64,000 bases of DNA from a virus. The notes under the pieces were generated by a model that saw only the letters and a list, made by a program, of their open reading frames with translations, was not told the DNA's origin and made no database searches. Every line of letters begins with the position of its first letter. Position 1 is the first letter of the stretch. The translations under genes and the position numbers were made by a program. The stretch spans positions 49,951 to 113,950 of IMG/VR virus record IMGVR_UViG_3300042882_000881. One strand, 5' to 3'. This document shows, piece after piece, positions 1-64,000 of this stretch.

Positions 1-2709
1 AAACAGCAAGTTCTTGTTAACCTATATGATACTGCTGGTCAACATGGTCCAGCATATGCACTATATACAACATACGAAGAATGGAAAGAAAAAGCTCATA
101 CTGGTTTTGCAGCAAGAATATTTGGATCTAGTCAACCCAATATAGCTCCTAGCGGACAACAATCTTCTCACGTTTGCGGAGATTGTATTCCTGAAAGTGG
201 ATCATCAGTATCTGAATGTGAAGAACTTTGTATAACATTTACTGAAAACGAAACTCCAGAGCAGGGCAGAGACGAGGTATCTTCATGTGCTTGCACAATG
301 GGATCCACAGAGTGTGGATGTCCAGACCCCAATTTGCCAAACTATGATATACTATTCTTAGAAGGATATGCTAGATTTATACATGCTACACTATTAGAAG
401 ATTTATATCCATCTGCTTGTGGAAATAAAACTACTTCTTTTAGTTCAAGCTGCCCATGTGGAACTGCTGCTGCAAATATAGATGGTGAATTATTCTACGG
501 CAATAGTCCAAATGGTCGTAAGCCAACATTCTATACATCATCAGGACAAACCGAATTTAGAATTTTTGATCCATTTCAAGATAGAGAATTCCATAGTCCA
601 TTTAAGGATTTAAAAGCAGGACATAGAGTTTTAGCAATTTTTAATGAAAAAGAGAAAAAATATTATATATATCAATCACAAACTTTAGATAAATTTATTA
701 AGTTTGCATTAATAGAAGATAAAAAAACTGTTAATCAAATTTGTACAAAAGCAATTAGAGTTGATAAATTTAATAGACCCATTAATTCTGATGGTAAATT
801 AATACTATCTGATAGTGAATTAGAAGCTCATAAAATTGTAGTTGTAGACCCAATAGCTGAAAAAGCCTCTTTATATCAACAGTCTCTAAATTTCTCTACT
901 TTAGGTCCAGCTCTAGGATCGTCAAAATATATAGATCATTATAATGGAGAAACTTTATATAGCTATAATAGAGGAAGTTATAGTGGTAGCATTATTAAAC
1001 CATTCACTGGCTATGCAAAATATAGAGATACTCCATGCTCAGATGATTGTGATAATTGTAGTGGACTATCTCCAAATTTACCATCTTATGATATAGTAAC
1101 ATTAGAAAATTTTGCTAATTTTATTGAGTTTGAAGCAGCAGAAGACATAATAGCCTGTAATGGTAAAGGTCCATTATGTTCATATTCACCACCACATTAT
1201 GCTGCTAATTTTTATCATTATTATGATGGTACAGTTCCTGTTGGTCGTAAGCATACAGAAGGATCTTATCATCATGATAGATTAGTTAATATTAATATAT
1301 ATGATGTTATACCAGACACTGAAGAATATAAAAAGCGTCCAAGTTATATTGTTGGTGAAATAGTAGGAAATCTCGGACAAGGCTGCAAAGGTATAGCAAA
1401 ATTAGATTCGAGAAAATCTACCACTGACGAATTAATATATAATATTGTTGATGCTCAAACACAAGCATTATTTGGTAAATTTAAAGTGCTTGATTGCACA
1501 GGGGCTGGACAATTAAATAATGAATGTGAAGCTTTTAATGACGTTCAATGTGATCCTAAGCACGTTAGACTATATTGGTTTGGCGGAGGTTTTGAATGGA
1601 GTGAAGACGATCCATTAACATGTGCTAGAAGAGGCAATGTTAAAATTATTAATAAGCATGAGTGGTGCGGCAAGTGGTATCATGAACCATCAAACCATAA
1701 TGGATCAGTTATTAATACTGATTTAGATGAATATTATATTGATGATGCTTATCCAATAGCAAATGTCAAATTTGGCACATACGATGGATGTGGTGTTCCA
1801 TCAGGATGTGAAGATGCTTGTGATTATCTGGATGGTATTCATCCAACCTGTTGTCACCCAACTAGTGAAAATTGCATAGGTCCATTCTTATCTTATTCTG
1901 GTGCTCAATATGTGGCACAATGGAATGAAGATTCTGCACAATACAATATAATAAATGCAGAAGAATCTCCAATTTTAATAGAAGGAACATTATTAAATAA
2001 TATTGGATGTTGTGTCGGGAATGCTGATGTTGAAGTATATGCAGCAACCAATAATGAGGATGGCTTAGAAGCAGAACCAATTAAAACGCTTGTACATAGT
2101 TGTGAAAATCCAAGAGGTTGGTGTGGTAATGCTGGAGATCAAATAGTAATACATAGAAGACAAGTTAATAACTGTTATACATATAAAGTATTGAGTATTG
2201 GTAAAGTATGTACTCCTGGAGCATCTGTTGAGAGCGGTAATTGTTTATTAGGACCAACAGAAACTCCTCATGAAATAGCCGGTTGTGATTATAGATATTT
2301 TAATGCTAGAATTGAATGTTTCCCAGGATTTGACGAGAGCATAACACAACAACTTATGCATGGAAAAGGCTTTGGTTTGATGTGGGAAAAGATTCAATCT
2401 TACCAAACAAGAGTAATTCATGGTTGCTGGAATGGATCATCAATTAGCGTACAAGGATTTTCTGGCTATGATGGTAAAGATAGTAATGGTAATTCTATTA
2501 TTGGTCAATCTATAGGAGTAACTAATCCAAATTCTTGCTGTAATTCTGAATGTGGAGAAGGTTCTGTATTTAGTGTTCCAGAAGGAGGAACAGCATGGGC
2601 CACAGCAACATATATGAATACTGCAAGCGGATGCTTTTGGACATTAACTAATGCTGAATGCTGTAATTCTTGCGCCTTCTCAGGATGTGATGAATGTGAA
2701 GAATGTTAA
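1..2709 (+). CDS. Giant Cys-rich surface/structural protein, 5' truncated
   Basis: The frame is open from the first base of the window, so the ATG at 298 is an internal Met and the true N-terminus lies outside; 902 residues are visible. The protein is rich in Cys, Gly, Asn and Tyr, with many CC and CxxC pairs and no transmembrane segment or enzyme motif. It has an internal duplication: PNLPNYDILFLEGYARFI near visible residue 110 recurs as PNLPSYDIVTLENFANFI near 358, and GRKPT...FRIFD recurs as GRKHT...INIYD. The C-terminus ends in a Cys cluster (CDECEEC). Composition and company match the other Cys-rich virion-like proteins here, so a tail or capsid decoration protein is inferred. The next gene follows after 12 bp on the same strand. 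Confidence 0.8.
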   Translation, partial: KQQVLVNLYDTAGQHGPAYALYTTYEEWKEKAHTGFAARIFGSSQPNIAPSGQQSSHVCGDCIPESGSSVSECEELCITFTENETPEQGRDEVSSCACTMGSTECGCPDPNLPNYDILFLEGYARFIHATLLEDLYPSACGNKTTSFSSSCPCGTAAANIDGELFYGNSPNGRKPTFYTSSGQTEFRIFDPFQDREFHSPFKDLKAGHRVLAIFNEKEKKYYIYQSQTLDKFIKFALIEDKKTVNQICTKAIRVDKFNRPINSDGKLILSDSELEAHKIVVVDPIAEKASLYQQSLNFSTLGPALGSSKYIDHYNGETLYSYNRGSYSGSIIKPFTGYAKYRDTPCSDDCDNCSGLSPNLPSYDIVTLENFANFIEFEAAEDIIACNGKGPLCSYSPPHYAANFYHYYDGTVPVGRKHTEGSYHHDRLVNINIYDVIPDTEEYKKRPSYIVGEIVGNLGQGCKGIAKLDSRKSTTDELIYNIVDAQTQALFGKFKVLDCTGAGQLNNECEAFNDVQCDPKHVRLYWFGGGFEWSEDDPLTCARRGNVKIINKHEWCGKWYHEPSNHNGSVINTDLDEYYIDDAYPIANVKFGTYDGCGVPSGCEDACDYLDGIHPTCCHPTSENCIGPFLSYSGAQYVAQWNEDSAQYNIINAEESPILIEGTLLNNIGCCVGNADVEVYAATNNEDGLEAEPIKTLVHSCENPRGWCGNAGDQIVIHRRQVNNCYTYKVLSIGKVCTPGASVESGNCLLGPTETPHEIAGCDYRYFNARIECFPGFDESITQQLMHGKGFGLMWEKIQSYQTRVIHGCWNGSSISVQGFSGYDGKDSNGNSIIGQSIGVTNPNSCCNSECGEGSVFSVPEGGTAWATATYMNTASGCFWTLTNAECCNSCAFSGCDECEEC
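319..590 (+). repeat. Copy A of internal protein duplication
   Basis: First copy of a roughly 90-residue module, starting CPDPNLPNYD and ending near FRIFDPF. It pairs with the copy at 1057-1320. Boundaries are approximate and were judged by eye from the protein. Confidence 0.6.
1057..1320 (+). repeat. Copy B of internal protein duplication
   Basis: Second copy of the module, starting CSGLSPNLPSYD and ending near NINIYDVIPD. Shared landmarks with copy A are the PNLPxYDI start, an aromatic-rich helix, and a GRKxT followed by an INIYD/FRIFD strand. Confidence 0.6.
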
Positions 2710-2721
2710 TAGGACTATAAT

Positions 2722-3468
2722 ATGCCATCTCAATTAGGAAACTGTAACTGCTGTAAATGTGACGATTGTAGATGCAAGGTGATACTATATAAATGTGGAG
2801 GATCATGGGCCCCAGCTCCCACTGTTAAATGCGGCAGAAACAGCGTTAGTGGTCGATTTGTGTTTGAGAATTCTGCCGATTGCGGAGGCTGCAAGTGTTG
2901 TGTACAAGAAGGCTGCACAGTAAGTAAAATTTGTTTAGATAAAACATATGTTTTTAAATTTAGAGTATATGGTCATCTAGAAACATCTAGAGCCGGTATG
3001 CATATTGGAGAAATATATTATAGAAAAATATGCTGTAATGGAAAAAAGAAATCATGGAAAAGAGTAGTACATGTAGAATCTGAAGGAGGAGGACTTCCAT
3101 GTTGTAAGAGTAGACCAGTTGATGTTTGTAAAATAAAATTAGCTAGAGGAAAATATGAATTTAAATTTAAAGCTAATTCTGTAGATGGTTTGGATCATTG
3201 TGGCAATTTTTTACAATATGATGTTAAGTGGTGCAAAAATGTGATAGGTAAAAGTTGCTGTCCTACCTTACCAGGTATGGAAGAAGTATCAGATTTTTGT
3301 TGTTCTGTCACAAACAATCCATGTTGTCCTCCTCCTACATGTATACCATTAGGTAAATGCAATCAGGAGGATCCATCTTGCGATGAATGTCCTCCTGGCT
3401 GCGGCACAGATCCATGCGTAGCACACGGATGGATTATAATTCCATGTGACAGTGTTAATCTTGCTTAG
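2722..3468 (+). CDS. Small Cys-rich structural protein
   Basis: A protein of 248 residues with about 34 cysteines, many in CC, CxC and CxxC patterns (CNCCKCDDCRCK near the N-terminus, CCPPPTC near the C-terminus). There is no signal peptide or membrane helix. A central part rich in beta-type sequence (residues about 70-165) carries few cysteines and could be a folded jelly-roll or Ig-like domain; the flanks look disulfide- or metal-stabilised. It starts 12 bp after the preceding Cys-rich gene, probably in the same transcript. The 3' end overlaps the convergent minus-strand gene by 14 bp. A virion decoration role is inferred from company only. Confidence 0.75.
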   Translation: MPSQLGNCNCCKCDDCRCKVILYKCGGSWAPAPTVKCGRNSVSGRFVFENSADCGGCKCCVQEGCTVSKICLDKTYVFKFRVYGHLETSRAGMHIGEIYYRKICCNGKKKSWKRVVHVESEGGGLPCCKSRPVDVCKIKLARGKYEFKFKANSVDGLDHCGNFLQYDVKWCKNVIGKSCCPTLPGMEEVSDFCCSVTNNPCCPPPTCIPLGKCNQEDPSCDECPPGCGTDPCVAHGWIIIPCDSVNLA

Positions 3469-3778
3469 GCGTATACTTGTGCCAGCCCTTATTTGATAGA
3501 TAGTTACCAGCATCATCCTTACGCTTTGGAAATAATGTTCCACCCTTCTTGTGCTGACCAAATCCTAATATTGCCCCACACTCAGCACATCTGAGTTCAA
3601 AGTAGTCATTTCCATCAACATTTCTAACAACAAACTTTAGATTTGTGCTTCCGCACATTCCACACTTTTCTTCTCCAAAGATTTCTTGTATAGAAGCTAA
3701 CTCTTTGAATAATTCCTTTTGGCCCGCGCCCTCTAATTCAAATTCTAATCTATCTCCAACTTTATATTTAACTTTCAT
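3455..3778 (-). CDS. Zinc-ribbon protein
   Basis: A 107-residue protein with a four-cysteine zinc-ribbon in the middle: CGMCGSTNLKF at about 39-49 and LRCAECGAILGFG at about 63-75. An N-terminal helical segment and a basic C-terminus flank it. Small ribbons of this layout are common in phage replication regions, where they may bind nucleic acid, but no specific function can be given. It is the last gene of the minus-strand array and meets the plus-strand genes tail to tail. Confidence 0.75.
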   Translation of the reverse strand: MKVKYKVGDRLEFELEGAGQKELFKELASIQEIFGEEKCGMCGSTNLKFVVRNVDGNDYFELRCAECGAILGFGQHKKGGTLFPKRKDDAGNYLSNKGWHKYTPKQD

Positions 3779-3788
3779 TATTTACTCC

Positions 3789-4502
3789 TTATTTCCACGA
3801 GGGGTTATATGACTTGACACTATCTGGTATAGTAGTCATATCTTGTTGATAAGCAGTTAATTTTTGCACTATTTCTACCGCTTTATCATGTTCTATAGTA
3901 TAAATCTTAGATGACTCTATATCCATACTATTTAATAGTTTAACAACATCAATGTCCAATCGTTTTGATATTACATCAATAAAATTAATTTGATTATTAT
4001 TAATCTTATTTATATTATGACCATTAATATCATCTTCAATATCTTTAGATAATTCTTCTGCAGCAACAACTTTTCTTAACTTTAATGCTCTTCTTAAAGC
4101 TCTTCCTTCTGCTCTTGTTTCTGCTACAGCAACAGGATGATTTCTATAAATCTTGTCACAGTTGCCCCAATAAACATCTGCTGCTCCACTCACAGTTCGC
4201 TTATTTAAAAGTGACTTGTCTTGATCGTCAGAATTTAAAATAAAGCCTAGTGTGTGAAGCACGGTGGCTCTCTTATCATTATTATTGTCCGGACTCTGAA
4301 CAACTTCGCTTGTGGACTCAACAACCGTACAATTTAGTGCAATTTCAAATATTCTTCTTAAGCCATCTGTTGTTGGATTACCGGCTATTTTTTCATCATC
4401 AGATAATAAACTTAGCACATGATCAGTCCATTCCAGACTATTAGGTGTTACAGTTTGAATATCTTTTTCTTCCACTTTTGTTTTTTTAACTGGCGCCATC
4501 AT
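3789..4502 (-). CDS. Unknown protein with basic ETRAEGRALRRAL motif
   Basis: A 237-residue soluble protein. A central segment (VAVAETRAEGRALRRALKLR, about 126-145) resembles the TRAxGRALRxAL segment seen in some phage single-strand annealing proteins of the Erf/Rad52-like group. The C-terminal part is acidic and helical, with a region (DVISKRLDIDVVKLLN) that could pack against DNA-binding partners. A recombination or ssDNA-related role is only a guess. It is 6 bp downstream of the Cys-rich gene and 10 bp before the zinc-ribbon gene. Confidence 0.7.
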   Translation of the reverse strand: MMAPVKKTKVEEKDIQTVTPNSLEWTDHVLSLLSDDEKIAGNPTTDGLRRIFEIALNCTVVESTSEVVQSPDNNNDKRATVLHTLGFILNSDDQDKSLLNKRTVSGAADVYWGNCDKIYRNHPVAVAETRAEGRALRRALKLRKVVAAEELSKDIEDDINGHNINKINNNQINFIDVISKRLDIDVVKLLNSMDIESSKIYTIEHDKAVEIVQKLTAYQQDMTTIPDSVKSYNPSWK

Positions 4503-4508
4503 TTCTTC

Positions 4509-5702
4509 TTAGTCTCCATCTAAACTTGGGGTTACGTTTTGGTTATCAATTAAATCTAAACAATCTTCACAATTTTGTAAACTTTCATCAGAATCTAATT
4601 CGTATTGGCTATACCTAAATGGTATACAGAACCCAGCATTATGCCATTTTATAAAGTATACAGCTCCTAGTAGGTTAACATTTGTTACTGGTAAGTTAGC
4701 TGCCTTATTATCGCATGAGTAGTTATATTTATGTATTGGATCAGGATGAGTAGTTCGTCTTATGTTAGGCATCATTGTTTGGTGCCATAAGATTAGATCT
4801 GCATAATAATCATTAACTGCTACTGTATTCAAAAAGCTTGTGTATTGAGCATTTGTAACCAGTGTGGGCCTCATGTTAAATCCAACATTAACGTAGCCAT
4901 TTCCATAATTATCTGGTTGTATTCGTGGAACCTGAATAAAATCTTCTTCTTCACAAGGCTCAGAAGCTGATGGACAATAATCCTCATATCCAGTATCTAT
5001 TATAGGATGAAGACAGAAAAAAATACCTTTATCAGGACACTGTATGCAATAGGGATGGTAGTTTGGGTGGCCTCCTTCACAAGTTGTTGATCCCCACCTA
5101 AATCCTAATCTTGGACCTCTTGTATGTAAACCATCATGCTTAGGATATATGTCAGATCCTCTACCGTGACCAAATATTGCTCCAAACTCAAAAAATGTAT
5201 CACCAGGGAATAAAGCCCATTCTTGAACTCCAACCATTCCTATATCACCAATACCATATTTTGATGCTGATGATCCAGTTTCAATATTAGCAGTTACACA
5301 AGATTGTCCAGTTGGAGTTTCTAACAATCCTCTAAATGGATTTGTTCCAGATGGACATAATGATAGTTCTTGTTCTGATGCATACGTTCTACATCCCTGA
5401 CTATCTGTGTAATAAGCCCATGTTCCCTGACCAGGATTAGCATTATAGAATTCGTCTACAGTACCACCCTCTGGGACCTCCAAAGAAGAAGCAAAATTAT
5501 TCCATTCATATATAACTTCTATAAGATTCTGATTAGGTTTTTCTACTATAGAATAACCACCATAATAAAAAGCTTTCGTCAGCGTGTTAATATCTGGTAA
5601 AAAACACACATGAGAATGTGAACATTCTATACAAGGAAATCTTTCAGCATAACCTTCATCATTCCTGGGACATCCTCCACTATCTAAGGCTGGGTTTGCC
5701 AT
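4509..5702 (-). CDS. Cys-rich structural protein
   Basis: A 397-residue protein starting MANPALDSGGCP, with many scattered cysteines, Gly/Pro/Tyr-rich loops and no membrane helices. CxxC pairs (CIECSHSHVC near residue 24, CIQCPDKG near 221, CEDCLD near the C-terminus) suggest metal or disulfide stabilisation. Segments such as FPGDTFFEFGAIFG and GYVNVGFNMRPTL look like beta-rich surface domains. Composition is close to that of the other virion-like proteins at 1-3468 and 53879-58898. No family was recognised; a virion surface role is inferred. Confidence 0.7.
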   Translation of the reverse strand: MANPALDSGGCPRNDEGYAERFPCIECSHSHVCFLPDINTLTKAFYYGGYSIVEKPNQNLIEVIYEWNNFASSLEVPEGGTVDEFYNANPGQGTWAYYTDSQGCRTYASEQELSLCPSGTNPFRGLLETPTGQSCVTANIETGSSASKYGIGDIGMVGVQEWALFPGDTFFEFGAIFGHGRGSDIYPKHDGLHTRGPRLGFRWGSTTCEGGHPNYHPYCIQCPDKGIFFCLHPIIDTGYEDYCPSASEPCEEEDFIQVPRIQPDNYGNGYVNVGFNMRPTLVTNAQYTSFLNTVAVNDYYADLILWHQTMMPNIRRTTHPDPIHKYNYSCDNKAANLPVTNVNLLGAVYFIKWHNAGFCIPFRYSQYELDSDESLQNCEDCLDLIDNQNVTPSLDGD

Positions 5703-5704
5703 AA

Positions 5705-6475
5705 TCAGTACTCCACAATATTTTTATTAGATTGCATATTTTTGATTAAAAAGGGCTTTATATTTTGATATAAAAGATACGCCCTAGTTTCTGAGAAATC
5801 ACAAGACTGCTTGACTCTTAATATTGATATTCCTTTTCCTATCAATAAACCTTCTTTTTTTAAGTCATATTTTTGATTTCTTGATAATGATTGATCGCCC
5901 CAAATATTCTCAAAATGAGATGGGCCGTCAACCTCTATCGCCAGATTTATATTAGGAAGAAACAGGTCAATCTGCAACTTGGTATTTGATAAGATATGTT
6001 CTTTGTGGAAATCTACCTTGTGTCCATCTTCTATCAGTTTTACCAACAAATATTTCTCTAATTTTGACCCTACCTTACTACTCTCTCTAACTGCTCTATT
6101 AGCTTTACTTATCATTTCTTGTTTTTCATCTTCACTTTTCTTATTCCAATTATCTCTGGCTTTTTCTTTCCTAGAGTCCAAATCCTCATCAGATAAATTT
6201 TTCCAATTTTCTAATATCGATAATCCTATTTTATGTTTAGTCTCCGATGATCTTTCTGTTCCTTTTGTTGGATGTTTATGTGTTCCAACTGATATAGCAT
6301 TAGATTGAGCCTCACTCTTTGATCGTACATTAACTCCTAATCTTTTAGCATCTCTTCTGATCTTGTTAGCATATGTACTATATTCTTTTGCTATAATCTG
6401 GAAGCTTTTCTTATTTTCAATATATTCTTTATTTATAATTTCTATTTTCTTATCATCAGATAAATTTTCATACAT
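5705..6475 (-). CDS. Vsr-like (EDxHD-type) homing endonuclease candidate
   Basis: A protein of 256 residues if started at MYENLSDD, which leaves an 8 bp overlap with the upstream gene; a longer start at 6505 is possible. The N-terminal part (about 1-60) is an HTH-like DNA-binding segment (IIAKEYSTYANKIRRDAKRL); residues 65-130 are basic and helical, as in NUMOD-type specificity regions. The C-terminal part (about 138-240) is a Vsr/DUF559-like PD-(D/E)XK nuclease with LAIEVDGPSHFENIWGDQ, giving E181, D183 and H187. This layout matches free-standing homing endonucleases of the EDxHD group. It sits between a virion-like gene and a glycan gene, consistent with mobile insertion. Confidence 0.7.
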   Translation of the reverse strand: MYENLSDDKKIEIINKEYIENKKSFQIIAKEYSTYANKIRRDAKRLGVNVRSKSEAQSNAISVGTHKHPTKGTERSSETKHKIGLSILENWKNLSDEDLDSRKEKARDNWNKKSEDEKQEMISKANRAVRESSKVGSKLEKYLLVKLIEDGHKVDFHKEHILSNTKLQIDLFLPNINLAIEVDGPSHFENIWGDQSLSRNQKYDLKKEGLLIGKGISILRVKQSCDFSETRAYLLYQNIKPFLIKNMQSNKNIVEY

Positions 6476-6854
6476 ATGATAGTTCCTTTGTATAATTAAA
6501 AACAATATTCATGAATTCAGTAGATATGTTACTAGGTATAATAACCTCATCAATATTTTGAATAAAGGATGAAAGTTGCTTATAACTGATATTATGATTG
6601 GGTGAGTTTGACATATAGTAGATTATCCTGTTATTCTTATCTTTTAGTCTTTCATATAAAGATAAATTATCAATCACGATATCATACCCTAAGTTATTAA
6701 CTTCGGTATAATGAAATCTTGGTAAATCATATTCGCCTTTTGAGGATAGATTGTCATATAGCAATATTATATTTTCATATTTTTCATTACAATAATTAAT
6801 TAGTTTATTATAATTATGATCGCAATAAATAGCTACTGTATTATTTTGAGGCAT
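6468..6854 (-). CDS. Unknown small protein of glycan cluster
   Basis: A 128-residue soluble protein rich in Asn, Ile and Tyr. Alternating strands and helices (VAIYCDHNYNKLINYCN, YDIVIDNLSLYERL) suggest a Rossmann-like half domain, but no catalytic motif is visible. It overlaps the neighbours by 8-14 bp, so it is translated as part of the 6.5-12.3 kb glycan cluster. It could be a partner subunit of one of the transferases. Confidence 0.6.
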   Translation of the reverse strand: MPQNNTVAIYCDHNYNKLINYCNEKYENIILLYDNLSSKGEYDLPRFHYTEVNNLGYDIVIDNLSLYERLKDKNNRIIYYMSNSPNHNISYKQLSSFIQNIDEVIIPSNISTEFMNIVFNYTKELSYV

Positions 6855-7446
6855 TTGAAAAAAATAGTTCCATGTTATTAATTATAGCGTCACTATTCTC
6901 ATTCCATGAAATAGCGCCCCTTGGCTTGAATATGCCGTAGGTTTTATTATAGAAGCCACACAAGCTCTTTCCAATATTATTATCTATTAAGATCTTAGAG
7001 CTACCAACTATTATATCTGTTAAATCTCTACATGTTTTAATTTGTCCACAATATTGTACATGATTAAAGTTCTCAGATGATGCATTATAAAATCTAACGT
7101 ATGTATCATCATATTTGTATATTTTATTATTCACAACGTCAGGAGAATTAAAAAAAATACACGATATTATATTTTCAACCTTATGATCTTTTTTGGCCAT
7201 AGAGTTCGGTATTATAAAAGGAATATTATATTCGATAATTTTACTAGATATACTTTTAAGATTATAGTTATCTAATGATTCAAAAGCCTTATTTATCCAA
7301 ATAGTATCAGGATTAATACTATCATAATTATCATAGAATGATAGTTTTGGATTTGAAGAATAGAACTTAGTAGAACTATCTATTTGTGAGCACGATGATA
7401 AGCTTTCAATATTAAACTTATGATCATAAACTAAAATTTTGCGCAT
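6841..7446 (-). CDS. Unknown protein of glycan cluster
   Basis: A 201-residue soluble protein, AT-rich in codon use like its neighbours. The N-terminal stretch (ILVYDHKFNIESL) and the regular strand-helix pattern suggest an alpha/beta fold; the C-terminal part (GSSKILIDNNIGKSLCGFYN) resembles the acceptor side of GT-B-like proteins. No DxD, EX7E or nucleotide motif is seen. It overlaps the nucleotidyltransferase-like gene upstream by 23 bp. Confidence 0.6.
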   Translation of the reverse strand: MRKILVYDHKFNIESLSSCSQIDSSTKFYSSNPKLSFYDNYDSINPDTIWINKAFESLDNYNLKSISSKIIEYNIPFIIPNSMAKKDHKVENIISCIFFNSPDVVNNKIYKYDDTYVRFYNASSENFNHVQYCGQIKTCRDLTDIIVGSSKILIDNNIGKSLCGFYNKTYGIFKPRGAISWNENSDAIINNMELFFSNASK

Positions 7447-8107
7447 AATATCTTTTTATTTTCTTAAGTGTATTGTTATTTTCAATATGTATTATGTTTT
7501 TAGGATTCTCTATATACTTTGATCTAAACTCTCCGCCAGATGAGATTATCTCATTAATAACTTCAAATATAAAAAAATTATCATTGATATCTATAGATTT
7601 TAAAATATCTAACTCAGACTTTGCTAATCCATAAATTCCACAGGTTTTATTTGGCAAGTTATAGAACAGGTTCTCTATGCTGTCGTTGTCGTTTAATATG
7701 CACCCAATATTATAGGTATTAGAATCATTATCATTTATAAATACCGTTGAACTGTCATAATCAAATCGATTGAAAATCTTGTGACTAAATAATATCTTAT
7801 TAAATAATATTAATACATAATCACTTTCTATATGTTGTAATGCTAGTTTTAAAGAGAAAGCGTTGTTCTTAATATCATATTGATTATTTTCTATAATATT
7901 TATATTTTTGCTCTCATATATTTTAGATGATTGAAATCCACCCACATATATAATATTATTAACATTTAATTTTTTCTTTAAATTATATACTTGACTATCA
8001 AGAATATTTTGATATTTGTTAATCTTAATATTCGAGAATGCTCCAAGAGATTTCATTCCTTTGATAGGCTTGGCACCTAAGATGATAATATCAACTAATT
8101 TCTTCAT
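7424..8107 (-). CDS. Nucleotidyltransferase-like protein
   Basis: A protein of 227 residues. It starts with VDIIILGAKPIKGMKSLG followed by a helix and NNIIYVGGFQSSKI, then IIENNQYDIKNNAFSLKLAL. This order matches sugar-nucleotide and MobA-type NTP transferases (IILAAGxGxRM, ivvGy, ENPxYxxTNxxxSL). The usual arginine of the signature loop is replaced here by MKSLG, and the metal-binding Asp is not clear (LILFNKILF where LVxxGD is expected), so it may be degenerate or bind a different substrate. It lies in a glycan cluster, so a role in making an activated sugar is plausible. Confidence 0.55.
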   Translation of the reverse strand: MKKLVDIIILGAKPIKGMKSLGAFSNIKINKYQNILDSQVYNLKKKLNVNNIIYVGGFQSSKIYESKNINIIENNQYDIKNNAFSLKLALQHIESDYVLILFNKILFSHKIFNRFDYDSSTVFINDNDSNTYNIGCILNDNDSIENLFYNLPNKTCGIYGLAKSELDILKSIDINDNFFIFEVINEIISSGGEFRSKYIENPKNIIHIENNNTLKKIKRYYAQNFSL

Positions 8108-8840
8108 ATTTGGTATGCATATCTTTGTTCGTTAATAGATTTGAATCATTCAGACTCTTCACATAGTTAAGTGTTAGATAAGAGAAAAATAAATTATCAT
8201 TAATATTAATACATCCAAAAGAATGTCCATTCTGTATATAAGAATTAATTTTTTCACTAAAATTATAATCTTTATACTGTGATGGATAAATTAAAAAGTA
8301 GAATCTATCCACCGGAGCACTTTTTATGATAGCTCTAACTCTATGATCAAAAGTCATTTCCTCGTCAATAAAGTTCTGTAGTCTCCAAGGAATCTTAAGA
8401 TCATTAAGTATTGGGGATATATCTTTTATTGAAGTACTATATGTTTTATATTTTTCTCTAATAACCATTATACCTTTTGGTTTAATCTTTTGATTTATTA
8501 AAGAATCTATTATTTTATTAAAATCATCCAAAGATGTACTTTCTTCAAAATATATAACGGCTATATACTTTAGCTCATTCTCTTGAACTACTAAACTTTT
8601 AGCATCATTGATAGAAGTTAAGTTTTTTTTATCATACCATTCCTTATTTCGTAAAGATAAACATCTCTTTTTATTTAATACAAAGAATTCTTGCGAATCA
8701 TCGTATACCTCAAGTACTTCAACACCCATATTTCTATAGTGTTCAATCTTATTTAATTCACAAGAAATTTGTGTTTTTCCATTATAAATAGCAAATACGC
8801 ATGACTTACATGGAGTATGAATAATATCAATTTTGGTCAC
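8091..8840 (-). CDS. Conserved-type Cys-motif protein, unknown
   Basis: A 249-residue protein with a GTG start and a GGAG Shine-Dalgarno 8 nt before it. The first 65 residues carry HTPCKSCVFAIYNGKTQISC and a further KKRC, a four-Cys arrangement that could hold a metal or iron-sulfur centre. The rest (about 85-230) has an alpha/beta pattern like a GT-A or radical-enzyme-like domain, without a clear DxD. It overlaps both neighbours by 14-17 bp. A sugar-modifying role is inferred only from the cluster. Confidence 0.6.
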   Translation of the reverse strand: MTKIDIIHTPCKSCVFAIYNGKTQISCELNKIEHYRNMGVEVLEVYDDSQEFFVLNKKRCLSLRNKEWYDKKNLTSINDAKSLVVQENELKYIAVIYFEESTSLDDFNKIIDSLINQKIKPKGIMVIREKYKTYSTSIKDISPILNDLKIPWRLQNFIDEEMTFDHRVRAIIKSAPVDRFYFLIYPSQYKDYNFSEKINSYIQNGHSFGCININDNLFFSYLTLNYVKSLNDSNLLTNKDMHTKYEEIS

Positions 8841-9240
8841 TTTGTAATCTCCCGCATTCTATATAATATAGTAGTCGATCTGTTTTTACAGTATTAACTT
8901 TATAGTTATTATCAACTAATAGTTTGATTACTTCAGATAATGGATATATTGTTTTATTCTTTATCAGTCCATTAAACTCTTTAAAATTAAAAAATTTATC
9001 AATATATAGCTCACAGATTTTATTTAGATCAACCCCAATCAATGATACTACTCCTTTTAACCTTAGCTTTGATAATAGAAGTTTTAATGTCTCATTTGGT
9101 TCATCCAATAATTCGATAGTGTTATATATATTAATACTCTCTATACTATGATCATTTAAGCTCTGTATATTAGATAATGATATTTTTTCAATATCTGGCT
9201 GATAATCTTTTATTGACTCATGTTGTATTTGATATTTCAT
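8827..9240 (-). CDS. Methyltransferase-like fragment
   Basis: A 137-residue protein starting MKYQIQHESIKDYQ. The start at 9240 overlaps the upstream stop as ATGA, so it is preferred over the Met at 9255. The segment IESINIYNTIELLDEPNETLKLLLSKLRLKG followed by GVVSLIGVDL resembles the second half of a class I SAM methyltransferase (post-motif II helix and strand), but the glycine-rich SAM loop is absent. It may be a degenerate or scaffold protein working with its neighbours. Confidence 0.5.
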   Translation of the reverse strand: MKYQIQHESIKDYQPDIEKISLSNIQSLNDHSIESINIYNTIELLDEPNETLKLLLSKLRLKGVVSLIGVDLNKICELYIDKFFNFKEFNGLIKNKTIYPLSEVIKLLVDNNYKVNTVKTDRLLYYIECGRLQSDQN

Positions 9241-9662
9241 ATTAACGATCTCCAAGTTTGTTTATCTTCTATGTCTATTAGTAAGTTGTGAGACTGGTTT
9301 GAATTTAAATATTCGTACTCGTTTAATGCCACGAATATGGACGTATAATTATTATTGTATAGCGAATATGTCGAGCTTAATTCTGTCCAATAAGATATTT
9401 CACTTCTGGCAACGCTGTGAGAAATATTATCTATGATAATTATATTAGACAAGAATCTTCTATAAAATCCGTCTATCTTATTTAGATTAGTTTGATCTGT
9501 AATAATACAATCAAAATTATTAAAAACCTGTAATCTATCTAGTATGGTCACATCATATGCGTCAAAGTGTTTTAATAATACGTTTGCATATTCTGTATCT
9601 AATAATATTTTTTTAGTTATATTTTTTGTAGCGCTTCTAATTAATGAATTAATTTTAGTCAT
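9237..9662 (-). CDS. Unknown small protein of glycan cluster
   Basis: A 141-residue alpha/beta protein (ANVLLKHFDAYDVTILDRL, FDCIITDQTNLNK, NIIIIDNISHSVARSE). The pattern resembles a small methyltransferase or Rossmann-like core without the SAM loop, much like its downstream neighbour; the two may be separated halves of one ancestral fold. It overlaps the upstream gene by 4 bp and the downstream gene by 4 bp. Confidence 0.55.
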   Translation of the reverse strand: MTKINSLIRSATKNITKKILLDTEYANVLLKHFDAYDVTILDRLQVFNNFDCIITDQTNLNKIDGFYRRFLSNIIIIDNISHSVARSEISYWTELSSTYSLYNNNYTSIFVALNEYEYLNSNQSHNLLIDIEDKQTWRSLI

Positions 9663-10711
9663 TTAAAGAACCCATTCTCCTCAAAAGATTCATAGCATTT
9701 ATTTGAAGCAATTTTATTGTTAATATTTTCATAGATTTTTACCAGTTTATCCTGGATAGACATATCATTAATTTTTGGATAACTATTTAGTTCATTGAAA
9801 TAGATTTTATCTCCATGAAAAACTCTATAATTTGAAGGGGTAGTTTCAATAAGGCTATCCAATGAATATGTAAGTATATTTTTAATGTTTATAATAGATA
9901 ATATATATTTACCAAGATATGATGCCGTGAATATATCTGGATTTATTATATAATCTATATTGATATAACAATCTCCTAAAATATGACACTCAATATGTTG
10001 CTCAAAATCAGAATATGGGTTGCCTGATATTATAGTTAATAAACTATCTATTACAGATGAATCTATAAATTTAAATTGATTTTTTATTTTTTCTATAAGA
10101 TTCTTTATTATATCATCTAATTCTGAGCCATTCTCATTTTTCAGATATATTGTTAAATTGGCATTAACCTTATGAAATACTAATATAAAATTAAAGATTA
10201 AACTCTCTATATTCTCAATATTAGATATATCAGTTATTGTATAAAAAATTTGTTTATCATTTTTAGTCTTTTTCTTATTATCAAATAATTTTGCTATTCT
10301 ATCCTTGGAATATGGATATCCAATAGTTTTAGTCTTGTCTTTTAAAGAATCCCCAAGAAAATCTTTATATTGATCATCAAAAACCCATATTTCATCAGCC
10401 AAGGATAACTTGTCTAATCTTGATAAATTTCTTTTTGGAAAATGTTTAATATCTGGAATAAATATATTTTTATAACCAGAGTGATATTCCATATCATCGA
10501 TTGGTACATATTGAATAATAGTATCAATATCGTCAGACTTTTCTGATGTTAAAGGACTTAGTATTTCGTCATATTGATTTAATGATAAAAAATCTGGTAA
10601 GTTTCTAATCACGCAATCATTTTTTAATAATAAACCATCACACAATCCTTTTGCCCAGAATCCATTCTCTGTGCATGATTCAAAACTTGTTATTAATAAT
10701 TTATTTTTCAT
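9659..10711 (-). CDS. GT-B-like glycosyltransferase
   Basis: A protein of 350 residues. The N-terminus (LLITSFESCTENGFWAKGL) and the segment LADEIWVFDDQYKDFL followed by KTIGYPYS match the layout of phage GT-B transferases, where an EIWV-type strand precedes the linker to the nucleotide-binding domain. The C-terminal half (about 150-345) has alternating strands and helices, but the EX7E motif is not evident. ATGA overlap with the upstream glycosyltransferase places both in one translational unit. The acceptor could be a virion protein, DNA or host glycan. Confidence 0.55.
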   Translation of the reverse strand: MKNKLLITSFESCTENGFWAKGLCDGLLLKNDCVIRNLPDFLSLNQYDEILSPLTSEKSDDIDTIIQYVPIDDMEYHSGYKNIFIPDIKHFPKRNLSRLDKLSLADEIWVFDDQYKDFLGDSLKDKTKTIGYPYSKDRIAKLFDNKKKTKNDKQIFYTITDISNIENIESLIFNFILVFHKVNANLTIYLKNENGSELDDIIKNLIEKIKNQFKFIDSSVIDSLLTIISGNPYSDFEQHIECHILGDCYINIDYIINPDIFTASYLGKYILSIINIKNILTYSLDSLIETTPSNYRVFHGDKIYFNELNSYPKINDMSIQDKLVKIYENINNKIASNKCYESFEENGFFK

Positions 10712-12294
10712 TTAATATAATCTTCGTTTATTTTACCAGGTGTTGTTCTAATATGTTCTATCATAGCCTTTTGACGTGCAAATCTTTCAAGATTTTCTGC
10801 CGCATGTCTTTTAGTATATTGTTCAATATTCGATCCATTTTTGGATGTTCCATGATCTAAAGAATGCAGAGTATGTTGTATCATTTGTGTCTTCATTAAT
10901 CCTGGCTCTTTAATTATATTGCAGCAAATATCATTAATGAAATCAAAATTGCTTAATGAATAATCTAATCTTATATTATCTGGCAATTCATATTTATCAG
11001 TACTGTTCCAGTCTTTTGATGTTGATAGATCTATTGAATCTATAGCATCTTCCCAAACCTTAACAATGTTATTCCAAGAATAATATTCTATAGTCTTTGT
11101 TCTTGTATTATTTTTTATAGTATTTTTATCATCATCACTAAGATTTCTATATTCATTTATTAAATCTATAGTTTTATCAATATCTGGATATGCTCTTTTT
11201 GCATGACTTTCCATTTCATATTGTAGATTAGCTAGTGGTAATGGGAAACCATCTATATTTCTTACAACCTCTGACATAGCACTATAGTCTACTGAAAATA
11301 CAGGAATTCCACAAGAAGAAGCCTCAATTTGAGGCATGCCAAATCCTTCGCAAACAGCATATTGTACATATATATCAAATGTGTTATATATCTCAGATAA
11401 TTGCTCATCAGTTATTCCGCTTGATGTGGTAGCAAACATTGAACTTGGTTTTGAACAATATTTACACACAGTATTAATACCAGAATAATGAGAACAATAA
11501 TGTTTTTTACATAATCGACACTTATATGTAAAATAAACCTTATTCATAACATTAAACTGTAATAATAATGATGGAATATTCCAACCATTTAATTCAGGAT
11601 AAGTTGTATGTAAATAAAGTATACAATTATCCAATTTGCTGATCATCTCAAATAAAGCTGGTATAAGTTTTCGTTTTTGGTTTCTCATTACAGCACCAAT
11701 AACAAAAGAGTCTTTTGGTAGTCCAAATTCTTCTTTTGATACCTTCTTTGATTTGAAAGTATCATGATCAACACCAGCCGGACTAATCTTATTAAATAAT
11801 TTTAAGTTCTTAAAATAAGATAGATAATCCTTTGCCCAATTTGTATAAGGAATGACTAAATCCGCATTACTAAATATGGTAATCCATTCGTTCCTTTGTG
11901 GTATAGAATCCACTGGTGGCATTATGATCCATTTGAAATATCTTCTAAGAGGAGAAAACGATTGATAATCAAACATCCAAGGATCACGAAAATCAATTAC
12001 TATATCTGGTTTAAAGTCCAAACAAACAGCATCAAATCTCCATTGACCAAAAGCATTATTAGGATTTGACTTATATGTTTTGTATCTTTCATCAGAAGGT
12101 ATTACTGAGTTTGGATATATTTTCCATTTGGTCTTAATTGACTTCAAATCATTTATGCTGCAAAAACATGCGAATTCTGCAAGTTCGTATTTATTAGAGC
12201 TATGTAAGCCTTCTAATAGATTTCTACTCCAATTAGCATAACCAGAGTTTAATCCGCTATATTCGCCACACAGTAGTATTCTTTTTTTTGTCAT
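10708..12294 (-). CDS. Family 4-like glycosyltransferase with zinc-ribbon insertion
   Basis: A 528-residue GT-B transferase. N-terminal domain: LLCGEYSGLNSGYANWSRNL and later DLVIPYTNWAKDYL. C-terminal domain: AVMRNQKRKLIPAL and the EX7E-type motif EGFGMPQIEASSCGIPVF (E316, E324). Between them, right before the EX7E segment, sits a Cys-rich insertion (C259, C262, C267, C277, C280) that looks like a zinc ribbon, unusual for this family. About 100 extra helical residues follow the catalytic fold. It is the first gene after the SSB terminator; the terminator U-tract runs into its start codon. Confidence 0.75.
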   Translation of the reverse strand: MTKKRILLCGEYSGLNSGYANWSRNLLEGLHSSNKYELAEFACFCSINDLKSIKTKWKIYPNSVIPSDERYKTYKSNPNNAFGQWRFDAVCLDFKPDIVIDFRDPWMFDYQSFSPLRRYFKWIIMPPVDSIPQRNEWITIFSNADLVIPYTNWAKDYLSYFKNLKLFNKISPAGVDHDTFKSKKVSKEEFGLPKDSFVIGAVMRNQKRKLIPALFEMISKLDNCILYLHTTYPELNGWNIPSLLLQFNVMNKVYFTYKCRLCKKHYCSHYSGINTVCKYCSKPSSMFATTSSGITDEQLSEIYNTFDIYVQYAVCEGFGMPQIEASSCGIPVFSVDYSAMSEVVRNIDGFPLPLANLQYEMESHAKRAYPDIDKTIDLINEYRNLSDDDKNTIKNNTRTKTIEYYSWNNIVKVWEDAIDSIDLSTSKDWNSTDKYELPDNIRLDYSLSNFDFINDICCNIIKEPGLMKTQMIQHTLHSLDHGTSKNGSNIEQYTKRHAAENLERFARQKAMIEHIRTTPGKINEDYIK

Positions 12295-12333
12295 AATATA
12301 AAAGAAGCCCCCTCACCACTAGGATGAGAGGGC
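12292..12333 (-). terminator. Rho-independent terminator after ssb
   Basis: On the minus strand GCCCTCTCA (12333-12325) pairs with TGAGGGGGC (12315-12307), nine positions with one A-C mismatch and a nine-base loop. TTCTTTTAT follows at once. It lies 19 bp after the SSB stop. The T-rich tail touches the next ATG (12294), so some read-through into the glycan genes is likely. Confidence 0.7.
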
Positions 12334-12351
12334 CTCTTATTTGATTATAGA

Positions 12352-12726
12352 TCAGAATGCAACAGCTTCTTCTTCTGATACTGAAGTGTTCTTCCTTGGT
12401 AGCTTTGGAATCTTAGCAAAGTTATTTACTCTAATCTTTAATGTTGAGTGCTTAACTCCATCCTTTTCCCAACTATCATTTCGGATAGAACCCTCAACAA
12501 ACACAAGATCACCCTTCTTGAATGTTTGAGAAATATTCTCCGCTCCAGAATCCCATGCTTCACAAGGAATAAACGATGTAATCTTATCCTTGGTTCCATC
12601 AGCCCTTGTAAACTCCCTTGATGTTGCAACAGTAAAGTTAACAACAGAAGTAGCCTTGTCTCCTGTACCAACCTTGCGTAGTTCAGGATCTCGTGCCAAA
12701 TTACCTCTTAGTGCTACCATATTCAT
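12352..12726 (-). CDS. ssb: Single-stranded DNA-binding protein (SSB)
   Basis: A 124-residue OB-fold SSB of the bacterial type: VALRGNLARDPELRKV at the N-terminus, FTVATSREFTR, then FIPCEAWDSGAENI and KKGDLVFVEGSIRND. It binds ssDNA at the replication fork. The C-terminus is short but keeps an acidic tip (SEEEAVAF) that could recruit partners in the way the DDIPF tail does in bacteria. It has its own strong promoter (12777-12804), an AAGGA Shine-Dalgarno 7 nt before the ATG and its own terminator, so it can be expressed as a single cistron at high level. Confidence 0.93.
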   Translation of the reverse strand: MNMVALRGNLARDPELRKVGTGDKATSVVNFTVATSREFTRADGTKDKITSFIPCEAWDSGAENISQTFKKGDLVFVEGSIRNDSWEKDGVKHSTLKIRVNNFAKIPKLPRKNTSVSEEEAVAF

Positions 12727-12776
12727 ATAAAGTTCCTTATCTTAAAAAAGTTGATTCCAATACCAAACACAAACTT

Positions 12777-12804
12777 ATTATAGGATGACCACAGGAGTAG
12801 TCAA
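12777..12804 (-). promoter_or_regulatory. Sigma70-like promoter for ssb
   Basis: Minus strand: -35 TTGACT (12804-12799), 16 bp spacer, -10 TATAAT (12782-12777), 50 nt upstream of the ssb ATG. It is one of four sites in the window with exactly the same -35 hexamer. Confidence 0.8.
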
Positions 12805-12806
12805 GC

Positions 12807-14447
12807 CTACAACTGCCACATCTTTTTAATAATCAAGCTAGTGCCTTCCTTGTTTTTAGACCCGGCAATCAGAACAGTGTTACCGGTATCTAACAGATGA
12901 TTATATTCCAAATGTTGCTCTGGAAAACATACAACACAGTCCATTCCTCCAGTAGAATCAGATATGCTGATGAATGACATTTCTTGTCCAGGATTTTTTC
13001 CCTTTTTTGTTTTTATAACATTTATATCTTGTAGTTCACAAGCTATAACTATTTCTTTTCTGTTAGTATTTTTAAATTCTTTACATGTTGTATTAGCATT
13101 AAGAATATCACAACCATCAATTTTAGAACATGTTATAGATGTTCCTAGCAAACTATGTTCATTATCTGCTATCCATTCTGGAGTATCAATTAAACTATAT
13201 GGCGGATGTTTCAAAATATTATATATGTCTTTAACAACTATTAGTCTTTTTGCCGATGCTATACAGGATTTTTTGCCCACTTCGCAAGTGAGAATAAACT
13301 CTAATACATCTTGTAAATTTTTAAATTCTGCAAGCTTAAGATTGGATATGATCCATGATCGTTCTCTGTCTGTGAATCCAGAAACAGCATTATATATTGC
13401 CATCATATAATTTCTGTTCATCTTTAGAAAGTCTAATGATCCAGAACATATCAAAGATTTGGCTGCTGTTGAGTTTAGTTTAATTAGTACATTAAAACAT
13501 AGCTCTATGAATGTCATATTACTAATGTCATAATTATTCTCTTTAATTATTACCATTAGTTTATCATACATTGAGTCTCCAAAACCTTTGATGTTAGTTA
13601 GTCCAAAATATACGATATTCTCTTTAAGGATAAAATTTTTATTTAACAGTCTGAGGTCTGGAACTTTAATAGATATGTCCATCTCAATAGCATTATTTAC
13701 CAATTCCCTAATTTCTTTCTGAGGATCTATTTTATCTTTAGCAAACATGAGATATGATGTAAAGAATATCTTAGGAAAGTGGGCCTTCGCATATGCTGAT
13801 AAATATGCATTAAACGCATAACTAACGGCATGACTTTTATTGAATGAATATCTTTGAGATTTTTCAATCCAATTAAATAGCTCGTTAGCCTCAGGCTCAT
13901 TTACTGTTTTTAGCTTTTTTGATCCTTCCAAAAACATTTGTTTAACTTTTGCCATTTCTTCTGGCTTCTTTTTACCAATAGCTTTTCTTAACATGTCCGC
14001 TTCTTTAAGATCGAACCCTGCTATTTTTTGTGCTATTTGCATAGCCTGTTCTTGGTAGATCATCTCCCCATATGTTTTATTCAGAATTGGCTCAAGAGAA
14101 CTATGGAAATAGTCTATAGACTCAAGATGATTCTTTTTATCAATATAATGATGAGTTACACTTTTACCTTCTCTAAAAGCTTCCAAACATCCTGGCCTCA
14201 TAATACTAACCAGAGCAGCAAGTTGTTCTATGTTCTCTGGTTTGAGTTTTTTGGCCAAGGATTGGCCTAGTCTAGACTCTAGCTGAAAACATCCCTTTGT
14301 ATTACCATCTGATATAATCTGCCAAGTTTTTTTACAGTCTAGATTAATATTTTCAATATTTAAATCGAAAACTATACTAGGTCGCTCCGGACCCACTTTT
14401 GTAATATCAAAAGAGCATCCGCAGTCCTTATATGTAAATTTTTTCAT
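12807..14447 (-). CDS. dnaE: DNA polymerase III alpha, C-terminal half (split gene)
   Basis: A 546-residue protein equivalent to the fingers, (HhH)2 and OB parts of DnaE. Residues 35-58 (INLDCKKTW...GNTKGCFQLES) align with the E. coli segment leading to VFQLES; YGEMIYQEQAMQIAQKIAGF, ADMLRKAIGKKKPEEMAK and YSFNKSHAVSYAFNAYL are family hallmarks. The last 100 residues hold an OB-type domain (EIVIACELQDINVIKTKKGKN). The first 30 residues (KFTYKDCGCSFDI) are not from DnaE and may form a docking tag. Catalytic aspartates are on the other half (15380-17218), so the two proteins must associate. It overlaps the DnaQ-like exonuclease gene by 4 bp. Confidence 0.9.
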   Translation of the reverse strand: MKKFTYKDCGCSFDITKVGPERPSIVFDLNIENINLDCKKTWQIISDGNTKGCFQLESRLGQSLAKKLKPENIEQLAALVSIMRPGCLEAFREGKSVTHHYIDKKNHLESIDYFHSSLEPILNKTYGEMIYQEQAMQIAQKIAGFDLKEADMLRKAIGKKKPEEMAKVKQMFLEGSKKLKTVNEPEANELFNWIEKSQRYSFNKSHAVSYAFNAYLSAYAKAHFPKIFFTSYLMFAKDKIDPQKEIRELVNNAIEMDISIKVPDLRLLNKNFILKENIVYFGLTNIKGFGDSMYDKLMVIIKENNYDISNMTFIELCFNVLIKLNSTAAKSLICSGSLDFLKMNRNYMMAIYNAVSGFTDRERSWIISNLKLAEFKNLQDVLEFILTCEVGKKSCIASAKRLIVVKDIYNILKHPPYSLIDTPEWIADNEHSLLGTSITCSKIDGCDILNANTTCKEFKNTNRKEIVIACELQDINVIKTKKGKNPGQEMSFISISDSTGGMDCVVCFPEQHLEYNHLLDTGNTVLIAGSKNKEGTSLIIKKMWQL

Positions 14448-15133
14448 ACAAATGAATCTTTAAACTTTATCTTCTCAAATAATTTTCTGTGTAGTTTTAG
14501 AAACCTGATCAAAATCTCAGCAGTATCTTTAACGTCCTTCAGAGCGTCGTGTGACCCCGCTGTTGATATACCAAGATAACCTCTGAGGCTATCCATTGTC
14601 AAGTTCTTTATTTCTTTAGATCCTTCAAACCAATAAAAAATAAGATTCATCACATCAATTGTATCTCTAGGATAAAATATAGATGATGTTCCATCATTGG
14701 TAACATTGTCATATTTTTTAGATAGTCTTTCTGTAATCTTAAGATCAAATCTAAAGATGTTATATCCTGCCGCTACTGGAGCACTAAACATACTCTTTCT
14801 AGTTGATCTAGAATGATACTTATCTAAATAATTGATAAATGTTTCCCACGATTTATTTTGTGCAGGATATGTCTTCCATTCTGATAAAATTTGTTCTGGC
14901 GAAGATCCTTTGACTTTTGCATGCCAGTCTAATATATCAGAATCAGTATATGGATTATCAACTATATCTTCTAATTTTTCTGGTTTTAAATTAATATTAA
15001 ACTCAGAATCTTTAATAATTTCTAACCTTGTTGGATCCACCATTATTGCGGCCAATTGAACTGGGCTACAAGAATACGGATCGCTTCCGTCCGTCTCCAT
15101 ATCGAAGACGCAAATTTTCCTATTATTTAACAT
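14444..15133 (-). CDS. DnaQ-like 3'-5' exonuclease
   Basis: A 229-residue DEDDh exonuclease. Exo I is VFDMETDGSD (D11, E13), Exo II is GYNIFRFDLKI (D130), Exo III is SHDALKDVKDT (H195, D200). It is expected to proofread for the phage polymerase, as epsilon does for E. coli Pol III. It lies between the two halves of the polymerase alpha subunit and overlaps the C-terminal half by ATGA, which supports co-translation and assembly as a core. No clamp-binding tail is obvious. Confidence 0.9.
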   Translation of the reverse strand: MLNNRKICVFDMETDGSDPYSCSPVQLAAIMVDPTRLEIIKDSEFNINLKPEKLEDIVDNPYTDSDILDWHAKVKGSSPEQILSEWKTYPAQNKSWETFINYLDKYHSRSTRKSMFSAPVAAGYNIFRFDLKITERLSKKYDNVTNDGTSSIFYPRDTIDVMNLIFYWFEGSKEIKNLTMDSLRGYLGISTAGSHDALKDVKDTAEILIRFLKLHRKLFEKIKFKDSFV

Positions 15134-15137
15134 TTAA

Positions 15138-15323
15138 TTAGTTTTGTGCTGGTGCCTTCACAACGTCTTGTAGTGGTGTGACAACAATCTTGCTGGCTTC
15201 ATCACCAACAATCTTGGCATTACATCCAACCTTGCAGCATGAGATGCGTTCTTCTTTAACCTTAACGTGCTTAATATCATTTAGTACGAATTCATCACCA
15301 ACGGCCAATTCAAAAAATTTCAT
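15138..15323 (-). CDS. Small conserved-type protein, unknown
   Basis: A 61-residue protein starting MKFFELAVGDEFVLND, with a pattern typical of a small beta-barrel (GDEF...HVKVKEERISCCKVGCNAKI). Three cysteines are present in the middle. Proteins of this form are frequent in phage replication regions; function unknown. It has a very strong Shine-Dalgarno (AAAGGAGT) and follows the promoter at 15356-15383, so it is probably abundant. Confidence 0.75.
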   Translation of the reverse strand: MKFFELAVGDEFVLNDIKHVKVKEERISCCKVGCNAKIVGDEASKIVVTPLQDVVKAPAQN

Positions 15324-15355
15324 ATTTAACTCCTTTGAAATTTGTAGTTATACTT

Positions 15356-15383
15356 ATTTTAGATACACTATAGAAAAAGTCAA
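15356..15383 (-). promoter_or_regulatory. Sigma70-like promoter before exonuclease/dnaE-C operon
   Basis: Minus strand: -35 TTGACT (15383-15378), 16 bp spacer, -10 TAAAAT (15361-15356), 33 nt upstream of the start of the 61-residue gene. The TGA in the -35 box is the stop codon of the polymerase N-terminal half. It gives the exonuclease and the C-terminal polymerase half their own transcript. Confidence 0.75.
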
Positions 15384-17218
15384 TCAACCAGAAAATCTCT
15401 TATCTGCATTATTTTGTCTAATAATGCTACACCTAATATATCAAACTTTACAATTCCCAATGACTCTAGATCACCCATCTCTAATCCGGCTATATTTTGA
15501 CCAGTTTTTGTATCATGAATCATTGGACATAATTCGTTCAAACCTAATGCCGAAATAGCCACACCAGCAGCGTGTTTAGACTGATGGCATTTTGTCCCCT
15601 CAAGTCTAATAGCCTGCTCAAAACGCTTTGCCAGAGGCCCAGCAAGCTGATTGGAGTCATCCACATAGCACCATTGTTTTAGCTTTTCTGAATTATTTTC
15701 TAATGCCCATCGAATAATTGAGGCTTCGCCGTATTCTTCTTTCATTTCTTGAAGTTCATCTGCTATTTTTGCCTCATCTGGTATATTTTCTGTTATCCTA
15801 TTTGTTTCTTCGAAAGAAATATTACCATATACCCTTAATACTTCTTTTAGGGCACCTCTACCTTTAAGAGTATTAAATGTGATCATTTGGCTTACTTTAT
15901 CAGAACCATACTTTTGCTTAATATAATCTATAACGCTTTCTCTTTTGTCAATAGGAACGTCAACATCAATATCTGGCATGGATATTCTTTCTGATGTATT
16001 TCTTCCACTATTGTAAAATCTTTCAAAGATCAAATCATATTTAATAGGATCAATAGATGTTATTCCTAATAAGTATGATATTAAACATCCAGCCGCACTA
16101 CCTCTTCCTGGTCCTGGTAGCCAATTATTGGATTTTATATAGTCTATAATATCTCTTACTATTAAGAAATACCCAGCAAGTTTAGCCTCTTTTAGAACAG
16201 TCAACTCTTGATCAAGTCTAGACGAGTATTCTTGTCCAAGTTTTAAATCAAGCAGCTTTTGTTTTGTTATTTGAGTTAGATATTCATGTTCAGAAATTCC
16301 ATTAGGACAAGAGAATGGTGGAAGTCTAGGATTACTCAATATATCATATTCTTCTATCATATTTGAGATTTTAATAGTGTTAGATAATTCTACCTCTGAA
16401 TGTAATGCTTCCATCTCTTCATTACTTAGTATATGATAATTATCTGATTTAAAAAAGATATCCATACCAAATTTCTCATTGCTGATTAACTTTTGATTGA
16501 TATCACTAAAGGTTGTTTTTAGATTATTGCACAATAAAATCCGCTGATCAACAGCATCTTCCTTCTTGCAATAATGAGCATCGCATGTTGCAACAAGATT
16601 TATATTATTCCCAATTTTTCTATAAAATTCGGTCAAAGTTTTTTGTACAGGATTTATGTCTTGATCCATGAGTTGACACTCTAAAAATACGTTCTCAGAT
16701 CCAAAGATTTTATTTAATTCATTTATTTTATTCAATAGGAGTTCAACAGCATTATCTTTTAATGTCTCACCATCAAGCATATCGTCTGCGATCACAGATC
16801 CAGGGTGACCAGTTATACAGATAAGATTTGAGCAGTCAAATTCTGCCAAGTCTTTGAGAGATAGTCTTGGCTTATAATAAAAGAATTCTGAACTATTCGA
16901 TCTAGAAACCAATTCAATAAGAGTTTTCCATCCCTTATAGTTCTTGCAAAGAACCACCATATGGGACAGTTCGGCATTTTCTTTAGTTTTAACTAATGCG
17001 TCTTCTTTACAGATATAAAGTTCTACCCCAAGAATTGGCTTTATTCCAGCCTTTTTCATTTTCTGATAAAATTGGATTGCTCCACAAATATTACCATGAT
17101 CTGTTATGGCACAGGATTTAATTCCTAATTCTTTACATCTATCTGCAATTTGATCTGGCTTAGATAATCCATCCAATAAACTATAGTGACTATGAACGTG
17201 AAGTGGTATATATGGCAT
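15380..17218 (-). CDS. dnaE: DNA polymerase III alpha, N-terminal half (split gene)
   Basis: A 612-residue protein with the PHP domain first (PLHVHSHYSLLDGLSKP, later ITDHGNICGAI) and then the palm. Palm hallmarks are PGPGRGSAAGCLISYLLG, the catalytic PDIDVD near residue 416 and KFDILG with D593, equivalent to the third metal-binding Asp of E. coli DnaE. The protein stops 19 residues after D593, just where the fingers would begin. Together with the 546-residue partner it gives about 1158 residues, close to a full DnaE. No intein splice motif is seen at its end. It overlaps the upstream nuclease gene by one base. Confidence 0.92.
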   Translation of the reverse strand: MPYIPLHVHSHYSLLDGLSKPDQIADRCKELGIKSCAITDHGNICGAIQFYQKMKKAGIKPILGVELYICKEDALVKTKENAELSHMVVLCKNYKGWKTLIELVSRSNSSEFFYYKPRLSLKDLAEFDCSNLICITGHPGSVIADDMLDGETLKDNAVELLLNKINELNKIFGSENVFLECQLMDQDINPVQKTLTEFYRKIGNNINLVATCDAHYCKKEDAVDQRILLCNNLKTTFSDINQKLISNEKFGMDIFFKSDNYHILSNEEMEALHSEVELSNTIKISNMIEEYDILSNPRLPPFSCPNGISEHEYLTQITKQKLLDLKLGQEYSSRLDQELTVLKEAKLAGYFLIVRDIIDYIKSNNWLPGPGRGSAAGCLISYLLGITSIDPIKYDLIFERFYNSGRNTSERISMPDIDVDVPIDKRESVIDYIKQKYGSDKVSQMITFNTLKGRGALKEVLRVYGNISFEETNRITENIPDEAKIADELQEMKEEYGEASIIRWALENNSEKLKQWCYVDDSNQLAGPLAKRFEQAIRLEGTKCHQSKHAAGVAISALGLNELCPMIHDTKTGQNIAGLEMGDLESLGIVKFDILGVALLDKIMQIRDFLVD

Positions 17219-18264
17219 TACTCTACTGATCCTGGGTCTTTGTACTTACTAACATTATGGCCAAGATGAGTGTAGTTGTCAATTACAAAATCTAGACCAT
17301 GCAAATCAGTGTCATGTTTAATCTGCTCACACTTGCACATAGCGTATCCAGGATTTGTTTTCATCCTGTCTCTGTATTCTACTATTGGATCGATATTAGT
17401 ATCCTCAAATGTTGTTTTTCCAAAATGACACAGCTTATTACATTTCCAAGTTTTATTTAATCTTGGTCTTTGTGTATTTTTAATAGTTTCAAATTTTTGT
17501 CTTAACATATTCTCAGTTTCTGGAATATCGCTTTTATCAAAACAAACAGAAAACGCTCCACCGTCGTTGATAAAGTTAATTGATACTATTATGTGTTGTA
17601 TTTCTGGAAATAAAATACTCACAGCATAATGATACATTCTTAATTGTGGATCTTTTTGCAGTTTGGCTAATGTTTTTTCTTCACCTGTTGCCCAATCTAA
17701 TCTTCTTCCTGTTTTCCAATCTATTATCTCTAAAGTATCATCTTGTATTTTAGTTATAAGATCAATAGTTCCTTTGATTCCAAGATTTCCAGAGATTTTA
17801 CCTTCATTTGTATCAAACTCATATTTAGCCCATGGTTTATTAATAACGATGTCAAATTTTTGTTCTGGTTGAACTATATTTCTTAGTCGTGGGTCAAACA
17901 TTCTATTATTATAGACAAGAGCTTGATTAATCCACTTTATACAATCCTTCTTATCTTTCTCTTCCCATTCATGATGAGTAAATTGTGAAGTGTAATAAGA
18001 GTAAACCTTATTTATTAATGAATGTATGAATGTTGCATCAAACATACTATTTTCTTCTAGATCTATTTGTCCAACAATATCATCTATTATAAAAGATTCT
18101 TTTTTCTGTTCCCCATGTTTCATGATAGCTAATATTTCTAGTACTTTATGTACTATCGTTCCTTTATCAGCTTTTTTATTCGACGGAGATCTATGTCCAA
18201 GAACATACTCTATAAAGTATTGTTGCTCGCACATTGAATGAGTATTAAATGAACTACTTCTCAA
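17218..18264 (-). CDS. RecB/Cas4-like PD-(D/E)XK nuclease with Fe-S-type cysteines
   Basis: A protein of about 348 residues. The nuclease signature is complete: GTIVHKVLEIL (His), GIKGTIDLI (Asp), EIIDWKTGRR (D-x-K). One Cys near the N-terminus (SMCEQQYFIEY) and a C-terminal group (KCNKLCHFG, YAMCKCEQ) fit the four-Cys iron-sulfur staple of Cas4/AddB nucleases. The likely role is 5' end resection or recombination processing beside RecA. The start is uncertain: the visible one is TTG, and a Shine-Dalgarno AAAGGA lies too far upstream (about 24 nt). Confidence 0.82.
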   Translation of the reverse strand: MRSSSFNTHSMCEQQYFIEYVLGHRSPSNKKADKGTIVHKVLEILAIMKHGEQKKESFIIDDIVGQIDLEENSMFDATFIHSLINKVYSYYTSQFTHHEWEEKDKKDCIKWINQALVYNNRMFDPRLRNIVQPEQKFDIVINKPWAKYEFDTNEGKISGNLGIKGTIDLITKIQDDTLEIIDWKTGRRLDWATGEEKTLAKLQKDPQLRMYHYAVSILFPEIQHIIVSINFINDGGAFSVCFDKSDIPETENMLRQKFETIKNTQRPRLNKTWKCNKLCHFGKTTFEDTNIDPIVEYRDRMKTNPGYAMCKCEQIKHDTDLHGLDFVIDNYTHLGHNVSKYKDPGSVE

Positions 18265-18272
18265 GTATGTTA

Positions 18273-18866
18273 TTATAATGGTAATATTCCTTTATTTACT
18301 AAATAATTATATAAGAATTTATTCTGTTCATCAATAGTCATTAAGCTATTTTGAATAACAAGATCAAAATTTTCCATAGGATAATTCGCTATATCTAGCG
18401 CTGTTTCGCTTTCATGATCCGAATTATATGGATTTCTAGTCAACTTTATAACAGCCCCACCAGCATCTTGTATGGCTTTAACTTCATTTGGAAATCTACA
18501 GTCTGCTATTATGGAAAGAGGCTTTTTTTCAGAAGTTATTTTATTTATTGTAGCATCTACCCACACACTATTTTTTAACTTTCTAAAAAAGTCTGTTCCA
18601 ACAAATTGCATAACTTCTCGTGCAGTAAGATTTTTACCTTCCCAAAAACAATCTGTCATAGTATTTTTATACTCATCAGATCCATAGCATTGGTCATGCG
18701 TGAGTCCTAGTATGTTTATACAAATATCTTTTTTAAGAGCATCTGCAAAATTATATACCTGTGCCTTTTGTCCACACATCTTAGATATGTATTGTTCTGC
18801 AACAAAGTTTGCACATGTTGTTTTTCCAGACTGTTTTCTTCCAGCAAATGCTATAATTTTTATCAT
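18273..18866 (-). CDS. Deoxynucleoside monophosphate kinase
   Basis: A 197-residue P-loop kinase: IAFAGRKQSGKTTCANFV at the N-terminus, TAREVMQFVGTDFFRK in the middle and IADCRFPNEVKAI as the Walker B/lid region. This matches the T4 gp1-type dNMP kinase family, which phosphorylates dNMPs to dNDPs. It complements the ribonucleotide reductase and dCMP deaminase in the same block. It overlaps the primase gene by 4 bp. Confidence 0.88.
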   Translation of the reverse strand: MIKIIAFAGRKQSGKTTCANFVAEQYISKMCGQKAQVYNFADALKKDICINILGLTHDQCYGSDEYKNTMTDCFWEGKNLTAREVMQFVGTDFFRKLKNSVWVDATINKITSEKKPLSIIADCRFPNEVKAIQDAGGAVIKLTRNPYNSDHESETALDIANYPMENFDLVIQNSLMTIDEQNKFLYNYLVNKGILPL

Positions 18867-20008
18867 AAAATTTTCCCTAAATAATTTTTAATTTCAGAAT
18901 CAATTTCTTCTTTTGTCATATCTCCAACATCATTTTTTGAAATTTTTGGAGAGAATATCCTATATGTTTTTGAACACTTACTAATGATTTGTTTTTTTGC
19001 TGTTTCACCAGCACTATCATTATCTGTTAATATAACCAGTGTCATAGCGCCTGCAAGATCAAGCAATATTTTCTGCTTATCGCTTAATGTGGACCCAAAC
19101 ATTGCTACGCTATTATGTATTCCACTTTCTTCTAATCTCCAAACATTGCCCGGACCTTCTACTAGAATAGCAACTCCTGATGATTTAATATGGTCTTTAG
19201 CAAACCAGTAATTATAAAGATTCTCTTGACTTTTAAAATCAAAATTGTGTTTCCATTTTGAGTATTTATATCTGTCCTTAACGTCTGGACAAGGATTGCC
19301 CGAATTATGATGAGACTTACAGTTTTCACACTTTTCAAATATGCTACGACCAGTGCATCCTATCATAAACTTATAATCATTATCATAAATAGGAGCAACA
19401 ATTCTATTGTACATCTCCTTACCTTTTGATAAACATACTCCAATATCATATTTATCTAATATTTCTGATGAATATCCTCTATCAAGATAATATTGACAAG
19501 GAAAACTTAATAGTTTCCTAACCTTATCTCTTGGCACACCCATGATTTTTTTATTAGCATTGGGTCTTAAATTAGTAACTATTTGATTAAACTTATTCTT
19601 TTCTGTATTTTTAGGTTTTGATATTTGAGGACTATCATTAGATAAAAACTTTTGTATAAAGACTAATGTGTCAGCAAAAGAAACTACTTGGTCGCCCTTT
19701 TGTTTCCAATTCTTACTCCTATTAGATAGTACTCCTCTTATAAAGCCTATTATTGAACCCATAAAAACTTGTTCGCATTTATGAGTTCTACATTTCCAGT
19801 TTCCTCTATATGAGTCCCCATACGGATATATATTAAATGCTGAAGGATTATCTCCACCATGTATTGGACAATTACAGATGAACATCTTGGATGTTTTTCT
19901 GGCATCTATCTCAAAGTATTCAAATAGATCATCTATCTTATCACACAAAGAATCTGAGATATTTTTCAGATCTTCTGTATTATATGAAGGAGATGTTGTC
20001 GTTGTCAT
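18863..20008 (-). CDS. DnaG-type primase (zinc finger plus TOPRIM)
   Basis: A protein of 381 residues if begun at MTTTTSPSYN (20008); a longer start at 20044 would overlap the helicase by 65 bp instead of 29. The N-terminal zinc finger has NCPIHGGDNPSAFNIY and GNWKCRTHKCEQ (C47, H50, C73, C78). The TOPRIM domain has ILVEGPGNVW (about 283) and LVILTDNDSAGE (about 326). It should make RNA primers for the lagging strand with the DnaB-type helicase encoded just upstream. It is shorter than DnaG and lacks a helicase-binding domain. Confidence 0.88.
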   Translation of the reverse strand: MTTTTSPSYNTEDLKNISDSLCDKIDDLFEYFEIDARKTSKMFICNCPIHGGDNPSAFNIYPYGDSYRGNWKCRTHKCEQVFMGSIIGFIRGVLSNRSKNWKQKGDQVVSFADTLVFIQKFLSNDSPQISKPKNTEKNKFNQIVTNLRPNANKKIMGVPRDKVRKLLSFPCQYYLDRGYSSEILDKYDIGVCLSKGKEMYNRIVAPIYDNDYKFMIGCTGRSIFEKCENCKSHHNSGNPCPDVKDRYKYSKWKHNFDFKSQENLYNYWFAKDHIKSSGVAILVEGPGNVWRLEESGIHNSVAMFGSTLSDKQKILLDLAGAMTLVILTDNDSAGETAKKQIISKCSKTYRIFSPKISKNDVGDMTKEEIDSEIKNYLGKIL

Positions 20009-21449
20009 CTTGTGCTTCTTCTTTGTCTTCAATAACAAATCCATCAGATTTACTTCCCTTATTTTTCATCAACTCTATCCTAGTTTTACCTTCAGTTATC
20101 TTAGCACACCAACCCTTCATATGACAGTTGATGTAATCATTCTCATCAAGTCCTCCGCCGTGCCTACTAATTAATGGTACTAATTTACGATTACCATTTT
20201 GAGGACCGTCTTCCGCCATCTCTTCGTCAGTTTTTCTTTTAAAGATCGTAAAGTTACTACACAACCAAACTATTCTATCAGATCCGCTTGCAGTATCTGT
20301 ACTTTCTTTATTGATTCCATCCCTATTTAATTGTATAAATGCTACAACTGGTATTTTGTATTTAACAGCGAAGTTGTGAAGTGATGTCATCATGAATCCC
20401 AATAGTTGATACTCTTTAAGATCCTGGCTCATTCCTTGGGTATCCATAAGCTTTAAATAGTCATAAAATATAACACAGTCTTTTGCAGACCCATCATTAT
20501 TCAATCCTACAACTTTTGTTACCCATCTTCGCATAATGCCTAATTGTTCATCAAATGCTTTTCCTGCAATTGACTTATAATATATGGGAGCATTTTCTAA
20601 TTGCTTTGTGGCATTATATATCTTTTCTTTTTTCGCTGGTGATTGTGCGAATTTGCCAGTTTCTATATCTCTTAAATCATTTTCAGAGATCATACCCAAT
20701 AAGCGATTAATATGATCTTCTCTGGTCATTTCTGTATCTAGATTAAGAACAGGAATATTTTTATTAGCAATATTCCAACCCATATTATCTACAAGCAATG
20801 TTTTACCAGTTTTTGGTCTTGCTGCGATAACATTAATAGTTCCTCTTCTAAGGCCGCCACCTATTGCTTCATCATAAACAGGAAATCCTGTTGCTATACC
20901 AATTTGATCTACAGGATTATTTTCTAAATCTTCTATATATGATGTTGCATTTTCTCCCACAAGACACGGATTGTGTTCGCCATCATTTAATAAACTTGTA
21001 AAATCAAATACAGTATCTTCTGCTAATGATAGAATTTGATTAATAGATTCGCTTCCGCTAACATCTAAAAGCTTATCTTGAGCTAACTCAAGTTGCTTAT
21101 GTAATAGTCTAGCTATTTCTAGCTTTCTTATTTTAGCCGCAAATTTTCTAACGTTATCTTTATTAACAGGAAAATCTATAATAGATTTTAAGTGTATTGT
21201 TTCGTCATTTTTAGATAAGATATGATAAAGATTTAATTCTTGAGCAACTGAATATATAGATGCTATATCTACAGTCTTAATTTCTTGTATTTCAAATAAT
21301 CTTTTTAAACACTTATATATGATAGTATTACTATCAACACTAAATGTCGCCTCTTGTATTATATCAACAACATCCAGATATGACTCATTTCCATATTGGA
21401 TAATTCCCGAAAGAACAGCTCTTTCTGCTGCTGGATCACTAAGTATCAT
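19980..21449 (-). CDS. Replicative DNA helicase, DnaB family
   Basis: A 489-residue protein with the DnaB layout: helical N-terminal domain (ERAVLSGIIQYGN), linker, then a RecA-type ATPase with Walker A NVIAARPKTGKT (residues 206-217), LNLDTEMTREDHINRLLG, and VIFYDYLKLMD as Walker B. VVAFIQLNRDG and GSDRIVWLCSN are the usual sensor regions. It unwinds the fork ahead of the split polymerase. It follows the zinc-ribbon gene by one base and overlaps the primase gene, consistent with a primosome operon. Confidence 0.93.
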   Translation of the reverse strand: MILSDPAAERAVLSGIIQYGNESYLDVVDIIQEATFSVDSNTIIYKCLKRLFEIQEIKTVDIASIYSVAQELNLYHILSKNDETIHLKSIIDFPVNKDNVRKFAAKIRKLEIARLLHKQLELAQDKLLDVSGSESINQILSLAEDTVFDFTSLLNDGEHNPCLVGENATSYIEDLENNPVDQIGIATGFPVYDEAIGGGLRRGTINVIAARPKTGKTLLVDNMGWNIANKNIPVLNLDTEMTREDHINRLLGMISENDLRDIETGKFAQSPAKKEKIYNATKQLENAPIYYKSIAGKAFDEQLGIMRRWVTKVVGLNNDGSAKDCVIFYDYLKLMDTQGMSQDLKEYQLLGFMMTSLHNFAVKYKIPVVAFIQLNRDGINKESTDTASGSDRIVWLCSNFTIFKRKTDEEMAEDGPQNGNRKLVPLISRHGGGLDENDYINCHMKGWCAKITEGKTRIELMKNKGSKSDGFVIEDKEEAQDDNDNISFI

Positions 21450-21450
21450 T

Positions 21451-21846
21451 TTAGCCTTGTGTTGAAGAACAGTTGTTGCACTTATATCTATCGGCGGATT
21501 CTGGTAATAACTTTGGACTTACTTCATCAGTTTTGCCACAGATTCTGCATGTTACATTGATAAGAGAAAATTCTCTTGATCGTGGAGTTGGTGGGAATTT
21601 TTGTAACTGTTTGTCAATACTAGTATCAGACTTATGCATATTCATTTCTGGCATAGATAAGAATTTGTTTTGTCTTTCCTGATCAACTATCCTTTTTGAC
21701 TTTGTTACACTTTGAAGTTTTTGTTCTTTTGCTTTGGATTTAGTCTTAGACTTTTTTGGAGTAGCTTCTTCCTTGGGAAGCATTTGTTGTAAAAGCCCAA
21801 TTAATTGGTTTATTTGAGTAGGATCAAGATCGCCTAAATTAGCCAT
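21451..21846 (-). CDS. Unknown protein with C-terminal zinc ribbon
   Basis: A 131-residue protein: an N-terminal short helix, a long Lys/Thr-rich linker (KKSKTKSKAKEQK) and a C-terminal four-Cys ribbon (CRICGKTDEV...YKCNNCSS, about 98-128). It could be a DNA- or RNA polymerase-associated factor; it lies directly upstream of the helicase gene. It overlaps the upstream gene by 8 bp. Confidence 0.7.
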   Translation of the reverse strand: MANLGDLDPTQINQLIGLLQQMLPKEEATPKKSKTKSKAKEQKLQSVTKSKRIVDQERQNKFLSMPEMNMHKSDTSIDKQLQKFPPTPRSREFSLINVTCRICGKTDEVSPKLLPESADRYKCNNCSSTQG

Positions 21847-22342
21847 TCTTCACCTTCATTTTTTGAATATTTAGTAGGATATTTGACATATTATTGATTG
21901 ACGTTGCTAAGTATGATAGTCGATTTAGCCTCTGCTTCGCATACTTTCTTATTTTCTCAAGGGAACTAGCTTTTTCATTATGTTTGATAGCTTGTAATGA
22001 TTTTTCCACATATCCATAACCCTTATATGAATTGATTTCATCTGCTATAATAGACTTAATAGTATCTTCTGACCAATCATATCTTGCTTGTTCTCTATTA
22101 ATTGTTCTTTGTGTATGAAAGCTAAACTGAGACAATCTATATGCGATCTGTCCACAATCTTCTGGAGTAAGCTTTTCTATCTCATCTCTATTCATAGATA
22201 AATATTTACTTAATTCCTCTTCGGACATTAATGCCGCATTATATTTTGGCAGACCAATAGAGTTCTCATATTCATCCAGAATATTATCCCAATACGATAC
22301 TTCGTCTTTTGAATTCATACTTTTATTATTCGCTGTTTCCAT
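21839..22342 (-). CDS. Unknown helical protein
   Basis: A 167-residue, nearly all-helical, charged protein (EELSKYLSMNRDEIEKLTPE, YRLSQFSFHTQRTINREQ). No motif identified. Position between RecA, a nuclease and the helicase suggests an accessory role in replication or recombination. It overlaps the upstream nuclease gene by 28 bp. Confidence 0.65.
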   Translation of the reverse strand: METANNKSMNSKDEVSYWDNILDEYENSIGLPKYNAALMSEEELSKYLSMNRDEIEKLTPEDCGQIAYRLSQFSFHTQRTINREQARYDWSEDTIKSIIADEINSYKGYGYVEKSLQAIKHNEKASSLEKIRKYAKQRLNRLSYLATSINNMSNILLNIQKMKVKNG

Positions 22343-22719
22343 TCTTCTAAGCTTTCATTAAATGGTAGTTCTATATATTCTATATTATTTATTTCGCACC
22401 ATTCTTTTTTCTCATTATCTCTTTTTTTATGCTTTATAAAACCCATAGCATTATTATGATAATAAGCCACAAATTTATAATGTTGTTCACCATGAACTTC
22501 TATAGCTTTTTTTAAAAGAGGAATATAAAAGTCTAAATATAGGGTCTCATTTCGCCTTAATGGTATGCCAATTTCTTGTAATAATGGAATTGTTGGATAT
22601 ATTTGTATCAATAGTTGATTAGCGGCCTTATGAAGACCAGAGACATTTGACCTTAAATTTTTAATCTTTCCTAATAAAGACCAATTGTGCTCATGACCAT
22701 CAAGATCTTTTATGATCAT
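22315..22719 (-). CDS. PD-(D/E)XK/Vsr-like endonuclease
   Basis: A 134-residue nuclease. The core is LYLDFYIPLLKKAIEVHGEQ (D63, E74, H76, H80) followed by FIKHKKRDNEKKEWCEINNI, which matches Vsr-like/DUF559-type phage endonucleases. The start overlaps the RecA stop as ATGA, so a role as a recombination or repair nuclease working with RecA is likely. A homing role is less likely because it is short, lacks a specificity domain and is embedded in the operon. Confidence 0.75.
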   Translation of the reverse strand: MIIKDLDGHEHNWSLLGKIKNLRSNVSGLHKAANQLLIQIYPTIPLLQEIGIPLRRNETLYLDFYIPLLKKAIEVHGEQHYKFVAYYHNNAMGFIKHKKRDNEKKEWCEINNIEYIELPFNESLEEWKQRIIKV

Positions 22720-23735
22720 TTTAATCCCATAACAGACTTAATTTGCTTATACAGTTCATTATATGCTTCTGGATTGTCCACTAAAAATTGACGAACTTTC
22801 TCAACTCCTTGAAACTTCTCTTTTGACCCTGTTAAAAATGACATGGTATACCAAGCACCAGCTTTTGTAATAAGTCCCATATCTGTTCCTAGGGTGGTTA
22901 ATTCCATTGCCTTGTCTATACCTAGACCATATCGAATGAAACTTTTTATGCTGCCGCCAGGAGGTCCAAGAGCAGAACATTGAGCATTCCAATCTATTTC
23001 TTGGCCAATTTGGGTTTCATCATCTTTTGATCCTACCTTCCAAGGCTGATGATATTTGGCTCTTAATTTTATATCTGTTTGATATGCTATTGCTTGTCCG
23101 CTTTTTTCTTTCCATTCGCTATGTCCCATTCCAGGGTTACCCATAAGATGAGTAATTCCAATTACAATGTTTTTGTTAACAGGAATAACGTTAGCAACTT
23201 TTCTACAGAACTTTGCCAATAGTTTGGCTCCGTCTGCTCTTTGCATCTTACTCATATCTGTTGTAATTTCTGCTTCTGTGCATAGTGCTGAGTATGAGTC
23301 TATTATAAGAACACATTCAGGTTCTTCATTAATTATTCTTTCTGCAATTTGAAGGTATTCTTCTGCATGCAGAATCTTCCCTGTTTGAGATCCTATAATA
23401 TGAAACCTATCTAGATCGAGTCCTGGTATTCCTTCTAAGTCCCTTTTCTTTAGTCTACCTTCAATGTTTAGGTAAAACACTTTCCTTGGACCTCTTTCTC
23501 CATTATATTCTGGCTTTTGTGCTGTAGCACAGAAGTCTAAGGAAGTTGTGGTTTTACCACACTTTGGTTGACCTGTCAATATCACGAAACTTCCTTCTGG
23601 AACACCACCGCTCAAGATAATATCAAGAGCAGGGCTGATAGGAATAGTCATAACCTTCTTATCAACCAGAGACTTTCCTGACAAAATAATATTATCACCA
23701 AAATCTTTTTTGACAGCTTCTTTTAAACTACTCAT
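22716..23735 (-). CDS. recA: RecA-family recombinase
   Basis: A 339-residue recombinase with Walker A FVILTGQPKCGKTT (residues 50-63), Walker B CVLIIDSYSAL, and the RecA C-terminal region IRYGLGIDKAMELTTLG. L1/L2-type loops are seen around MSKMQRADGAKLLAK and LMGNPGMGHSEWKEKSG. It catalyses strand exchange for phage recombination-dependent replication and repair. It overlaps the upstream gene by 8 bp and the nuclease gene by 4 bp. Confidence 0.92.
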   Translation of the reverse strand: MSSLKEAVKKDFGDNIILSGKSLVDKKVMTIPISPALDIILSGGVPEGSFVILTGQPKCGKTTTSLDFCATAQKPEYNGERGPRKVFYLNIEGRLKKRDLEGIPGLDLDRFHIIGSQTGKILHAEEYLQIAERIINEEPECVLIIDSYSALCTEAEITTDMSKMQRADGAKLLAKFCRKVANVIPVNKNIVIGITHLMGNPGMGHSEWKEKSGQAIAYQTDIKLRAKYHQPWKVGSKDDETQIGQEIDWNAQCSALGPPGGSIKSFIRYGLGIDKAMELTTLGTDMGLITKAGAWYTMSFLTGSKEKFQGVEKVRQFLVDNPEAYNELYKQIKSVMGLK

Positions 23736-24144
23736 TATCTAAATCCTCTAATGTTGTAAGAATATTTTTACTAACGCTATGCTTTTTAATATTTGGATTC
23801 TCAATCCTGTTAATATTCAAATTGGCAGAACTAGCCTTGAGATCAGAACTCTTGGATTGTTGTTCAAGTATCATAGGGATAAAATGCTTTGCTCGCAAAG
23901 AATATATTCTTTGACCCTTTGGTGTTTTTAGGGCCTTAATAATATCCAATGGATCGTACTGCTTAAGTAACTTATTTGCTGATGCAATTTGATCTCTATA
24001 AAACTTTGCCCATTCTTTATTATTCCAGAATCTAAAATGAAGATCTTTTTTGTCTACTTTTGCTTTGTTTTCACAAATTAATTCTGTAATAAATTGTGCC
24101 GCTGATACTTCTTTGTTATTAGAATATTTTGAGATAAAACTCAT
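23728..24144 (-). CDS. Unknown protein upstream of recA
   Basis: A 138-residue protein. FRFWNNKEWAKFYRDQIASA is an aromatic helix-rich segment followed by LDIIKALKTPKGQRIYSLRA; the C-terminal third is low-complexity and Ser/Asn-rich. No family recognised. The position directly before recA with an 8 bp overlap suggests a recombination mediator, but nothing in the sequence shows this. Confidence 0.65.
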   Translation of the reverse strand: MSFISKYSNNKEVSAAQFITELICENKAKVDKKDLHFRFWNNKEWAKFYRDQIASANKLLKQYDPLDIIKALKTPKGQRIYSLRAKHFIPMILEQQSKSSDLKASSANLNINRIENPNIKKHSVSKNILTTLEDLDNE

Positions 24145-24458
24145 TTGATCCTATAAATATTGGGATTAGACTCAGCACTTTTCCTCTGTATTGTTGCTCT
24201 GTTTGCATCATTTAATTCTGATGCTTCTTTAGTCATTATGGCAACAGAATTGGCTTTCTTTGCAGAAGTTTCAGTAATCATTAGGTCTTTACTCGTTGGC
24301 TTCTTAATCTTAGTATACTGATGATAATCAGTGTCTAAAAATCCTTGAAGTCTTTCTTGAGATATTCCTAGTTCTTGTGCTATATTTTCTATTTGAAGAT
24401 TGTTAACATCTTTTAGATAAAGAATCGCATATATTTGACTTTTGTTTAAAGCTTTCAT
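24141..24458 (-). CDS. HTH protein
   Basis: A 105-residue protein. The first 45 residues form a helix-turn-helix like sigma region 4 or LuxR-type domains (SQIYAILYLKDVNNLQIENI then AQELGISQERLQGFL). A basic linker and a Ser/Asn-rich tail ending PNIYRIK follow. It probably binds DNA; it could be a small transcription regulator or a replication accessory. ATGA overlap with the next gene. Confidence 0.7.
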   Translation of the reverse strand: MKALNKSQIYAILYLKDVNNLQIENIAQELGISQERLQGFLDTDYHQYTKIKKPTSKDLMITETSAKKANSVAIMTKEASELNDANRATIQRKSAESNPNIYRIK

Positions 24459-24468
24459 AATTTTCTCC

Positions 24469-24852
24469 TTAGTTCATTTCTCTTTGTGCGGTATTAAGCC
24501 ATGCTACGTTTTTTGTTTTCAGAAAATTTAAATACATATCAAACACCTTAGGATTAACTTTGGTAAATTTCCACTCTGGTTTACCAAGTTTAGCAAGGAA
24601 CTTGTTGTGATTGCCCTCAGAAAACATTCCTATAGGATTATATATTTTTCCATTTGGCCCTACCTTGATATAATAGGTTAATTGTCCCTTATATACTTTT
24701 TTAGCAAACGCTCTTGATTCTTCCTTTGTTATTGGATATCCGTCTGAATCAAAAGTATTATCTTTGCCTATGGCTGTATAATAGGTTATGGTAGGTTCAC
24801 CGATATCATCTTGTTCTTTAGTTGAATATATACTCATTTGTTTTTTGTCCAT
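24469..24852 (-). CDS. Unknown protein
   Basis: A 127-residue protein with KVYKGQLTYYIKVGPNGKIY and NPIGMFSEGNHNKFLAKLGK, then a helical C-terminus. No membrane helix or enzyme motif. The type is familiar from replication regions of AT-rich marine phages, with no known function. It overlaps the FmdB-like gene by 19 bp. Confidence 0.65.
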   Translation of the reverse strand: MDKKQMSIYSTKEQDDIGEPTITYYTAIGKDNTFDSDGYPITKEESRAFAKKVYKGQLTYYIKVGPNGKIYNPIGMFSEGNHNKFLAKLGKPEWKFTKVNPKVFDMYLNFLKTKNVAWLNTAQREMN

Positions 24853-25184
24853 TTAATTTTAGGTGGTTTCTTTATGCGACTCATACCCTTTGGTAATTGC
24901 TTTTCTGAAACATCTTCTTTATATGAATTATGTTTACGATATAATTCATTTCTTTGATCCTCACTCATTCTATCAGTATTACGTTGTGCTAAATGACCAA
25001 TAGTTTTTAATTCATTATCCCCCAGTTTTACAGAAGCGTTTAATGTTGATAAATCTTCTAAATAGTCTCTTTTACAATCTGATCCACATTTATCGCAAAG
25101 ATGATCTTCTCTATATTCTCTCATAGAGCATACTATTGAGAATGTTATATTGCAGGAATCACACCTATATGAGTATTCTGGCAT
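24834..25184 (-). CDS. FmdB-like zinc-ribbon protein
   Basis: A 116-residue protein starting MPEYSYRCDSCNITFSIVCS, with a second pair in HLCDKCGSDCKRDY. This is the FmdB/CxxC-SSSS regulatory zinc ribbon. The rest is a charged helical tail. In phages this family is common but uncharacterised; a role in transcription or as a binding module is possible. It is 4 bp after the HNH gene. Confidence 0.75.
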   Translation of the reverse strand: MPEYSYRCDSCNITFSIVCSMREYREDHLCDKCGSDCKRDYLEDLSTLNASVKLGDNELKTIGHLAQRNTDRMSEDQRNELYRKHNSYKEDVSEKQLPKGMSRIKKPPKIKWTKNK

Positions 25185-25188
25185 TATA

Positions 25189-25752
25189 TTATTTTGTATT
25201 TAAATACATACTCCACTCGCTTGGTATATCATCCCTTATTCTAGATAAAAAGTGGGTGATTGGCAAGTATTTTGTATGCTTAGTTGGTATATATGGGTGA
25301 TTTAAAAGTTTCATTTTAGCTTGTTCTGGTGTTCTATTTCCTTTTTTATTATTGCACTTTACACAAGCTGTTACTATATTTGTCCATGTTGTGGGTGAAC
25401 CATGTTTTCTATTCCAAACAGACTTTGGAATAATATGATCATATGTTAATGATGCTTCAGATACATCTAGTCCACAATATTGACAAGTAAAATCATCTCG
25501 TATAAATACATTTTTCCTAGAAAAGTTTACTCGTTGACTATTTAATCTATAGTAAGTTTTGCTTTTTATAACTGATGGTATTGGATATTTTTTGCCACAT
25601 GTGCCTTGTATATAATCATCTTTATAGAAGTCTATTATTTCAATATTAGAATTTTCTTTTGTTAACCACGTTATTGCTCTTTTCCAATCAACAATTATTA
25701 ATGGACTATAATCTCCATTTAAAACTAAACACCTAGTATTTTCCTGTTTCAT
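25189..25752 (-). CDS. HNH endonuclease
   Basis: A 187-residue HNH nuclease of the type with an N-terminal RVLVLNxxxxPL-like domain (CLVLNGDYSPLIIVDWKRAI). The HNH core is FTCQYCG (C90, C93), LTYDHIIPKS (D105, H106), NIVTACVKCNNKKG (N125, C130, C133). It cleaves DNA; in a phage it may act in packaging, repair or host DNA attack. It overlaps the phoH start by 20 bp, so it belongs to the operon rather than being a free homing element. Confidence 0.85.
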   Translation of the reverse strand: MKQENTRCLVLNGDYSPLIIVDWKRAITWLTKENSNIEIIDFYKDDYIQGTCGKKYPIPSVIKSKTYYRLNSQRVNFSRKNVFIRDDFTCQYCGLDVSEASLTYDHIIPKSVWNRKHGSPTTWTNIVTACVKCNNKKGNRTPEQAKMKLLNHPYIPTKHTKYLPITHFLSRIRDDIPSEWSMYLNTK

Positions 25753-26470
25753 TTTCGTAAATTTCTAATCTTTCTAATATTTTTATTATTATAGGATTTC
25801 TAACTATATCTGATGATTCTAATTTAATAATACCAACATTATCTATACTGGTAAGAGTATTCATCAGATCATTAAAGCCACCTTGCATATGCCTACTAAG
25901 ATCAGATTGTTTAATATCACCAGTTAATACCATTTTACTATTTTGGCCAACTCTGGTTAGTAACATTTTTAATTGATCATATGATGCATTTTGACATTCA
26001 TCAGCAATAATAAAAGCGTCATGAAAATTTCGACCTCTCATGAGTCCTAATGGAACAACCTCTATTTTATTATTCAACTTTAATGAAGCATATTGAGATA
26101 CTGGTATAAAGTGTAAGATTTCATCAACTATTGGTAATAGATAAGGATGAAGTTTTTCCTCTGCTGTTCCTGGTAGATATCCTATTCTTTCTCCTGCTTC
26201 TATAACTGGTCGTGTTATAATTATCTTTTTAACTTTTTCTTCTAATAAGTATTCAAGTCCAACACCAACTGCAATATGTGTTTTACCACTACCAGCGAGT
26301 CCTTGGCAAAAAGTTATTGTGTTCTTATTGATTTCTTCAATATATTTTTTTTGATTAAGCGTTCTAGGCTTTAATTTATTCCTATAAGCATAACCACTAT
26401 TAGAATTTGGATTTAAAGAATTTGTAGCATCAATAACATTTTTTTTCTTGTTCTTATTATTTTTTCTCAA
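25733..26470 (-). CDS. phoH: PhoH-like ATPase
   Basis: A 245-residue PhoH domain: a basic N-terminus, then TITFCQGLAGSGKTHIAVGV with Walker A GLAGSGKT (57-64), KIIITRPVIEAGERIGYLPG and DAFIIADECQNASYDQLKML as Walker B, and VLTGDIKQSDL. It is a cytoplasmic P-loop NTPase, probably an RNA/DNA helicase-like protein; frequent in marine phages, with unresolved role. Confidence 0.9.
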   Translation of the reverse strand: MRKNNKNKKKNVIDATNSLNPNSNSGYAYRNKLKPRTLNQKKYIEEINKNTITFCQGLAGSGKTHIAVGVGLEYLLEEKVKKIIITRPVIEAGERIGYLPGTAEEKLHPYLLPIVDEILHFIPVSQYASLKLNNKIEVVPLGLMRGRNFHDAFIIADECQNASYDQLKMLLTRVGQNSKMVLTGDIKQSDLSRHMQGGFNDLMNTLTSIDNVGIIKLESSDIVRNPIIIKILERLEIYENETGKY

Positions 26471-26492
26471 TGATATACCCTTTAGTATAGAG

Positions 26493-28688
26493 TTAAATTA
26501 GACAGGCGCCGCCAGCACAACTAATTTCCTCTATCCCGGCAGTATTATCTTCTGTTTCTAATAGTTGTGTATAATCAACTTTTTGAAAACTATTAAATAG
26601 ATCACAATAAAGCTTCCAATTATAAACATCTTTCATACAGTATGTTAATCGTTTAACATCTCCATCAAAATATTTACCAGCAAAATTCTTCATTTTGGTA
26701 ATAAATACTAATTTATCCTCATTATCATTTTCTTTGGCTTGATTTAAACTAACATAATCACATGCTGCCCATAGATTATGATTAAAAGCATTTAAAGCTA
26801 GTTCTATTAATCCTGAACACCATAATGCAGCATCACCATATTCTTTAACAATTTCACGGCTAGTATAAACTGTTGTGAATGGTGCTTGTGGATAATCTTT
26901 ATCTCCACTTTGTGGAATCAAACTTATTCCAGCAAAATATTTACGATTATCATAAATGTATTTTGTAACAGAGTCCCATTCATCTGGCTTTACTGTTACA
27001 GTATTGCTAACATTATGACTAAGATAATCTTGGGTACATAATGATTTATTTTTACCAGAATTTACCCAATATCTTTGAGTATCTTTCACAACACTAAGCA
27101 TTTCCACAGCAGGAAGTTGGTTCTTTAATTTTGCTCCGTCTGGAACTTCTATGGGGAATTTAACCACTTCATCAGTGTCATTAGCAGACCATGAAGATTT
27201 TTCACATGCTTGAGGATTAACTTTCTTAAAGTGTTGATATGGTGCCTCTAATATATTGGCCTGAACATGACGAATATATCTTTTAGCATGATGAGGATGA
27301 ATACCAGAACTTGTACCAAGCATGCTTGAACTTGTTCCTTCTGGTTTTAAACAGGTAACTCTAGCAGCCTGATTTATACCTATCTTTTTTGATATTTCCT
27401 TATTTGTTTCAACAGCTATTTTTGCTCCTGCCCTAAGAACCTTTTCAGATAACACAAGATCGTGTTTTTCCATTGTTCCAGTTAGTGATACTCCTAACAG
27501 AGCTTCTCTTTCAAAGATCTTTTCACTAATTTCACCAAGATAATCTAACTTAGTAAATCCAGCTTGTAGAGTACCTATTATAGCAGCAGCACGGCATCTT
27601 TCATAAAAATCTTCTTCATCTTCAACGCTAGAACAGTTAATTGTTGATAGGTTGCATCCTTGCCAGCCACTCTTGCCACTAGCCTCGTCAACGGGCCACA
27701 TGCCAATTTCTACGCATGGATTAAAAATCATTTCGGTAGACTCACTCCAGATAAAACCGGGCTCTCCAAACTCTTTCACGCTTTCCATGAGAGTTTCAAA
27801 TTGTTCCAATGTTGTTTCATCTTTTAATAGCAAAGCAGAGTTATTACTTCGTGCCCTTTGTGGATTTTCTATATACCAGTTGCCCGTTTTTGCCTTTGCC
27901 ATTTCTTCATCATCAGGACTAAATAGTGCTAAACTGGCTGATCTACGAACTCCACCACTTAATACAGCATCACTGCTATGCATAACTATATCATATGCGT
28001 CTATTGGTCGTAGTTTCTTTTGACCATTCTTGATACATCTGTCAAGTAGTGTTCTGATCTTTTCTAAGCCCTTTTGAAGAGGTTCAAATCCTGGGGCTTT
28101 GCCAATGCCAGAACTTAATTCTGAACCTTTTTCTCGTATGTTAGAATAGTCAAATACAACATAACTATTCTTATACATCTTAAATTCTTCAACAGGCTTG
28201 CTAGAATAACTGCTTAATAAGACCCCAAGAGCATCTGCCCAGCCTTCAATACTATCTTCTATGGTATATTTAATACCTTCATTATTTTCTGGAATATCAT
28301 GTTCTAATGTTGGAAGTTTTGAAACATGATGCTTTTGAACACTAAATCCTGTTCCGCTTCCGCACAATAATAACCAAAAACACTCTTGAAAAAATCGTAA
28401 TCTGTCACAATATGAACTTGTGCAGTTATATATTTTTGCGTGTCTTTTAAGAATAGGATCACCACCAAATTGTAATCCTCTTTGACTACCAAGAACCTTT
28501 TTCTTATACATTATTTCGTATGCCCAATCAATATTTTCAGAAATATTTTTATCAGCATATTTAGTATGCATCATATTCTTAACTCTTTCAACCGCCTCTT
28601 TCCAAGTTTCCCTTCTATTCTTATCTGAGAGCCAGCGAGCATATTTACTAACGAATGTATAGTTCTGTAATTCTTGTAATGATGACAT
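26493..28688 (-). CDS. nrdJ: Class II (B12-dependent) ribonucleoside-triphosphate reductase
   Basis: A 731-residue monomeric RTPR like the Lactobacillus leichmannii enzyme (about 739). Expected cysteines are present: AKIYNCTS (C89, reducible pair), NPCVEIG (radical Cys and Glu, about 325), GCNLSTINC (second of the pair) and the C-terminal shuttle CAGGAC (C724, C729). It reduces NTPs to dNTPs with adenosylcobalamin and needs no oxygen or second subunit. This ties the phage to a host that makes or imports B12. It is the largest metabolic gene of the block; a 43-residue membrane peptide gene sits 2 bp upstream. Confidence 0.93.
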   Translation of the reverse strand: MSSLQELQNYTFVSKYARWLSDKNRRETWKEAVERVKNMMHTKYADKNISENIDWAYEIMYKKKVLGSQRGLQFGGDPILKRHAKIYNCTSSYCDRLRFFQECFWLLLCGSGTGFSVQKHHVSKLPTLEHDIPENNEGIKYTIEDSIEGWADALGVLLSSYSSKPVEEFKMYKNSYVVFDYSNIREKGSELSSGIGKAPGFEPLQKGLEKIRTLLDRCIKNGQKKLRPIDAYDIVMHSSDAVLSGGVRRSASLALFSPDDEEMAKAKTGNWYIENPQRARSNNSALLLKDETTLEQFETLMESVKEFGEPGFIWSESTEMIFNPCVEIGMWPVDEASGKSGWQGCNLSTINCSSVEDEEDFYERCRAAAIIGTLQAGFTKLDYLGEISEKIFEREALLGVSLTGTMEKHDLVLSEKVLRAGAKIAVETNKEISKKIGINQAARVTCLKPEGTSSSMLGTSSGIHPHHAKRYIRHVQANILEAPYQHFKKVNPQACEKSSWSANDTDEVVKFPIEVPDGAKLKNQLPAVEMLSVVKDTQRYWVNSGKNKSLCTQDYLSHNVSNTVTVKPDEWDSVTKYIYDNRKYFAGISLIPQSGDKDYPQAPFTTVYTSREIVKEYGDAALWCSGLIELALNAFNHNLWAACDYVSLNQAKENDNEDKLVFITKMKNFAGKYFDGDVKRLTYCMKDVYNWKLYCDLFNSFQKVDYTQLLETEDNTAGIEEISCAGGACLI

Positions 28689-28690
28689 AT

Positions 28691-28822
28691 TTATTTCTTT
28701 AAAAGAGATATTATTCCTAGTATAATTGTTGAAAAAATTGAGACTTGTACGTTTGAATTATTTTGTATAATATTATATAATGTTATGAATAATGATATAA
28801 TGAATATTGTTTTATATATCAT
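28691..28822 (-). CDS. 43-residue membrane peptide
   Basis: A short frame (start MIYKTIFIISLF, stop TAA two bases before the nrdJ ATG). It has two hydrophobic stretches (IFIISLFITLYNII and IFSTIILGIISLL) around a polar turn (QNNSNVQ), ending in LLKK. The start overlaps the last codons of the deaminase gene by 11 bp, a typical coupling arrangement. It fills the whole gap between two well-supported genes. Function unknown; a small inner-membrane peptide. Confidence 0.55.
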   Translation of the reverse strand: MIYKTIFIISLFITLYNIIQNNSNVQVSIFSTIILGIISLLKK

Positions 28823-29279
28823 CTATACACCTTCTTAGCCACGACAGATCAGGAGTAACTCTGAATATTTTTATGCCACTCATTGAAACAAATGTGTCAA
28901 AAATCTGTTGTTGTTTTTCATCAAACAATTTTGTACCGTGACTATTAGCCATTACAACAGTTTTTATTCCTTCTTGCCACAATGCCATGATGCAATCATT
29001 ACAGCATTGACCAGTTACATAAGCTATTCCATTCTCTGGACGTATTGTACAATTGGATAACGCATTTCTTTCAGCATGAATCATCCAGTTATATTTTTCT
29101 GGACGATTTGTTGGTAGAGATTCATCATCTAGACCTCTTGGAAATCCATTGTATCCTAATCCCAGAATTCTATTGTGAGAGTCTGTAATGATACAACCAT
29201 GCTGAGTATGAACGTCGTGGCTTTTTTTAGACGCGACCACTGCGAGTCCTAAGAAATAATTTGTCCACGAAAGCTTCAT
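28812..29279 (-). CDS. dCMP deaminase
   Basis: A 155-residue zinc-dependent deaminase started at MKLSWTNYFLG; the frame extends upstream only to a TTG. Catalytic motif HAERNAL and zinc cysteines in TGQCCNDCIMALW, a variant of PCxxC with Gln for Pro. It converts dCMP to dUMP for dTMP synthesis and fits the RNR and dNMP kinase. A sigma70-like promoter ends only 5 bp before the ATG, so the mRNA may be leaderless. Confidence 0.9.
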   Translation of the reverse strand: MKLSWTNYFLGLAVVASKKSHDVHTQHGCIITDSHNRILGLGYNGFPRGLDDESLPTNRPEKYNWMIHAERNALSNCTIRPENGIAYVTGQCCNDCIMALWQEGIKTVVMANSHGTKLFDEKQQQIFDTFVSMSGIKIFRVTPDLSWLRRCIDDI

Positions 29280-29284
29280 GTTGT

Positions 29285-29312
29285 ATGATAACGTGATCAG
29301 GAAAAAAGTCAA
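29285..29312 (-). promoter_or_regulatory. Sigma70-like promoter for dCMP deaminase and RNR
   Basis: Minus strand: -35 TTGACT (29312-29307), 16 bp spacer, -10 TATCAT (29290-29285). The -10 ends 5 bp before the deaminase ATG (29279), so the transcript would begin at or next to the start codon. It lies in the 48 bp gap behind the virion-type gene, where the structural block gives way to the nucleotide block. Confidence 0.7.
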
Positions 29313-29327
29313 TTGGCCTTAGTCTTA

Positions 29328-31307
29328 TTAAAAACTAAAATCTTTACAGCTATTAATCTCTTTAACATCTTCTAATATAGACTTTATTAGATCTTGAACT
29401 TTCTTTTTGATATCACCAAATAATTCCGATGCTTCATCTGCTTCGTTTTTGATATTTAGACTGGGTAATACTATTGATATTAAAAATAAGAATTCAATAA
29501 AACCAAATCGTTCTTCTTGCATATATATACTTGGATATCCCAAGCAATTATTTGGCATTGCGTATTCACCACAATTTACAGGACCATTTTTTTTGTCATC
29601 TTTTGGATTTGGATCATTTCCCCAGTTTTGGTCGGTTCTATTTGGCCAAGTATATTCGCAAAATGAACCATCTACACCTCCTATTCTTTTGAGTGGTCTA
29701 CCAAGATCTTGTGATGTTCGTATTAATCTATCTAATGGAGACAATCCACACGAAGGTAGTCTTGTTGCATTCAAAACTTTTACCAAATCACCCATTAAAC
29801 TAGCTATATCACCATTATCACAACTTTTTGTATTACCATTTTCATCTATATAAGTAACTACATTTTGACCCCTATTCCATGCTATACTTGGCTTAAATTC
29901 GTATTGTATAGCTAATTGACCATCTGTTTTTGTTATTCCTATTATTTTTGTGACCCCACTACACTGAGTATAAGGATCATTTTGATTTTTAATTAAATTT
30001 TGAGCATCAGCTATTGTAAAATCATCATCTATTGATCGTCCCATATTTTCAAGATCATTCGCAGTGAAATATTGTGTACTTATTACTCTGCAATTAGGAT
30101 CTAATGTTTCCATTATTGGTTTAATACAAGCATTTGCTTCGGCCACCTCTTTCCAATAGACTCCATTTGGTGGAGCAAAAGTCTCAGAGTGTCTTTTTCC
30201 GCACAGATTTCTTGATCCTTGACAAGCCTCCAGTGCTCTTCCAGACAGGCCTGCACAATTATGTCTTTCATAACCTCCAAGGCTATTTCCTATTGTTAAA
30301 GTTAAATATTGTCTTAAAGTATAATTAGTGTTACCTCCCGCTCCCGCTAGTAGCCCTAGAGCACCTTTTAAATTACTTAACCATAGTCCAGAATTTAGAT
30401 TAGCTTTATTAAATTCTTCGCTTAAGGCGCCGTTTATAAAGTCGTTTACCATTGTGGTATATGCTCCGACTATTCGTCCGGGCAAACTCTTTAAAAGGGC
30501 TGCTTTTGCTTCTGGGCCATCATATTTTTCAAGTAACTTAAGATATATCTTCTTAGGAGCAGGGTCAGAAATCTTTCCTATATATGAGTCTCCTTGTTCT
30601 TGCACCCAGATATCTCCACGAGTAACAGTTTCGTAAACAGCAACGAAAATTTGACCTTTGCATGTTGAACTTAGAGAAGGAAGATCCTCGAATTTTATTA
30701 TGAATTTAGAATCACAAACTGTTCCTATTTGTATTTCAGCATCTTCTGTTAATTCGAAAGTTGTATACGTTACCTCATTATGAAGAGTTTCATCACGTAC
30801 CTCTACCCAATTTTTACTTATTGTATAAATTCCATTCATACAATTATTAGGAACGGTCCATCCAGCAAAAGGACTAATGCAGCTATTCTCATATGCAGGA
30901 CAATCACTAAACCAATCAGCATCTGCCCAGGCTCCTATGTTATCACATAATGTGACCGGAGATCCTGTAGCATCTCCACCAAAATTCCCCTCACGAGTAC
31001 CACATAATTTATTACGCATATAATCTGTAATAGCTTTCTCAACGAGGAAGCAATTATTAAGACCATTATACCCTTTTGTTCCAAGTGTTGCTTGAATTAC
31101 AGCTTTAACTTTAGCTTTTCCTGATTTTATATTATCTTCTGTGCAAACATTTCTATTTCCACAAAAAGCATTTAGTTTACTAGCAATTAAAGATACTCCT
31201 TGTGGGCCAGTAATAGCCTCTATTATTTGTGGATGAATTACACCTGTGATATGATTTATGATAGCGTCTACGCAAGCTTTTAGAGGACCAGAACAATCTG
31301 TTGCCAT
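29328..31307 (-). CDS. Cys-containing structural protein
   Basis: A 659-residue protein starting MATDCSGPLKACVDAI. The N-terminal 120 residues are helical with repeated cysteines; the middle is beta-rich (ITGVIHPQIIEAITGP, FTIADAQNLIKNQND); the C-terminus is helical (VQDLIKSILEDVKEI) after a short hydrophobic segment (FIEFLFLISIVLPSL, about 620-635). About 26 cysteines are spread through it. No enzyme motif. It is probably a virion protein like its upstream neighbours. Shine-Dalgarno AAGGAATT precedes the ATG. Confidence 0.72.
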   Translation of the reverse strand: MATDCSGPLKACVDAIINHITGVIHPQIIEAITGPQGVSLIASKLNAFCGNRNVCTEDNIKSGKAKVKAVIQATLGTKGYNGLNNCFLVEKAITDYMRNKLCGTREGNFGGDATGSPVTLCDNIGAWADADWFSDCPAYENSCISPFAGWTVPNNCMNGIYTISKNWVEVRDETLHNEVTYTTFELTEDAEIQIGTVCDSKFIIKFEDLPSLSSTCKGQIFVAVYETVTRGDIWVQEQGDSYIGKISDPAPKKIYLKLLEKYDGPEAKAALLKSLPGRIVGAYTTMVNDFINGALSEEFNKANLNSGLWLSNLKGALGLLAGAGGNTNYTLRQYLTLTIGNSLGGYERHNCAGLSGRALEACQGSRNLCGKRHSETFAPPNGVYWKEVAEANACIKPIMETLDPNCRVISTQYFTANDLENMGRSIDDDFTIADAQNLIKNQNDPYTQCSGVTKIIGITKTDGQLAIQYEFKPSIAWNRGQNVVTYIDENGNTKSCDNGDIASLMGDLVKVLNATRLPSCGLSPLDRLIRTSQDLGRPLKRIGGVDGSFCEYTWPNRTDQNWGNDPNPKDDKKNGPVNCGEYAMPNNCLGYPSIYMQEERFGFIEFLFLISIVLPSLNIKNEADEASELFGDIKKKVQDLIKSILEDVKEINSCKDFSF

Positions 31308-31330
31308 TTTTAATTCCTTTTATTAATTTA

Positions 31331-32212
31331 TTAATTTGGTTTTGATATATTTATTGTTTGACTTGGTTTATCATAAGTTCCATTTTTTGTAATAACAGTT
31401 AATGGCTTATTATTTGAATCAACAGACAGATTAAAATCACTATTTAGAATATTAGTAATGCCTACCTTGTCAAGAGAAAAACCAAATAGATATTGCTTAG
31501 CAGTAAGAGATAGTGCTGGTAACTGATTAACAAAGTCCCAAACATAAGGAGCTAATCCATTATTTGGCATTAAATTTGAATTAAATTTTAATAAGCTTTC
31601 AATAAGAAATACTTCTTCTGTTGATAGTTCTAAATCATTTTTATAATTGTTCTTAATTTTAAAGTTATAATTTGAATCTTTTGTGGTTATTGAACTTAGT
31701 AAGTTTAATGATAGATCATCTACTATCCAAGATTTAACTCTGTTAGTATCAATATTTAATTTATTTCTGATAAATCCACCAGAAGTTTGAAGAGTAAAAT
31801 CAACAAATACATTAAGTCCATCACTATACATAGTATCTGATAGCGTATTATAAAGTTGATCTAATAAATCTCTGTCTGATGCTGATTCAAATGATAATTC
31901 TGGAAATACTGAACTATGATAATTATTACCTTGCTCTAATGTTATATTATATTTTGATTCTAAAAAATCTAACCATTGATCACCAGTAATTACTGATGTT
32001 GATGATGGAGCCAAAATATTTAATAGATCATAGTAGTACGATCCGTTGTTGTTTCTTACAGCAACATTAGATTTAACATAAATATCTGCATTAATGACAA
32101 ATTTATATGTGGGGTCAGTTTTCAAAACTCTATGCTTTAAGATCATGCATGGAATTCTGGTTTTGTGCCATTCGCCAGATGTGAGTTTTATATTTGTATT
32201 TTTAGTATTCAT
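31331..32212 (-). CDS. Probable virion protein, unknown
   Basis: A 293-residue soluble protein, Asn- and Ser-rich, almost free of cysteine. The repeated strand pattern (YKFVINADIYVKSNVAVRNN, FVDFTLQTSGGFIRNKLNID) and the Thr/Lys-rich ends suggest a beta-sandwich tail or base-plate component. It overlaps the 80-residue gene upstream by 4 bp and sits behind the late-type promoter at 32486. Confidence 0.65.
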   Translation of the reverse strand: MNTKNTNIKLTSGEWHKTRIPCMILKHRVLKTDPTYKFVINADIYVKSNVAVRNNNGSYYYDLLNILAPSSTSVITGDQWLDFLESKYNITLEQGNNYHSSVFPELSFESASDRDLLDQLYNTLSDTMYSDGLNVFVDFTLQTSGGFIRNKLNIDTNRVKSWIVDDLSLNLLSSITTKDSNYNFKIKNNYKNDLELSTEEVFLIESLLKFNSNLMPNNGLAPYVWDFVNQLPALSLTAKQYLFGFSLDKVGITNILNSDFNLSVDSNNKPLTVITKNGTYDKPSQTINISKPN

Positions 32213-32451
32213 AGTCTAGACTCTACAACCTTTGGTGCATTATTTAATAATTTGTATGACACATAACCTTTTACTAATGATCTATTATGAGTATAAATTG
32301 GGTCTAAATTAATAGTTCCCTTATTATATGTATTTTGATTAGAAGTATAAGAAGAAGCCACAGCACAACAATTTAAACCATCAGATGCTGACTGCATTCT
32401 GGAAGTTCCTCTTGTTGGTGGTCTATCGGGTGATGGACTATAAGAAGACAT
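32209..32451 (-). CDS. Small probable virion protein
   Basis: An 80-residue Ser/Pro/Asn-rich protein (SSYSPSPDRPPTRGTSRM, then CCAVASSY). Low complexity at the N-terminus, strand-forming C-terminus. It is the first gene after a late-type promoter motif 34 nt upstream, so it likely belongs to the late virion set. Function unknown. Confidence 0.6.
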   Translation of the reverse strand: MSSYSPSPDRPPTRGTSRMQSASDGLNCCAVASSYTSNQNTYNKGTINLDPIYTHNRSLVKGYVSYKLLNNAPKVVESRL

Positions 32452-32485
32452 AGTTTGACCTATTTATTTAGAGAATTAAATCAAT

Positions 32486-32497
32486 GTATAATACACC
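32486..32497 (-). promoter_or_regulatory. Putative late promoter motif 1
   Basis: Minus strand GGTGTATTATAC, 34 nt before the ATG at 32451, in a 53 bp gap. It is one of five similar elements (see 38431, 39346, 58929, 59742), all the same distance from virion or surface genes. Confidence 0.6.
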
Positions 32498-32504
32498 GGC
32501 ATAT

Positions 32505-32750
32505 TTATTTTTGTAGTTTATTGTACACTACTAAGGCTAGTACTGATCCAATAATACCCATAAAAATACCAGCAGGAGAAACTGCATCATATGTTCCTAA
32601 TAGGTACAATATTGAACCCCCAACATATGATCCAGCAACACCAAGAGCTATTGTTTTTACAAATCCGAAATTTTCTTCACCAGGAACTAGAGCTTTGGCT
32701 ATAGCACCAGTAAATATACCATAAACACACCATACTAAAAGATTAAACAT
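32505..32750 (-). CDS. GlsB/YeaQ/YmgE-family small membrane protein
   Basis: An 81-residue protein with three predicted membrane helices: NLLVWCVYGIFTGAIAKAL, TIALGVAGSYVGGSILYLLG and AGIFMGIIGSVLALVVYN. Length, the GxIA motif and the Gly spacing match the transglycosylase-associated (GlsB/YeaQ/YmgE) stress membrane family, rarely seen in phages. It lies at the end of a run of six small membrane or secreted genes, possibly a lysis or envelope-entry module. Confidence 0.8.
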   Translation of the reverse strand: MFNLLVWCVYGIFTGAIAKALVPGEENFGFVKTIALGVAGSYVGGSILYLLGTYDAVSPAGIFMGIIGSVLALVVYNKLQK

Positions 32751-33135
32751 TCGCGGCCTCCACTAGGGTTGAAACTTCCTCGTCCGTGAGATTCTCTCCT
32801 ATATCAAGCAATGCTTCAGTTAATTTAATACCATATTTATTAAATTCATCTTGAGTTAATTCTTTTCTGATTACTCTTTTAATTCTCATACGAGTAAACC
32901 AGCCTCTTTTTTTGCTGAAAGATCTTATACTTTCACCATAAGTGGCACACTTATCTTGAGCAGTCATATTCTCTGTTTTATTCTTATTACATTCTTGTAA
33001 AACTCTGATAACAGTAAGAATAATACTTATAACCATTAAGATAGCTATAATACTGCCAAATTTTTCGTCCTCATTAATATTAACTCTTTTCAATACTTTT
33101 TTAGCTAATTCTTTTAGTTCTTCATTTTCTGACAT
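32743..33135 (-). CDS. Single-helix membrane protein
   Basis: A 130-residue protein with one membrane helix (SIIAILMVISIILTVIRVLQ, about 28-47), a charged N-terminus and a basic stretch (KKRGWFTRMRIKRVIRKEL) followed by an acidic helical C-terminus. No family recognised. It overlaps the GlsB-like gene by 8 bp. It could be an accessory of the small-membrane-gene module. Confidence 0.65.
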   Translation of the reverse strand: MSENEELKELAKKVLKRVNINEDEKFGSIIAILMVISIILTVIRVLQECNKNKTENMTAQDKCATYGESIRSFSKKRGWFTRMRIKRVIRKELTQDEFNKYGIKLTEALLDIGENLTDEEVSTLVEAANV

Positions 33136-33136
33136 A

Positions 33137-33481
33137 TTATCTCCTAATAATTTTGGAGTTTGATGAACATGAATTATCTTTACATTGTGGTTGTTGTGGC
33201 TGAACTTTTAATACTGTTGGAGGAAGAGGACTAAGTAGTTGTTGTTCTGGTTCGCAGTATCCACAATCTACTTTTTTAATACCATCACCACTAATATACC
33301 ACCCTTTACCCTCACATACCGGACAATCTTTTCTTTTATACTTTTTAACACTAACTACTGTTCTACTTTTTAGAATACCACCAGCTAATGTTACAGCCGC
33401 TTTTGTTGATCCATCATATTGTGATGAACCAAATATTAAAGAGGCTAATAATAATATTGACAAACTATTGTTTAGTGTCAT
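33137..33481 (-). CDS. Exported protein with DnaJ-type CxxCxGxG motif
   Basis: A 114-residue protein. The N-terminus NSLSILLLASLIFGSS looks like a signal peptide. A four-Cys zinc module follows: CPVCEGKGWY and VDCGYCEP, like one DnaJ-type repeat. The C-terminus is Pro/Gln-rich with a small Cys pair (QCKDNSCSS). Exported DnaJ-like zinc modules are unusual in phages. It overlaps the 56-residue gene upstream by 17 bp. Confidence 0.65.
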   Translation of the reverse strand: MTLNNSLSILLLASLIFGSSQYDGSTKAAVTLAGGILKSRTVVSVKKYKRKDCPVCEGKGWYISGDGIKKVDCGYCEPEQQLLSPLPPTVLKVQPQQPQCKDNSCSSNSKIIRR

Positions 33482-33635
33482 CTTTGATAAGATTAGGAAA
33501 TAATCTTTTCCTTTTTTTAGGTTTAGTATCTATATTATCTACACTATTTGGTGCAAATATTTTTAAAATTCCAACAATAAAATTAAGAATCATAGAAATT
33601 AATCTATTTAGTACAATCTGATCTAGAATTTTCAT
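33465..33635 (-). CDS. 56-residue amphipathic/basic peptide
   Basis: A short frame starting MKILDQIVLNRLISMILNF. A hydrophobic helix (ISMILNFIVGILKIFA) is followed by a basic tail (TKPKKRKRLFPNL). The start overlaps the stop of the papain-like protease gene as ATGA, and the 3' end overlaps the next gene by 17 bp, so it is well embedded in the operon. Function unknown; it may bind membranes. Confidence 0.6.
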   Translation of the reverse strand: MKILDQIVLNRLISMILNFIVGILKIFAPNSVDNIDTKPKKRKRLFPNLIKDDTKQ

Positions 33636-34558
33636 AAATAATCATCAAATCCATAAGTAGGAAGTTTTTGCACAGGAAAACCGTCAAAATTACTAAAAGC
33701 ATAACTACCATTTGCTGCTAACATTCCAGCAGCAACTTCAGCACGAATAAGAAATGATCCATCAGGAATTGGGCCCCATTCTGGATGACCACCATCATTC
33801 CATTTGCCCCAACTATTTTGTACTAAGAATAATGGTTCACTACCAGTATCATCACACGCTATCCAGGCCATACAATGGGCCCAGTTTCCGCTAGTGTTAG
33901 AGATGCCCTTTTTATCTCTTTTATTGGAGAATCCATAATTTGAACATACTGCTAAACCATAACCATTAGCAAGAGCATCACGAGCTTCTTCTATTGTTTG
34001 TATCAAACTAACAGTTTTAATTTGATGATCATTAGCAAGATCAATAACAGGATCTGGTAAGCCTCGTCCTCCCCAACCAGCACCAAGGTTACCATTATAT
34101 TTAGTAAAGTCAGCAACACCTTTGTAGTTTTGGCGTAACACTATACCACCATTCTTGCTAACGAACTCTGCTGCTCTAGAGCAACTCATTCCTTGTCCAC
34201 CATGTCCGCGAGCACCATAAATAGCCTCAGTTGCCCCTCTGGCCATCCATGCTTCTCTTTCATTATGAACATCTATTTCTACTGCTCTGCTAACATCACA
34301 AGCGTTTCGTGTTCCGTGGGACACACAATCTCCAGTGGTTTGTCTTTCATTATATGGATTACTATCAAATTTTAACACACTCTTGTATGGTGTTGATAGT
34401 TTACCCTTACCACTATTCTTAATTCTTCTGCTAGCATCTCCAAATAAAGGATACTTGCTATTTTCCATTAGATGATCAAAAACGTGTTGTTCCCACAAAC
34501 AACCACTAAATCCTTTGCGATAGTTATTATATAATTCTTCAGGAGATAGTCTAGCCAT
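33632..34558 (-). CDS. Papain-like (C1A) cysteine protease
   Basis: A 308-residue protein with the papain triad in order: QTTGDCVSHGTRN (Q73 oxyanion hole, C78 nucleophile), GNWAHCMAWI (H227) and LVQNSWGKWNDGG (N247). The family is typical of eukaryotic and some bacterial peptidases and rare in phages. About 70 residues precede the Q/C motif, shorter than a normal propeptide, and no signal peptide is visible. It sits among small membrane proteins, so it could be a structural maturation enzyme or an envelope-directed protease carried in the virion. Confidence 0.85.
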   Translation of the reverse strand: MARLSPEELYNNYRKGFSGCLWEQHVFDHLMENSKYPLFGDASRRIKNSGKGKLSTPYKSVLKFDSNPYNERQTTGDCVSHGTRNACDVSRAVEIDVHNEREAWMARGATEAIYGARGHGGQGMSCSRAAEFVSKNGGIVLRQNYKGVADFTKYNGNLGAGWGGRGLPDPVIDLANDHQIKTVSLIQTIEEARDALANGYGLAVCSNYGFSNKRDKKGISNTSGNWAHCMAWIACDDTGSEPLFLVQNSWGKWNDGGHPEWGPIPDGSFLIRAEVAAGMLAANGSYAFSNFDGFPVQKLPTYGFDDYL

Positions 34559-35043
34559 TATTTTGCCCCCTGATCACAAGCCCACGCTAAAGCCCTAAAT
34601 CCATCTACAGCCTTAGCTCTTAAATCTTTGTTTAAAGGAACATTATCATCTCCAATTGATGATACAATAACTGCTTTTGCTGCTGAAGCCAACTCTGGAT
34701 ACTTGCCTTTGATATTCATCTTTAGCATAAGTCCGCTTAGACTATTAGCTTGACGAATATCATCAGTATTCTTAACTATTTGATCTTCTCCATCAAGTTC
34801 AACAAGAGATGCCATATCCATATATAATGAGGCTAATCTTTTTGATTCAGACGATGAAGCCCCACCACTTTTTAATGCTTTTGTTACTAGATCACATTCA
34901 TCTAATAGTTCGACATTAGTTGGCTTTGATATATTTAGATCAGAAGGACTGTTATTCTTAAATAGATTAGTTAGATCAGGCTTTAAAAGACCTATTGCTA
35001 ATAATAATCCACCAAGAACTAATAATACTTTTTTGTTATTCAT
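34558..35043 (-). CDS. N-terminally anchored membrane protein
   Basis: A 161-residue protein. One membrane helix at the N-terminus (VLLVLGGLLLAIGLL), then a linker and a soluble helical domain (DECDLVTKALKSGGASSSES, about 49-158) that ends ALAWACDQGAK. Two cysteines flank the domain. It overlaps the protease gene by one base. It may present or anchor the protease; no family recognised. Confidence 0.65.
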   Translation of the reverse strand: MNNKKVLLVLGGLLLAIGLLKPDLTNLFKNNSPSDLNISKPTNVELLDECDLVTKALKSGGASSSESKRLASLYMDMASLVELDGEDQIVKNTDDIRQANSLSGLMLKMNIKGKYPELASAAKAVIVSSIGDDNVPLNKDLRAKAVDGFRALAWACDQGAK

Positions 35044-35411
35044 AGAACTACTCCATCTTTACCACAACCATTTGGACTTAGATACGGAAACATTTGATCA
35101 GCAACCTTAACGGCTTCTGAGCATTTGTTTTGAACAGCCAAGTCTCTGGTCTTTTTCCATGATGTTACTAATTCAAAAAACAAATCATCGCCAGCTACTG
35201 GTTCTGCTGTTACGACTGATGGAACAACAGCAGAAACTACTGAGGATGTTTTATTAGTTACATTATTAAATAGCTTAAGAACAGCGCTCTTTAATGGATC
35301 TAGCTTTTCTTTAAATAAAACATAAACAATTATGCCAGCACCAGCATATAGTAAAAGATCTGTTGGGCCTAATCTTGTTGAAAATTGCTCAAAACTTTCT
35401 GCGTAATTCAT
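35040..35411 (-). CDS. N-terminally anchored membrane protein
   Basis: A 123-residue protein with one membrane helix (DLLLYAGAGIIVYVLF, about 18-33), an Ala/Val/Ser/Thr-rich linker and a soluble C-terminal domain (FELVTSWKKTRDLAVQNKC). Its layout is the same as the 161-residue neighbour and the two may be partners. ATGA overlaps on both sides. Confidence 0.65.
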   Translation of the reverse strand: MNYAESFEQFSTRLGPTDLLLYAGAGIIVYVLFKEKLDPLKSAVLKLFNNVTNKTSSVVSAVVPSVVTAEPVAGDDLFFELVTSWKKTRDLAVQNKCSEAVKVADQMFPYLSPNGCGKDGVVL

Positions 35412-35791
35412 GATGTCTCCTCTTTCTTTTTGAAAATACCTACACTTTTGAATATTGTTACAGTAGCATCTATTGATGATCCAACCATAGTCATTAATAT
35501 GCTCTTAACGTACCTATGTATAATAGGCTCAAAAACATTTGGAACAAATGGAATATCTATTACTACGAACACAGCATCATAAAAACCGTTAATTGAATTT
35601 AGGGCTAATTGTTTCTTATCTTTTCCAGCTAAATCAGTTGCTATATTTTCTATACGCTGTACAACAATTGCTGTTGTTAGTTGTAATATTTTCCAAGCCT
35701 CACTTAGGGCTATTTTTTGGACGTTTTGTATTGACTCTTTTGTTTGACTTGCTAGTTTTTCTACTTCTTGATTTAGTAACTGCTGGCTCAT
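35408..35791 (-). CDS. Helical protein with hydrophobic segment
   Basis: A protein of 127 residues if started at MSQQLLNQEVEKLASQ, which has a good AAAAGG Shine-Dalgarno 6 nt before it; the frame reaches to 35875. The N-terminal half is a long helix, possibly coiled coil; the middle (GFYDAVFVVIDIPFVPNVF) is hydrophobic and may touch the membrane. Its first 92 bases lie inside the upstream gene in another frame. Function unknown. Confidence 0.6.
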   Translation of the reverse strand: MSQQLLNQEVEKLASQTKESIQNVQKIALSEAWKILQLTTAIVVQRIENIATDLAGKDKKQLALNSINGFYDAVFVVIDIPFVPNVFEPIIHRYVKSILMTMVGSSIDATVTIFKSVGIFKKKEETS

Positions 35792-36029
35792 TTTCAACCT
35801 TTTGTTCTGTAAAAGCTTTTTTAACTGTTGATCTACCTTTGATATATTTGTATAAGATAAATAACTGTCCACCAATTAATATACACGATTCAACACCATG
35901 ACTAACATCTCTTATAAGATCTTCTTTTTGACCATTTTCCCCTATTATTCCCACCAAATACAGACCGCTGAATATAAAACTTACAAATGTAAACCAAAAT
36001 TCACTAGTTCTATACCCTGGTTTTATCAT
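35700..36029 (-). CDS. Two-helix membrane protein, holin-like layout
   Basis: A 109-residue protein started at MIKPGYRTSEFW (ATGA overlap with the upstream stop and GGAGG 6 nt before; the frame also reaches a TTG at 36035). Two membrane helices (FWFTFVSFIFSGLYLVGII and CILIGGQLFILYKYI) are followed by a very basic tail (KSRSRKTSKSNKRVNTKRPK). Size and topology resemble phage holins, but no family match was recognised. It lies directly after the tail-fibre-like gene, a usual place for lysis genes. Confidence 0.65.
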   Translation of the reverse strand: MIKPGYRTSEFWFTFVSFIFSGLYLVGIIGENGQKEDLIRDVSHGVESCILIGGQLFILYKYIKGRSTVKKAFTEQKVENEPAVTKSRSRKTSKSNKRVNTKRPKNSPK

Positions 36030-38164
36030 GGACAACCTCCGGCTGTTGGAGCCTCATTTATATTGTCAGGACAGCAGTACCAGCCTTCGAAAGTGAGTTT
36101 TCCAGACGGACACTCTGTTGGCTCAGCCCCCCATGAAACTTTAAGAACATTTCCATTGGCAGCATCTCTCCAAAGTCTACCAGGAACTAGAGGGTCTATA
36201 CTAGGAACGGTGGTAAAATCGATATCATTAATATTAAAACTATATGGTTCCCATAATTCAGTAGTAAAATTATATCTTAATAATTGTTTATCCGTGACTC
36301 CAGTAACAGATACATTATGTAGTTCTTCTAATTCGTACCCATTTTGAACTCTAACTTCAACGACGCCTGCATTTTGATGTGTTCTTACTATAACGCCCAT
36401 AGCAACCATATGATTTGGTGCTGAAGGCTTTGTGGTTGTAAATCCTCCAGCAACACTGGGACTTAACCATAGTGTTGTACCATTAACATTTCCTGTTGGT
36501 GCGGTAGGATTAAATTGATCTGTATTTATCCCGGTTAAGGCTCCAAATACAATAACTTTTCCTGTGCTCATATGATTAATTGCTTCTGCTGTTATTCCAT
36601 AAGTTTTACTACTGGTTGATTCTGTATTAGCTTGTGCTAAGCTAATTGTGGGAGTATCTCCTTGTCCACCGTTAACATATATAGCAGTAAATTTAGGAAT
36701 AATACTTCCAGTTTGATTAAAAACAGTAGTAATAACAGATGCTGACTCTTGAACAGCGGTTGGGCCATCTAGCGTAAAGGCCCCATTCACCTCTGTAACA
36801 GTTATATTGCTTCCCTGAATAATATCATTAACAGGATAAGGAATATTTGGTATATCTCTACCATCAAGATTTAGTCTATATCCAGAACCAACATTGGTCC
36901 AATAGGTTGTGTCTGTAACGGGCAAGCTCTCATTATCAAAATTAGCCTTATATAAAGTACCAGCATGATAAACAACATCATTGGCTAAATACCTAGTACC
37001 ATCAGCAAGAGTATGATTAGCTGTCCACTGAAGAGCAGTATTAACAGACGCTGTGCTTTGCGTTGTATTATTTGGAAATGTTAAGGTGCCGTCTACACCA
37101 AAAGTCCAGTGATTATTATTTGAGTCGGTACCAATAACAACGTTCCCACCATCTTTTTCGATCTTAACGTACTGATCATCATCTCCTAAATAAATATCAA
37201 CATTTTCTGGATCTCCTGCCACAAGATGCACATGACTATGTTCTGAATTTGATATATCGTTATTCGTCACAGTAACATATTGACCAATGGGCATAGCATT
37301 TTCTTCAAAGTTATAATATAATGCTGGATCATTTTCTGTCTCTATATTAGTTGATCTTGTTCCATCAACACTTGTTATTGTTAAAGTAAATTCAGTAATC
37401 TGACTATCGACTGGTATAGTCCAAGTAATAGTTTCTGTGTCTGGACCAGATGTGCTTACAAAAGTTAATTTACCGGTTAATGGTCGTCCCAATGATTGTT
37501 CTGTTACTCCACTGCCAGTAATAGTATAGTTTACTGTTCCAAAATAAGCCCAAGTTTGAAGAGTTACAGAAATTGTAATAGGACTACCATAGACTATAAA
37601 ATCACTAGAGTTTATACTCCAAATAGCGGCAGTTGGTCGAATGACTAAACTTTGTCCAGCGGCTGCTGTTGGAGGCATTAAAGATATTGTATTATTTGTT
37701 TCGCTTAGTATGCTACCATTGGGTAATGTTAGTTCACCATCTGTATTAAAAGTCCACTGATATGTGTATGTGTCGCTATTGGATTCTATTCTAACTTCAC
37801 TTGCGGCCATAATAACAACATCATCACCAAGTGCTTCAAGCCATAGATCGTCTGCGGCAGAGATGCCAATGTCAGCATCTTGTTCACCATCAGTTCTAGT
37901 AGTCTTAATTTGAAAATCATCATCCACTGCACCCCATAGAGTTTTAGTTCCTTCTATTACTGGGAATGAAGTCATACCATCGCTGCCAAGTACCACTTGA
38001 TATTCACCATTGACCAATCGATCATTAATAATGGATTTCAGTTCAGATAGTGATATCTTTTTAGTAATCCCACCACTCGAAGGACTGTCCATAAAAATGA
38101 AAACATCATCATTACTTAAGTTGCCACTACCTTCTGGTAATTCATTAATTCTAATTATAGCCAT
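36026..38164 (-). CDS. Tail-fibre-like protein
   Basis: A 712-residue protein. It starts with a typical fibre attachment segment (IRINELPEGSGNLSNDDVFI then KKISLSELKSII). Beta-rich repeats follow, with WTFNTDGELTLPNGS (about 135) and WTFGVDGTLTFPNNT (about 355), a motif of marine phage tail fibres, and ISAADDLWLEALGDDVVIMA. A carbohydrate-binding-type GTLYKANFDNESLPVTDTTY segment is present near 400. The C-terminus is Cys-rich (GWYCCPDNINEAPTAGGCP). It is expected to contact the host surface. Confidence 0.82.
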   Translation of the reverse strand: MAIIRINELPEGSGNLSNDDVFIFMDSPSSGGITKKISLSELKSIINDRLVNGEYQVVLGSDGMTSFPVIEGTKTLWGAVDDDFQIKTTRTDGEQDADIGISAADDLWLEALGDDVVIMAASEVRIESNSDTYTYQWTFNTDGELTLPNGSILSETNNTISLMPPTAAAGQSLVIRPTAAIWSINSSDFIVYGSPITISVTLQTWAYFGTVNYTITGSGVTEQSLGRPLTGKLTFVSTSGPDTETITWTIPVDSQITEFTLTITSVDGTRSTNIETENDPALYYNFEENAMPIGQYVTVTNNDISNSEHSHVHLVAGDPENVDIYLGDDDQYVKIEKDGGNVVIGTDSNNNHWTFGVDGTLTFPNNTTQSTASVNTALQWTANHTLADGTRYLANDVVYHAGTLYKANFDNESLPVTDTTYWTNVGSGYRLNLDGRDIPNIPYPVNDIIQGSNITVTEVNGAFTLDGPTAVQESASVITTVFNQTGSIIPKFTAIYVNGGQGDTPTISLAQANTESTSSKTYGITAEAINHMSTGKVIVFGALTGINTDQFNPTAPTGNVNGTTLWLSPSVAGGFTTTKPSAPNHMVAMGVIVRTHQNAGVVEVRVQNGYELEELHNVSVTGVTDKQLLRYNFTTELWEPYSFNINDIDFTTVPSIDPLVPGRLWRDAANGNVLKVSWGAEPTECPSGKLTFEGWYCCPDNINEAPTAGGCP

Positions 38165-38166
38165 AA

Positions 38167-38403
38167 TTATACTCCGAGAACATCTTCACCATAGAATCCG
38201 CCGTCGGTATCTCCACGGCCACCATAATAGTAGCTTGGATCATCAAATCTGTTATCATATTTAGATGATACTGATCCAATGTTTGGTCTATTGCTAGACG
38301 ATGATAAATTTAATGAATATTTACCAGTTTTGGAGCAAGTTAATACTATGCTACCATTGTGAATACTTTTAGACGAAATAGAAAGTTGAACATCATTAGC
38401 CAT
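38167..38403 (-). CDS. Small probable virion protein
   Basis: A 78-residue protein, Ser/Gly-rich with strand-forming N-terminus (VQLSISSKSIHNGSIVLTCS) and a Tyr/Gly tail. It precedes the tail-fibre gene by 2 bp and is the first gene behind late-type motif 2 (27 nt upstream). Probably a small tail or adaptor protein. Confidence 0.62.
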   Translation of the reverse strand: MANDVQLSISSKSIHNGSIVLTCSKTGKYSLNLSSSSNRPNIGSVSSKYDNRFDDPSYYYGGRGDTDGGFYGEDVLGV

Positions 38404-38430
38404 AAATCACCTTTAATTTGTTAAGACAAT

Positions 38431-38442
38431 TTATATTACACC
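38431..38442 (-). promoter_or_regulatory. Putative late promoter motif 2
   Basis: Minus strand GGTGTAATATAA, 27 nt before the ATG at 38403 in a 45 bp gap. It starts the transcript that holds the tail-fibre and membrane/papain module. Confidence 0.6.
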
Positions 38443-38448
38443 AGAAAG

Positions 38449-38766
38449 CTATTTTGATTCTATTCTATATTCTATGGCTTCAAGAGTTTTTGTGAGTGTA
38501 GCTATCTGAATTTTTAACTCATTCATAACATCAGTATTTCTTTGTAAAGCCTGAGAAAATGCTGCTTGAATTTCCTTATTAGAGTTCAATCTCTCCATAA
38601 TAAATTGACGATCTTGAAGATATGGCGATTTGGTTTCTATAAGATCGCACACTTCTGCTTTAGTTGCCATATTTTTGCCTACGGCAACCCAAAAACCTAT
38701 CATGGTAACAATAATGCCAACAGAAGTTGTGGCAATATGTTGCCAAAAATTAGTTAATTCTGCCAT
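38449..38766 (-). CDS. Membrane-anchored coiled-coil protein
   Basis: A 105-residue protein. One membrane helix (ATTSVGIIVTMIGFWVAVG, about 12-30) is followed by a long charged helix (QFIMERLNSNKEIQAAFSQA, then IQIATLTKTLEAIEYRIESK) that could form a coiled coil. The layout is like spanin-type or tail-adjacent anchor proteins of marine phages; function not shown. Confidence 0.65.
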   Translation of the reverse strand: MAELTNFWQHIATTSVGIIVTMIGFWVAVGKNMATKAEVCDLIETKSPYLQDRQFIMERLNSNKEIQAAFSQALQRNTDVMNELKIQIATLTKTLEAIEYRIESK

Positions 38767-38773
38767 TATAAGC

Positions 38774-39313
38774 TCAATTAGTTTTTGATTGATATGGGAC
38801 TACTGATATATTTCTGCCATTTTTGAAAAACATAGTGCCAGGATTTTTTCTACTTGGATAAGCAGCTTCATCAGAACCAAAATCATCCTGTTGATTATCT
38901 GGATATCCAAAATCATATTTACCAGTAAGAACATTCAACTTACCATTTACAAATGCTGTATGCTGTAATCTGGTACGATATGAAATAATCGGATGAATAG
39001 AGGAAGTTAAATTTGGAGCAAGATTACCTGGTGATAGTAAAACGTCAGAAGATTGAGCGGCTATGGTTTTTGTTGCTCTTTTGATTAATGGTCTTTTGCT
39101 GTTATATGGAACTGGAGTTAAAACCGATTGTGTAGCATTGGTTACATTAACACCATCGACTATTGTTGAAGCAAAAGGAAATTCATAGGTTCTTCTTTTG
39201 TTGTAGAATGTTTTTATTGACTGAGCATTATCTGAGTATGGAACACCAGAGTTTAGTGCGACTCCGCCATTATTTTTGATGCTATCATTGTATGATGGAT
39301 TGTATATAGACAT
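38774..39313 (-). CDS. Probable virion protein, unknown
   Basis: A 179-residue soluble protein (start MSIYNPSYNDSIKNNGG) with a Tyr/Asn/Pro-rich composition and no cysteine. NGKLNVLTGKYDFGYPDNQ and a final KNGRNISVVPYQ are likely beta turns. It is the first gene behind late-type motif 3 (32 nt upstream), which suggests a virion role. Confidence 0.6.
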   Translation of the reverse strand: MSIYNPSYNDSIKNNGGVALNSGVPYSDNAQSIKTFYNKRRTYEFPFASTIVDGVNVTNATQSVLTPVPYNSKRPLIKRATKTIAAQSSDVLLSPGNLAPNLTSSIHPIISYRTRLQHTAFVNGKLNVLTGKYDFGYPDNQQDDFGSDEAAYPSRKNPGTMFFKNGRNISVVPYQSKTN

Positions 39314-39345
39314 ATTTTTACCTTTAGTAAGAGATACAATATAAC

Positions 39346-39357
39346 TTGTTATACACC
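39346..39357 (-). promoter_or_regulatory. Putative late promoter motif 3
   Basis: Minus strand GGTGTATAACAA (preceded by TTG), 32 nt before the ATG at 39313, in a 49 bp gap. It is the weakest match of the five in its last third. Confidence 0.5.
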
Positions 39358-39362
39358 CAATT

Positions 39363-40025
39363 TTATTTTTTGTTATTATAATTGAATAAGACGATATCTT
39401 TAATTATATCTATAGAGCCGCTTCTTACGGCGTAAAACTTTTGGCCAAATATCATTTCAAAATGATGATTATTCCAAAAATTAGCAGATAATATAACTTT
39501 TAGATTATCAAAATGACCTTTTAAAAATTGAGAGGCTATGATATAATCGGCTAAATTATCTATTCTATATCCTGATCCTGGAACAATGGTTGTAATATCT
39601 GCTGCTATAAGGATCTCGCACATCTTCTTTAAATAATTATGATCAAATATTCTATATTCTAATATATATCTTATTTTTGACGGATCAATATGTTCTTTTT
39701 GACACTTGATATCTTCTCTAATCTTATCATATTTTCGATTGGTAAGATAAGATGCTGGTAATACGATATCTATCATATCCGCACCATTTTTTAATGCCCA
39801 AGATGTTAATGATGCTCTTGACTTTATATCAGAAAATCCTAAAGGATAATCAATTACGCATGAAATTTTTTTATTCTCGGCCAATAAGCCCTTAGTTAAT
39901 TTAAGAAAATATTGGGGAATTACTATAGTATCAATTTCATTAATTTTATTAATTTCGTCTTTAATCAAATTAGACAGTTCGTTATCTGTTAAATCGCATG
40001 ATGTATTAACATATTCTAATTGCAT
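39363..40025 (-). CDS. DeoC-family aldolase homologue, catalytic lysines missing
   Basis: A 220-residue TIM-barrel protein. CVIDYPLGFSDIKSRASL and ALKNGADMIDIVLPASYL match deoxyribose-phosphate aldolase (DeoC), keeping the Asp of MIDIV (D86, E. coli D102). At the Schiff-base site, where DeoC has IKTSTG, this protein has IVPGSG (147-152), and where FKPAGG carries the second Lys it has LSANFW. Both lysines are thus absent, so the aldol reaction is unlikely. It may bind a sugar phosphate without cleavage or have gained another activity. It overlaps the ClpP-like gene by 10 bp. Confidence 0.75.
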   Translation of the reverse strand: MQLEYVNTSCDLTDNELSNLIKDEINKINEIDTIVIPQYFLKLTKGLLAENKKISCVIDYPLGFSDIKSRASLTSWALKNGADMIDIVLPASYLTNRKYDKIREDIKCQKEHIDPSKIRYILEYRIFDHNYLKKMCEILIAADITTIVPGSGYRIDNLADYIIASQFLKGHFDNLKVILSANFWNNHHFEMIFGQKFYAVRSGSIDIIKDIVLFNYNNKK

Positions 40026-40687
40026 TTGAGACTTTCTATTGTAGGATATTTCTTTGATCCTAAAATACCATCCGCAAAACCATAATACACCGCTTCATCA
40101 GCATCTAATAACCAATCGCACTTATTTGAAATTTGACTCACAAGATGTTTTTTAATTATATGTGGACTATTCTTCCATTTTTTTTCTTTTGCTATTGGAC
40201 TCTTTAAACATCTATCTACAAATATATTCACCATTTTATCAGTTTCTTTTTCGCTCCACTGAACGCTACTAGCAGCAGCCTTGCTATGCTCATTATCAAA
40301 ACTGATACTTCCATAATGAATTAATAATGTTGCATTTGGCATCATTATTCTTTGATGTCCAGCTTGAAATAATACTCCGCTAGCAGATTGTATTTTTCCA
40401 TATCCAAGAATTGTGGTTCTACATTTGGATAGTTTTAAGGTATCATACATAGATAAGCAGTCTTCCCAATCTCCACCAGGAATATGCATGTGTATTAATA
40501 TCGGCTCTTGAGAATTAAATGATAAGAATCTTATATTTTTTTCTAAAATTACAGATGCTCTATAATCAACTCCACTATCTTCTTCTCCATCAAAATATGA
40601 ATGTAAAAATATTTCCCTTTGTTCAGGTATAATACTATTATTATGTAAGCAATTTAATTGATCATGTATTGATAGCTGTTGATTCAT
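40016..40687 (-). CDS. ClpP-like serine protease
   Basis: A 223-residue ClpP/crotonase-fold protein. ILIHMHIPGGDWEDCLSMYD corresponds to the ClpP oxyanion loop, GYGKIQSASGVLFQAG to the nucleophile loop (Ser 101 or 103), IMMPNATLLIHYGS to the His loop (H124), and WLLDADEAVYYGFADGIL to the C-terminal signature. Phage ClpP homologues often process the prohead. No Clp ATPase is seen here. It overlaps the upstream gene by 26 bp. Confidence 0.82.
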   Translation of the reverse strand: MNQQLSIHDQLNCLHNNSIIPEQREIFLHSYFDGEEDSGVDYRASVILEKNIRFLSFNSQEPILIHMHIPGGDWEDCLSMYDTLKLSKCRTTILGYGKIQSASGVLFQAGHQRIMMPNATLLIHYGSISFDNEHSKAAASSVQWSEKETDKMVNIFVDRCLKSPIAKEKKWKNSPHIIKKHLVSQISNKCDWLLDADEAVYYGFADGILGSKKYPTIESLKCN

Positions 40688-41066
40688 TTTTATATTCTAT
40701 ATATGAGTATAGTTTACTATTTATATCTGACATTACATCTCTATCATTAAATCCTTTGCCAACGCTTATTCTAAATCTATATCTTGTATAGATATCTAAA
40801 GTTTCAACTCCTTCTACATTTTCAACTAATGAAACAATATTATGTGATATTGTAAAATTAGTATGACCTAACCAAAATTTAAAAATTTTAGAAGCATCTG
40901 TATTTTCTGACATTGGAATCAAACCCATAGGAGTTACCATAACTCTGGATTTTGTTATTTCAATATCATCATTTTCTTCTTCATTATTCTCCCAATTGTT
41001 ATCTTCTTCATCAGTACCATATGGATCCTTCCATTTTTCCCATATTATTAATGGTTTATTATTCAT
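40662..41066 (-). CDS. Conserved-type phage protein, unknown
   Basis: A 134-residue protein: acidic N-terminus (DEEDNNWENNEEEND), then FKFWLGHTNFTISHNIVSLV and LDIYTRYRFRISVGKGFND. This pattern is familiar from uncultured marine phages without a known role. A small alpha/beta fold of NifU-like size is possible. It overlaps both neighbours (4 and 26 bp). Confidence 0.65.
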   Translation of the reverse strand: MNNKPLIIWEKWKDPYGTDEEDNNWENNEEENDDIEITKSRVMVTPMGLIPMSENTDASKIFKFWLGHTNFTISHNIVSLVENVEGVETLDIYTRYRFRISVGKGFNDRDVMSDINSKLYSYIEYKNESTAINT

Positions 41067-41389
41067 TGAGAAAATACTTTGGTTGGACTTATATATGGAT
41101 TATTGTTATTTAGATTTTTATTTTTAACCCAATAATGAATTATTTCTTCTATGATAGTACTATATTGTGGATTTGATTTGCTAAAATCGACCAACATATT
41201 GGCAATAGGCTCTTCTAAATTACCAGAGTTTATACTATATAATAGTTCACCAATAGATTTTCCAACATTCTCCATACTAGGATCAAGATCTAATGCTATT
41301 GATATTTTATTATTCTCATTAAGAGATAATATTATCTTATTAACAAATTTCTCTTTTTTATTTTTTTGGAAAAAATTGAGATTGAACAT
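41063..41389 (-). CDS. Conserved-type phage protein, unknown
   Basis: A 108-residue protein started at MFNLNFFQKNKKEK; the ATG overlaps the upstream stop as TAATG and is preferred over the TTG at 41407. ISIALDLDPSMENVGKSIGE and SKSNPQYSTIIEEIIHYWVK are helical or strand segments. No family recognised. Confidence 0.6.
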   Translation of the reverse strand: MFNLNFFQKNKKEKFVNKIILSLNENNKISIALDLDPSMENVGKSIGELLYSINSGNLEEPIANMLVDFSKSNPQYSTIIEEIIHYWVKNKNLNNNNPYISPTKVFSQ

Positions 41390-41796
41390 TATTTTAAGTT
41401 TTGGCAAACCTCGAAAATATTTGAACTATAATCATTAGGTAATTCATAATTAAATTCTATCCAATAAAAATCATCTTTTACAGGCGGAATTGGGTCAACT
41501 AGACACCCATATACTGTTTGAATATCAGTATCATTGAAATCTTTATTAAGTTTTTTATAAGCATTGGCCAAATTTGAGGAATGTAATGTTATAATTTGTG
41601 GTAAAATTCCAAGTGTATGCATAGGAATTATAGACCGTATATATTCTGATAAAGAATTTTTAATCTTATTTTTATTAAGATCATCTAACGATATTTGTGG
41701 TATGCAAATTTCATTATTACATTTTGATAAGATATATTTCTTTTCTGTTTTTATATCAACAGAAATTATGAATAGATTAAGATAAATTTTACTCAT
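41389..41796 (-). CDS. Unknown protein, Nudix-like size and pattern
   Basis: A 135-residue alpha/beta protein (IYLNLFIISVDIKTEKKYIL, ILPQIITLHSSNLANAYKKL, TVYGCLVDPIPPVKDDFYWI). The strand pattern recalls Nudix-like folds, but the GX5EX7REUXEEXGU box is absent. It overlaps the sigma-factor gene by 8 bp, so it is in the same transcript. Confidence 0.55.
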   Translation of the reverse strand: MSKIYLNLFIISVDIKTEKKYILSKCNNEICIPQISLDDLNKNKIKNSLSEYIRSIIPMHTLGILPQIITLHSSNLANAYKKLNKDFNDTDIQTVYGCLVDPIPPVKDDFYWIEFNYELPNDYSSNIFEVCQNLK

Positions 41797-42427
41797 TTGG
41801 ATTCACCATCATTTCTTTTAATTTAGCTATAGTCTTGTTTATATTTTGTCTAACGGCTTCTCTTGTTACTCCGAACTGATTACCGATCTTTTCTAATGTT
41901 AGACCCTTAAAATAGTATAATTCAATATATTGCTTCTGTTTATCACTAAGCAAATCGCTCTCTAATAGAGATTTTATATCATCGCACAAATCAGAATTAG
42001 TCTCTTTATCACAAAGAGCTTCTCCTGGATCTACACACCTTGTATCTTCAAGAAAATCAAAATTATTTCTATTATCACATGAGCTAATAGTTTCATCTAA
42101 TGAAAATGTTTTTGGTCGTTTCTTTCTTTTTGAAACTAAAGTTTTTATAGCCCAAATAGCACATTGATTTCTATAAGAGTAAAGATCTTTCTTTCTTCCT
42201 TCTTTGCTTTGATATTCATTATCCCATCTCCAATCAGCCATCATTATAGCATTAGCAACATAAGATATAACATCTTCTGTATTAAGAAGCTTTTTATTAT
42301 ACTGACTAGACAATTTTGATACTATCTTCTTAGCCATCAATATATAATCGTATAGTGGCAAGAATTCTGTGTCCTTGTATTCTCTATACTTTAGTTTCTG
42401 ATCGCCTATACCACCTATATCTAACAT
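41789..42427 (-). CDS. Sigma70-family transcription factor
   Basis: A 212-residue protein with region 2 (LLNTEDVISYVANAIMMADW, then YRNQCAIWAIKTLVSKRKKR) and region 4 as a helix-turn-helix (YIELYYFKGLTLEKIGNQFG then VTREAVRQNINKTIAKLK). Between them is an acidic linker. It is short, without regions 1 and 3, like phage or ECF-type factors. It is the obvious candidate to direct RNA polymerase to the late-type motifs in this window. It overlaps its neighbours by 7-8 bp. Confidence 0.85.
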   Translation of the reverse strand: MLDIGGIGDQKLKYREYKDTEFLPLYDYILMAKKIVSKLSSQYNKKLLNTEDVISYVANAIMMADWRWDNEYQSKEGRKKDLYSYRNQCAIWAIKTLVSKRKKRPKTFSLDETISSCDNRNNFDFLEDTRCVDPGEALCDKETNSDLCDDIKSLLESDLLSDKQKQYIELYYFKGLTLEKIGNQFGVTREAVRQNINKTIAKLKEMMVNPNE

Positions 42428-43065
42428 ATTTTTTTAATTCCTTTATTTAGTTTTTTCCATTTATTATTAACATTGTCCCAACATACCAACAGATTCTTAT
42501 TTATTAAACACGCATCACTGTTATTGTATTTAAATAAATTTGTATTTGGATTTATTATATATGTATTATTATTATAATATATTTCCTTCTTTTTATAAAA
42601 GTATGATTTCAGAAAATCTATAAAATTATCATCTAGATCATTGAAACATAAGAAAGTGCAAGATGAAGTCTTACAATTCACACAACCAATATTAGCAAGA
42701 TGGCATATATTGCCGAATGTCTTATGATCTGATATAGAATTTTTTCTTATAAATTCATTTATTGAAAGATTTTTTTCTTTGATCGTTATTGATTTTTTAG
42801 GAAATAGAACTATTGATTTTTTATGATGACATGGTAGAAAGAATATGTCATTAAGATATTTTTTATTAAATAGTTTATCTATATTTATTAGACAATATCT
42901 ATTTACAATTAAATTTATATCACACAAAGAGATATCTTTTAGCTTAGAAGCATCATTTATGATACTAATTTCTACATCATCCCTGTCAGCTATTTGTGCT
43001 GTTAAAAAACTAATAAATGGTATAAAATTTATATGTTGTTTATTAACTAAAATTCCTAATTTCAT
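42421..43065 (-). CDS. Unknown Cys-cluster protein
   Basis: A 214-residue protein, Lys/Asn/Ile-rich, with a central Cys cluster (CHLANIGCVNCKTSSCTFLC, about 128-147) that could hold a metal or Fe-S centre. The N-terminus KLGILVNKQHINFIPFISFL is like an alpha/beta (GT-B-type) strand. No family recognised. It lies between a conserved phage gene and the sigma factor. Confidence 0.6.
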   Translation of the reverse strand: MKLGILVNKQHINFIPFISFLTAQIADRDDVEISIINDASKLKDISLCDINLIVNRYCLINIDKLFNKKYLNDIFFLPCHHKKSIVLFPKKSITIKEKNLSINEFIRKNSISDHKTFGNICHLANIGCVNCKTSSCTFLCFNDLDDNFIDFLKSYFYKKKEIYYNNNTYIINPNTNLFKYNNSDACLINKNLLVCWDNVNNKWKKLNKGIKKIC

Positions 43066-43080
43066 TATCCTAAATTTATA

Positions 43081-43551
43081 TTACTTGGTTAGCTTTTTCC
43101 ATTGCTCTGAATCTGGCCTGTCTTTATCACCTGGTTTTGCAGGTTTATACTTCTTGCCTTCTCGTTCTTTTTTCTTTCTAATGTTATCCCATAACCCAGG
43201 TTTCGATCCAGCGTCACTATCATTATCGGATCCTTCTGATACGAACATGACAAAATCGTGGATCGTTCTCATATAATCCTCAGTAATGGCGATTTTACCC
43301 TGTAGCCAGCTTTCTGTCAAGTTTTCTGCTACAGTTGGATCTTCAAGATTTTCTAATATTCTTTGAGCATGAGACATTATGGCTTTTATGGAACCAACAC
43401 TCATATCATAAAAATCTTTTTTATATTCCATCATTTCCATGTCTGGACTTTCAATTTCGATATCTTCTACTTTTAGAAAGTCACCTTCTTCAGCTTTATT
43501 TTTAATAATTTCTTTTTGAATATTATTCATTATGGGTCTTAGTCTATCCAT
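43081..43551 (-). CDS. Conserved-type phage protein, unknown
   Basis: A 156-residue acidic protein; a later Met (MNNIQKEI) is another possible start. The C-terminal signature GLWDNIRKKKEREGKKYKPA and the final PDSEQWKKLTK are found in many marine phages, often in structural/head gene neighbourhoods. The helical middle (AIMSHAQRILENLEDPTVAE) may be a coiled coil. Exact role unknown. Confidence 0.7.
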   Translation of the reverse strand: MDRLRPIMNNIQKEIIKNKAEEGDFLKVEDIEIESPDMEMMEYKKDFYDMSVGSIKAIMSHAQRILENLEDPTVAENLTESWLQGKIAITEDYMRTIHDFVMFVSEGSDNDSDAGSKPGLWDNIRKKKEREGKKYKPAKPGDKDRPDSEQWKKLTK

Positions 43552-43563
43552 TTTATATCTCCA

Positions 43564-44076
43564 TTACCATGCTTTACAGGACCAGTATTTTGCTTTCCAC
43601 TTTGGGCCGGGGCTATCACAATTATGTCTTGCTCTAAAACTTTTTCTACGCTCCGGTATATTTTTCTTTATTTTCATATTTGGATCGCCAAAGTTCACTT
43701 TTACAATATTGCCTTTGTCATTCTTAACATAAACACTAGACTTTTTTGGTCCATCTGGTGTTCTAAAAGGCTTGTTTAGCTGAACCTTCCGTCCTTGGTA
43801 TTCGGCAGCCTCTGACATGAATATTAAATGACGACCATTTTTTTGATAAGAACTTCTTCTTTCAAAGTAGTATATCTCATTTGTAACAGGATCTCTATAT
43901 GCGTATTTTGCAATTGATAAGTCTATTTCTTCTACTTCTTCGCCAAGATCGAAATATTCTTCATCTTTGGGTATATACATCGTTTCTAAAGACTCAACAT
44001 ATTCTTCTGAACCATACATTTCATTATACAATGAATTCTGAACTTGTTCAAGTATTGATGATTTAGGTGTTGACAT
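43564..44076 (-). CDS. Conserved-type phage protein with FRARHNC motif
   Basis: A 170-residue protein. The C-terminal signature (MKIKKNIPERRKSFRARHNC followed by WKAKYWSCKAW) is a recurring tail of phage proteins. Acidic N-terminus and beta-rich centre (YAYRDPVTNEIYYFERRSSY). It probably concerns head assembly or a structural protein, based on how often the motif appears near such genes, but no role is shown here. It overlaps a glycosyltransferase gene by 14 bp. Confidence 0.7.
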   Translation of the reverse strand: MSTPKSSILEQVQNSLYNEMYGSEEYVESLETMYIPKDEEYFDLGEEVEEIDLSIAKYAYRDPVTNEIYYFERRSSYQKNGRHLIFMSEAAEYQGRKVQLNKPFRTPDGPKKSSVYVKNDKGNIVKVNFGDPNMKIKKNIPERRKSFRARHNCDSPGPKWKAKYWSCKAW

Positions 44077-45154
44077 ATATTATCTCCGCCGTATTATTCC
44101 ATGAATATTTATTACTAGTATCAATACCATTAGGGTTTGATCTGATATCATTATTATACACATATCTCATATGTTCAACAATATTATCTATCTGATTTTG
44201 ACCTATTTTTGCCCATTGTCCTTGACCAAAGAACCATTTATTATCATTGGCCAATTCATCATCATCTATATCTACTAAAAATGAATTGTTTTGATCACAA
44301 TAATGAGTATGTGCTGAATAATTAGTTACTATACATGGTTTATTCATACTCATAGCTTCCAATATTTCATTATTCCAACCTTCTGCTCTTGATATAAAAA
44401 CTCCGCAATCACAATCAGCTATAATATTTGCTAAATCATATTGCGTTGGAAATCTATTAAAGACTTTAATTTTATTAGAGAGTTTGTTGTTATTCACAAG
44501 ATTGAGCCAAAATCTTGTTTCTGACTCATTTAGGAATGGATTGTGAGGACATAGCCATAATTCTACATTATCATGACTATTAAAAGCTTGTTCAAAACAT
44601 TGTAATAAAATATCTTGAGATTTTCTTTTTTCCCATTTTCCAATATGAAAAAATCTATACAAAGAATTAGGTTTTTTTGTGGATTGTTTTCTAAATTGTT
44701 GATGACTTTTTAAGGTTGGCAAAAATATTGATCTATCAACACCGAGAGGACAAACAATAATAGGTATAGTAACTCCATTTTCAATTAAAACTTGTTTGGA
44801 CCAATCAGTAGCAGTAAATACATTATCACAGGAATTTATTTGATGAACTTCTATTTTAGATAAAGTATCTAATTCAAAAAAAGGGAAGCTATAATATGTG
44901 CCTTTTCCTACTCTTGATGCTAGATCATGTTGATGCCATATTTTTAATGTTGATGCATTATAGTCAAAATATTGAGCATTATGAATACATTTTTTAATTA
45001 CTGATACATCATGATCCGAATTTAGTCCACTAGGTTGATTTCCTATAGGAAATAACGATACTTCACATTTATTATTTAAATTATGTAATATATTTAATGA
45101 TGTGATGCCGTATCCAGTATATCCTAATGGACACATTAAATTAATTTTTTTCAT
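44063..45154 (-). CDS. Family 4-like glycosyltransferase
   Basis: A 363-residue GT-B transferase. INLMCPLGYTGYGITSLNIL is the N-terminal loop, RFFHIGKWEKRKSQDILLQC the linker to the nucleotide domain, and GVFISRAEGWNNEILEAMSM carries the EX7E-type motif (E-x7-E). It should transfer a sugar from a nucleotide donor to a glycan or protein acceptor. It is the first gene of the second glycan cluster in genome order; it overlaps the GMP reductase gene by 14 bp. Confidence 0.8.
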   Translation of the reverse strand: MKKINLMCPLGYTGYGITSLNILHNLNNKCEVSLFPIGNQPSGLNSDHDVSVIKKCIHNAQYFDYNASTLKIWHQHDLASRVGKGTYYSFPFFELDTLSKIEVHQINSCDNVFTATDWSKQVLIENGVTIPIIVCPLGVDRSIFLPTLKSHQQFRKQSTKKPNSLYRFFHIGKWEKRKSQDILLQCFEQAFNSHDNVELWLCPHNPFLNESETRFWLNLVNNNKLSNKIKVFNRFPTQYDLANIIADCDCGVFISRAEGWNNEILEAMSMNKPCIVTNYSAHTHYCDQNNSFLVDIDDDELANDNKWFFGQGQWAKIGQNQIDNIVEHMRYVYNNDIRSNPNGIDTSNKYSWNNTAEIIYVNT

Positions 45155-46271
45155 ATATTTTATTATGAGTATTATTTACTTGTATAAATGTTGTTTTTTT
45201 ACCAAAGTCTTTGATCTTATTAGCTCCGATATATGTACAGGCACTTCTTAATCCACCATAAATATCTTGAACAATTTCTTCTGCTTTACCTTTATATGGT
45301 ACAGTAACACACTTTCCTTCTGCTGTTCTATATTCAGCAACTCCATTGTGGTGTTTATTCATAGCTTTTTCAGAGCTCATACCATAATATTTTAGAGATA
45401 TTTTTCTTTTTATATTATCATGTTCTGGATCAATTGGTTGCCAAAATCCAGGAGCACATGATCCTGCTTCTACTAAATATTCATATTTCCATTCTCCTTC
45501 GCACTCATCTGTACCAGCAAATATGCTGCCCAACATGACAAAATCAGCATTTGCACCAAATGCCTTACAAATATCGCCGACTACTTTACATCCTCCATCA
45601 GAACAAACGTGTCCACCAAGACCATGAGCAGCGTCAGAACATTCCATTACAGCACTCAATTGAGGGTATCCAACGCCAGTTTTTAAACGAGTGGTACATA
45701 CACTACCCGAACCTATACCAACCTTTACTATATCAACTTGACCATGAATAATCAATTCTTCTGTCATTTCCTGAGTAACAACATTTCCGGCCATAATAAT
45801 CGACTCTGGATATAAACTTCTTATTTTATGAGCAATTTTAACAAATTGTTCTGTGTAGCCATTTGCAACATCCAAACATATATTCGGGGTGGGAAAGTTA
45901 TATTTATGAATTTGATTAAATACTTCAATTAATTTTTCCAAATCCTTTTGACTTGTGCCAATAGAATAAAATGCAAGACTTTTATTTATAACACTAGGAT
46001 CTGTATAAAAAGCAACATATTCATTAATCTTATAGTGCTTGTGCAAACATACTATAGCTTGAAATGTCGATAGTGATCTTGCCATATCAAAAGTTCCGAC
46101 AGTATCCATATTGGCCACCATAATCGGCACCGCTAATAATTTTCGTGGAGAATACTTAAATTTAAATTCTCGCTGGATACAAACTTCTGATCGACTATTA
46201 AGAGTTGATCTTTTAGGACGAATAAGAACATCGTCAAAATCAAGCTTTATTTCATTAATTATTTTTTGCAT
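45141..46271 (-). CDS. guaC: GMP reductase
   Basis: A 376-residue IMPDH/GMPR-family TIM barrel. The reductase loop is VKVGIGSGSVCTTRLKTGVG (C192, E. coli C186), and LDFDDVLIRP at the N-terminus is typical. It converts GMP to IMP with NADPH. It is about 30 residues longer than E. coli GuaC, with an extra segment (LVEAGSCAPGFWQPIDPEHD) near 268-287. IMPDH CBS domains are absent. In an AT-rich phage it could push guanine nucleotides towards adenine nucleotides. It overlaps both glycan-cluster neighbours. Confidence 0.88.
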   Translation of the reverse strand: MQKIINEIKLDFDDVLIRPKRSTLNSRSEVCIQREFKFKYSPRKLLAVPIMVANMDTVGTFDMARSLSTFQAIVCLHKHYKINEYVAFYTDPSVINKSLAFYSIGTSQKDLEKLIEVFNQIHKYNFPTPNICLDVANGYTEQFVKIAHKIRSLYPESIIMAGNVVTQEMTEELIIHGQVDIVKVGIGSGSVCTTRLKTGVGYPQLSAVMECSDAAHGLGGHVCSDGGCKVVGDICKAFGANADFVMLGSIFAGTDECEGEWKYEYLVEAGSCAPGFWQPIDPEHDNIKRKISLKYYGMSSEKAMNKHHNGVAEYRTAEGKCVTVPYKGKAEEIVQDIYGGLRSACTYIGANKIKDFGKKTTFIQVNNTHNKIYEKN

Positions 46272-48484
46272 ATCTTATCGCATTCCTTATAAAAACATGA
46301 TACAAATTTGTCTATACTAAGATTATCTCTTAATTTATTATTTTCTTTTAAATATACATGAGCTTCTTTGATTCGATCTAAATTATTTGATAAAGACGAA
46401 GCTTGATTAATATCTCTAAAATATAGGGGATAGTCTTCTCCCAAGTATTCAACTATTGATGGAAGTTTATTAACTAATAGTGGCGTTGATGATGCTATGC
46501 ACTCTACTACAGTATTGCTTGCTGCACAATCATAAAAATTAACATAGACTAGTGATGATTGTAATATCTTATCAAAGTATTCATTGCTAGAATTAGTTAT
46601 GTAAACTTGATTAATTGATCCTGACTGCTTATTTACAATTAAATTATTTATATCTATAATATTTTGCTGACTAAGTATATCTTTTTTTCCAAGAACTATA
46701 TTCTCTATGTCAAGCATTCTTGCTGCAAAATTATGTCCATAAAGCCATATCTTATTTAAGTTAGTATTGAGTTCCCAAAAAGAATGCATTTTTCTCATCC
46801 AGTATCCGATTTGGGTAATATTTTTAGATTCTAAAAACATTTCGTATTTCCAAACTTTTGATTCTGGAAGATACGGAAAAGGATGCTTTAGGCTTTTTAT
46901 TTTTATATCTAGATCATATTTATCGAATAAAATTTCTAGTTCATTTTTTAGATTATCACTCAATACGAATATTAATTCACAATTATCTAGTGATTCCAAG
47001 AAATCTTTATTATGTAATAGAGATTTTATATTTTGATTATAGTCAAACCATCGTGGCATATTTATTGGATTATGCAAAAATCCAATCCAGCTATTAGTTT
47101 TGTATGTTTCTATTTTTTGAAACATAATATCTTTTTTAAAAGAATCGTCACACCTTATTGGTTCCCACGAATTGGTATCATTACTCCATATAAAACGGTT
47201 CGTATTATCTGTAAAAATATCGGTACCATTACTAGAAAATAGATTATATCCTCTTACTAAGCCATATTTTTTATTATTAAGAATTATTGATATATTATCA
47301 TTATCATTTCTGAATGTATGTTCAATAAAATCATTACAATATAAATCGTTAGTAGATTTATTCTTTGTGATAGTATTATTTTTTTGCAGATTTGACATTA
47401 CCCAGGGCCAGCCAAATCTATGAGAGAATTGGGTTTCCTTAATCAGAAGATTATCTAATTGTTCATTTTTATTTTTATTTTTTTTCTGACGATTATTTTT
47501 AGATACAGAAATATCAATATGTTGAAGATACTTTTGAAATTCAGAAGTAAAATAATCTATTGTTAGTTCTGTTTTTGGTTTATTTTTTAAATATTCAGCA
47601 GAGGTTTGGATGCTGTCATAGGTTAGTAGATCAGATATTTCTGAGGAATCTTTAAAATAAGATGGATAGTCTTTACCAAGATATTCTATAATAGCAGGAT
47701 GCTTATTTATTACCAGCGGAGTATTTCTGATCATTGATTCAATGATAGCATTATTGCATGAGGTATCATATAAATCTAGCAGAACTACCGATTGCTCCAA
47801 TATCTTGTCGTAGAAATTATTATCTTGCCAAGTTAATATTTTAACTCTGGTTTTATCAATATCAATAGACTTGTAAGATATTTCTCTTTCAAGATTGTCT
47901 ATAGCCATCTCTAAGTGTGACGGTAGTAATATTTTATCAATTTTTTTATTCGCAGATGTTGTGAATATGGTTGATAAATTTCTTAAAAAGTACCCAATGG
48001 ATAATAACTTTATCCCAGAGTCATTGTAGAATGTCTTAAACTTATTAAAGTTCCAATCATATAATCCGAATTCTGTTGGATGTTTTAATGAAAAAATTGG
48101 AATGTTCTTGAACTGACTAAAATTTTTCTCAAGATAGCTTTTAAGATATTCTGATAAAACAAAAATTCCCTTACAGTTTTCTAAAGATGATAGAAATACT
48201 TCTGTATTTAAGAAGTTATGTATATCTATAGACTCTCTATAATTTTCTTCATACCACGGACATATTTTTGGAGGATGATGTAGGAATCCTATCCATGGTT
48301 TTTTATATGGTATTATTTTTTTCTTCAGATTAGTATCAAAATTGTATCCAAAAGTTATATCTATAAAATCATCCAATAGAATACTATCATATGAATGAAA
48401 CTTCATTAGATTATGCATAACATATCCCCAACCAGATCTATGGGCAGAGAAATATGTCGGATTAGATATATTAACCGTTTTCAT
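46259..48484 (-). CDS. Tandemly duplicated GT-B-like glycosyltransferase
   Basis: A 741-residue protein made of two copies of one transferase fold. Matching landmarks: AHRSGWGYVMHNL and SHRFGWPWVMSNL; WIGFLHHPP and WIGFLHNPI; FVLSEYLKSYLE and FVLSDNLKNELE; SLKHPTE and SLKHPFP; IGYFLRN and IGYWMRK; and KHPAIIEYLGKDYPSYF and KLPSIVEYLGEDYPLYF. An Asn/Lys-rich linker (NNRQKKNKNKNEQ, about 333-345) joins them. Both halves keep an E-x-x-I/V-like end motif (AIIESMI, TVVECIA). Probably an enzyme with two related activities or one catalytic and one acceptor-binding half. Confidence 0.8.
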   Translation of the reverse strand: MKTVNISNPTYFSAHRSGWGYVMHNLMKFHSYDSILLDDFIDITFGYNFDTNLKKKIIPYKKPWIGFLHHPPKICPWYEENYRESIDIHNFLNTEVFLSSLENCKGIFVLSEYLKSYLEKNFSQFKNIPIFSLKHPTEFGLYDWNFNKFKTFYNDSGIKLLSIGYFLRNLSTIFTTSANKKIDKILLPSHLEMAIDNLEREISYKSIDIDKTRVKILTWQDNNFYDKILEQSVVLLDLYDTSCNNAIIESMIRNTPLVINKHPAIIEYLGKDYPSYFKDSSEISDLLTYDSIQTSAEYLKNKPKTELTIDYFTSEFQKYLQHIDISVSKNNRQKKNKNKNEQLDNLLIKETQFSHRFGWPWVMSNLQKNNTITKNKSTNDLYCNDFIEHTFRNDNDNISIILNNKKYGLVRGYNLFSSNGTDIFTDNTNRFIWSNDTNSWEPIRCDDSFKKDIMFQKIETYKTNSWIGFLHNPINMPRWFDYNQNIKSLLHNKDFLESLDNCELIFVLSDNLKNELEILFDKYDLDIKIKSLKHPFPYLPESKVWKYEMFLESKNITQIGYWMRKMHSFWELNTNLNKIWLYGHNFAARMLDIENIVLGKKDILSQQNIIDINNLIVNKQSGSINQVYITNSSNEYFDKILQSSLVYVNFYDCAASNTVVECIASSTPLLVNKLPSIVEYLGEDYPLYFRDINQASSLSNNLDRIKEAHVYLKENNKLRDNLSIDKFVSCFYKECDKICKK

Positions 48485-49011
48485 ATATTAAAGAAATACC
48501 ATCTATTATGAGAATCTATTTCTGAGCTAGTATTTATACTATTCAAATAGTTCTCGATCTCATTCCATGATGAAAAAATCATTTCATGTGGGATGGTTCC
48601 AAATAACCAATCTGGAGCATTTTGTTTGCCTTGAACCATATGTATTATAATAGGCTTCTTTTGTCTGTTTGCCCAAAAAATTTCTTCCAGAGTTCCACAA
48701 GGATGAGTATCTAAATCAAGATTAACTATAATAAAATCACTAATATCTACCAATCGCAAATCAACTGATCTGATAGACTTCATTAGTCTTGATAGTTCAT
48801 CGTATTCTAAATCTTTTTTATATCTTTTCTTGAGAAGCTGAACTTCCTCATCTTCTTTTCCTATATCTGTAGGTTTTTTTATAGGATTAAACACTATAAT
48901 GCCAAGATTTTCTAGAAATGGAGTTATACTATCTCTCCAACCTATGCCCCTGTCTGGTACTCTATCCATAGCACCAGCGAGATAAACCCGTTGATTTTTT
49001 AGCCTATTCAC
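48481..49011 (-). CDS. Nucleoside 2-deoxyribosyltransferase-like protein
   Basis: A 176-residue Rossmann-like protein. The N-terminal VYLAGAMDRVPDRGIGWRDS and the DFIIVNLDLDTHPCGTLEEI segment match the nucleoside 2-deoxyribosyltransferase/DUF4406 family, with the LDxDTHPCGTLEE nucleophile region. It starts at GTG with AAAGGA 10 nt before it. It may exchange or hydrolyse N-glycosidic bonds of nucleotides, fitting GMP reductase next door. It overlaps the duplicated transferase gene by 4 bp. Confidence 0.78.
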   Translation of the reverse strand: MNRLKNQRVYLAGAMDRVPDRGIGWRDSITPFLENLGIIVFNPIKKPTDIGKEDEEVQLLKKRYKKDLEYDELSRLMKSIRSVDLRLVDISDFIIVNLDLDTHPCGTLEEIFWANRQKKPIIIHMVQGKQNAPDWLFGTIPHEMIFSSWNEIENYLNSINTSSEIDSHNRWYFFNI

Positions 49012-49072
49012 CGTATCCTAGTCCTTTCAAACACCCGATTATCAATGCTATTGAAAAAATAATTACATACAT
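49004..49072 (-). CDS. 22-residue hydrophobic peptide (candidate)
   Basis: A very short frame (MYVIIFSIALIIGCLKGLG then YGE, stop TAG) that begins one base after the stop of the upstream gene (TAA-T-ATG) and overlaps the GTG start of the next gene. It is almost one transmembrane helix. It has no clear Shine-Dalgarno, so translational coupling would be needed. It is included because it exactly fills the gap. Confidence 0.35.
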   Translation of the reverse strand: MYVIIFSIALIIGCLKGLGYGE

Positions 49073-49073
49073 A

Positions 49074-49811
49074 TTAATTAAAAATTGTATACCACAATCT
49101 CTCCATGATGAATCCGTGTGACCAATCTTTTAAAACAAAATTCTTCAATTTAATATAAAAATCTTTATCATTTTTTAGAATTTTATCTTTACTAACACCA
49201 AAGATACCACCATAATTAAATTTTAAGAATCCACAATAAGGTATATTTAGATCCAATATATGATATACATGTTTTAATGTTTTAGTAATATCTGTGATTC
49301 GATGAACGTTCCTATAATGACTTAAAGTTCCAAGTATACCCCTATCAGTATATCCTATAGGATATAATCTTTCTTCAACTGTTTCCATATATATTTGATA
49401 TGGTCCAACATATTCACGAGTATCATATAAAATATTCTCAATTGGTGGAACACGTTCATTAATTTTCCATCCATGAGTCAATGGTTGAAATGATTTAAAC
49501 TCTTGATTTTTGATCATATAAAGAACTATATCAATAAATTCTGGAGAATGATCGAATGGATCTGCTTGAGAAAATATAATATAATCATCAATATTATCTA
49601 AATTATTTATTATATGTGTTAAATGAGTGTCTGACTCTCTACCCCAATTTGGGTTATTTGATAAATTAATAATTTCTGTTTTATATATTTTATTTAAGCT
49701 TAACTCTGGTCCTTTATTATAAATAATAGCATTATCTGCTATTACAGGATAATCATATATCCAAGATATATCTTCATTGTATCTTGCAAAAATAAATTTA
49801 GGTGTTATCAT
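49074..49811 (-). CDS. DUF3431-type glycosyltransferase-like protein
   Basis: A 245-residue protein. FARYNEDISWIYDYPVIADN, NWGRESDTHLTHIINNLDNI and IIFSQADPFDHSPEF are the conserved blocks of DUF3431, a fold related to GT-A transferases. WSHGFIMERLWYTIF ends it. It is expected to act on sugars in the same pathway as UDP-galactopyranose mutase, encoded 1 bp upstream. Confidence 0.82.
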   Translation of the reverse strand: MITPKFIFARYNEDISWIYDYPVIADNAIIYNKGPELSLNKIYKTEIINLSNNPNWGRESDTHLTHIINNLDNIDDYIIFSQADPFDHSPEFIDIVLYMIKNQEFKSFQPLTHGWKINERVPPIENILYDTREYVGPYQIYMETVEERLYPIGYTDRGILGTLSHYRNVHRITDITKTLKHVYHILDLNIPYCGFLKFNYGGIFGVSKDKILKNDKDFYIKLKNFVLKDWSHGFIMERLWYTIFN

Positions 49812-49812
49812 A

Positions 49813-50901
49813 TTAAGCCTTATTATATATATTCATAGCAGAACCGATAATCTGATGCATATCATAATACTTATATTCTGCTAATCTTCCCCCAAAAATA
49901 TATTTATTATTTAATGAAGAAAGTTTTTTATAATTATTGTAAATTGTATTATTTAATTCATTATTAATAGGATAGTATTCATCTAATCCTGGTTTCCAAT
50001 TTTGAGGATATTCTTTAGATACTATCGTATTTGTACTATTATGAGTTGTAAAGTGCTTATGCTCTATAGTTCTTGTATATGGAATAGATTCACTAGTATA
50101 ATTTATTATAGCATTTCCCTGATAATCTTCTATTTGATATTCTGAGATTTCAAATCTTAAACTTCTATAAGATAGAGTTCCATGAGAGTAATCAAAAAAC
50201 TTATCTATAGGGCCGGTATAAAGCACTCTCTTAGCCAAGGAATCGTAATAATCTTTCTTCTCAAGATAATCACAATGCAAATCTAAATCTATTCCATCTA
50301 TCATGTTGGATATCATCTTCGTATAACCATACTCTGGTATGCCCTGATATTTGTCAAAAAAATAGTTATCATCAAAATTTAATCTGATGGGCAGTCTTTT
50401 AATGATGAAAGATGGAAGATTTCTTGGTTCTGTGTTCCATTGCTTTTTTGTATATCCATATATGAAAGTATAATATATTTCTTCTCCAACTTGAGAAAGA
50501 ATCCATTCTTCTAAATTTTTTGGATCTTCTATTTTAATTTTTACATTATCTAATTTTGTTCTTGCTTCTTCTGGAGTTTTAATATTCCATAGCTGATAAA
50601 GAGTCATTAAATTGATAGGAAATGAATATATTTTATCATTAAAATTAACTTTTGGTCTATTAATATAATTACTAAACTTAGTAAATTTATTAACATAATT
50701 CCATATATTATCATTATTGGTATGAAAAACATGTGGGCCATACATATGAACATCTATGCCGGACACATTCTTAGTGTAACAATTGCCACCTATATGATCT
50801 CTTTTATCAATGATAAGACATTTCTTACCATCTTCTTTGGCTAATTGTGCGAATGTTGATCCAAATAAACCCGAACCAACAATAAGATAGTCGTACTTCA
50901 T
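49813..50901 (-). CDS. glf: UDP-galactopyranose mutase
   Basis: A 362-residue flavoenzyme. YDYLIVGSGLFGSTFAQLAK is the FAD GxGxxG motif; DKRDHIGGNCYT, YGPHVFHTNNDNIWNYV and YGYTKKQWNTEPRNLP are UGM hallmarks; IFGGRLAEYKYYDMHQ ends the FAD site. It isomerises UDP-Galp to UDP-Galf, so the phage glycan pathway probably uses galactofuranose. It overlaps the macro-domain gene by 4 bp. Confidence 0.93.
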   Translation of the reverse strand: MKYDYLIVGSGLFGSTFAQLAKEDGKKCLIIDKRDHIGGNCYTKNVSGIDVHMYGPHVFHTNNDNIWNYVNKFTKFSNYINRPKVNFNDKIYSFPINLMTLYQLWNIKTPEEARTKLDNVKIKIEDPKNLEEWILSQVGEEIYYTFIYGYTKKQWNTEPRNLPSFIIKRLPIRLNFDDNYFFDKYQGIPEYGYTKMISNMIDGIDLDLHCDYLEKKDYYDSLAKRVLYTGPIDKFFDYSHGTLSYRSLRFEISEYQIEDYQGNAIINYTSESIPYTRTIEHKHFTTHNSTNTIVSKEYPQNWKPGLDEYYPINNELNNTIYNNYKKLSSLNNKYIFGGRLAEYKYYDMHQIIGSAMNIYNKA

Positions 50902-51428
50902 TTCTTAATATATATAAACGTATTAATATTGCCCCAGATATCATCTATCAAATCTGCAATAAATAACCAGTTTCCGCCAGCTAATCCGCTACCAAATTTG
51001 GGAGCATGAATTTCTACTCTAGATTCTGTATTATTTGCTAAATTTTTACAAAAAGTATTTACGTCTATCATAGATCGTACTAAAGAAGGATAATGGAGAG
51101 GTCTTTTATTTTTAGAATTTATAAGTCCATTTTGAGCTATCATATTAGCAACAATAATTTTATTATGCTTTTTAGTTTCAGCAGTAATAAACTGTGTGTG
51201 TCCTAATTTTTGTGATCCATTAACATGGAAATTAGCTTTAACAGAAGGATACTTCTCTGATAATGCGTCAGCAAACCCAGCGCCAAAAGCATTAACATTA
51301 TTACAAACATGTGGGATAATAATAGATATTTGATCATTAGATGAAATAATCCTTGATGTCATATCAAAGATATTCTCGTTTGATAAATTAAACGAATTTG
51401 TATTTTTGTGCAAATTTGATATTTTCAT
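50898..51428 (-). CDS. Macro-domain protein
   Basis: A 176-residue protein: IIPHVCNNVNAFGAGFADAL is the ADP-ribose binding start, VANMIAQNG the second strand, and IHAPKFGSGLAGGNWLFIADLI the GxGLxGG phosphate loop. This is the Poa1p-like macro fold that binds or dephosphorylates ADP-ribose-1''-phosphate. It is preceded by a sigma70-like promoter of its own and GGAGGA Shine-Dalgarno. It could remove ADP-ribose marks or signals, for example in counter-defence, but this is not shown. Confidence 0.88.
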   Translation of the reverse strand: MKISNLHKNTNSFNLSNENIFDMTSRIISSNDQISIIIPHVCNNVNAFGAGFADALSEKYPSVKANFHVNGSQKLGHTQFITAETKKHNKIIVANMIAQNGLINSKNKRPLHYPSLVRSMIDVNTFCKNLANNTESRVEIHAPKFGSGLAGGNWLFIADLIDDIWGNINTFIYIKK

Positions 51429-51444
51429 ACAGTCCTCCTAGAGC

Positions 51445-51473
51445 ATTGTAACCGCGATCACACAGAAAGTCAA
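51445..51473 (-). promoter_or_regulatory. Sigma70-like promoter for macro-domain/glf operon
   Basis: Minus strand: -35 TTGACT (51473-51468), 17 bp spacer, -10 TACAAT (51450-51445), 16 nt before the macro-domain ATG. The TGA within the -35 is the stop of the upstream zinc-ribbon gene, as at 15380. Confidence 0.7.
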
Positions 51474-51712
51474 ATCAGCTTTTTCCATTTTCCCATAGGA
51501 CATTCTTGGTCGGCCCATGCTAATTTATTCATAAAAATACGCTTATTATTAATATTACATCCACAAACTAAACATTGCTGTTGTATCTTTTCGTGATATT
51601 CACAAGAATTACACACATCTAGTCTCTCATTAATTTGAGCCTGAGTTGATTTTGGAAATCCTAGCCATATATGCCAAGATAGTGATTTAAGAAATGTTAA
51701 TATTTTTCTCAT
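51470..51712 (-). CDS. Zinc-ribbon protein
   Basis: An 80-residue protein. A basic N-terminal helix (KILTFLKSLSWHIWLGFPKS) is followed by a four-Cys zinc module: VCNSCEYHEK and CLVCGCNINN, then ADQECPMGKW. Common small ribbon type of marine phages; function unknown. Its stop codon lies in the -35 of the downstream promoter. It overlaps the upstream gene by 26 bp. Confidence 0.7.
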   Translation of the reverse strand: MRKILTFLKSLSWHIWLGFPKSTQAQINERLDVCNSCEYHEKIQQQCLVCGCNINNKRIFMNKLAWADQECPMGKWKKLI

Positions 51713-51932
51713 TAGTAATATCCTTTTTTAAGTTAACAATATTGTTGTCATTATCAATATAATACACCGGCGTCTTATCTATGATATCAGATGATTCAAA
51801 CCATCTTTGAGTACCATCGACAAGGTTGGTGCATAATCTTGAGCCATTTTTTTTAAAATCTGTGGTCAAAATAAACTTATCTTCTTTATAAGAGAATGTT
51901 TCTCCATTAGCTAATTCTTCAATATAATTCAT
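51687..51932 (-). CDS. Unknown small protein
   Basis: An 81-residue protein with a beta-rich pattern (NYIEELANGETFSYKEDKFI then LTTDFKKNG) and an acidic Asn-rich C-terminus. Function unknown. It overlaps neighbours by 14 and 26 bp, so it is translated in series. Confidence 0.6.
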   Translation of the reverse strand: MNYIEELANGETFSYKEDKFILTTDFKKNGSRLCTNLVDGTQRWFESSDIIDKTPVYYIDNDNNIVNLKKDITNEKNINIS

Positions 51933-52104
51933 CTATATCTTCCTCCCAATTATCTTCTGTTAAGTGTTGTTTTTTTCTTTTAAATTCTTTGTTCCTTTTT
52001 GCAACATCCCCATATTCTTCAGGATATTGCGTAGTTTTTTTGACATCTCTCTTTTTCTTATTAAATTTTTCTCTTCTGTAGTCTTTATTATTAAAATCTG
52101 TCAT
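51919..52104 (-). CDS. 61-residue highly charged protein
   Basis: Lys/Arg-rich N-terminal half (RREKFNKKKRDVKK) and an acidic end (EDNWEEDIDELY). Probably disordered; could bind nucleic acid. It overlaps the downstream gene by 14 bp and follows the DUF5672-type gene by 1 bp. Confidence 0.6.
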   Translation of the reverse strand: MTDFNNKDYRREKFNKKKRDVKKTTQYPEEYGDVAKRNKEFKRKKQHLTEDNWEEDIDELY

Positions 52105-52105
52105 A

Positions 52106-52708
52106 TTAATTCTCTATCAAATGTTTAAATTGAGGATTAACGCGAAGGTCATGAAAACCAAATGAATTATAATTATAATATCCGCCGTATTCTGTTGAAA
52201 ATCTATATGCTATATTAGGTGGTGCATATTTGCAATCTTTATTAATAAAATCATTTCTATGTTTAACACATAAGGCAACGTCGTCTGGATCATTAACAAT
52301 ATAATTATTATCAAATAATATTTTTTGGGTTTCCAGAAACTTTTTACTTTTCATACAAAATCCACCATTTCCACAAATATTATTCCACCAATGCCAAGGA
52401 GCCCCAATATAATCGTATTCAAAAAAAGAATCTGTCCAAGCATAAGGATTTACTATAAATCCATCCCAATGTATACTTAATACGAAATCAGAATCTATAT
52501 AATATGGAAGTTTTTGAATTATAAAATTGTCATATTCTCTTATAGAATTTAATCTATTAATTTTTATAGTATATTCCGTATCGGCATCTGTAAGATATTT
52601 AATATCATAAAAATTTGCATATTTTTTACAAATATCTATTGCCTTAAGTGTATATTCTATTTTTGTTGATCCAATAGCAACTAATGTTGTATTTTTAAGG
52701 TCTATCAT
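52106..52708 (-). CDS. DUF5672-type glycosyltransferase-like protein
   Basis: A 200-residue protein with the DUF5672 signature: VLSIHWDGFIVNPYAWTDSF, YDYIGAPWHWWNNICGNGGF and CMKSKKFL, and VALCVKHRNDF. These resemble the nucleotide-sugar-binding and metal region of GT-A-like transferases. It is encoded directly after a DUF6492-type gene with a one-base overlap, so both may build the same glycan. Confidence 0.82.
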   Translation of the reverse strand: MIDLKNTTLVAIGSTKIEYTLKAIDICKKYANFYDIKYLTDADTEYTIKINRLNSIREYDNFIIQKLPYYIDSDFVLSIHWDGFIVNPYAWTDSFFEYDYIGAPWHWWNNICGNGGFCMKSKKFLETQKILFDNNYIVNDPDDVALCVKHRNDFINKDCKYAPPNIAYRFSTEYGGYYNYNSFGFHDLRVNPQFKHLIEN

Positions 52709-53523
52709 TATAAATAATCTTTTATTTTATCTTGTACCCACGAGGCAGGTTTTTTAGCAGTAGATTGTACTACTGTAAACCAGTGGTCTGGTTTGTCGAA
52801 AGATTTAGCTGGATCCCATGATTCGGTCTCACTTTCATACCATATAGAATTACTGTATAATAAATAATTTTTATCTTGACAATGATATTTTTCAAGCATT
52901 CCTGTATTATGTGCATAAATATGGTATAAACAATATTCTGTCCATACATTTTTTTTATAGTCCATATGAAGATAATTTAATAAATTTTCATAATAATTTT
53001 TATTGTATAGAAGAGTTAAATATTTATCTAATCCTGATAATATTTTTTTCGAAAAAACAAATGGAGTAACATTTATTGTTTTATTAGCATCAAATTTAAA
53101 TGGCAATTTTAATATATTTGATGAAGCTGAATACCAGTTGATATAAGATCCTCCACTAGATAGATTGATTTTTATTTTTGATTTTTTAACTATATCATTA
53201 TATGATAATGGTTTATTTAAAAAACAATCACAATCAACAGACAGTATAGTATCAGATGAACAAATTTTATGAGAAGATAATTTTATTAGTTGCTGTTTCC
53301 ACCATCCTAATTCGTCAAATTTTTTATTAGAAAAAGACGGAAATAACTCTGTTTCTTTTATGGGTATAATATTATTTGATGAAATTGGACTTTTTCCTGA
53401 TGGAGAAACTAGGAATAGTCGATAATCATCAATCTTAAGAAATTTCTCTAAAGATTTCCATAAAATTATAAATCTATCCTTATCTCGTTCAATATAAGGA
53501 CAAATGATATCCAAGCTACTCAT
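52708..53523 (-). CDS. DUF6492-type glycosyltransferase-like protein
   Basis: A 271-residue protein. SLDIICPYIERDKDRFIILW and KFDELGWWKQQLIKLSSHKI are family blocks; ILSVDCDCFLNKPLSY carries the DxD metal site; NVWTEYCLYHIYAHNTGMLE is the acceptor/catalytic region. It probably adds a sugar to the phage or host glycan. It overlaps the DUF5672-type gene by one base. Confidence 0.8.
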   Translation of the reverse strand: MSSLDIICPYIERDKDRFIILWKSLEKFLKIDDYRLFLVSPSGKSPISSNNIIPIKETELFPSFSNKKFDELGWWKQQLIKLSSHKICSSDTILSVDCDCFLNKPLSYNDIVKKSKIKINLSSGGSYINWYSASSNILKLPFKFDANKTINVTPFVFSKKILSGLDKYLTLLYNKNYYENLLNYLHMDYKKNVWTEYCLYHIYAHNTGMLEKYHCQDKNYLLYSNSIWYESETESWDPAKSFDKPDHWFTVVQSTAKKPASWVQDKIKDYL

Positions 53524-53530
53524 GATCTTA

Positions 53531-53857
53531 TCAGGTTATTCTTTCAAGTCCTGACATTAAAGAAGGATCTCTTTTTAGATGTGATACTGCTATACTAAGA
53601 ATATTATTTGGAATTAGATAAACTCCATGAATAGTATAGTCTTGTTTATAACCTGTTTCACATTCAATAACAGTAATTTGATATTGTGCGTGTTCTTTTA
53701 GTTCTTTAATATTAACTATTGCAGAAATTTTTTCAGCAGTATTATGTGGGTCTGATTTTCCAGAACCAACATTATCTGATGCGAAAGTTTTTTCTTTAAT
53801 AAAATAAACAATACCATCTTCAAATTTGGCTAAATTATAAGTTAATTGATTACTCAT
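53531..53857 (-). CDS. Unknown small protein behind structural operon
   Basis: A 108-residue protein with a beta-rich core (YQITVIECETGYKQDYTIHG then VYLIPNNILSIAVSHLKRD). No Cys cluster, unlike its upstream neighbours. It lies between the Cys-rich virion genes and the glycan cluster, 7 bp before the latter. Function unknown. Confidence 0.6.
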   Translation of the reverse strand: MSNQLTYNLAKFEDGIVYFIKEKTFASDNVGSGKSDPHNTAEKISAIVNIKELKEHAQYQITVIECETGYKQDYTIHGVYLIPNNILSIAVSHLKRDPSLMSGLERIT

Positions 53858-53878
53858 GATATTCTATGGTTTTAATTA

Positions 53879-55945
53879 TTATCCAGGGAAAACATATGCT
53901 CCGTTGCATGTGTCTGAACAATAGTTATTATAGCCATACCAAATTCCTCCGCCACCCTCACATTGCATTTTTGCTGTCATATCAGCATCCCACAATATTA
54001 CACAATTGCCATTATTTTGGCCACCTATTATACCAACACAACATCCACCCCATTTACCAGTACCGGTATTAGTATTAACTACTGGTTTATCTGATATTAC
54101 TTGTGTTGTTATGCAACTGCTATCACTACATACAGTATTATAACCATTCCAAGTGCCACCATAACCATAACATACATCTTCTGCCTTTTGATATGGAGTA
54201 TCATTTAAAACTACACATGCTTCTCTATATGGACTATCTTCATAACAACAAGCTCCAGCAGTTTGCTTAGGAATATCTAAACTATCACAAACAGCATCAT
54301 GGCAAGATTTATTTGGTGTGAAAACAGTATCTGGACCCACACATTGATCACTTGTTGTTTGTTGACATACTATTCTAGATTCAATATTTCCCTTATAGAA
54401 TACTGGTTCATAAGTTCTTATGCCTTGAGCTTTGGTAACATCTTGAGTAGAAATATCAATTTTGAAATTATAAAATACTGTTTTAGGATTCCAAGATACA
54501 TCAAAAGATGTATTTTGTGGTAAATAACTACCAGTATCATAAGAATTTGTTCCTAAGAAAAGAGAAACATCAAGAATATCTACTACTCCGTCATAATTAA
54601 AGTCTCCCTCAAACCAATGAGCAAATTCACCATTATCATATTTATTTGAAGCTAATATATCAGAAACGTCTAATATATCAATTACTCCGTCTAAATTAGT
54701 ATCTCCTGGTGCTGCCCAAGCAACAGTTGTAGAGCCATCATCATTAAATTTATAGCCAATGCTCTTTATTCCGTTAACATCAATGTCTGTTACAAATCCA
54801 ACATCACCATCCCATGATCCACCATTTCTGCCACTGATTAATAAATTTCTAAGATCAGCTGAATTAATACCATTTTGAGCAATATTTATACGACCATATC
54901 CAATATTTATTTTACCATATAGATTAAGATCAGTATTATTTGATGTATATGAGAAACCGCTATTTCCACCGTCTCTTACATCACTACCAAAATCAATACT
55001 ATTAACACTGATTGTAGAATTTCCAAGAATACCAAATCCACATGTGAAAAGTTTACCAAATGTTATTTTGGTATCTGTGGAAGTAAAACCTGTTTCAACG
55101 CCTGGTTTTAGTATACAATTACCTTCTTGAATATTTAAAACTTTACATATTGGAGGTAATACTGGAGGATTTGATACTGGAGGAGGAATTATAACTACAG
55201 TACCAGGACCAGTTTTAGTAATTCTTGGATCTAATTGACATGTTTTTACTTCTCCTTCTCCAACATATATCACAGTTGTTTCTTGATCTGGATTATTATC
55301 GTCTCTTTCTACAACTGGACAACATTGATCTGGAACGCAGTTTCTAACTGAAACATCTATGTAATGAGTATCTATTGATGTTCCGGGAGGAAATAGTGAT
55401 CCTCCATCATCACAGGTTACGCATGGGAATGAGTCTCTTTCTACGCAGTTTCCATTGATACAATCTTCACATTCTTCACAAGCAGGATCACACTCATTAT
55501 CATCTCTTGGTACAACTGGACAACAACCACCCTCTGTAGAAACCTGTGCTGTAATATCAATATAAAAATCATCAATTGAATTATCTCCTAACCCACAATT
55601 AACACATGGATATAGTTGTGGGTTTGGTGGTTTAGGAAGAACAGGACAGCACTCAGCATCACCAGCAGCATCTATTGCTACTTGAGCATTTGTGTTTACA
55701 TAATGTGTTTCAGCATTGGTTCCCGGAGTAAAACCACAATTAAAACAATTTTTTGTTCTTGGTAATGTTGGACAACAAGAATTTTCAGCATCTCTTCTAA
55801 CAAGAACAGAGGTATCTTGATAATGAGTGTCTATATTTGTTCCTGGTGGAAATGCACATGCTTCACAAGGAATCATATCTCCACCAGATCCAGAGCCTGA
55901 ACCTTCAGTATATGAGAATGTTTTTGGAAAAATATATTCAGACAT
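53879..55945 (-). CDS. Cys-rich virion protein with planctomycete-type dockerin
   Basis: A 688-residue protein. Residues 26-216 hold four repeats of a CxxC...PGTxIDTHY...CCPxxPRxxN module. Residues 341-475 resemble the C-terminal part of large planctomycete secreted proteins: GKINIGYGRINIAQNGI, SGRNGGSWDGDVGFVTD, then a type I dockerin-like pair GDTNLDGVIDILDVSDIL and GDFNYDGVVDILDVSLFL with Ca-binding DxNxDG loops. Residues 563-680 hold two GxCC modules with GGTWNGYN/GGGIWYGYN. No membrane helix or signal. A virion surface role is inferred; the dockerin is the main clue to a Planctomycetota host or donor. Confidence 0.8.
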   Translation of the reverse strand: MSEYIFPKTFSYTEGSGSGSGGDMIPCEACAFPPGTNIDTHYQDTSVLVRRDAENSCCPTLPRTKNCFNCGFTPGTNAETHYVNTNAQVAIDAAGDAECCPVLPKPPNPQLYPCVNCGLGDNSIDDFYIDITAQVSTEGGCCPVVPRDDNECDPACEECEDCINGNCVERDSFPCVTCDDGGSLFPPGTSIDTHYIDVSVRNCVPDQCCPVVERDDNNPDQETTVIYVGEGEVKTCQLDPRITKTGPGTVVIIPPPVSNPPVLPPICKVLNIQEGNCILKPGVETGFTSTDTKITFGKLFTCGFGILGNSTISVNSIDFGSDVRDGGNSGFSYTSNNTDLNLYGKINIGYGRINIAQNGINSADLRNLLISGRNGGSWDGDVGFVTDIDVNGIKSIGYKFNDDGSTTVAWAAPGDTNLDGVIDILDVSDILASNKYDNGEFAHWFEGDFNYDGVVDILDVSLFLGTNSYDTGSYLPQNTSFDVSWNPKTVFYNFKIDISTQDVTKAQGIRTYEPVFYKGNIESRIVCQQTTSDQCVGPDTVFTPNKSCHDAVCDSLDIPKQTAGACCYEDSPYREACVVLNDTPYQKAEDVCYGYGGTWNGYNTVCSDSSCITTQVISDKPVVNTNTGTGKWGGCCVGIIGGQNNGNCVILWDADMTAKMQCEGGGGIWYGYNNYCSDTCNGAYVFPG
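53906..54259 (-). repeat. Two GxCC/GG-x-W Cys modules
   Basis: Residues 563-611 and 633-680 of the dockerin protein: GACC...C...C...GGTWNGYNTVC and GGCC...C...C...GGGIWYGYNNYC. Spacing of Cys and Gly-Trp-Gly-Tyr is the same in both. Similar GxCC modules recur in the gene upstream (55959-58154). Confidence 0.7.
54521..54925 (-). other. Planctomycete-type domain with dockerin-like Ca-binding repeats
   Basis: Codes residues 341-475 of the dockerin protein: a beta segment ending in GYKFNDDGSTTVAWAAPGD, then two EF-hand-like DxNxDGxxDxxD loops 34 residues apart with EGDFNYDGVVD as the second. The order and the AAPGDTNLDG...EGDFNYDG wording are those seen in Planctomycetota surface proteins. Confidence 0.75.
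55298..55870 (-). repeat. Four tandem CxxC/CCP modules
   Basis: Protein repeats at residues 26-66, 66-110, 113-150 and 174-216. Each has a CxxC start, a PGTxxxTHYxxTxxxV-like centre and CCPxxPR/K at the end. Repeat 3 is shortened (GDNSIDDFY), and a non-repeat Cys cluster (CEECEDCINGNC) separates 3 from 4. Confidence 0.85.
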
Positions 55946-55958
55946 TATTAGCCTCTCT

Positions 55959-58154
55959 TTATTGTTTATCTACTGATAATATTATACAATTACCTTCAAT
56001 CTTATTAACTGTTGTTTTCCAATCTGAAGTTGCCTGACCATTATTCATAACCGAAAAGTCAGATTCTATTTTTGAATTATCATAACTTACGCTATTCATA
56101 TAATTATCAAATACTGTTGGATTATTAAAACATAATTTAACAATACTTCCATCATTTAACATAGTAAAGTTAACATCAGAAGAAGATACAACTGATCCTG
56201 TATTACTACGATATGCTGGTATGGTTACGGTCTTAGTGTGAATGACAGAATTTGTTAAAATTAATGGATCAATAGTTTTTGTAGCAACAATAGAACAGCA
56301 GGCTCCGTTTACTACTCCGGGATTATCTGAACCAATTGTTGGATTTGTCTGTTCGTATATTGAACAATCTCTTGGACCAATAAAAATAGTGGTAACTGTT
56401 GAATCATCTAATGGAACGCACTGTATACCACCAGATGAACACGATGGAGGATTATATCCGCCAAGTCCGTCTGGTTGTGCTGGTTGCCAGAAGCCTTCAA
56501 GATTGCTACACTCAGATTGAGTATTAACTTTGCAACCCCATACTTCTGGATCTGTTTCTGTTATATAACAGCAAGTTCCCAAAGCAGATGGATATGATCT
56601 TGGAATATCAAATTGACAATTTGCTTCTGAACAATCAACACCAGTAGTAAAATAACTTTCTACAATTACAACTTTATTTTCTGGATTTGTCAATAAGTCT
56701 TCATTTAATCTATCAATTGTGCAACCTTCAGAAGTCATATCTGATAAGCAACCAATTCTGTAAACAGATTTGGCATCAACACTCATAAAACAACAAGTTC
56801 CAGTGCCAATATCGTTAGCAAACTTTTTCTGATATTCAAGTTTTAATCTAGAAAATTCTGTAGGATTGGTTTCTGATAGAAATTTCGCAGTATTTGGAAT
56901 GTACCTAACAATGATCTGTTCTGGTATAAGTACTTCTGGTTCACGATCAACAATGATTTCAATTAATTGACCAGTATTCGTATCAAATAAGATCACAAGA
57001 TTCTTATTACTAACCGGTGGGGCCGGATTAGCAATTGTTGGTGCTGGGGTTATATAGATATATTTTCTTATTATGTTTGATTGATCATTCTGAAAAGAGT
57101 TTGTATCTCTTACTAGTTTATAATCATTATCTAGTTTCCAAGTTTCTAAAAATACTTTATATATATTAGCATCAGGTATTCCTTGACTATTTGTATATGT
57201 TGGTTGTCCAGTAGCAGGGTCGATACCGCCTTCTATATATCCATAGAATAAGACAACAGCATTTTTATATTTTTCATCAAACTGTGGATGACTTTTATTA
57301 ATATCTACCCATTTTTGATATACTGAGATAAATTCTTTTGCTGGACCATATGAATTTACTGCTATTGGTCTATTCTTTACATTAGCATCATCTAATTCAT
57401 ACAATACATTGCAATGTAAATCACCATTAGGAGGAGGGTTCATTAAACAGCTGGCACATAAACCGGGAGATGTTTTTGAATGCTTGCAAGTGACACTGCT
57501 TGAGCTTGTTGTTATTCCTGTATTAGTCAACTCTAAAGAAAGAAATGGACCTTGAAACCATGGCATTTTACCATGTTGAGGACATCCAGTATTTCCTGGC
57601 ATATCTATACATCTATCTTCATCTGGATATGCTGGCATACTACCAATATTTGTAGGATTAGAACTCAATAGTCTTTTCCATGTTGTTGCATTCCTACCAT
57701 TTAATAAATAATCTTTACCTTGATAAGTTATTTTTTCAGGCAAAGCAACTGTTGGAACACCAATTTTTAATTTTCCACCATTTAATTCTACATATTGTTT
57801 TAACTGTAAATACGCTACTGGATCATCAACTATTTCTGGAAATATTTTGGTAGGATTATTCTCTAACCATGTTTTGATAAAAGGAAGTGTTGGACAATCT
57901 CCACATTTTGGAACTTCATCAAATGCCAATAGTCTTATTATAACGTCTCCACTCTCCCATGCTGATAATCTCCAATCGTGATATAGTTGACTATTGCTGT
58001 AGTCACCAATATTACCTACTGGGCTAACAGGAGGAGCACCAAGAAATTGAAAGCAATTATACCAAATACACTTGGTAATATAATCTCCAACCATACATTC
58101 GCCGTCTACTGGTGGATATCTATTGTCGATTAGTAAAGGATCTAATTGGCCCAT
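55959..58154 (-). CDS. Large Cys-rich virion protein
   Basis: A 731-residue protein. N-terminal Cys-poor part with DWRLSAWESGDVIIRLLAFD; the middle has CPQHGKMPWF and CKHSKTSPGLCASC; residues about 450-640 hold GxCC modules (GTCCFMSV, GTCCYITE...GFWQPAQPDG, GACCSIVA) of the same type as in the neighbour. No membrane helix. It is 13 bp upstream of the dockerin protein gene and 24 bp downstream of the next Cys-rich gene, all under one late-type promoter. A virion or tail-surface role is inferred. Confidence 0.75.
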   Translation of the reverse strand: MGQLDPLLIDNRYPPVDGECMVGDYITKCIWYNCFQFLGAPPVSPVGNIGDYSNSQLYHDWRLSAWESGDVIIRLLAFDEVPKCGDCPTLPFIKTWLENNPTKIFPEIVDDPVAYLQLKQYVELNGGKLKIGVPTVALPEKITYQGKDYLLNGRNATTWKRLLSSNPTNIGSMPAYPDEDRCIDMPGNTGCPQHGKMPWFQGPFLSLELTNTGITTSSSSVTCKHSKTSPGLCASCLMNPPPNGDLHCNVLYELDDANVKNRPIAVNSYGPAKEFISVYQKWVDINKSHPQFDEKYKNAVVLFYGYIEGGIDPATGQPTYTNSQGIPDANIYKVFLETWKLDNDYKLVRDTNSFQNDQSNIIRKYIYITPAPTIANPAPPVSNKNLVILFDTNTGQLIEIIVDREPEVLIPEQIIVRYIPNTAKFLSETNPTEFSRLKLEYQKKFANDIGTGTCCFMSVDAKSVYRIGCLSDMTSEGCTIDRLNEDLLTNPENKVVIVESYFTTGVDCSEANCQFDIPRSYPSALGTCCYITETDPEVWGCKVNTQSECSNLEGFWQPAQPDGLGGYNPPSCSSGGIQCVPLDDSTVTTIFIGPRDCSIYEQTNPTIGSDNPGVVNGACCSIVATKTIDPLILTNSVIHTKTVTIPAYRSNTGSVVSSSDVNFTMLNDGSIVKLCFNNPTVFDNYMNSVSYDNSKIESDFSVMNNGQATSDWKTTVNKIEGNCIILSVDKQ

Positions 58155-58178
58155 GTTATGTTACCCCTATAATTAGTT

Positions 58179-58898
58179 TTAGAATAATCCGCCAGCGGCT
58201 TTGCAGTTATATTCAACTTCAGCTTCTCTCCATGCTTGTAAAAGCTCAGTGATTCCACCACATACACCATATAAATTAGGACCACATCCAGCACCAGGAC
58301 ATCCACAAGCACAAGCTTCTTGAGGATCTCCACCAGTTGATATATATGGTTGTGGCATAGCTTGTAATAACTCTTTAATGTCTTTTGAAACTTCTGGTAC
58401 ATAAACAGTATAAGTTACAGATTGGCCGAACTCATCGACATCTCCGCAACAACACTCTGTTCCATTAACAGAAAGTTTGCTATCAAAACTACCACAACCA
58501 TTTTTGCAACATTCATTACTAACTGAAAATGTGGTAAGAATAAGTGGTCTTGGTTCTGGAGAAGCATTTACATATGTTGTGAATAACCATTGTTGATTTC
58601 CAGTATAACGCATAACAGAACCATCTTTATTACATCTATCCAAACATGGATCACAAAATACTTGAGTATATTTACCGGTAGTTGATTTATTAAGTCCACA
58701 GATATCCCAATATGTTATACTGGGATCCCAATAAGGACGTCCTGGTGGACAAATACCAATTCCTCCATTCTCAAAAAAAACAGCATATGTTCCAGGTTCT
58801 GAACAACAGGTTATATTAGTTTGCCATGGACATGTGAATCCAAAACTGTTTCCACTAATAGTTATATCTAATGATCCTTCTACGAGAATATTACACAT
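58179..58898 (-). CDS. Cys-rich virion protein
   Basis: A 239-residue protein, MCNILVEGSLDITISGNSFG at the start, with CC pairs (ITCCSEPG, ECCKNGCGSF, ECCCGDVDE) and a C-terminal CACGCPGAGCG. Beta-rich middle (QWLFTTYVNASPEPRPLILT). It is the first gene of the Cys-rich operon, 30 nt behind late-type motif 4. Function inferred as structural. Confidence 0.72.
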   Translation of the reverse strand: MCNILVEGSLDITISGNSFGFTCPWQTNITCCSEPGTYAVFFENGGIGICPPGRPYWDPSITYWDICGLNKSTTGKYTQVFCDPCLDRCNKDGSVMRYTGNQQWLFTTYVNASPEPRPLILTTFSVSNECCKNGCGSFDSKLSVNGTECCCGDVDEFGQSVTYTVYVPEVSKDIKELLQAMPQPYISTGGDPQEACACGCPGAGCGPNLYGVCGGITELLQAWREAEVEYNCKAAGGLF

Positions 58899-58928
58899 AT
58901 TTAATGCCTCTTTAGAGATTGATGTATT

Positions 58929-58940
58929 TTATCATACACC
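58929..58940 (-). promoter_or_regulatory. Putative late promoter motif 4
   Basis: Minus strand GGTGTATGATAA (TTGGTGTATGATAAAATAC in full), 30 nt before the ATG at 58898, in a 61 bp gap. It heads the Cys-rich virion operon. Confidence 0.62.
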
Positions 58941-58959
58941 AATTTTTGATAGACATTAA

Positions 58960-59715
58960 TTATTCATTATCGGCTATTGTTGAATTTATCCAGTCGATAA
59001 AGAGAGAAATTCTGGTGTGGCCGCTTTCGTCAGTCCATGAAGAATCAGTTTTACCATCTGTGCAAAAAACTAAAGAATTAATACCAGCTAATTTTTTATC
59101 AATAAATAATCCACCACCACTATCCCCATGAGATATTAGAAATTCTAAGGCTGAGGCTTGATCATTTTGACTAGTATCACACATTAACAAATGCTTATCA
59201 ACATCAGATATTCTATTAGTACCACATCTAAGTTTTGAATCATCTGTAAAAGCTCCTCTATTAAAGGATCCTGTTACTCCCCAGCCAATAATATCTGCTA
59301 TTTTATTTTTTTCATTTTTTGCAGTATGTAACTCTGGATAATTTATCTCTAAAGTATTTTTTTCGGCCAACATACCAAGAGCAATATCATTGTATCCTGG
59401 TTTATCTGCATCAAATTTATTTTGTACAAAAATTTTAGACACAATATATTGTTTATTATTAATAATTACAAATGTATCATGATCTTGTTTATTTTCAAAT
59501 ATATGGGCTGCTGTTAATATCCATTTTGGATTGATAATAACACATGATGATGAACTTGTTATTCTATTATTTTTTTTGGTAATTAATTTTAGAACACAAT
59601 TATATTTTTGTGCATAATCAATATATTGAGAATCTTTATTTGACGGATGAATAGTACCGGCTGTGGATATTGTGCTAATTACGAATAAAAATAGAAAAAA
59701 GATAAGCCTATTCAT
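58960..59715 (-). CDS. Secreted trypsin-like serine protease
   Basis: A 251-residue protein with a signal peptide (NRLIFFLFLFVISTISTAG, cut after about 19-20) and the complete S1 triad: WILTAAHIFE (H71), GYNDIALGML (D110) and SHGDSGGGLF (S199). Cys pairs in the usual places suggest disulfides outside the cytoplasm. A chymotrypsin-family exported enzyme is very unusual in a phage. It has its own late-type motif (59742) 26 nt before the ATG. It may act on host envelope proteins or on the virion, or be a host-derived gene. Confidence 0.88.
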   Translation of the reverse strand: MNRLIFFLFLFVISTISTAGTIHPSNKDSQYIDYAQKYNCVLKLITKKNNRITSSSSCVIINPKWILTAAHIFENKQDHDTFVIINNKQYIVSKIFVQNKFDADKPGYNDIALGMLAEKNTLEINYPELHTAKNEKNKIADIIGWGVTGSFNRGAFTDDSKLRCGTNRISDVDKHLLMCDTSQNDQASALEFLISHGDSGGGLFIDKKLAGINSLVFCTDGKTDSSWTDESGHTRISLFIDWINSTIADNE

Positions 59716-59741
59716 TGTAGCACCTCTAATGGTAGTATATA

Positions 59742-59753
59742 ATATTATACACT
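59742..59753 (-). promoter_or_regulatory. Putative late promoter motif 5
   Basis: Minus strand AGTGTATAATAT, 26 nt before the ATG at 59715. It overlaps the last codons of ruvB (stop at 59745). It shares GTGTATNAT with motifs 1 and 4. Confidence 0.55.
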
Positions 59754-60650
59754 AATATTAGACTGTAGATTGAATATTCTACCCTTCTGAGTTCTTATCA
59801 CATAACCCATTCGTACCATAAATGGCTCAATACTATTTTCGATAGTTTCAATAGCAATGCCTGTCATTGATGAGATACTTTTTAGGCCAATAGGGTTAGT
59901 TTTAGCATTAATAAGAACTTGCAAATACATTCTATCATAAATATCAAAACCATATTGGTCAATACCCTGAGCATTAAAGATATCGTCAATATTTGTCTCT
60001 TTATCACTTGACAAAATATAGTTTTTATACCATTGCAATCTTGCATTTAATATTCTTGGTGTTCCTTTACTTCTTTTGGCGATTTCCAAAAGACCCTCAT
60101 CGTCTATGACTATGTTAAGTTTAGCAGAATTCGACCTTGCTAGTTCAGCTAATTCATCGTGATCATAATAGACCAAATGTTCTTTGAGAGTGAACCTGTC
60201 GTAAAACGGCTGACTTAAACTACCACCACTAGTGGTTGCTCCAACAAGAGTAAATTGTGGAAGATCAATAGATTCAATCTTAGAATCACTAGAAATATTA
60301 AGAACAAAGTCTTCCATAATAGGATATAGAAATTCTTCAACAATTTTAGGCAGCCTATGAATCTCGTCAATAAATAGGATTGATCTTGGAGCAATACCCA
60401 TTAGGTAAGGAAGCAAACTTTTAATACTCCTTAAATTTGCTGCATTTAATGTATATAAATTAACATTCATCTCATTTGCTATAGCACTAGCAATTGTTGT
60501 CTTGCCTAAACCCGGAGGCCCATCAAGTAAAATATGAGGCATCACACCATTAGATATTGCACATCCCTTTGTGCATATTCTAAGTCTAGACACAACACCT
60601 TTCTGCCCAATAATATCTTCAAATTTTGACGGTCTAATAATGTTATTCAT
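59745..60650 (-). CDS. ruvB: Holliday junction helicase RuvB
   Basis: A 301-residue AAA+ ATPase: RPSKFEDIIGQKGVVSRL, Walker A ILLDGPPGLGKTT (40-52), Walker B ILFIDEIHRLPKIVEEFLYP (91-110), sensor 1 TLVGATTSGGSLSQPFYDRF and the arginine-finger region SKGTPRILNARLQ. It is slightly shorter than bacterial RuvB (about 336). It drives branch migration. RuvB is rare in phages; a protein with a RuvA-like tail is encoded immediately upstream with an 8 bp overlap. Confidence 0.93.
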   Translation of the reverse strand: MNNIIRPSKFEDIIGQKGVVSRLRICTKGCAISNGVMPHILLDGPPGLGKTTIASAIANEMNVNLYTLNAANLRSIKSLLPYLMGIAPRSILFIDEIHRLPKIVEEFLYPIMEDFVLNISSDSKIESIDLPQFTLVGATTSGGSLSQPFYDRFTLKEHLVYYDHDELAELARSNSAKLNIVIDDEGLLEIAKRSKGTPRILNARLQWYKNYILSSDKETNIDDIFNAQGIDQYGFDIYDRMYLQVLINAKTNPIGLKSISSMTGIAIETIENSIEPFMVRMGYVIRTQKGRIFNLQSNISV

Positions 60651-61089
60651 TTTTTATCCAAAAAAGAGAGTGTTTAACCAATTTAACGTGATCATCAATA
60701 TTAGGATTCTCAGCCAATGTCTTTTCAATAAGAACATTTGCTTCAGTTTCAGTAAATCCATATTTCTTTAATAGAGATACTGATTCTGATTTTATATCTG
60801 TTTCTTTATTTTCGTTTTCAAATGACCCAGGAATTTGCCGATCTAGAGTATTTTCTACTGTATTAGTTTCTACTACTGGAGCAGGAATTACTTTCTCACA
60901 ATATTCAACATTAAATTTTTGTAGTCTTTTAACTTTGAAAATTTGTCCACATTCACAAACCACTCTGAAGTTTTTGGCAGATGCTTCCTTGAATGATAGC
61001 CAATGCTGACAACAACAAGATGGGTTTGGACATAGATATTTCAAATGAATATCATAATCAATCGGTTTCAGGCTTTTCTTTATTTTCAT
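60643..61089 (-). CDS. Zinc-ribbon protein with RuvA C-terminal-like domain
   Basis: A 148-residue protein. The N-terminal part is a zinc module (YLCPNPSCCCQHW, VVCECGQIFKV: C20, C25-27, C45, C47). After a Thr/Glu-rich linker the C-terminal 46 residues (about 101-146) read SVSLLKKYGFTETEANVLIE, with the spacing of RuvA domain III, which in bacteria binds RuvB. The DNA-junction-binding domains of RuvA are absent. It is co-translated with ruvB, so it could be a RuvB-recruiting factor with a zinc ribbon in place of the RuvA core. Confidence 0.7.
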   Translation of the reverse strand: MKIKKSLKPIDYDIHLKYLCPNPSCCCQHWLSFKEASAKNFRVVCECGQIFKVKRLQKFNVEYCEKVIPAPVVETNTVENTLDRQIPGSFENENKETDIKSESVSLLKKYGFTETEANVLIEKTLAENPNIDDHVKLVKHSLFWIKNE

Positions 61090-61483
61090 CTTTCACCCAA
61101 AATATAAAGTCATTGATTTTATCATCAAATGCCATCTCAATAAATCCTTTGTTCACTAATCCTTGTAGGATATTACTAGTCATTCTGTCGCTTAGACTTT
61201 GAATTAGATTTAAAAATATTTCATCATTTAACACATATCTTATCTCGTCAGTCTTTTTATTCTTTTGCTTTTGCATTACTGATTTAACTATCATCAGTGA
61301 TTCATCATAAGATAATATTAATTCTAATTCTTTTTGATCCTCAGTTGACAAATCAGAGATAGTATCTAATTCATCTTTTTCTGATGGCTTATTTTTATCA
61401 CCAAAAGAAGTATAGGTTAATGTTCTTACATAATCTGTAAAAATATCTAAATCTTTTATAACGAACCAATTATCATCAGTCAT
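61058..61483 (-). CDS. Unknown helical protein beside RuvB module
   Basis: A 141-residue acidic, helical protein (DYVRTLTYTSFGDKNKPSEK, IFLNLIQSLSDRMTSNILQG, IEMAFDDKINDFIFWVKDEN). No motif recognised. It overlaps the zinc-ribbon/RuvA-tail gene by 32 bp and probably works in the same recombination module. Confidence 0.65.
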   Translation of the reverse strand: MTDDNWFVIKDLDIFTDYVRTLTYTSFGDKNKPSEKDELDTISDLSTEDQKELELILSYDESLMIVKSVMQKQKNKKTDEIRYVLNDEIFLNLIQSLSDRMTSNILQGLVNKGFIEMAFDDKINDFIFWVKDENKEKPETD

Positions 61484-61491
61484 AAAATTTC

Positions 61492-61851
61492 CTAATTAAG
61501 TATTTCGTGCAATCCTTGATAGTATCTAGGCAGACTAACCACATACCCAGCATGACTTTGTAAATGTAACTCATATTCTTTCTGTAATTTATTATAAACA
61601 AAATACTTTAACTTCCAAATACCCTCATTGTAACAGTTATTCCCCAAATACAGAGAGGTTTTATCCTCTGCTGTATTGGAGAAGTAACCGTTCACAGGTA
61701 ACTCAACAGGAGTTACATTTTTTGGTAATAAAGGTAGATCCCATAGTTCTTCACTTAGTTTATTTATTTGTTCTTGATACTTTTTAATCCACTCAGTATC
61801 TATTTGAAAATACCAAGTAAACGGATTATATGGTGGGTCTTTGTCTGTCAT
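61492..61851 (-). CDS. Unknown protein
   Basis: A 119-residue protein started at MTDKDPPYNPFTWY; the frame opens further to a TTG. Aromatic-rich (FTWYFQIDTEWIKKYQEQIN, YLGNNCYNEGIWKLKYFVYN). No family recognised. It is 2 bp downstream of the primase-like gene. Confidence 0.6.
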   Translation of the reverse strand: MTDKDPPYNPFTWYFQIDTEWIKKYQEQINKLSEELWDLPLLPKNVTPVELPVNGYFSNTAEDKTSLYLGNNCYNEGIWKLKYFVYNKLQKEYELHLQSHAGYVVSLPRYYQGLHEILN

Positions 61852-61853
61852 TT

Positions 61854-63032
61854 TTAACCCACACAAAACTTATCACTAATCTGGCTTGCTAAGTCTCTAG
61901 CAGCACCAGAAAGGAATCGATTGTTGCTGAAATACAACGCTGTAGACGCTTGGTTGAGGTACTCGACCACCGTTTTTAAAAGTTTGGACTGCTCCCCACT
62001 CAAAACTAAACCACTGTCACCAGCATGAGAAGGCAATACTGGCGACGGATCACCATAAGCCTTTTCAAACTTGCTGTTGTAAGCCTTTGAAAGATCCTCA
62101 TTATAACTGTCTGGAGTCTGATTATAAGACGCCCAAGCACTACTCATAGAGTTCTTTTGACCACAACAATCAGAGGTACTATTTGTATAGGTTGCTCTTT
62201 GACTATTAAGTTCGTTCAGAATCTTTGCAGCAGCATCAACCGTCACTGGAAGTCCAGTAGCATCAGACTTTTTGTAGGTTTTTCTCCACTGTTCAAACCA
62301 AGCATCACTAGTAGCATTAGGAACAATGGTTACTGTTGCTGGTTGACCATTTAATGCAGAGATTAAGTCTTGAACATTAACGCTCTGACCAGTTGAACCA
62401 TTTAGAATACTGGTAAAGTAAGATGCCTTCTTTTCCCAGCACTTACGCCACCAAGTATAAGGAACTCGGTAAATCTGATTGATCTTGATGGCTCGTGCAT
62501 CTCCGCCAAAATAATTTACCAGTTTTTTCTGAATACCATTCCATGTGGTTTGATTAATCAGAGTTCGACTTTGATCATCCATAATCCAATAAATCTGATA
62601 ACCATTACGAGTATCTACTACCCAACTTGGCTTAACAGGAAAATTATTGATCTTGTCAAGAGAGGACTGCTTAAACTTCATAACCTCTTTACTAGGCAGA
62701 TAGTTTCCAGCATCATCTCGTCCAGCATCAATATCCACAAAGCAACAAGCAATAGTGTTGATAGCATACTGCTTTCGTCCACCGTTAACGTAGAAGTAAG
62801 CATCAGAGTTGCTATTCTCGTTAGCATCATGTACCTCGTTTAGATCACTAGTATGCTTCATGCTACTAATCTTTCTGCGAGGATCTCCATTGTAGCAAAA
62901 GATATGACCAGTATTTAGATTAAAAGAATCTAGAAACTGCTGCTGTAGTCTACTCCACGAATTAACATGACGCTTTCCAGTATTGCTGTTAGCCTTATCA
63001 TACGGATTAAAACCAAGTTCCATCTTAAACAT
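61854..63032 (-). CDS. AEP-superfamily primase-like protein
   Basis: A 392-residue protein with the primase-polymerase pattern: CCFVDIDAGRDDAG (metal Asp pair, D100/D102), SWVVDTRNGYQIYWIMDD (motif II region, with Gln where His is usual) and KINQIYRVPYTW (motif III region). The C-terminal 180 residues are Ser/Asn-rich and may be disordered. It would be a second primase next to the TOPRIM type at 18863-20008. The altered motif II leaves activity uncertain. Confidence 0.68.
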   Translation of the reverse strand: MFKMELGFNPYDKANSNTGKRHVNSWSRLQQQFLDSFNLNTGHIFCYNGDPRRKISSMKHTSDLNEVHDANENSNSDAYFYVNGGRKQYAINTIACCFVDIDAGRDDAGNYLPSKEVMKFKQSSLDKINNFPVKPSWVVDTRNGYQIYWIMDDQSRTLINQTTWNGIQKKLVNYFGGDARAIKINQIYRVPYTWWRKCWEKKASYFTSILNGSTGQSVNVQDLISALNGQPATVTIVPNATSDAWFEQWRKTYKKSDATGLPVTVDAAAKILNELNSQRATYTNSTSDCCGQKNSMSSAWASYNQTPDSYNEDLSKAYNSKFEKAYGDPSPVLPSHAGDSGLVLSGEQSKLLKTVVEYLNQASTALYFSNNRFLSGAARDLASQISDKFCVG

Positions 63033-63072
63033 ATTTCACCGTTACCTGTAATTGTAAACAACCTCAAAATAA

Positions 63073-63105
63073 GCCGGGATAGTAAACGCTACCATCATGG
63101 TCGGC
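63073..63105 (-). other. Short three-way-junction-type inverted repeats
   Basis: GCCG (63073-63076) pairs with CGGC (63102-63105), enclosing ACCA/TGGT (63091-63101) and TAG/CTA (63080-63091). It lies beside the tRNA-like element in the same 149 bp gap. It could be part of one structured RNA. Confidence 0.35.
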
Positions 63106-63108
63106 AAA

Positions 63109-63172
63109 AAGGAATTAGGGGATCGAACCCTAAGAGTTAGCACTAACTAATCCAGTCCCCAGACTATTCCTT
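63109..63172 (-). ncRNA. tRNA-like four-stem element without normal anticodon loop
   Basis: On the minus strand: 7 bp outer stem AAGGAAT/ATTCCTT, a 4 bp AGTC/GACT arm with a 4-base loop, a 5-6 bp AGTTA/TAACT arm with a 4-base loop, and a TAGGG-TTCGATC-CCCTA arm identical in form to a T-arm. It is 64 bases long, follows the rIIB-like stop by 9 bases and ends in a T run. No CCA and no seven-base anticodon loop, so it is not a functional tRNA; a decayed tRNA, processing signal or terminator is possible. Confidence 0.5.
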
Positions 63173-63181
63173 CGATTTTAA

Positions 63182-64000
63182 TCAACCAGGATAGGAGTTG
63201 TCGAACTCATCATCCTCGTCATCTTCAGCATAAGCCTCTTCGTCATCATCCTCATTCCATCCCCAATCATAATCATTGTCATAATCTTCGTCCTCGTCCT
63301 CGTAATCATCCTCACTAAAGACAGATGAATAAAGAGGCTTGAGAAGTTCGCCTTGATACTCTCCGACAACTTCATATCGGCAAGTGCGAAGTTTCTCATA
63401 GTTACAATCACTAGGAACACTCACAACATCAGCAGGATTAATCTTAACGATAACAATCTTATCACCACTTTCCAGACTACCATAACCGGCCACATAATTC
63501 AATGCACCAGCATGAAGTCCATTTGAACAACCTCTACCACGATCATCGTCAACCTTTGATCGTGTCATTTCACAGATTTGACCAACACGATTATCAAAAA
63601 CTCCACGATACTTGTCCTTATAATCACTTCTGACTGCCTTATAAGCAAGGAAATAACCATCCTCAGTAATAGGCAGATGTTCATGCTCAAGGAAATCATA
63701 GAGTTCCTTTTGACTCTGCATACTAGGATTTTCCATAAGATTATTCAGGAAATTAACAAGAGGCTGAAAAGGCAGACCCTTGCTCATAAACTCCAGAATT
63801 CTCTTGCTAATCGACCCATGAACAACCTCACCCTCATAAGTTACCTGACCATTCTTGATCTCAACAAGACCGTCACTAAAAGTAGCAACCGCCTTCTCAA
63901 TATCAATCATTTCAATCAACTCGTCAGATGTTGCAGTAGGCAATGCCTCCAGAATCATCTTGTAGTTAAGGTGGTCAGGCAGAACTTGAAAACTCTTGTT
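63182..64000 (-). CDS. rIIB-like protein, 5' truncated by window edge
   Basis: The frame is open to base 64000 (visible start ...SFQVLPDHLNYKMILEALP), so the N-terminus is outside; 272 residues are visible. The core NLMENPSMQSQKELYDFLEH, LPITEDGYFLAYKAVRSDY and VIVKINPADVVSVPSDCNYE match the T4 rIIB-like family of marine phages. The C-terminal 35 residues are extremely acidic (Asp/Glu/Tyr). The role of rIIB homologues outside T4 is not established; they are often linked to superinfection control. The tRNA-like element follows 9 bases after the stop. Confidence 0.82.
   Translation of the reverse strand, partial: NKSFQVLPDHLNYKMILEALPTATSDELIEMIDIEKAVATFSDGLVEIKNGQVTYEGEVVHGSISKRILEFMSKGLPFQPLVNFLNNLMENPSMQSQKELYDFLEHEHLPITEDGYFLAYKAVRSDYKDKYRGVFDNRVGQICEMTRSKVDDDRGRGCSNGLHAGALNYVAGYGSLESGDKIVIVKINPADVVSVPSDCNYEKLRTCRYEVVGEYQGELLKPLYSSVFSEDDYEDEDEDYDNDYDWGWNEDDDEEAYAEDDEDDEFDNSYPG

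What the first reader, a model, noticed from the sequence alone, without database searches (positions are those of the whole stretch)
54521..54925. Planctomycetota-type dockerin segment inside a phage Cys-rich virion protein
Residues 341-475 of the 688-residue protein read like the C-terminal part of large planctomycete secreted proteins: GRINIAQNGI, SGRNGGSWDG, AAPGDTNLDGVID and EGDFNYDGVVD, with two DxNxDG calcium loops about 34 residues apart. In bacteria such loops form a dockerin that docks to cohesins or the cell surface. In a phage it would place a host-type docking module on the particle. It also points to the host lineage.
Basis: partly seen in the sequence, partly recalled or inferred. 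Interest (0 to 1): 0.85.

Follow-up and report, generated by a model that had tools for sequence, protein, structure and literature searches.

The report
Bacterial surface-protein module in phage protein
A phage from an uncultured group carries, inside one of its cysteine-rich proteins, a calcium-binding module clearly taken from the surface proteins of planctomycete bacteria, which with a second shared gene identifies the likely hosts and suggests, but does not prove, a role in gripping them.

Summary
Residues 339-488 of the 688-aa ORF (window 53879-55945, minus strand) are a cysteine-free, 150-residue module homologous to the end module of large Pirellulales-type planctomycete surface proteins. 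There it follows autotransporter-type beta-strand repeats and usually precedes PEP-CTERM. A profile built from host copies only scores it 150 bits; 76 of 77 genome hits are Planctomycetota. The second half has a dockerin fold with two complete calcium loops: its profile hits only dockerins in the PDB, and Foldseek ranks dockerins first (probability 0.99). It fails Pfam's dockerin cut-off, and no cohesin passes the cut-off in the phage or 8 host genomes, so classical cohesin docking is unsupported. Uniform phage-like GC3 argues against a chimera. The module is rare: among 232 loci fetched as relatives, only one other phage (L167/L305) has it, in a different gene at the tail-fibre locus. Independent host evidence: 10 of 35 related phage records encode DUF1501; six copies are sister to DUF1501 of four planctomycete MAGs that carry close module copies (74-79% identity). 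Whether the 688-aa protein is on the virion is not shown. Most likely it is a captured, calcium-stiffened host-surface module used as a stalk or adhesion element.

The parts
53879..55945 (-). 688-aa Cys-rich protein (42 Cys) with the module inside; no signal peptide evident, no Pfam/NCBIfam/PHROG family
54482..54931 (-). Planctomycete surface-protein end module, residues 339-488, no Cys
54668..54703 (-). Calcium loop 1, DTNLDGVIDILD, residues 415-426
   Evidence: AF2 models
54569..54604 (-). Calcium loop 2, DFNYDGVVDILD, residues 448-459
   Evidence: AF2 models
55241..55945 (-). N-terminal Cys-rich part, residues 1-235, with THY/CCP repeats (THY at 40, 80, 193; CCP at 57, 99, 141, 208)
53882..54256 (-). 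C-terminal GACC/GGCC repeats, residues 564-688; no match in 246 Planctomycetota genomes
55959..58154 (-). 731-aa Cys-rich neighbour sharing the GACC-type repeats; no homologue in any viral locus held
58179..58898 (-). 239-aa Cys-rich neighbour; 50% identical homologue at the same place in related phage L181
58960..59715 (-). Trypsin-like protease with hydrophobic leader, marks the locus in relatives
   Evidence: PF00089 E 5e-17; synteny
59745..60650 (-). RuvB/clamp-loader-like ATPase, conserved anchor gene of the locus
   Evidence: 71 viral loci with a relative
36026..38164 (-). 712-aa tail-fibre-like protein; in relative L167 the ORFs at this locus carry the second phage copy of the module

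Best explanation
Residues 339-488 are a module captured from a large secreted protein of the phage's planctomycete (Pirellulales-type) host and spliced into a disulfide-rich phage protein. It consists of a short beta/alpha cap followed by a dockerin-fold pair of calcium loops. After lysis, or on the particle, calcium folds and stiffens the module, so that it serves as a stalk or adhesion element compatible with the host's own surface layer, most likely helping the phage grip host cells. Shown: homology, fold class (predicted), intact loops, host lineage, rarity and a second copy in a relative. Inferred: extracellular or virion location, calcium binding, disulfides, adhesive use.
For: Homology at E 2e-36 with 43-52% identity; 76 of 77 hits Planctomycetota. 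Host architecture is PATR/autotrns_rpt + module, in most copies followed by PEP-CTERM. Profile hits only dockerins in the PDB, best 4.2e-5; Foldseek top 11 all dockerins, 2y3n_B probability 0.99. The phage groups inside the host clade at 88/95 support on a long branch. A second copy lies at the tail-fibre locus of a relative. Six phage DUF1501 copies are sister to those of four MAGs carrying the module, with 0 of 299 Pseudomonadota as control.
Against: No proteomic or positional proof that the 688-aa protein is structural: it lies on the minus strand, away from the main structural block. No cohesin partner found. No calcium or binding data. The module is absent from nearly all relatives, so it is not essential. 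The terminase gave no hit in 343 Planctomycetota genomes, so there is no direct virus-host co-binning.
Confidence: 0.5

Rival explanations
1. The module is a neutral structural spacer. Calcium-loop modules are abundant in host surface proteins, one was captured by chance, and it only separates the N- and C-terminal Cys-rich parts without any specific docking.
For: No cohesin partner; the module is sporadic; in hosts it sits between repeats and anchor, as a spacer would; the L167 copy has a degenerate first loop yet persists.
Against: Both loops stay complete in the window phage although many host copies have lost the Gly of loop 1; two phages of the lineage took the same module in different genes.
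Confidence: 0.3
2. The protein is not on the virion but is released or displayed in the infected cell, where a host-like module occupies the host surface and blocks superinfection or acts as a decoy.
For: Encoded near a trypsin-like protease with a leader and away from the structural block.
Against: No signal peptide is evident and no PEP-CTERM; other proteins of similar Cys-rich composition lie in the structural block.
Confidence: 0.12
3. Assembly chimera joining host and phage DNA.
For: The 688-aa gene with the module is not seen in any second record.
Against: Segment GC 0.31-0.32 and GC3 0.11-0.14 match the rest of the gene, whereas host loci are GC 0.60-0.70; the ORF is continuous; a related phage has its own copy on a contig of GC 0.34.
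Confidence: 0.02

Closest known systems
C-terminal module of PATR/PEP-CTERM surface proteins of Pirellulales-type planctomycetes (uncurated; e.g. L085, L087, L097)
   Same: Homologous over about 140-150 residues, 43-52% identity, same order of beta/alpha cap and two calcium loops
   Different: In the phage it is internal, flanked by Cys-rich repeats, without signal peptide, beta-strand repeats or PEP-CTERM; codon use is phage-like
Dockerin domains (PF00404; 2y3n_B, 5lxv_B, 2b59_B)
   Same: Two DxNxDGxxDxxD loops 33 residues apart, each followed by a helix; predicted fold matches
   Different: Below the Pfam cut-off; Ile-Leu in both loops at the positions that in type I dockerins usually hold the cohesin-contacting Ser/Thr (own knowledge); no cohesin found; preceded by an extra cap
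'Planctosome' cohesin/dockerin proteins of freshwater Nemodlikiaceae (PMC6461901)
   Same: Dockerin-type modules in freshwater planctomycete secreted proteins
   Different: A bacterial, proposed peptidase complex with cohesins, in another planctomycete class; no phage involved
Vibrio phage VvAW1 gene 40 (PMC3558961)
   Same: Phage gene reported to resemble dockerin type I
   Different: Authors report only a BLASTp resemblance near a presumed att site; not compared here

Membership tests
Dockerin (type I/II) | Two calcium-binding F-hand loops DxNxDGxxDxxD | tested here: met
   Residues 415-426 and 448-459; sequence motif only
Dockerin (type I/II) | Dockerin fold | tested here: met
   AF2 model pLDDT 86; Foldseek top 11 all dockerins, 2y3n_B probability 0.99, TM 0.65/0.74, though E only 0.09; prediction only
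Dockerin (type I/II) | Score over the Pfam PF00404 cut-off | tested here: not met
   11.5 bits against 22.9
Dockerin (type I/II) | Cohesin partner in the same system | tested here: not met
   PF00963 over the cut-off in 0 of 9 records (phage and 8 host genomes), one weak hit 5.8e-4; distant cohesins could be missed
Dockerin (type I/II) | Calcium-dependent binding | not testable with these tools
   Needs protein
Pirellulales surface-protein end module | Sequence homology over the whole module | tested here: met
   150 bits with a host-only profile
Pirellulales surface-protein end module | Position after PATR repeats and before PEP-CTERM in a secreted protein | tested here: not met
   Internal, no PATR, no PEP-CTERM; host copies show these features

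The most novel reading that the evidence does not exclude
The phage uses a captured host surface-protein module as a docking device: the module on the particle binds, in a calcium-dependent way, the same unknown envelope partner that the host's own PEP-CTERM proteins use, giving lineage-specific adsorption.
Probability: 0.25. Interest if true: 0.8.

Novelty: new variant of a known kind. Interest (0 to 1): 0.57.

Why it matters
My literature searches found almost nothing on planctomycete phages. Two independent host-derived genes now tie a widespread uncultured lineage (at least 600 matching stretches in IMG/VR, at most about 25% terminase identity to any isolate) to a defined group of freshwater Pirellulales-type bacteria. 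The module also gives a concrete, small, expressible protein with which to look for the unknown partner of planctomycete dockerin-like domains.

Tried and rejected
Whole-protein or segment searches in INPHARED, PLSDB and IMG/VR gave no homologue of the 688-aa protein. The 731-aa neighbour and the 372-aa dockerin-like ORF gave no relatives in IMG/VR. GACC repeats as a planctomycete marker: no match in 246 genomes with a three-row profile, a weak test. Terminase in 343 Planctomycetota genomes: none. Foldseek with the full 169-residue model was uninformative, so the dockerin part was folded alone. Chimera rejected on composition.

Full report
Observation. The window is bases 49951-113950 of a 113,950-base virus record. 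The 688-aa ORF lies at 53879-55945 on the minus strand. The quoted strings and loops are present, with loops starting at residues 415 and 448. Pfam, NCBIfam and PHROGs give no family for the whole protein; for the segment Pfam shows Dockerin_1 only at E 0.35, below its cut-off.

Homology. A scan of 84,980 bacterial and archaeal species genomes with residues 316-515 returned 77 loci, 76 titled as Planctomycetota and one as Pseudomonadales (L150, 43% over 54 residues, same sample series as a Phycisphaeraceae bin, so possibly a binning error). The top 37 loci (E <= 1e-20) come from about a dozen planctomycete assemblies with 36-52% identity over about 115-165 residues. The loci are not independent, since single MAGs carry a dozen or more paralogues. 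A profile made without any phage row scores the phage protein at 150 bits over residues 337-478; 5000 shuffles of the segment reach at most 16 bits. In hosts the module sits near the end of long ORFs after PATR/autotransporter beta-strand repeats and, in most of the copies read, just before a PEP-CTERM tail; in some (L086, L093) it lies mid-protein. The phage copy is internal, free of cysteine and flanked by Cys-rich parts.

Fold. The alignment profile, searched against all PDB sequences, finds five entries at E <= 0.1, all dockerins, best 4.2e-5. AlphaFold2 on 38 sequences gives pLDDT of about 97 over most of the loop-bearing half and a confident beta/alpha cap in front. The dockerin half folded alone ranks eleven dockerin structures first in Foldseek, best probability 0.99 with TM 0.74 by target, although E-values stay near 0.1 or above, probably because the domain is tiny. 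So the predicted fold is that of a dockerin, but the segment fails the Pfam cut-off and no cohesin was found over the cut-off in the phage or 8 host genomes. It should be called dockerin-like.

Origin. GC (0.31-0.32) and GC3 (0.11-0.14) of the segment equal the rest of the gene, while host loci are GC 0.60-0.70. On a tree the phage branch (1.6 changes per site) lies inside the planctomycete clade, with modest support 88/95. This fits an old, ameliorated or fast-evolving capture and speaks against an assembly chimera.

Relatives. That phage shares the class II ribonucleotide reductase gene (87%) and the lysis-region block with the window phage, and carries the module in a 275-aa ORF where the window has its 712-aa tail-fibre-like gene. 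Four other viral contigs (L084, L168, L169, L170) match only over the dockerin part. At the 688-aa locus most relatives examined keep the clamp loader and often the trypsin-like protease but lack the Cys-rich cassette; L181 keeps a 50% identical 239-aa Cys-rich gene.

Host. Independently, 10 of 35 related phage records encode DUF1501. The copy in G024 is 74-79% identical to DUF1501 of G049, G050, G052 and G053, four of the MAGs carrying the close module copies (two other genomes with module copies, G048 and G132, had only 38-41% matches), against 67% for one other planctomycete and lower in the remaining ones sampled; those four MAG loci have GC 0.66-0.69, so they are bacterial. The same query matched 130 of 199 Planctomycetota and 0 of 299 Pseudomonadota genomes. 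Six phage copies form the sister group of the four MAG copies (SH-aLRT 100 for the joint clade). The window phage itself was not found to carry DUF1501, so this evidence concerns its lineage. I put the host claim, Pirellulales-type planctomycetes, at about 0.85.

Mechanism. The simplest account is capture of a host surface module into a disulfide-rich phage protein, where it acts as a calcium-stiffened stalk or adhesion element. The steps shown are homology, predicted fold class, intact loops and lineage; the steps inferred are calcium binding, location outside the cell and adhesion. Host-specific docking to the natural partner of the module is possible but unproven; a plain spacer role is the main rival. 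Freshwater planctomycetes have been proposed to use cohesin/dockerin complexes (PMC6461901), but those are in another family and I found no cohesin here.

Noticed in passing
L001:71-1189 (record position 71-1189, outside the window): A 372-aa ORF of the same phage begins with a second dockerin-like loop pair (DVNNDG, DINNDG, 22 apart), over the PF00404 cut-off when both halves are summed.
   Followed up: partly
L332-L341 (related phage records): DUF1501, found in 130 of 199 sampled Planctomycetota, occurs in 10 of 35 related large phage records; function in phages unknown.
   Followed up: yes
L001:10716-12062 and L001:14269-15627: Two Cys-rich proteins with HExxH-type motifs (HELMH, HEIIH) flank the portal-position gene; found otherwise only in an identical overlapping contig (L004).
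   Followed up: no
L186:11192-12190; similar ORFs in other relatives: 333-aa Volactin-like actin-family protein (PF25216 E 1e-60) in related phages.
   Followed up: no
L185:3669-10400: A 2244-aa ORF at the same locus of a related phage with a weak single dockerin-like loop (E 0.0075).
   Followed up: no
L170, L168, L084: Apparently unrelated viral contigs with dockerin-type loop pairs (L168 at the end of a tail-like protein, L170 in two ORFs, weaker in L084), suggesting such loops recur in phages.
   Followed up: partly
window 4509-5702: 397-aa Cys-rich protein with a weak FGE-sulfatase match (E 0.0013, below cut-off).
   Followed up: no
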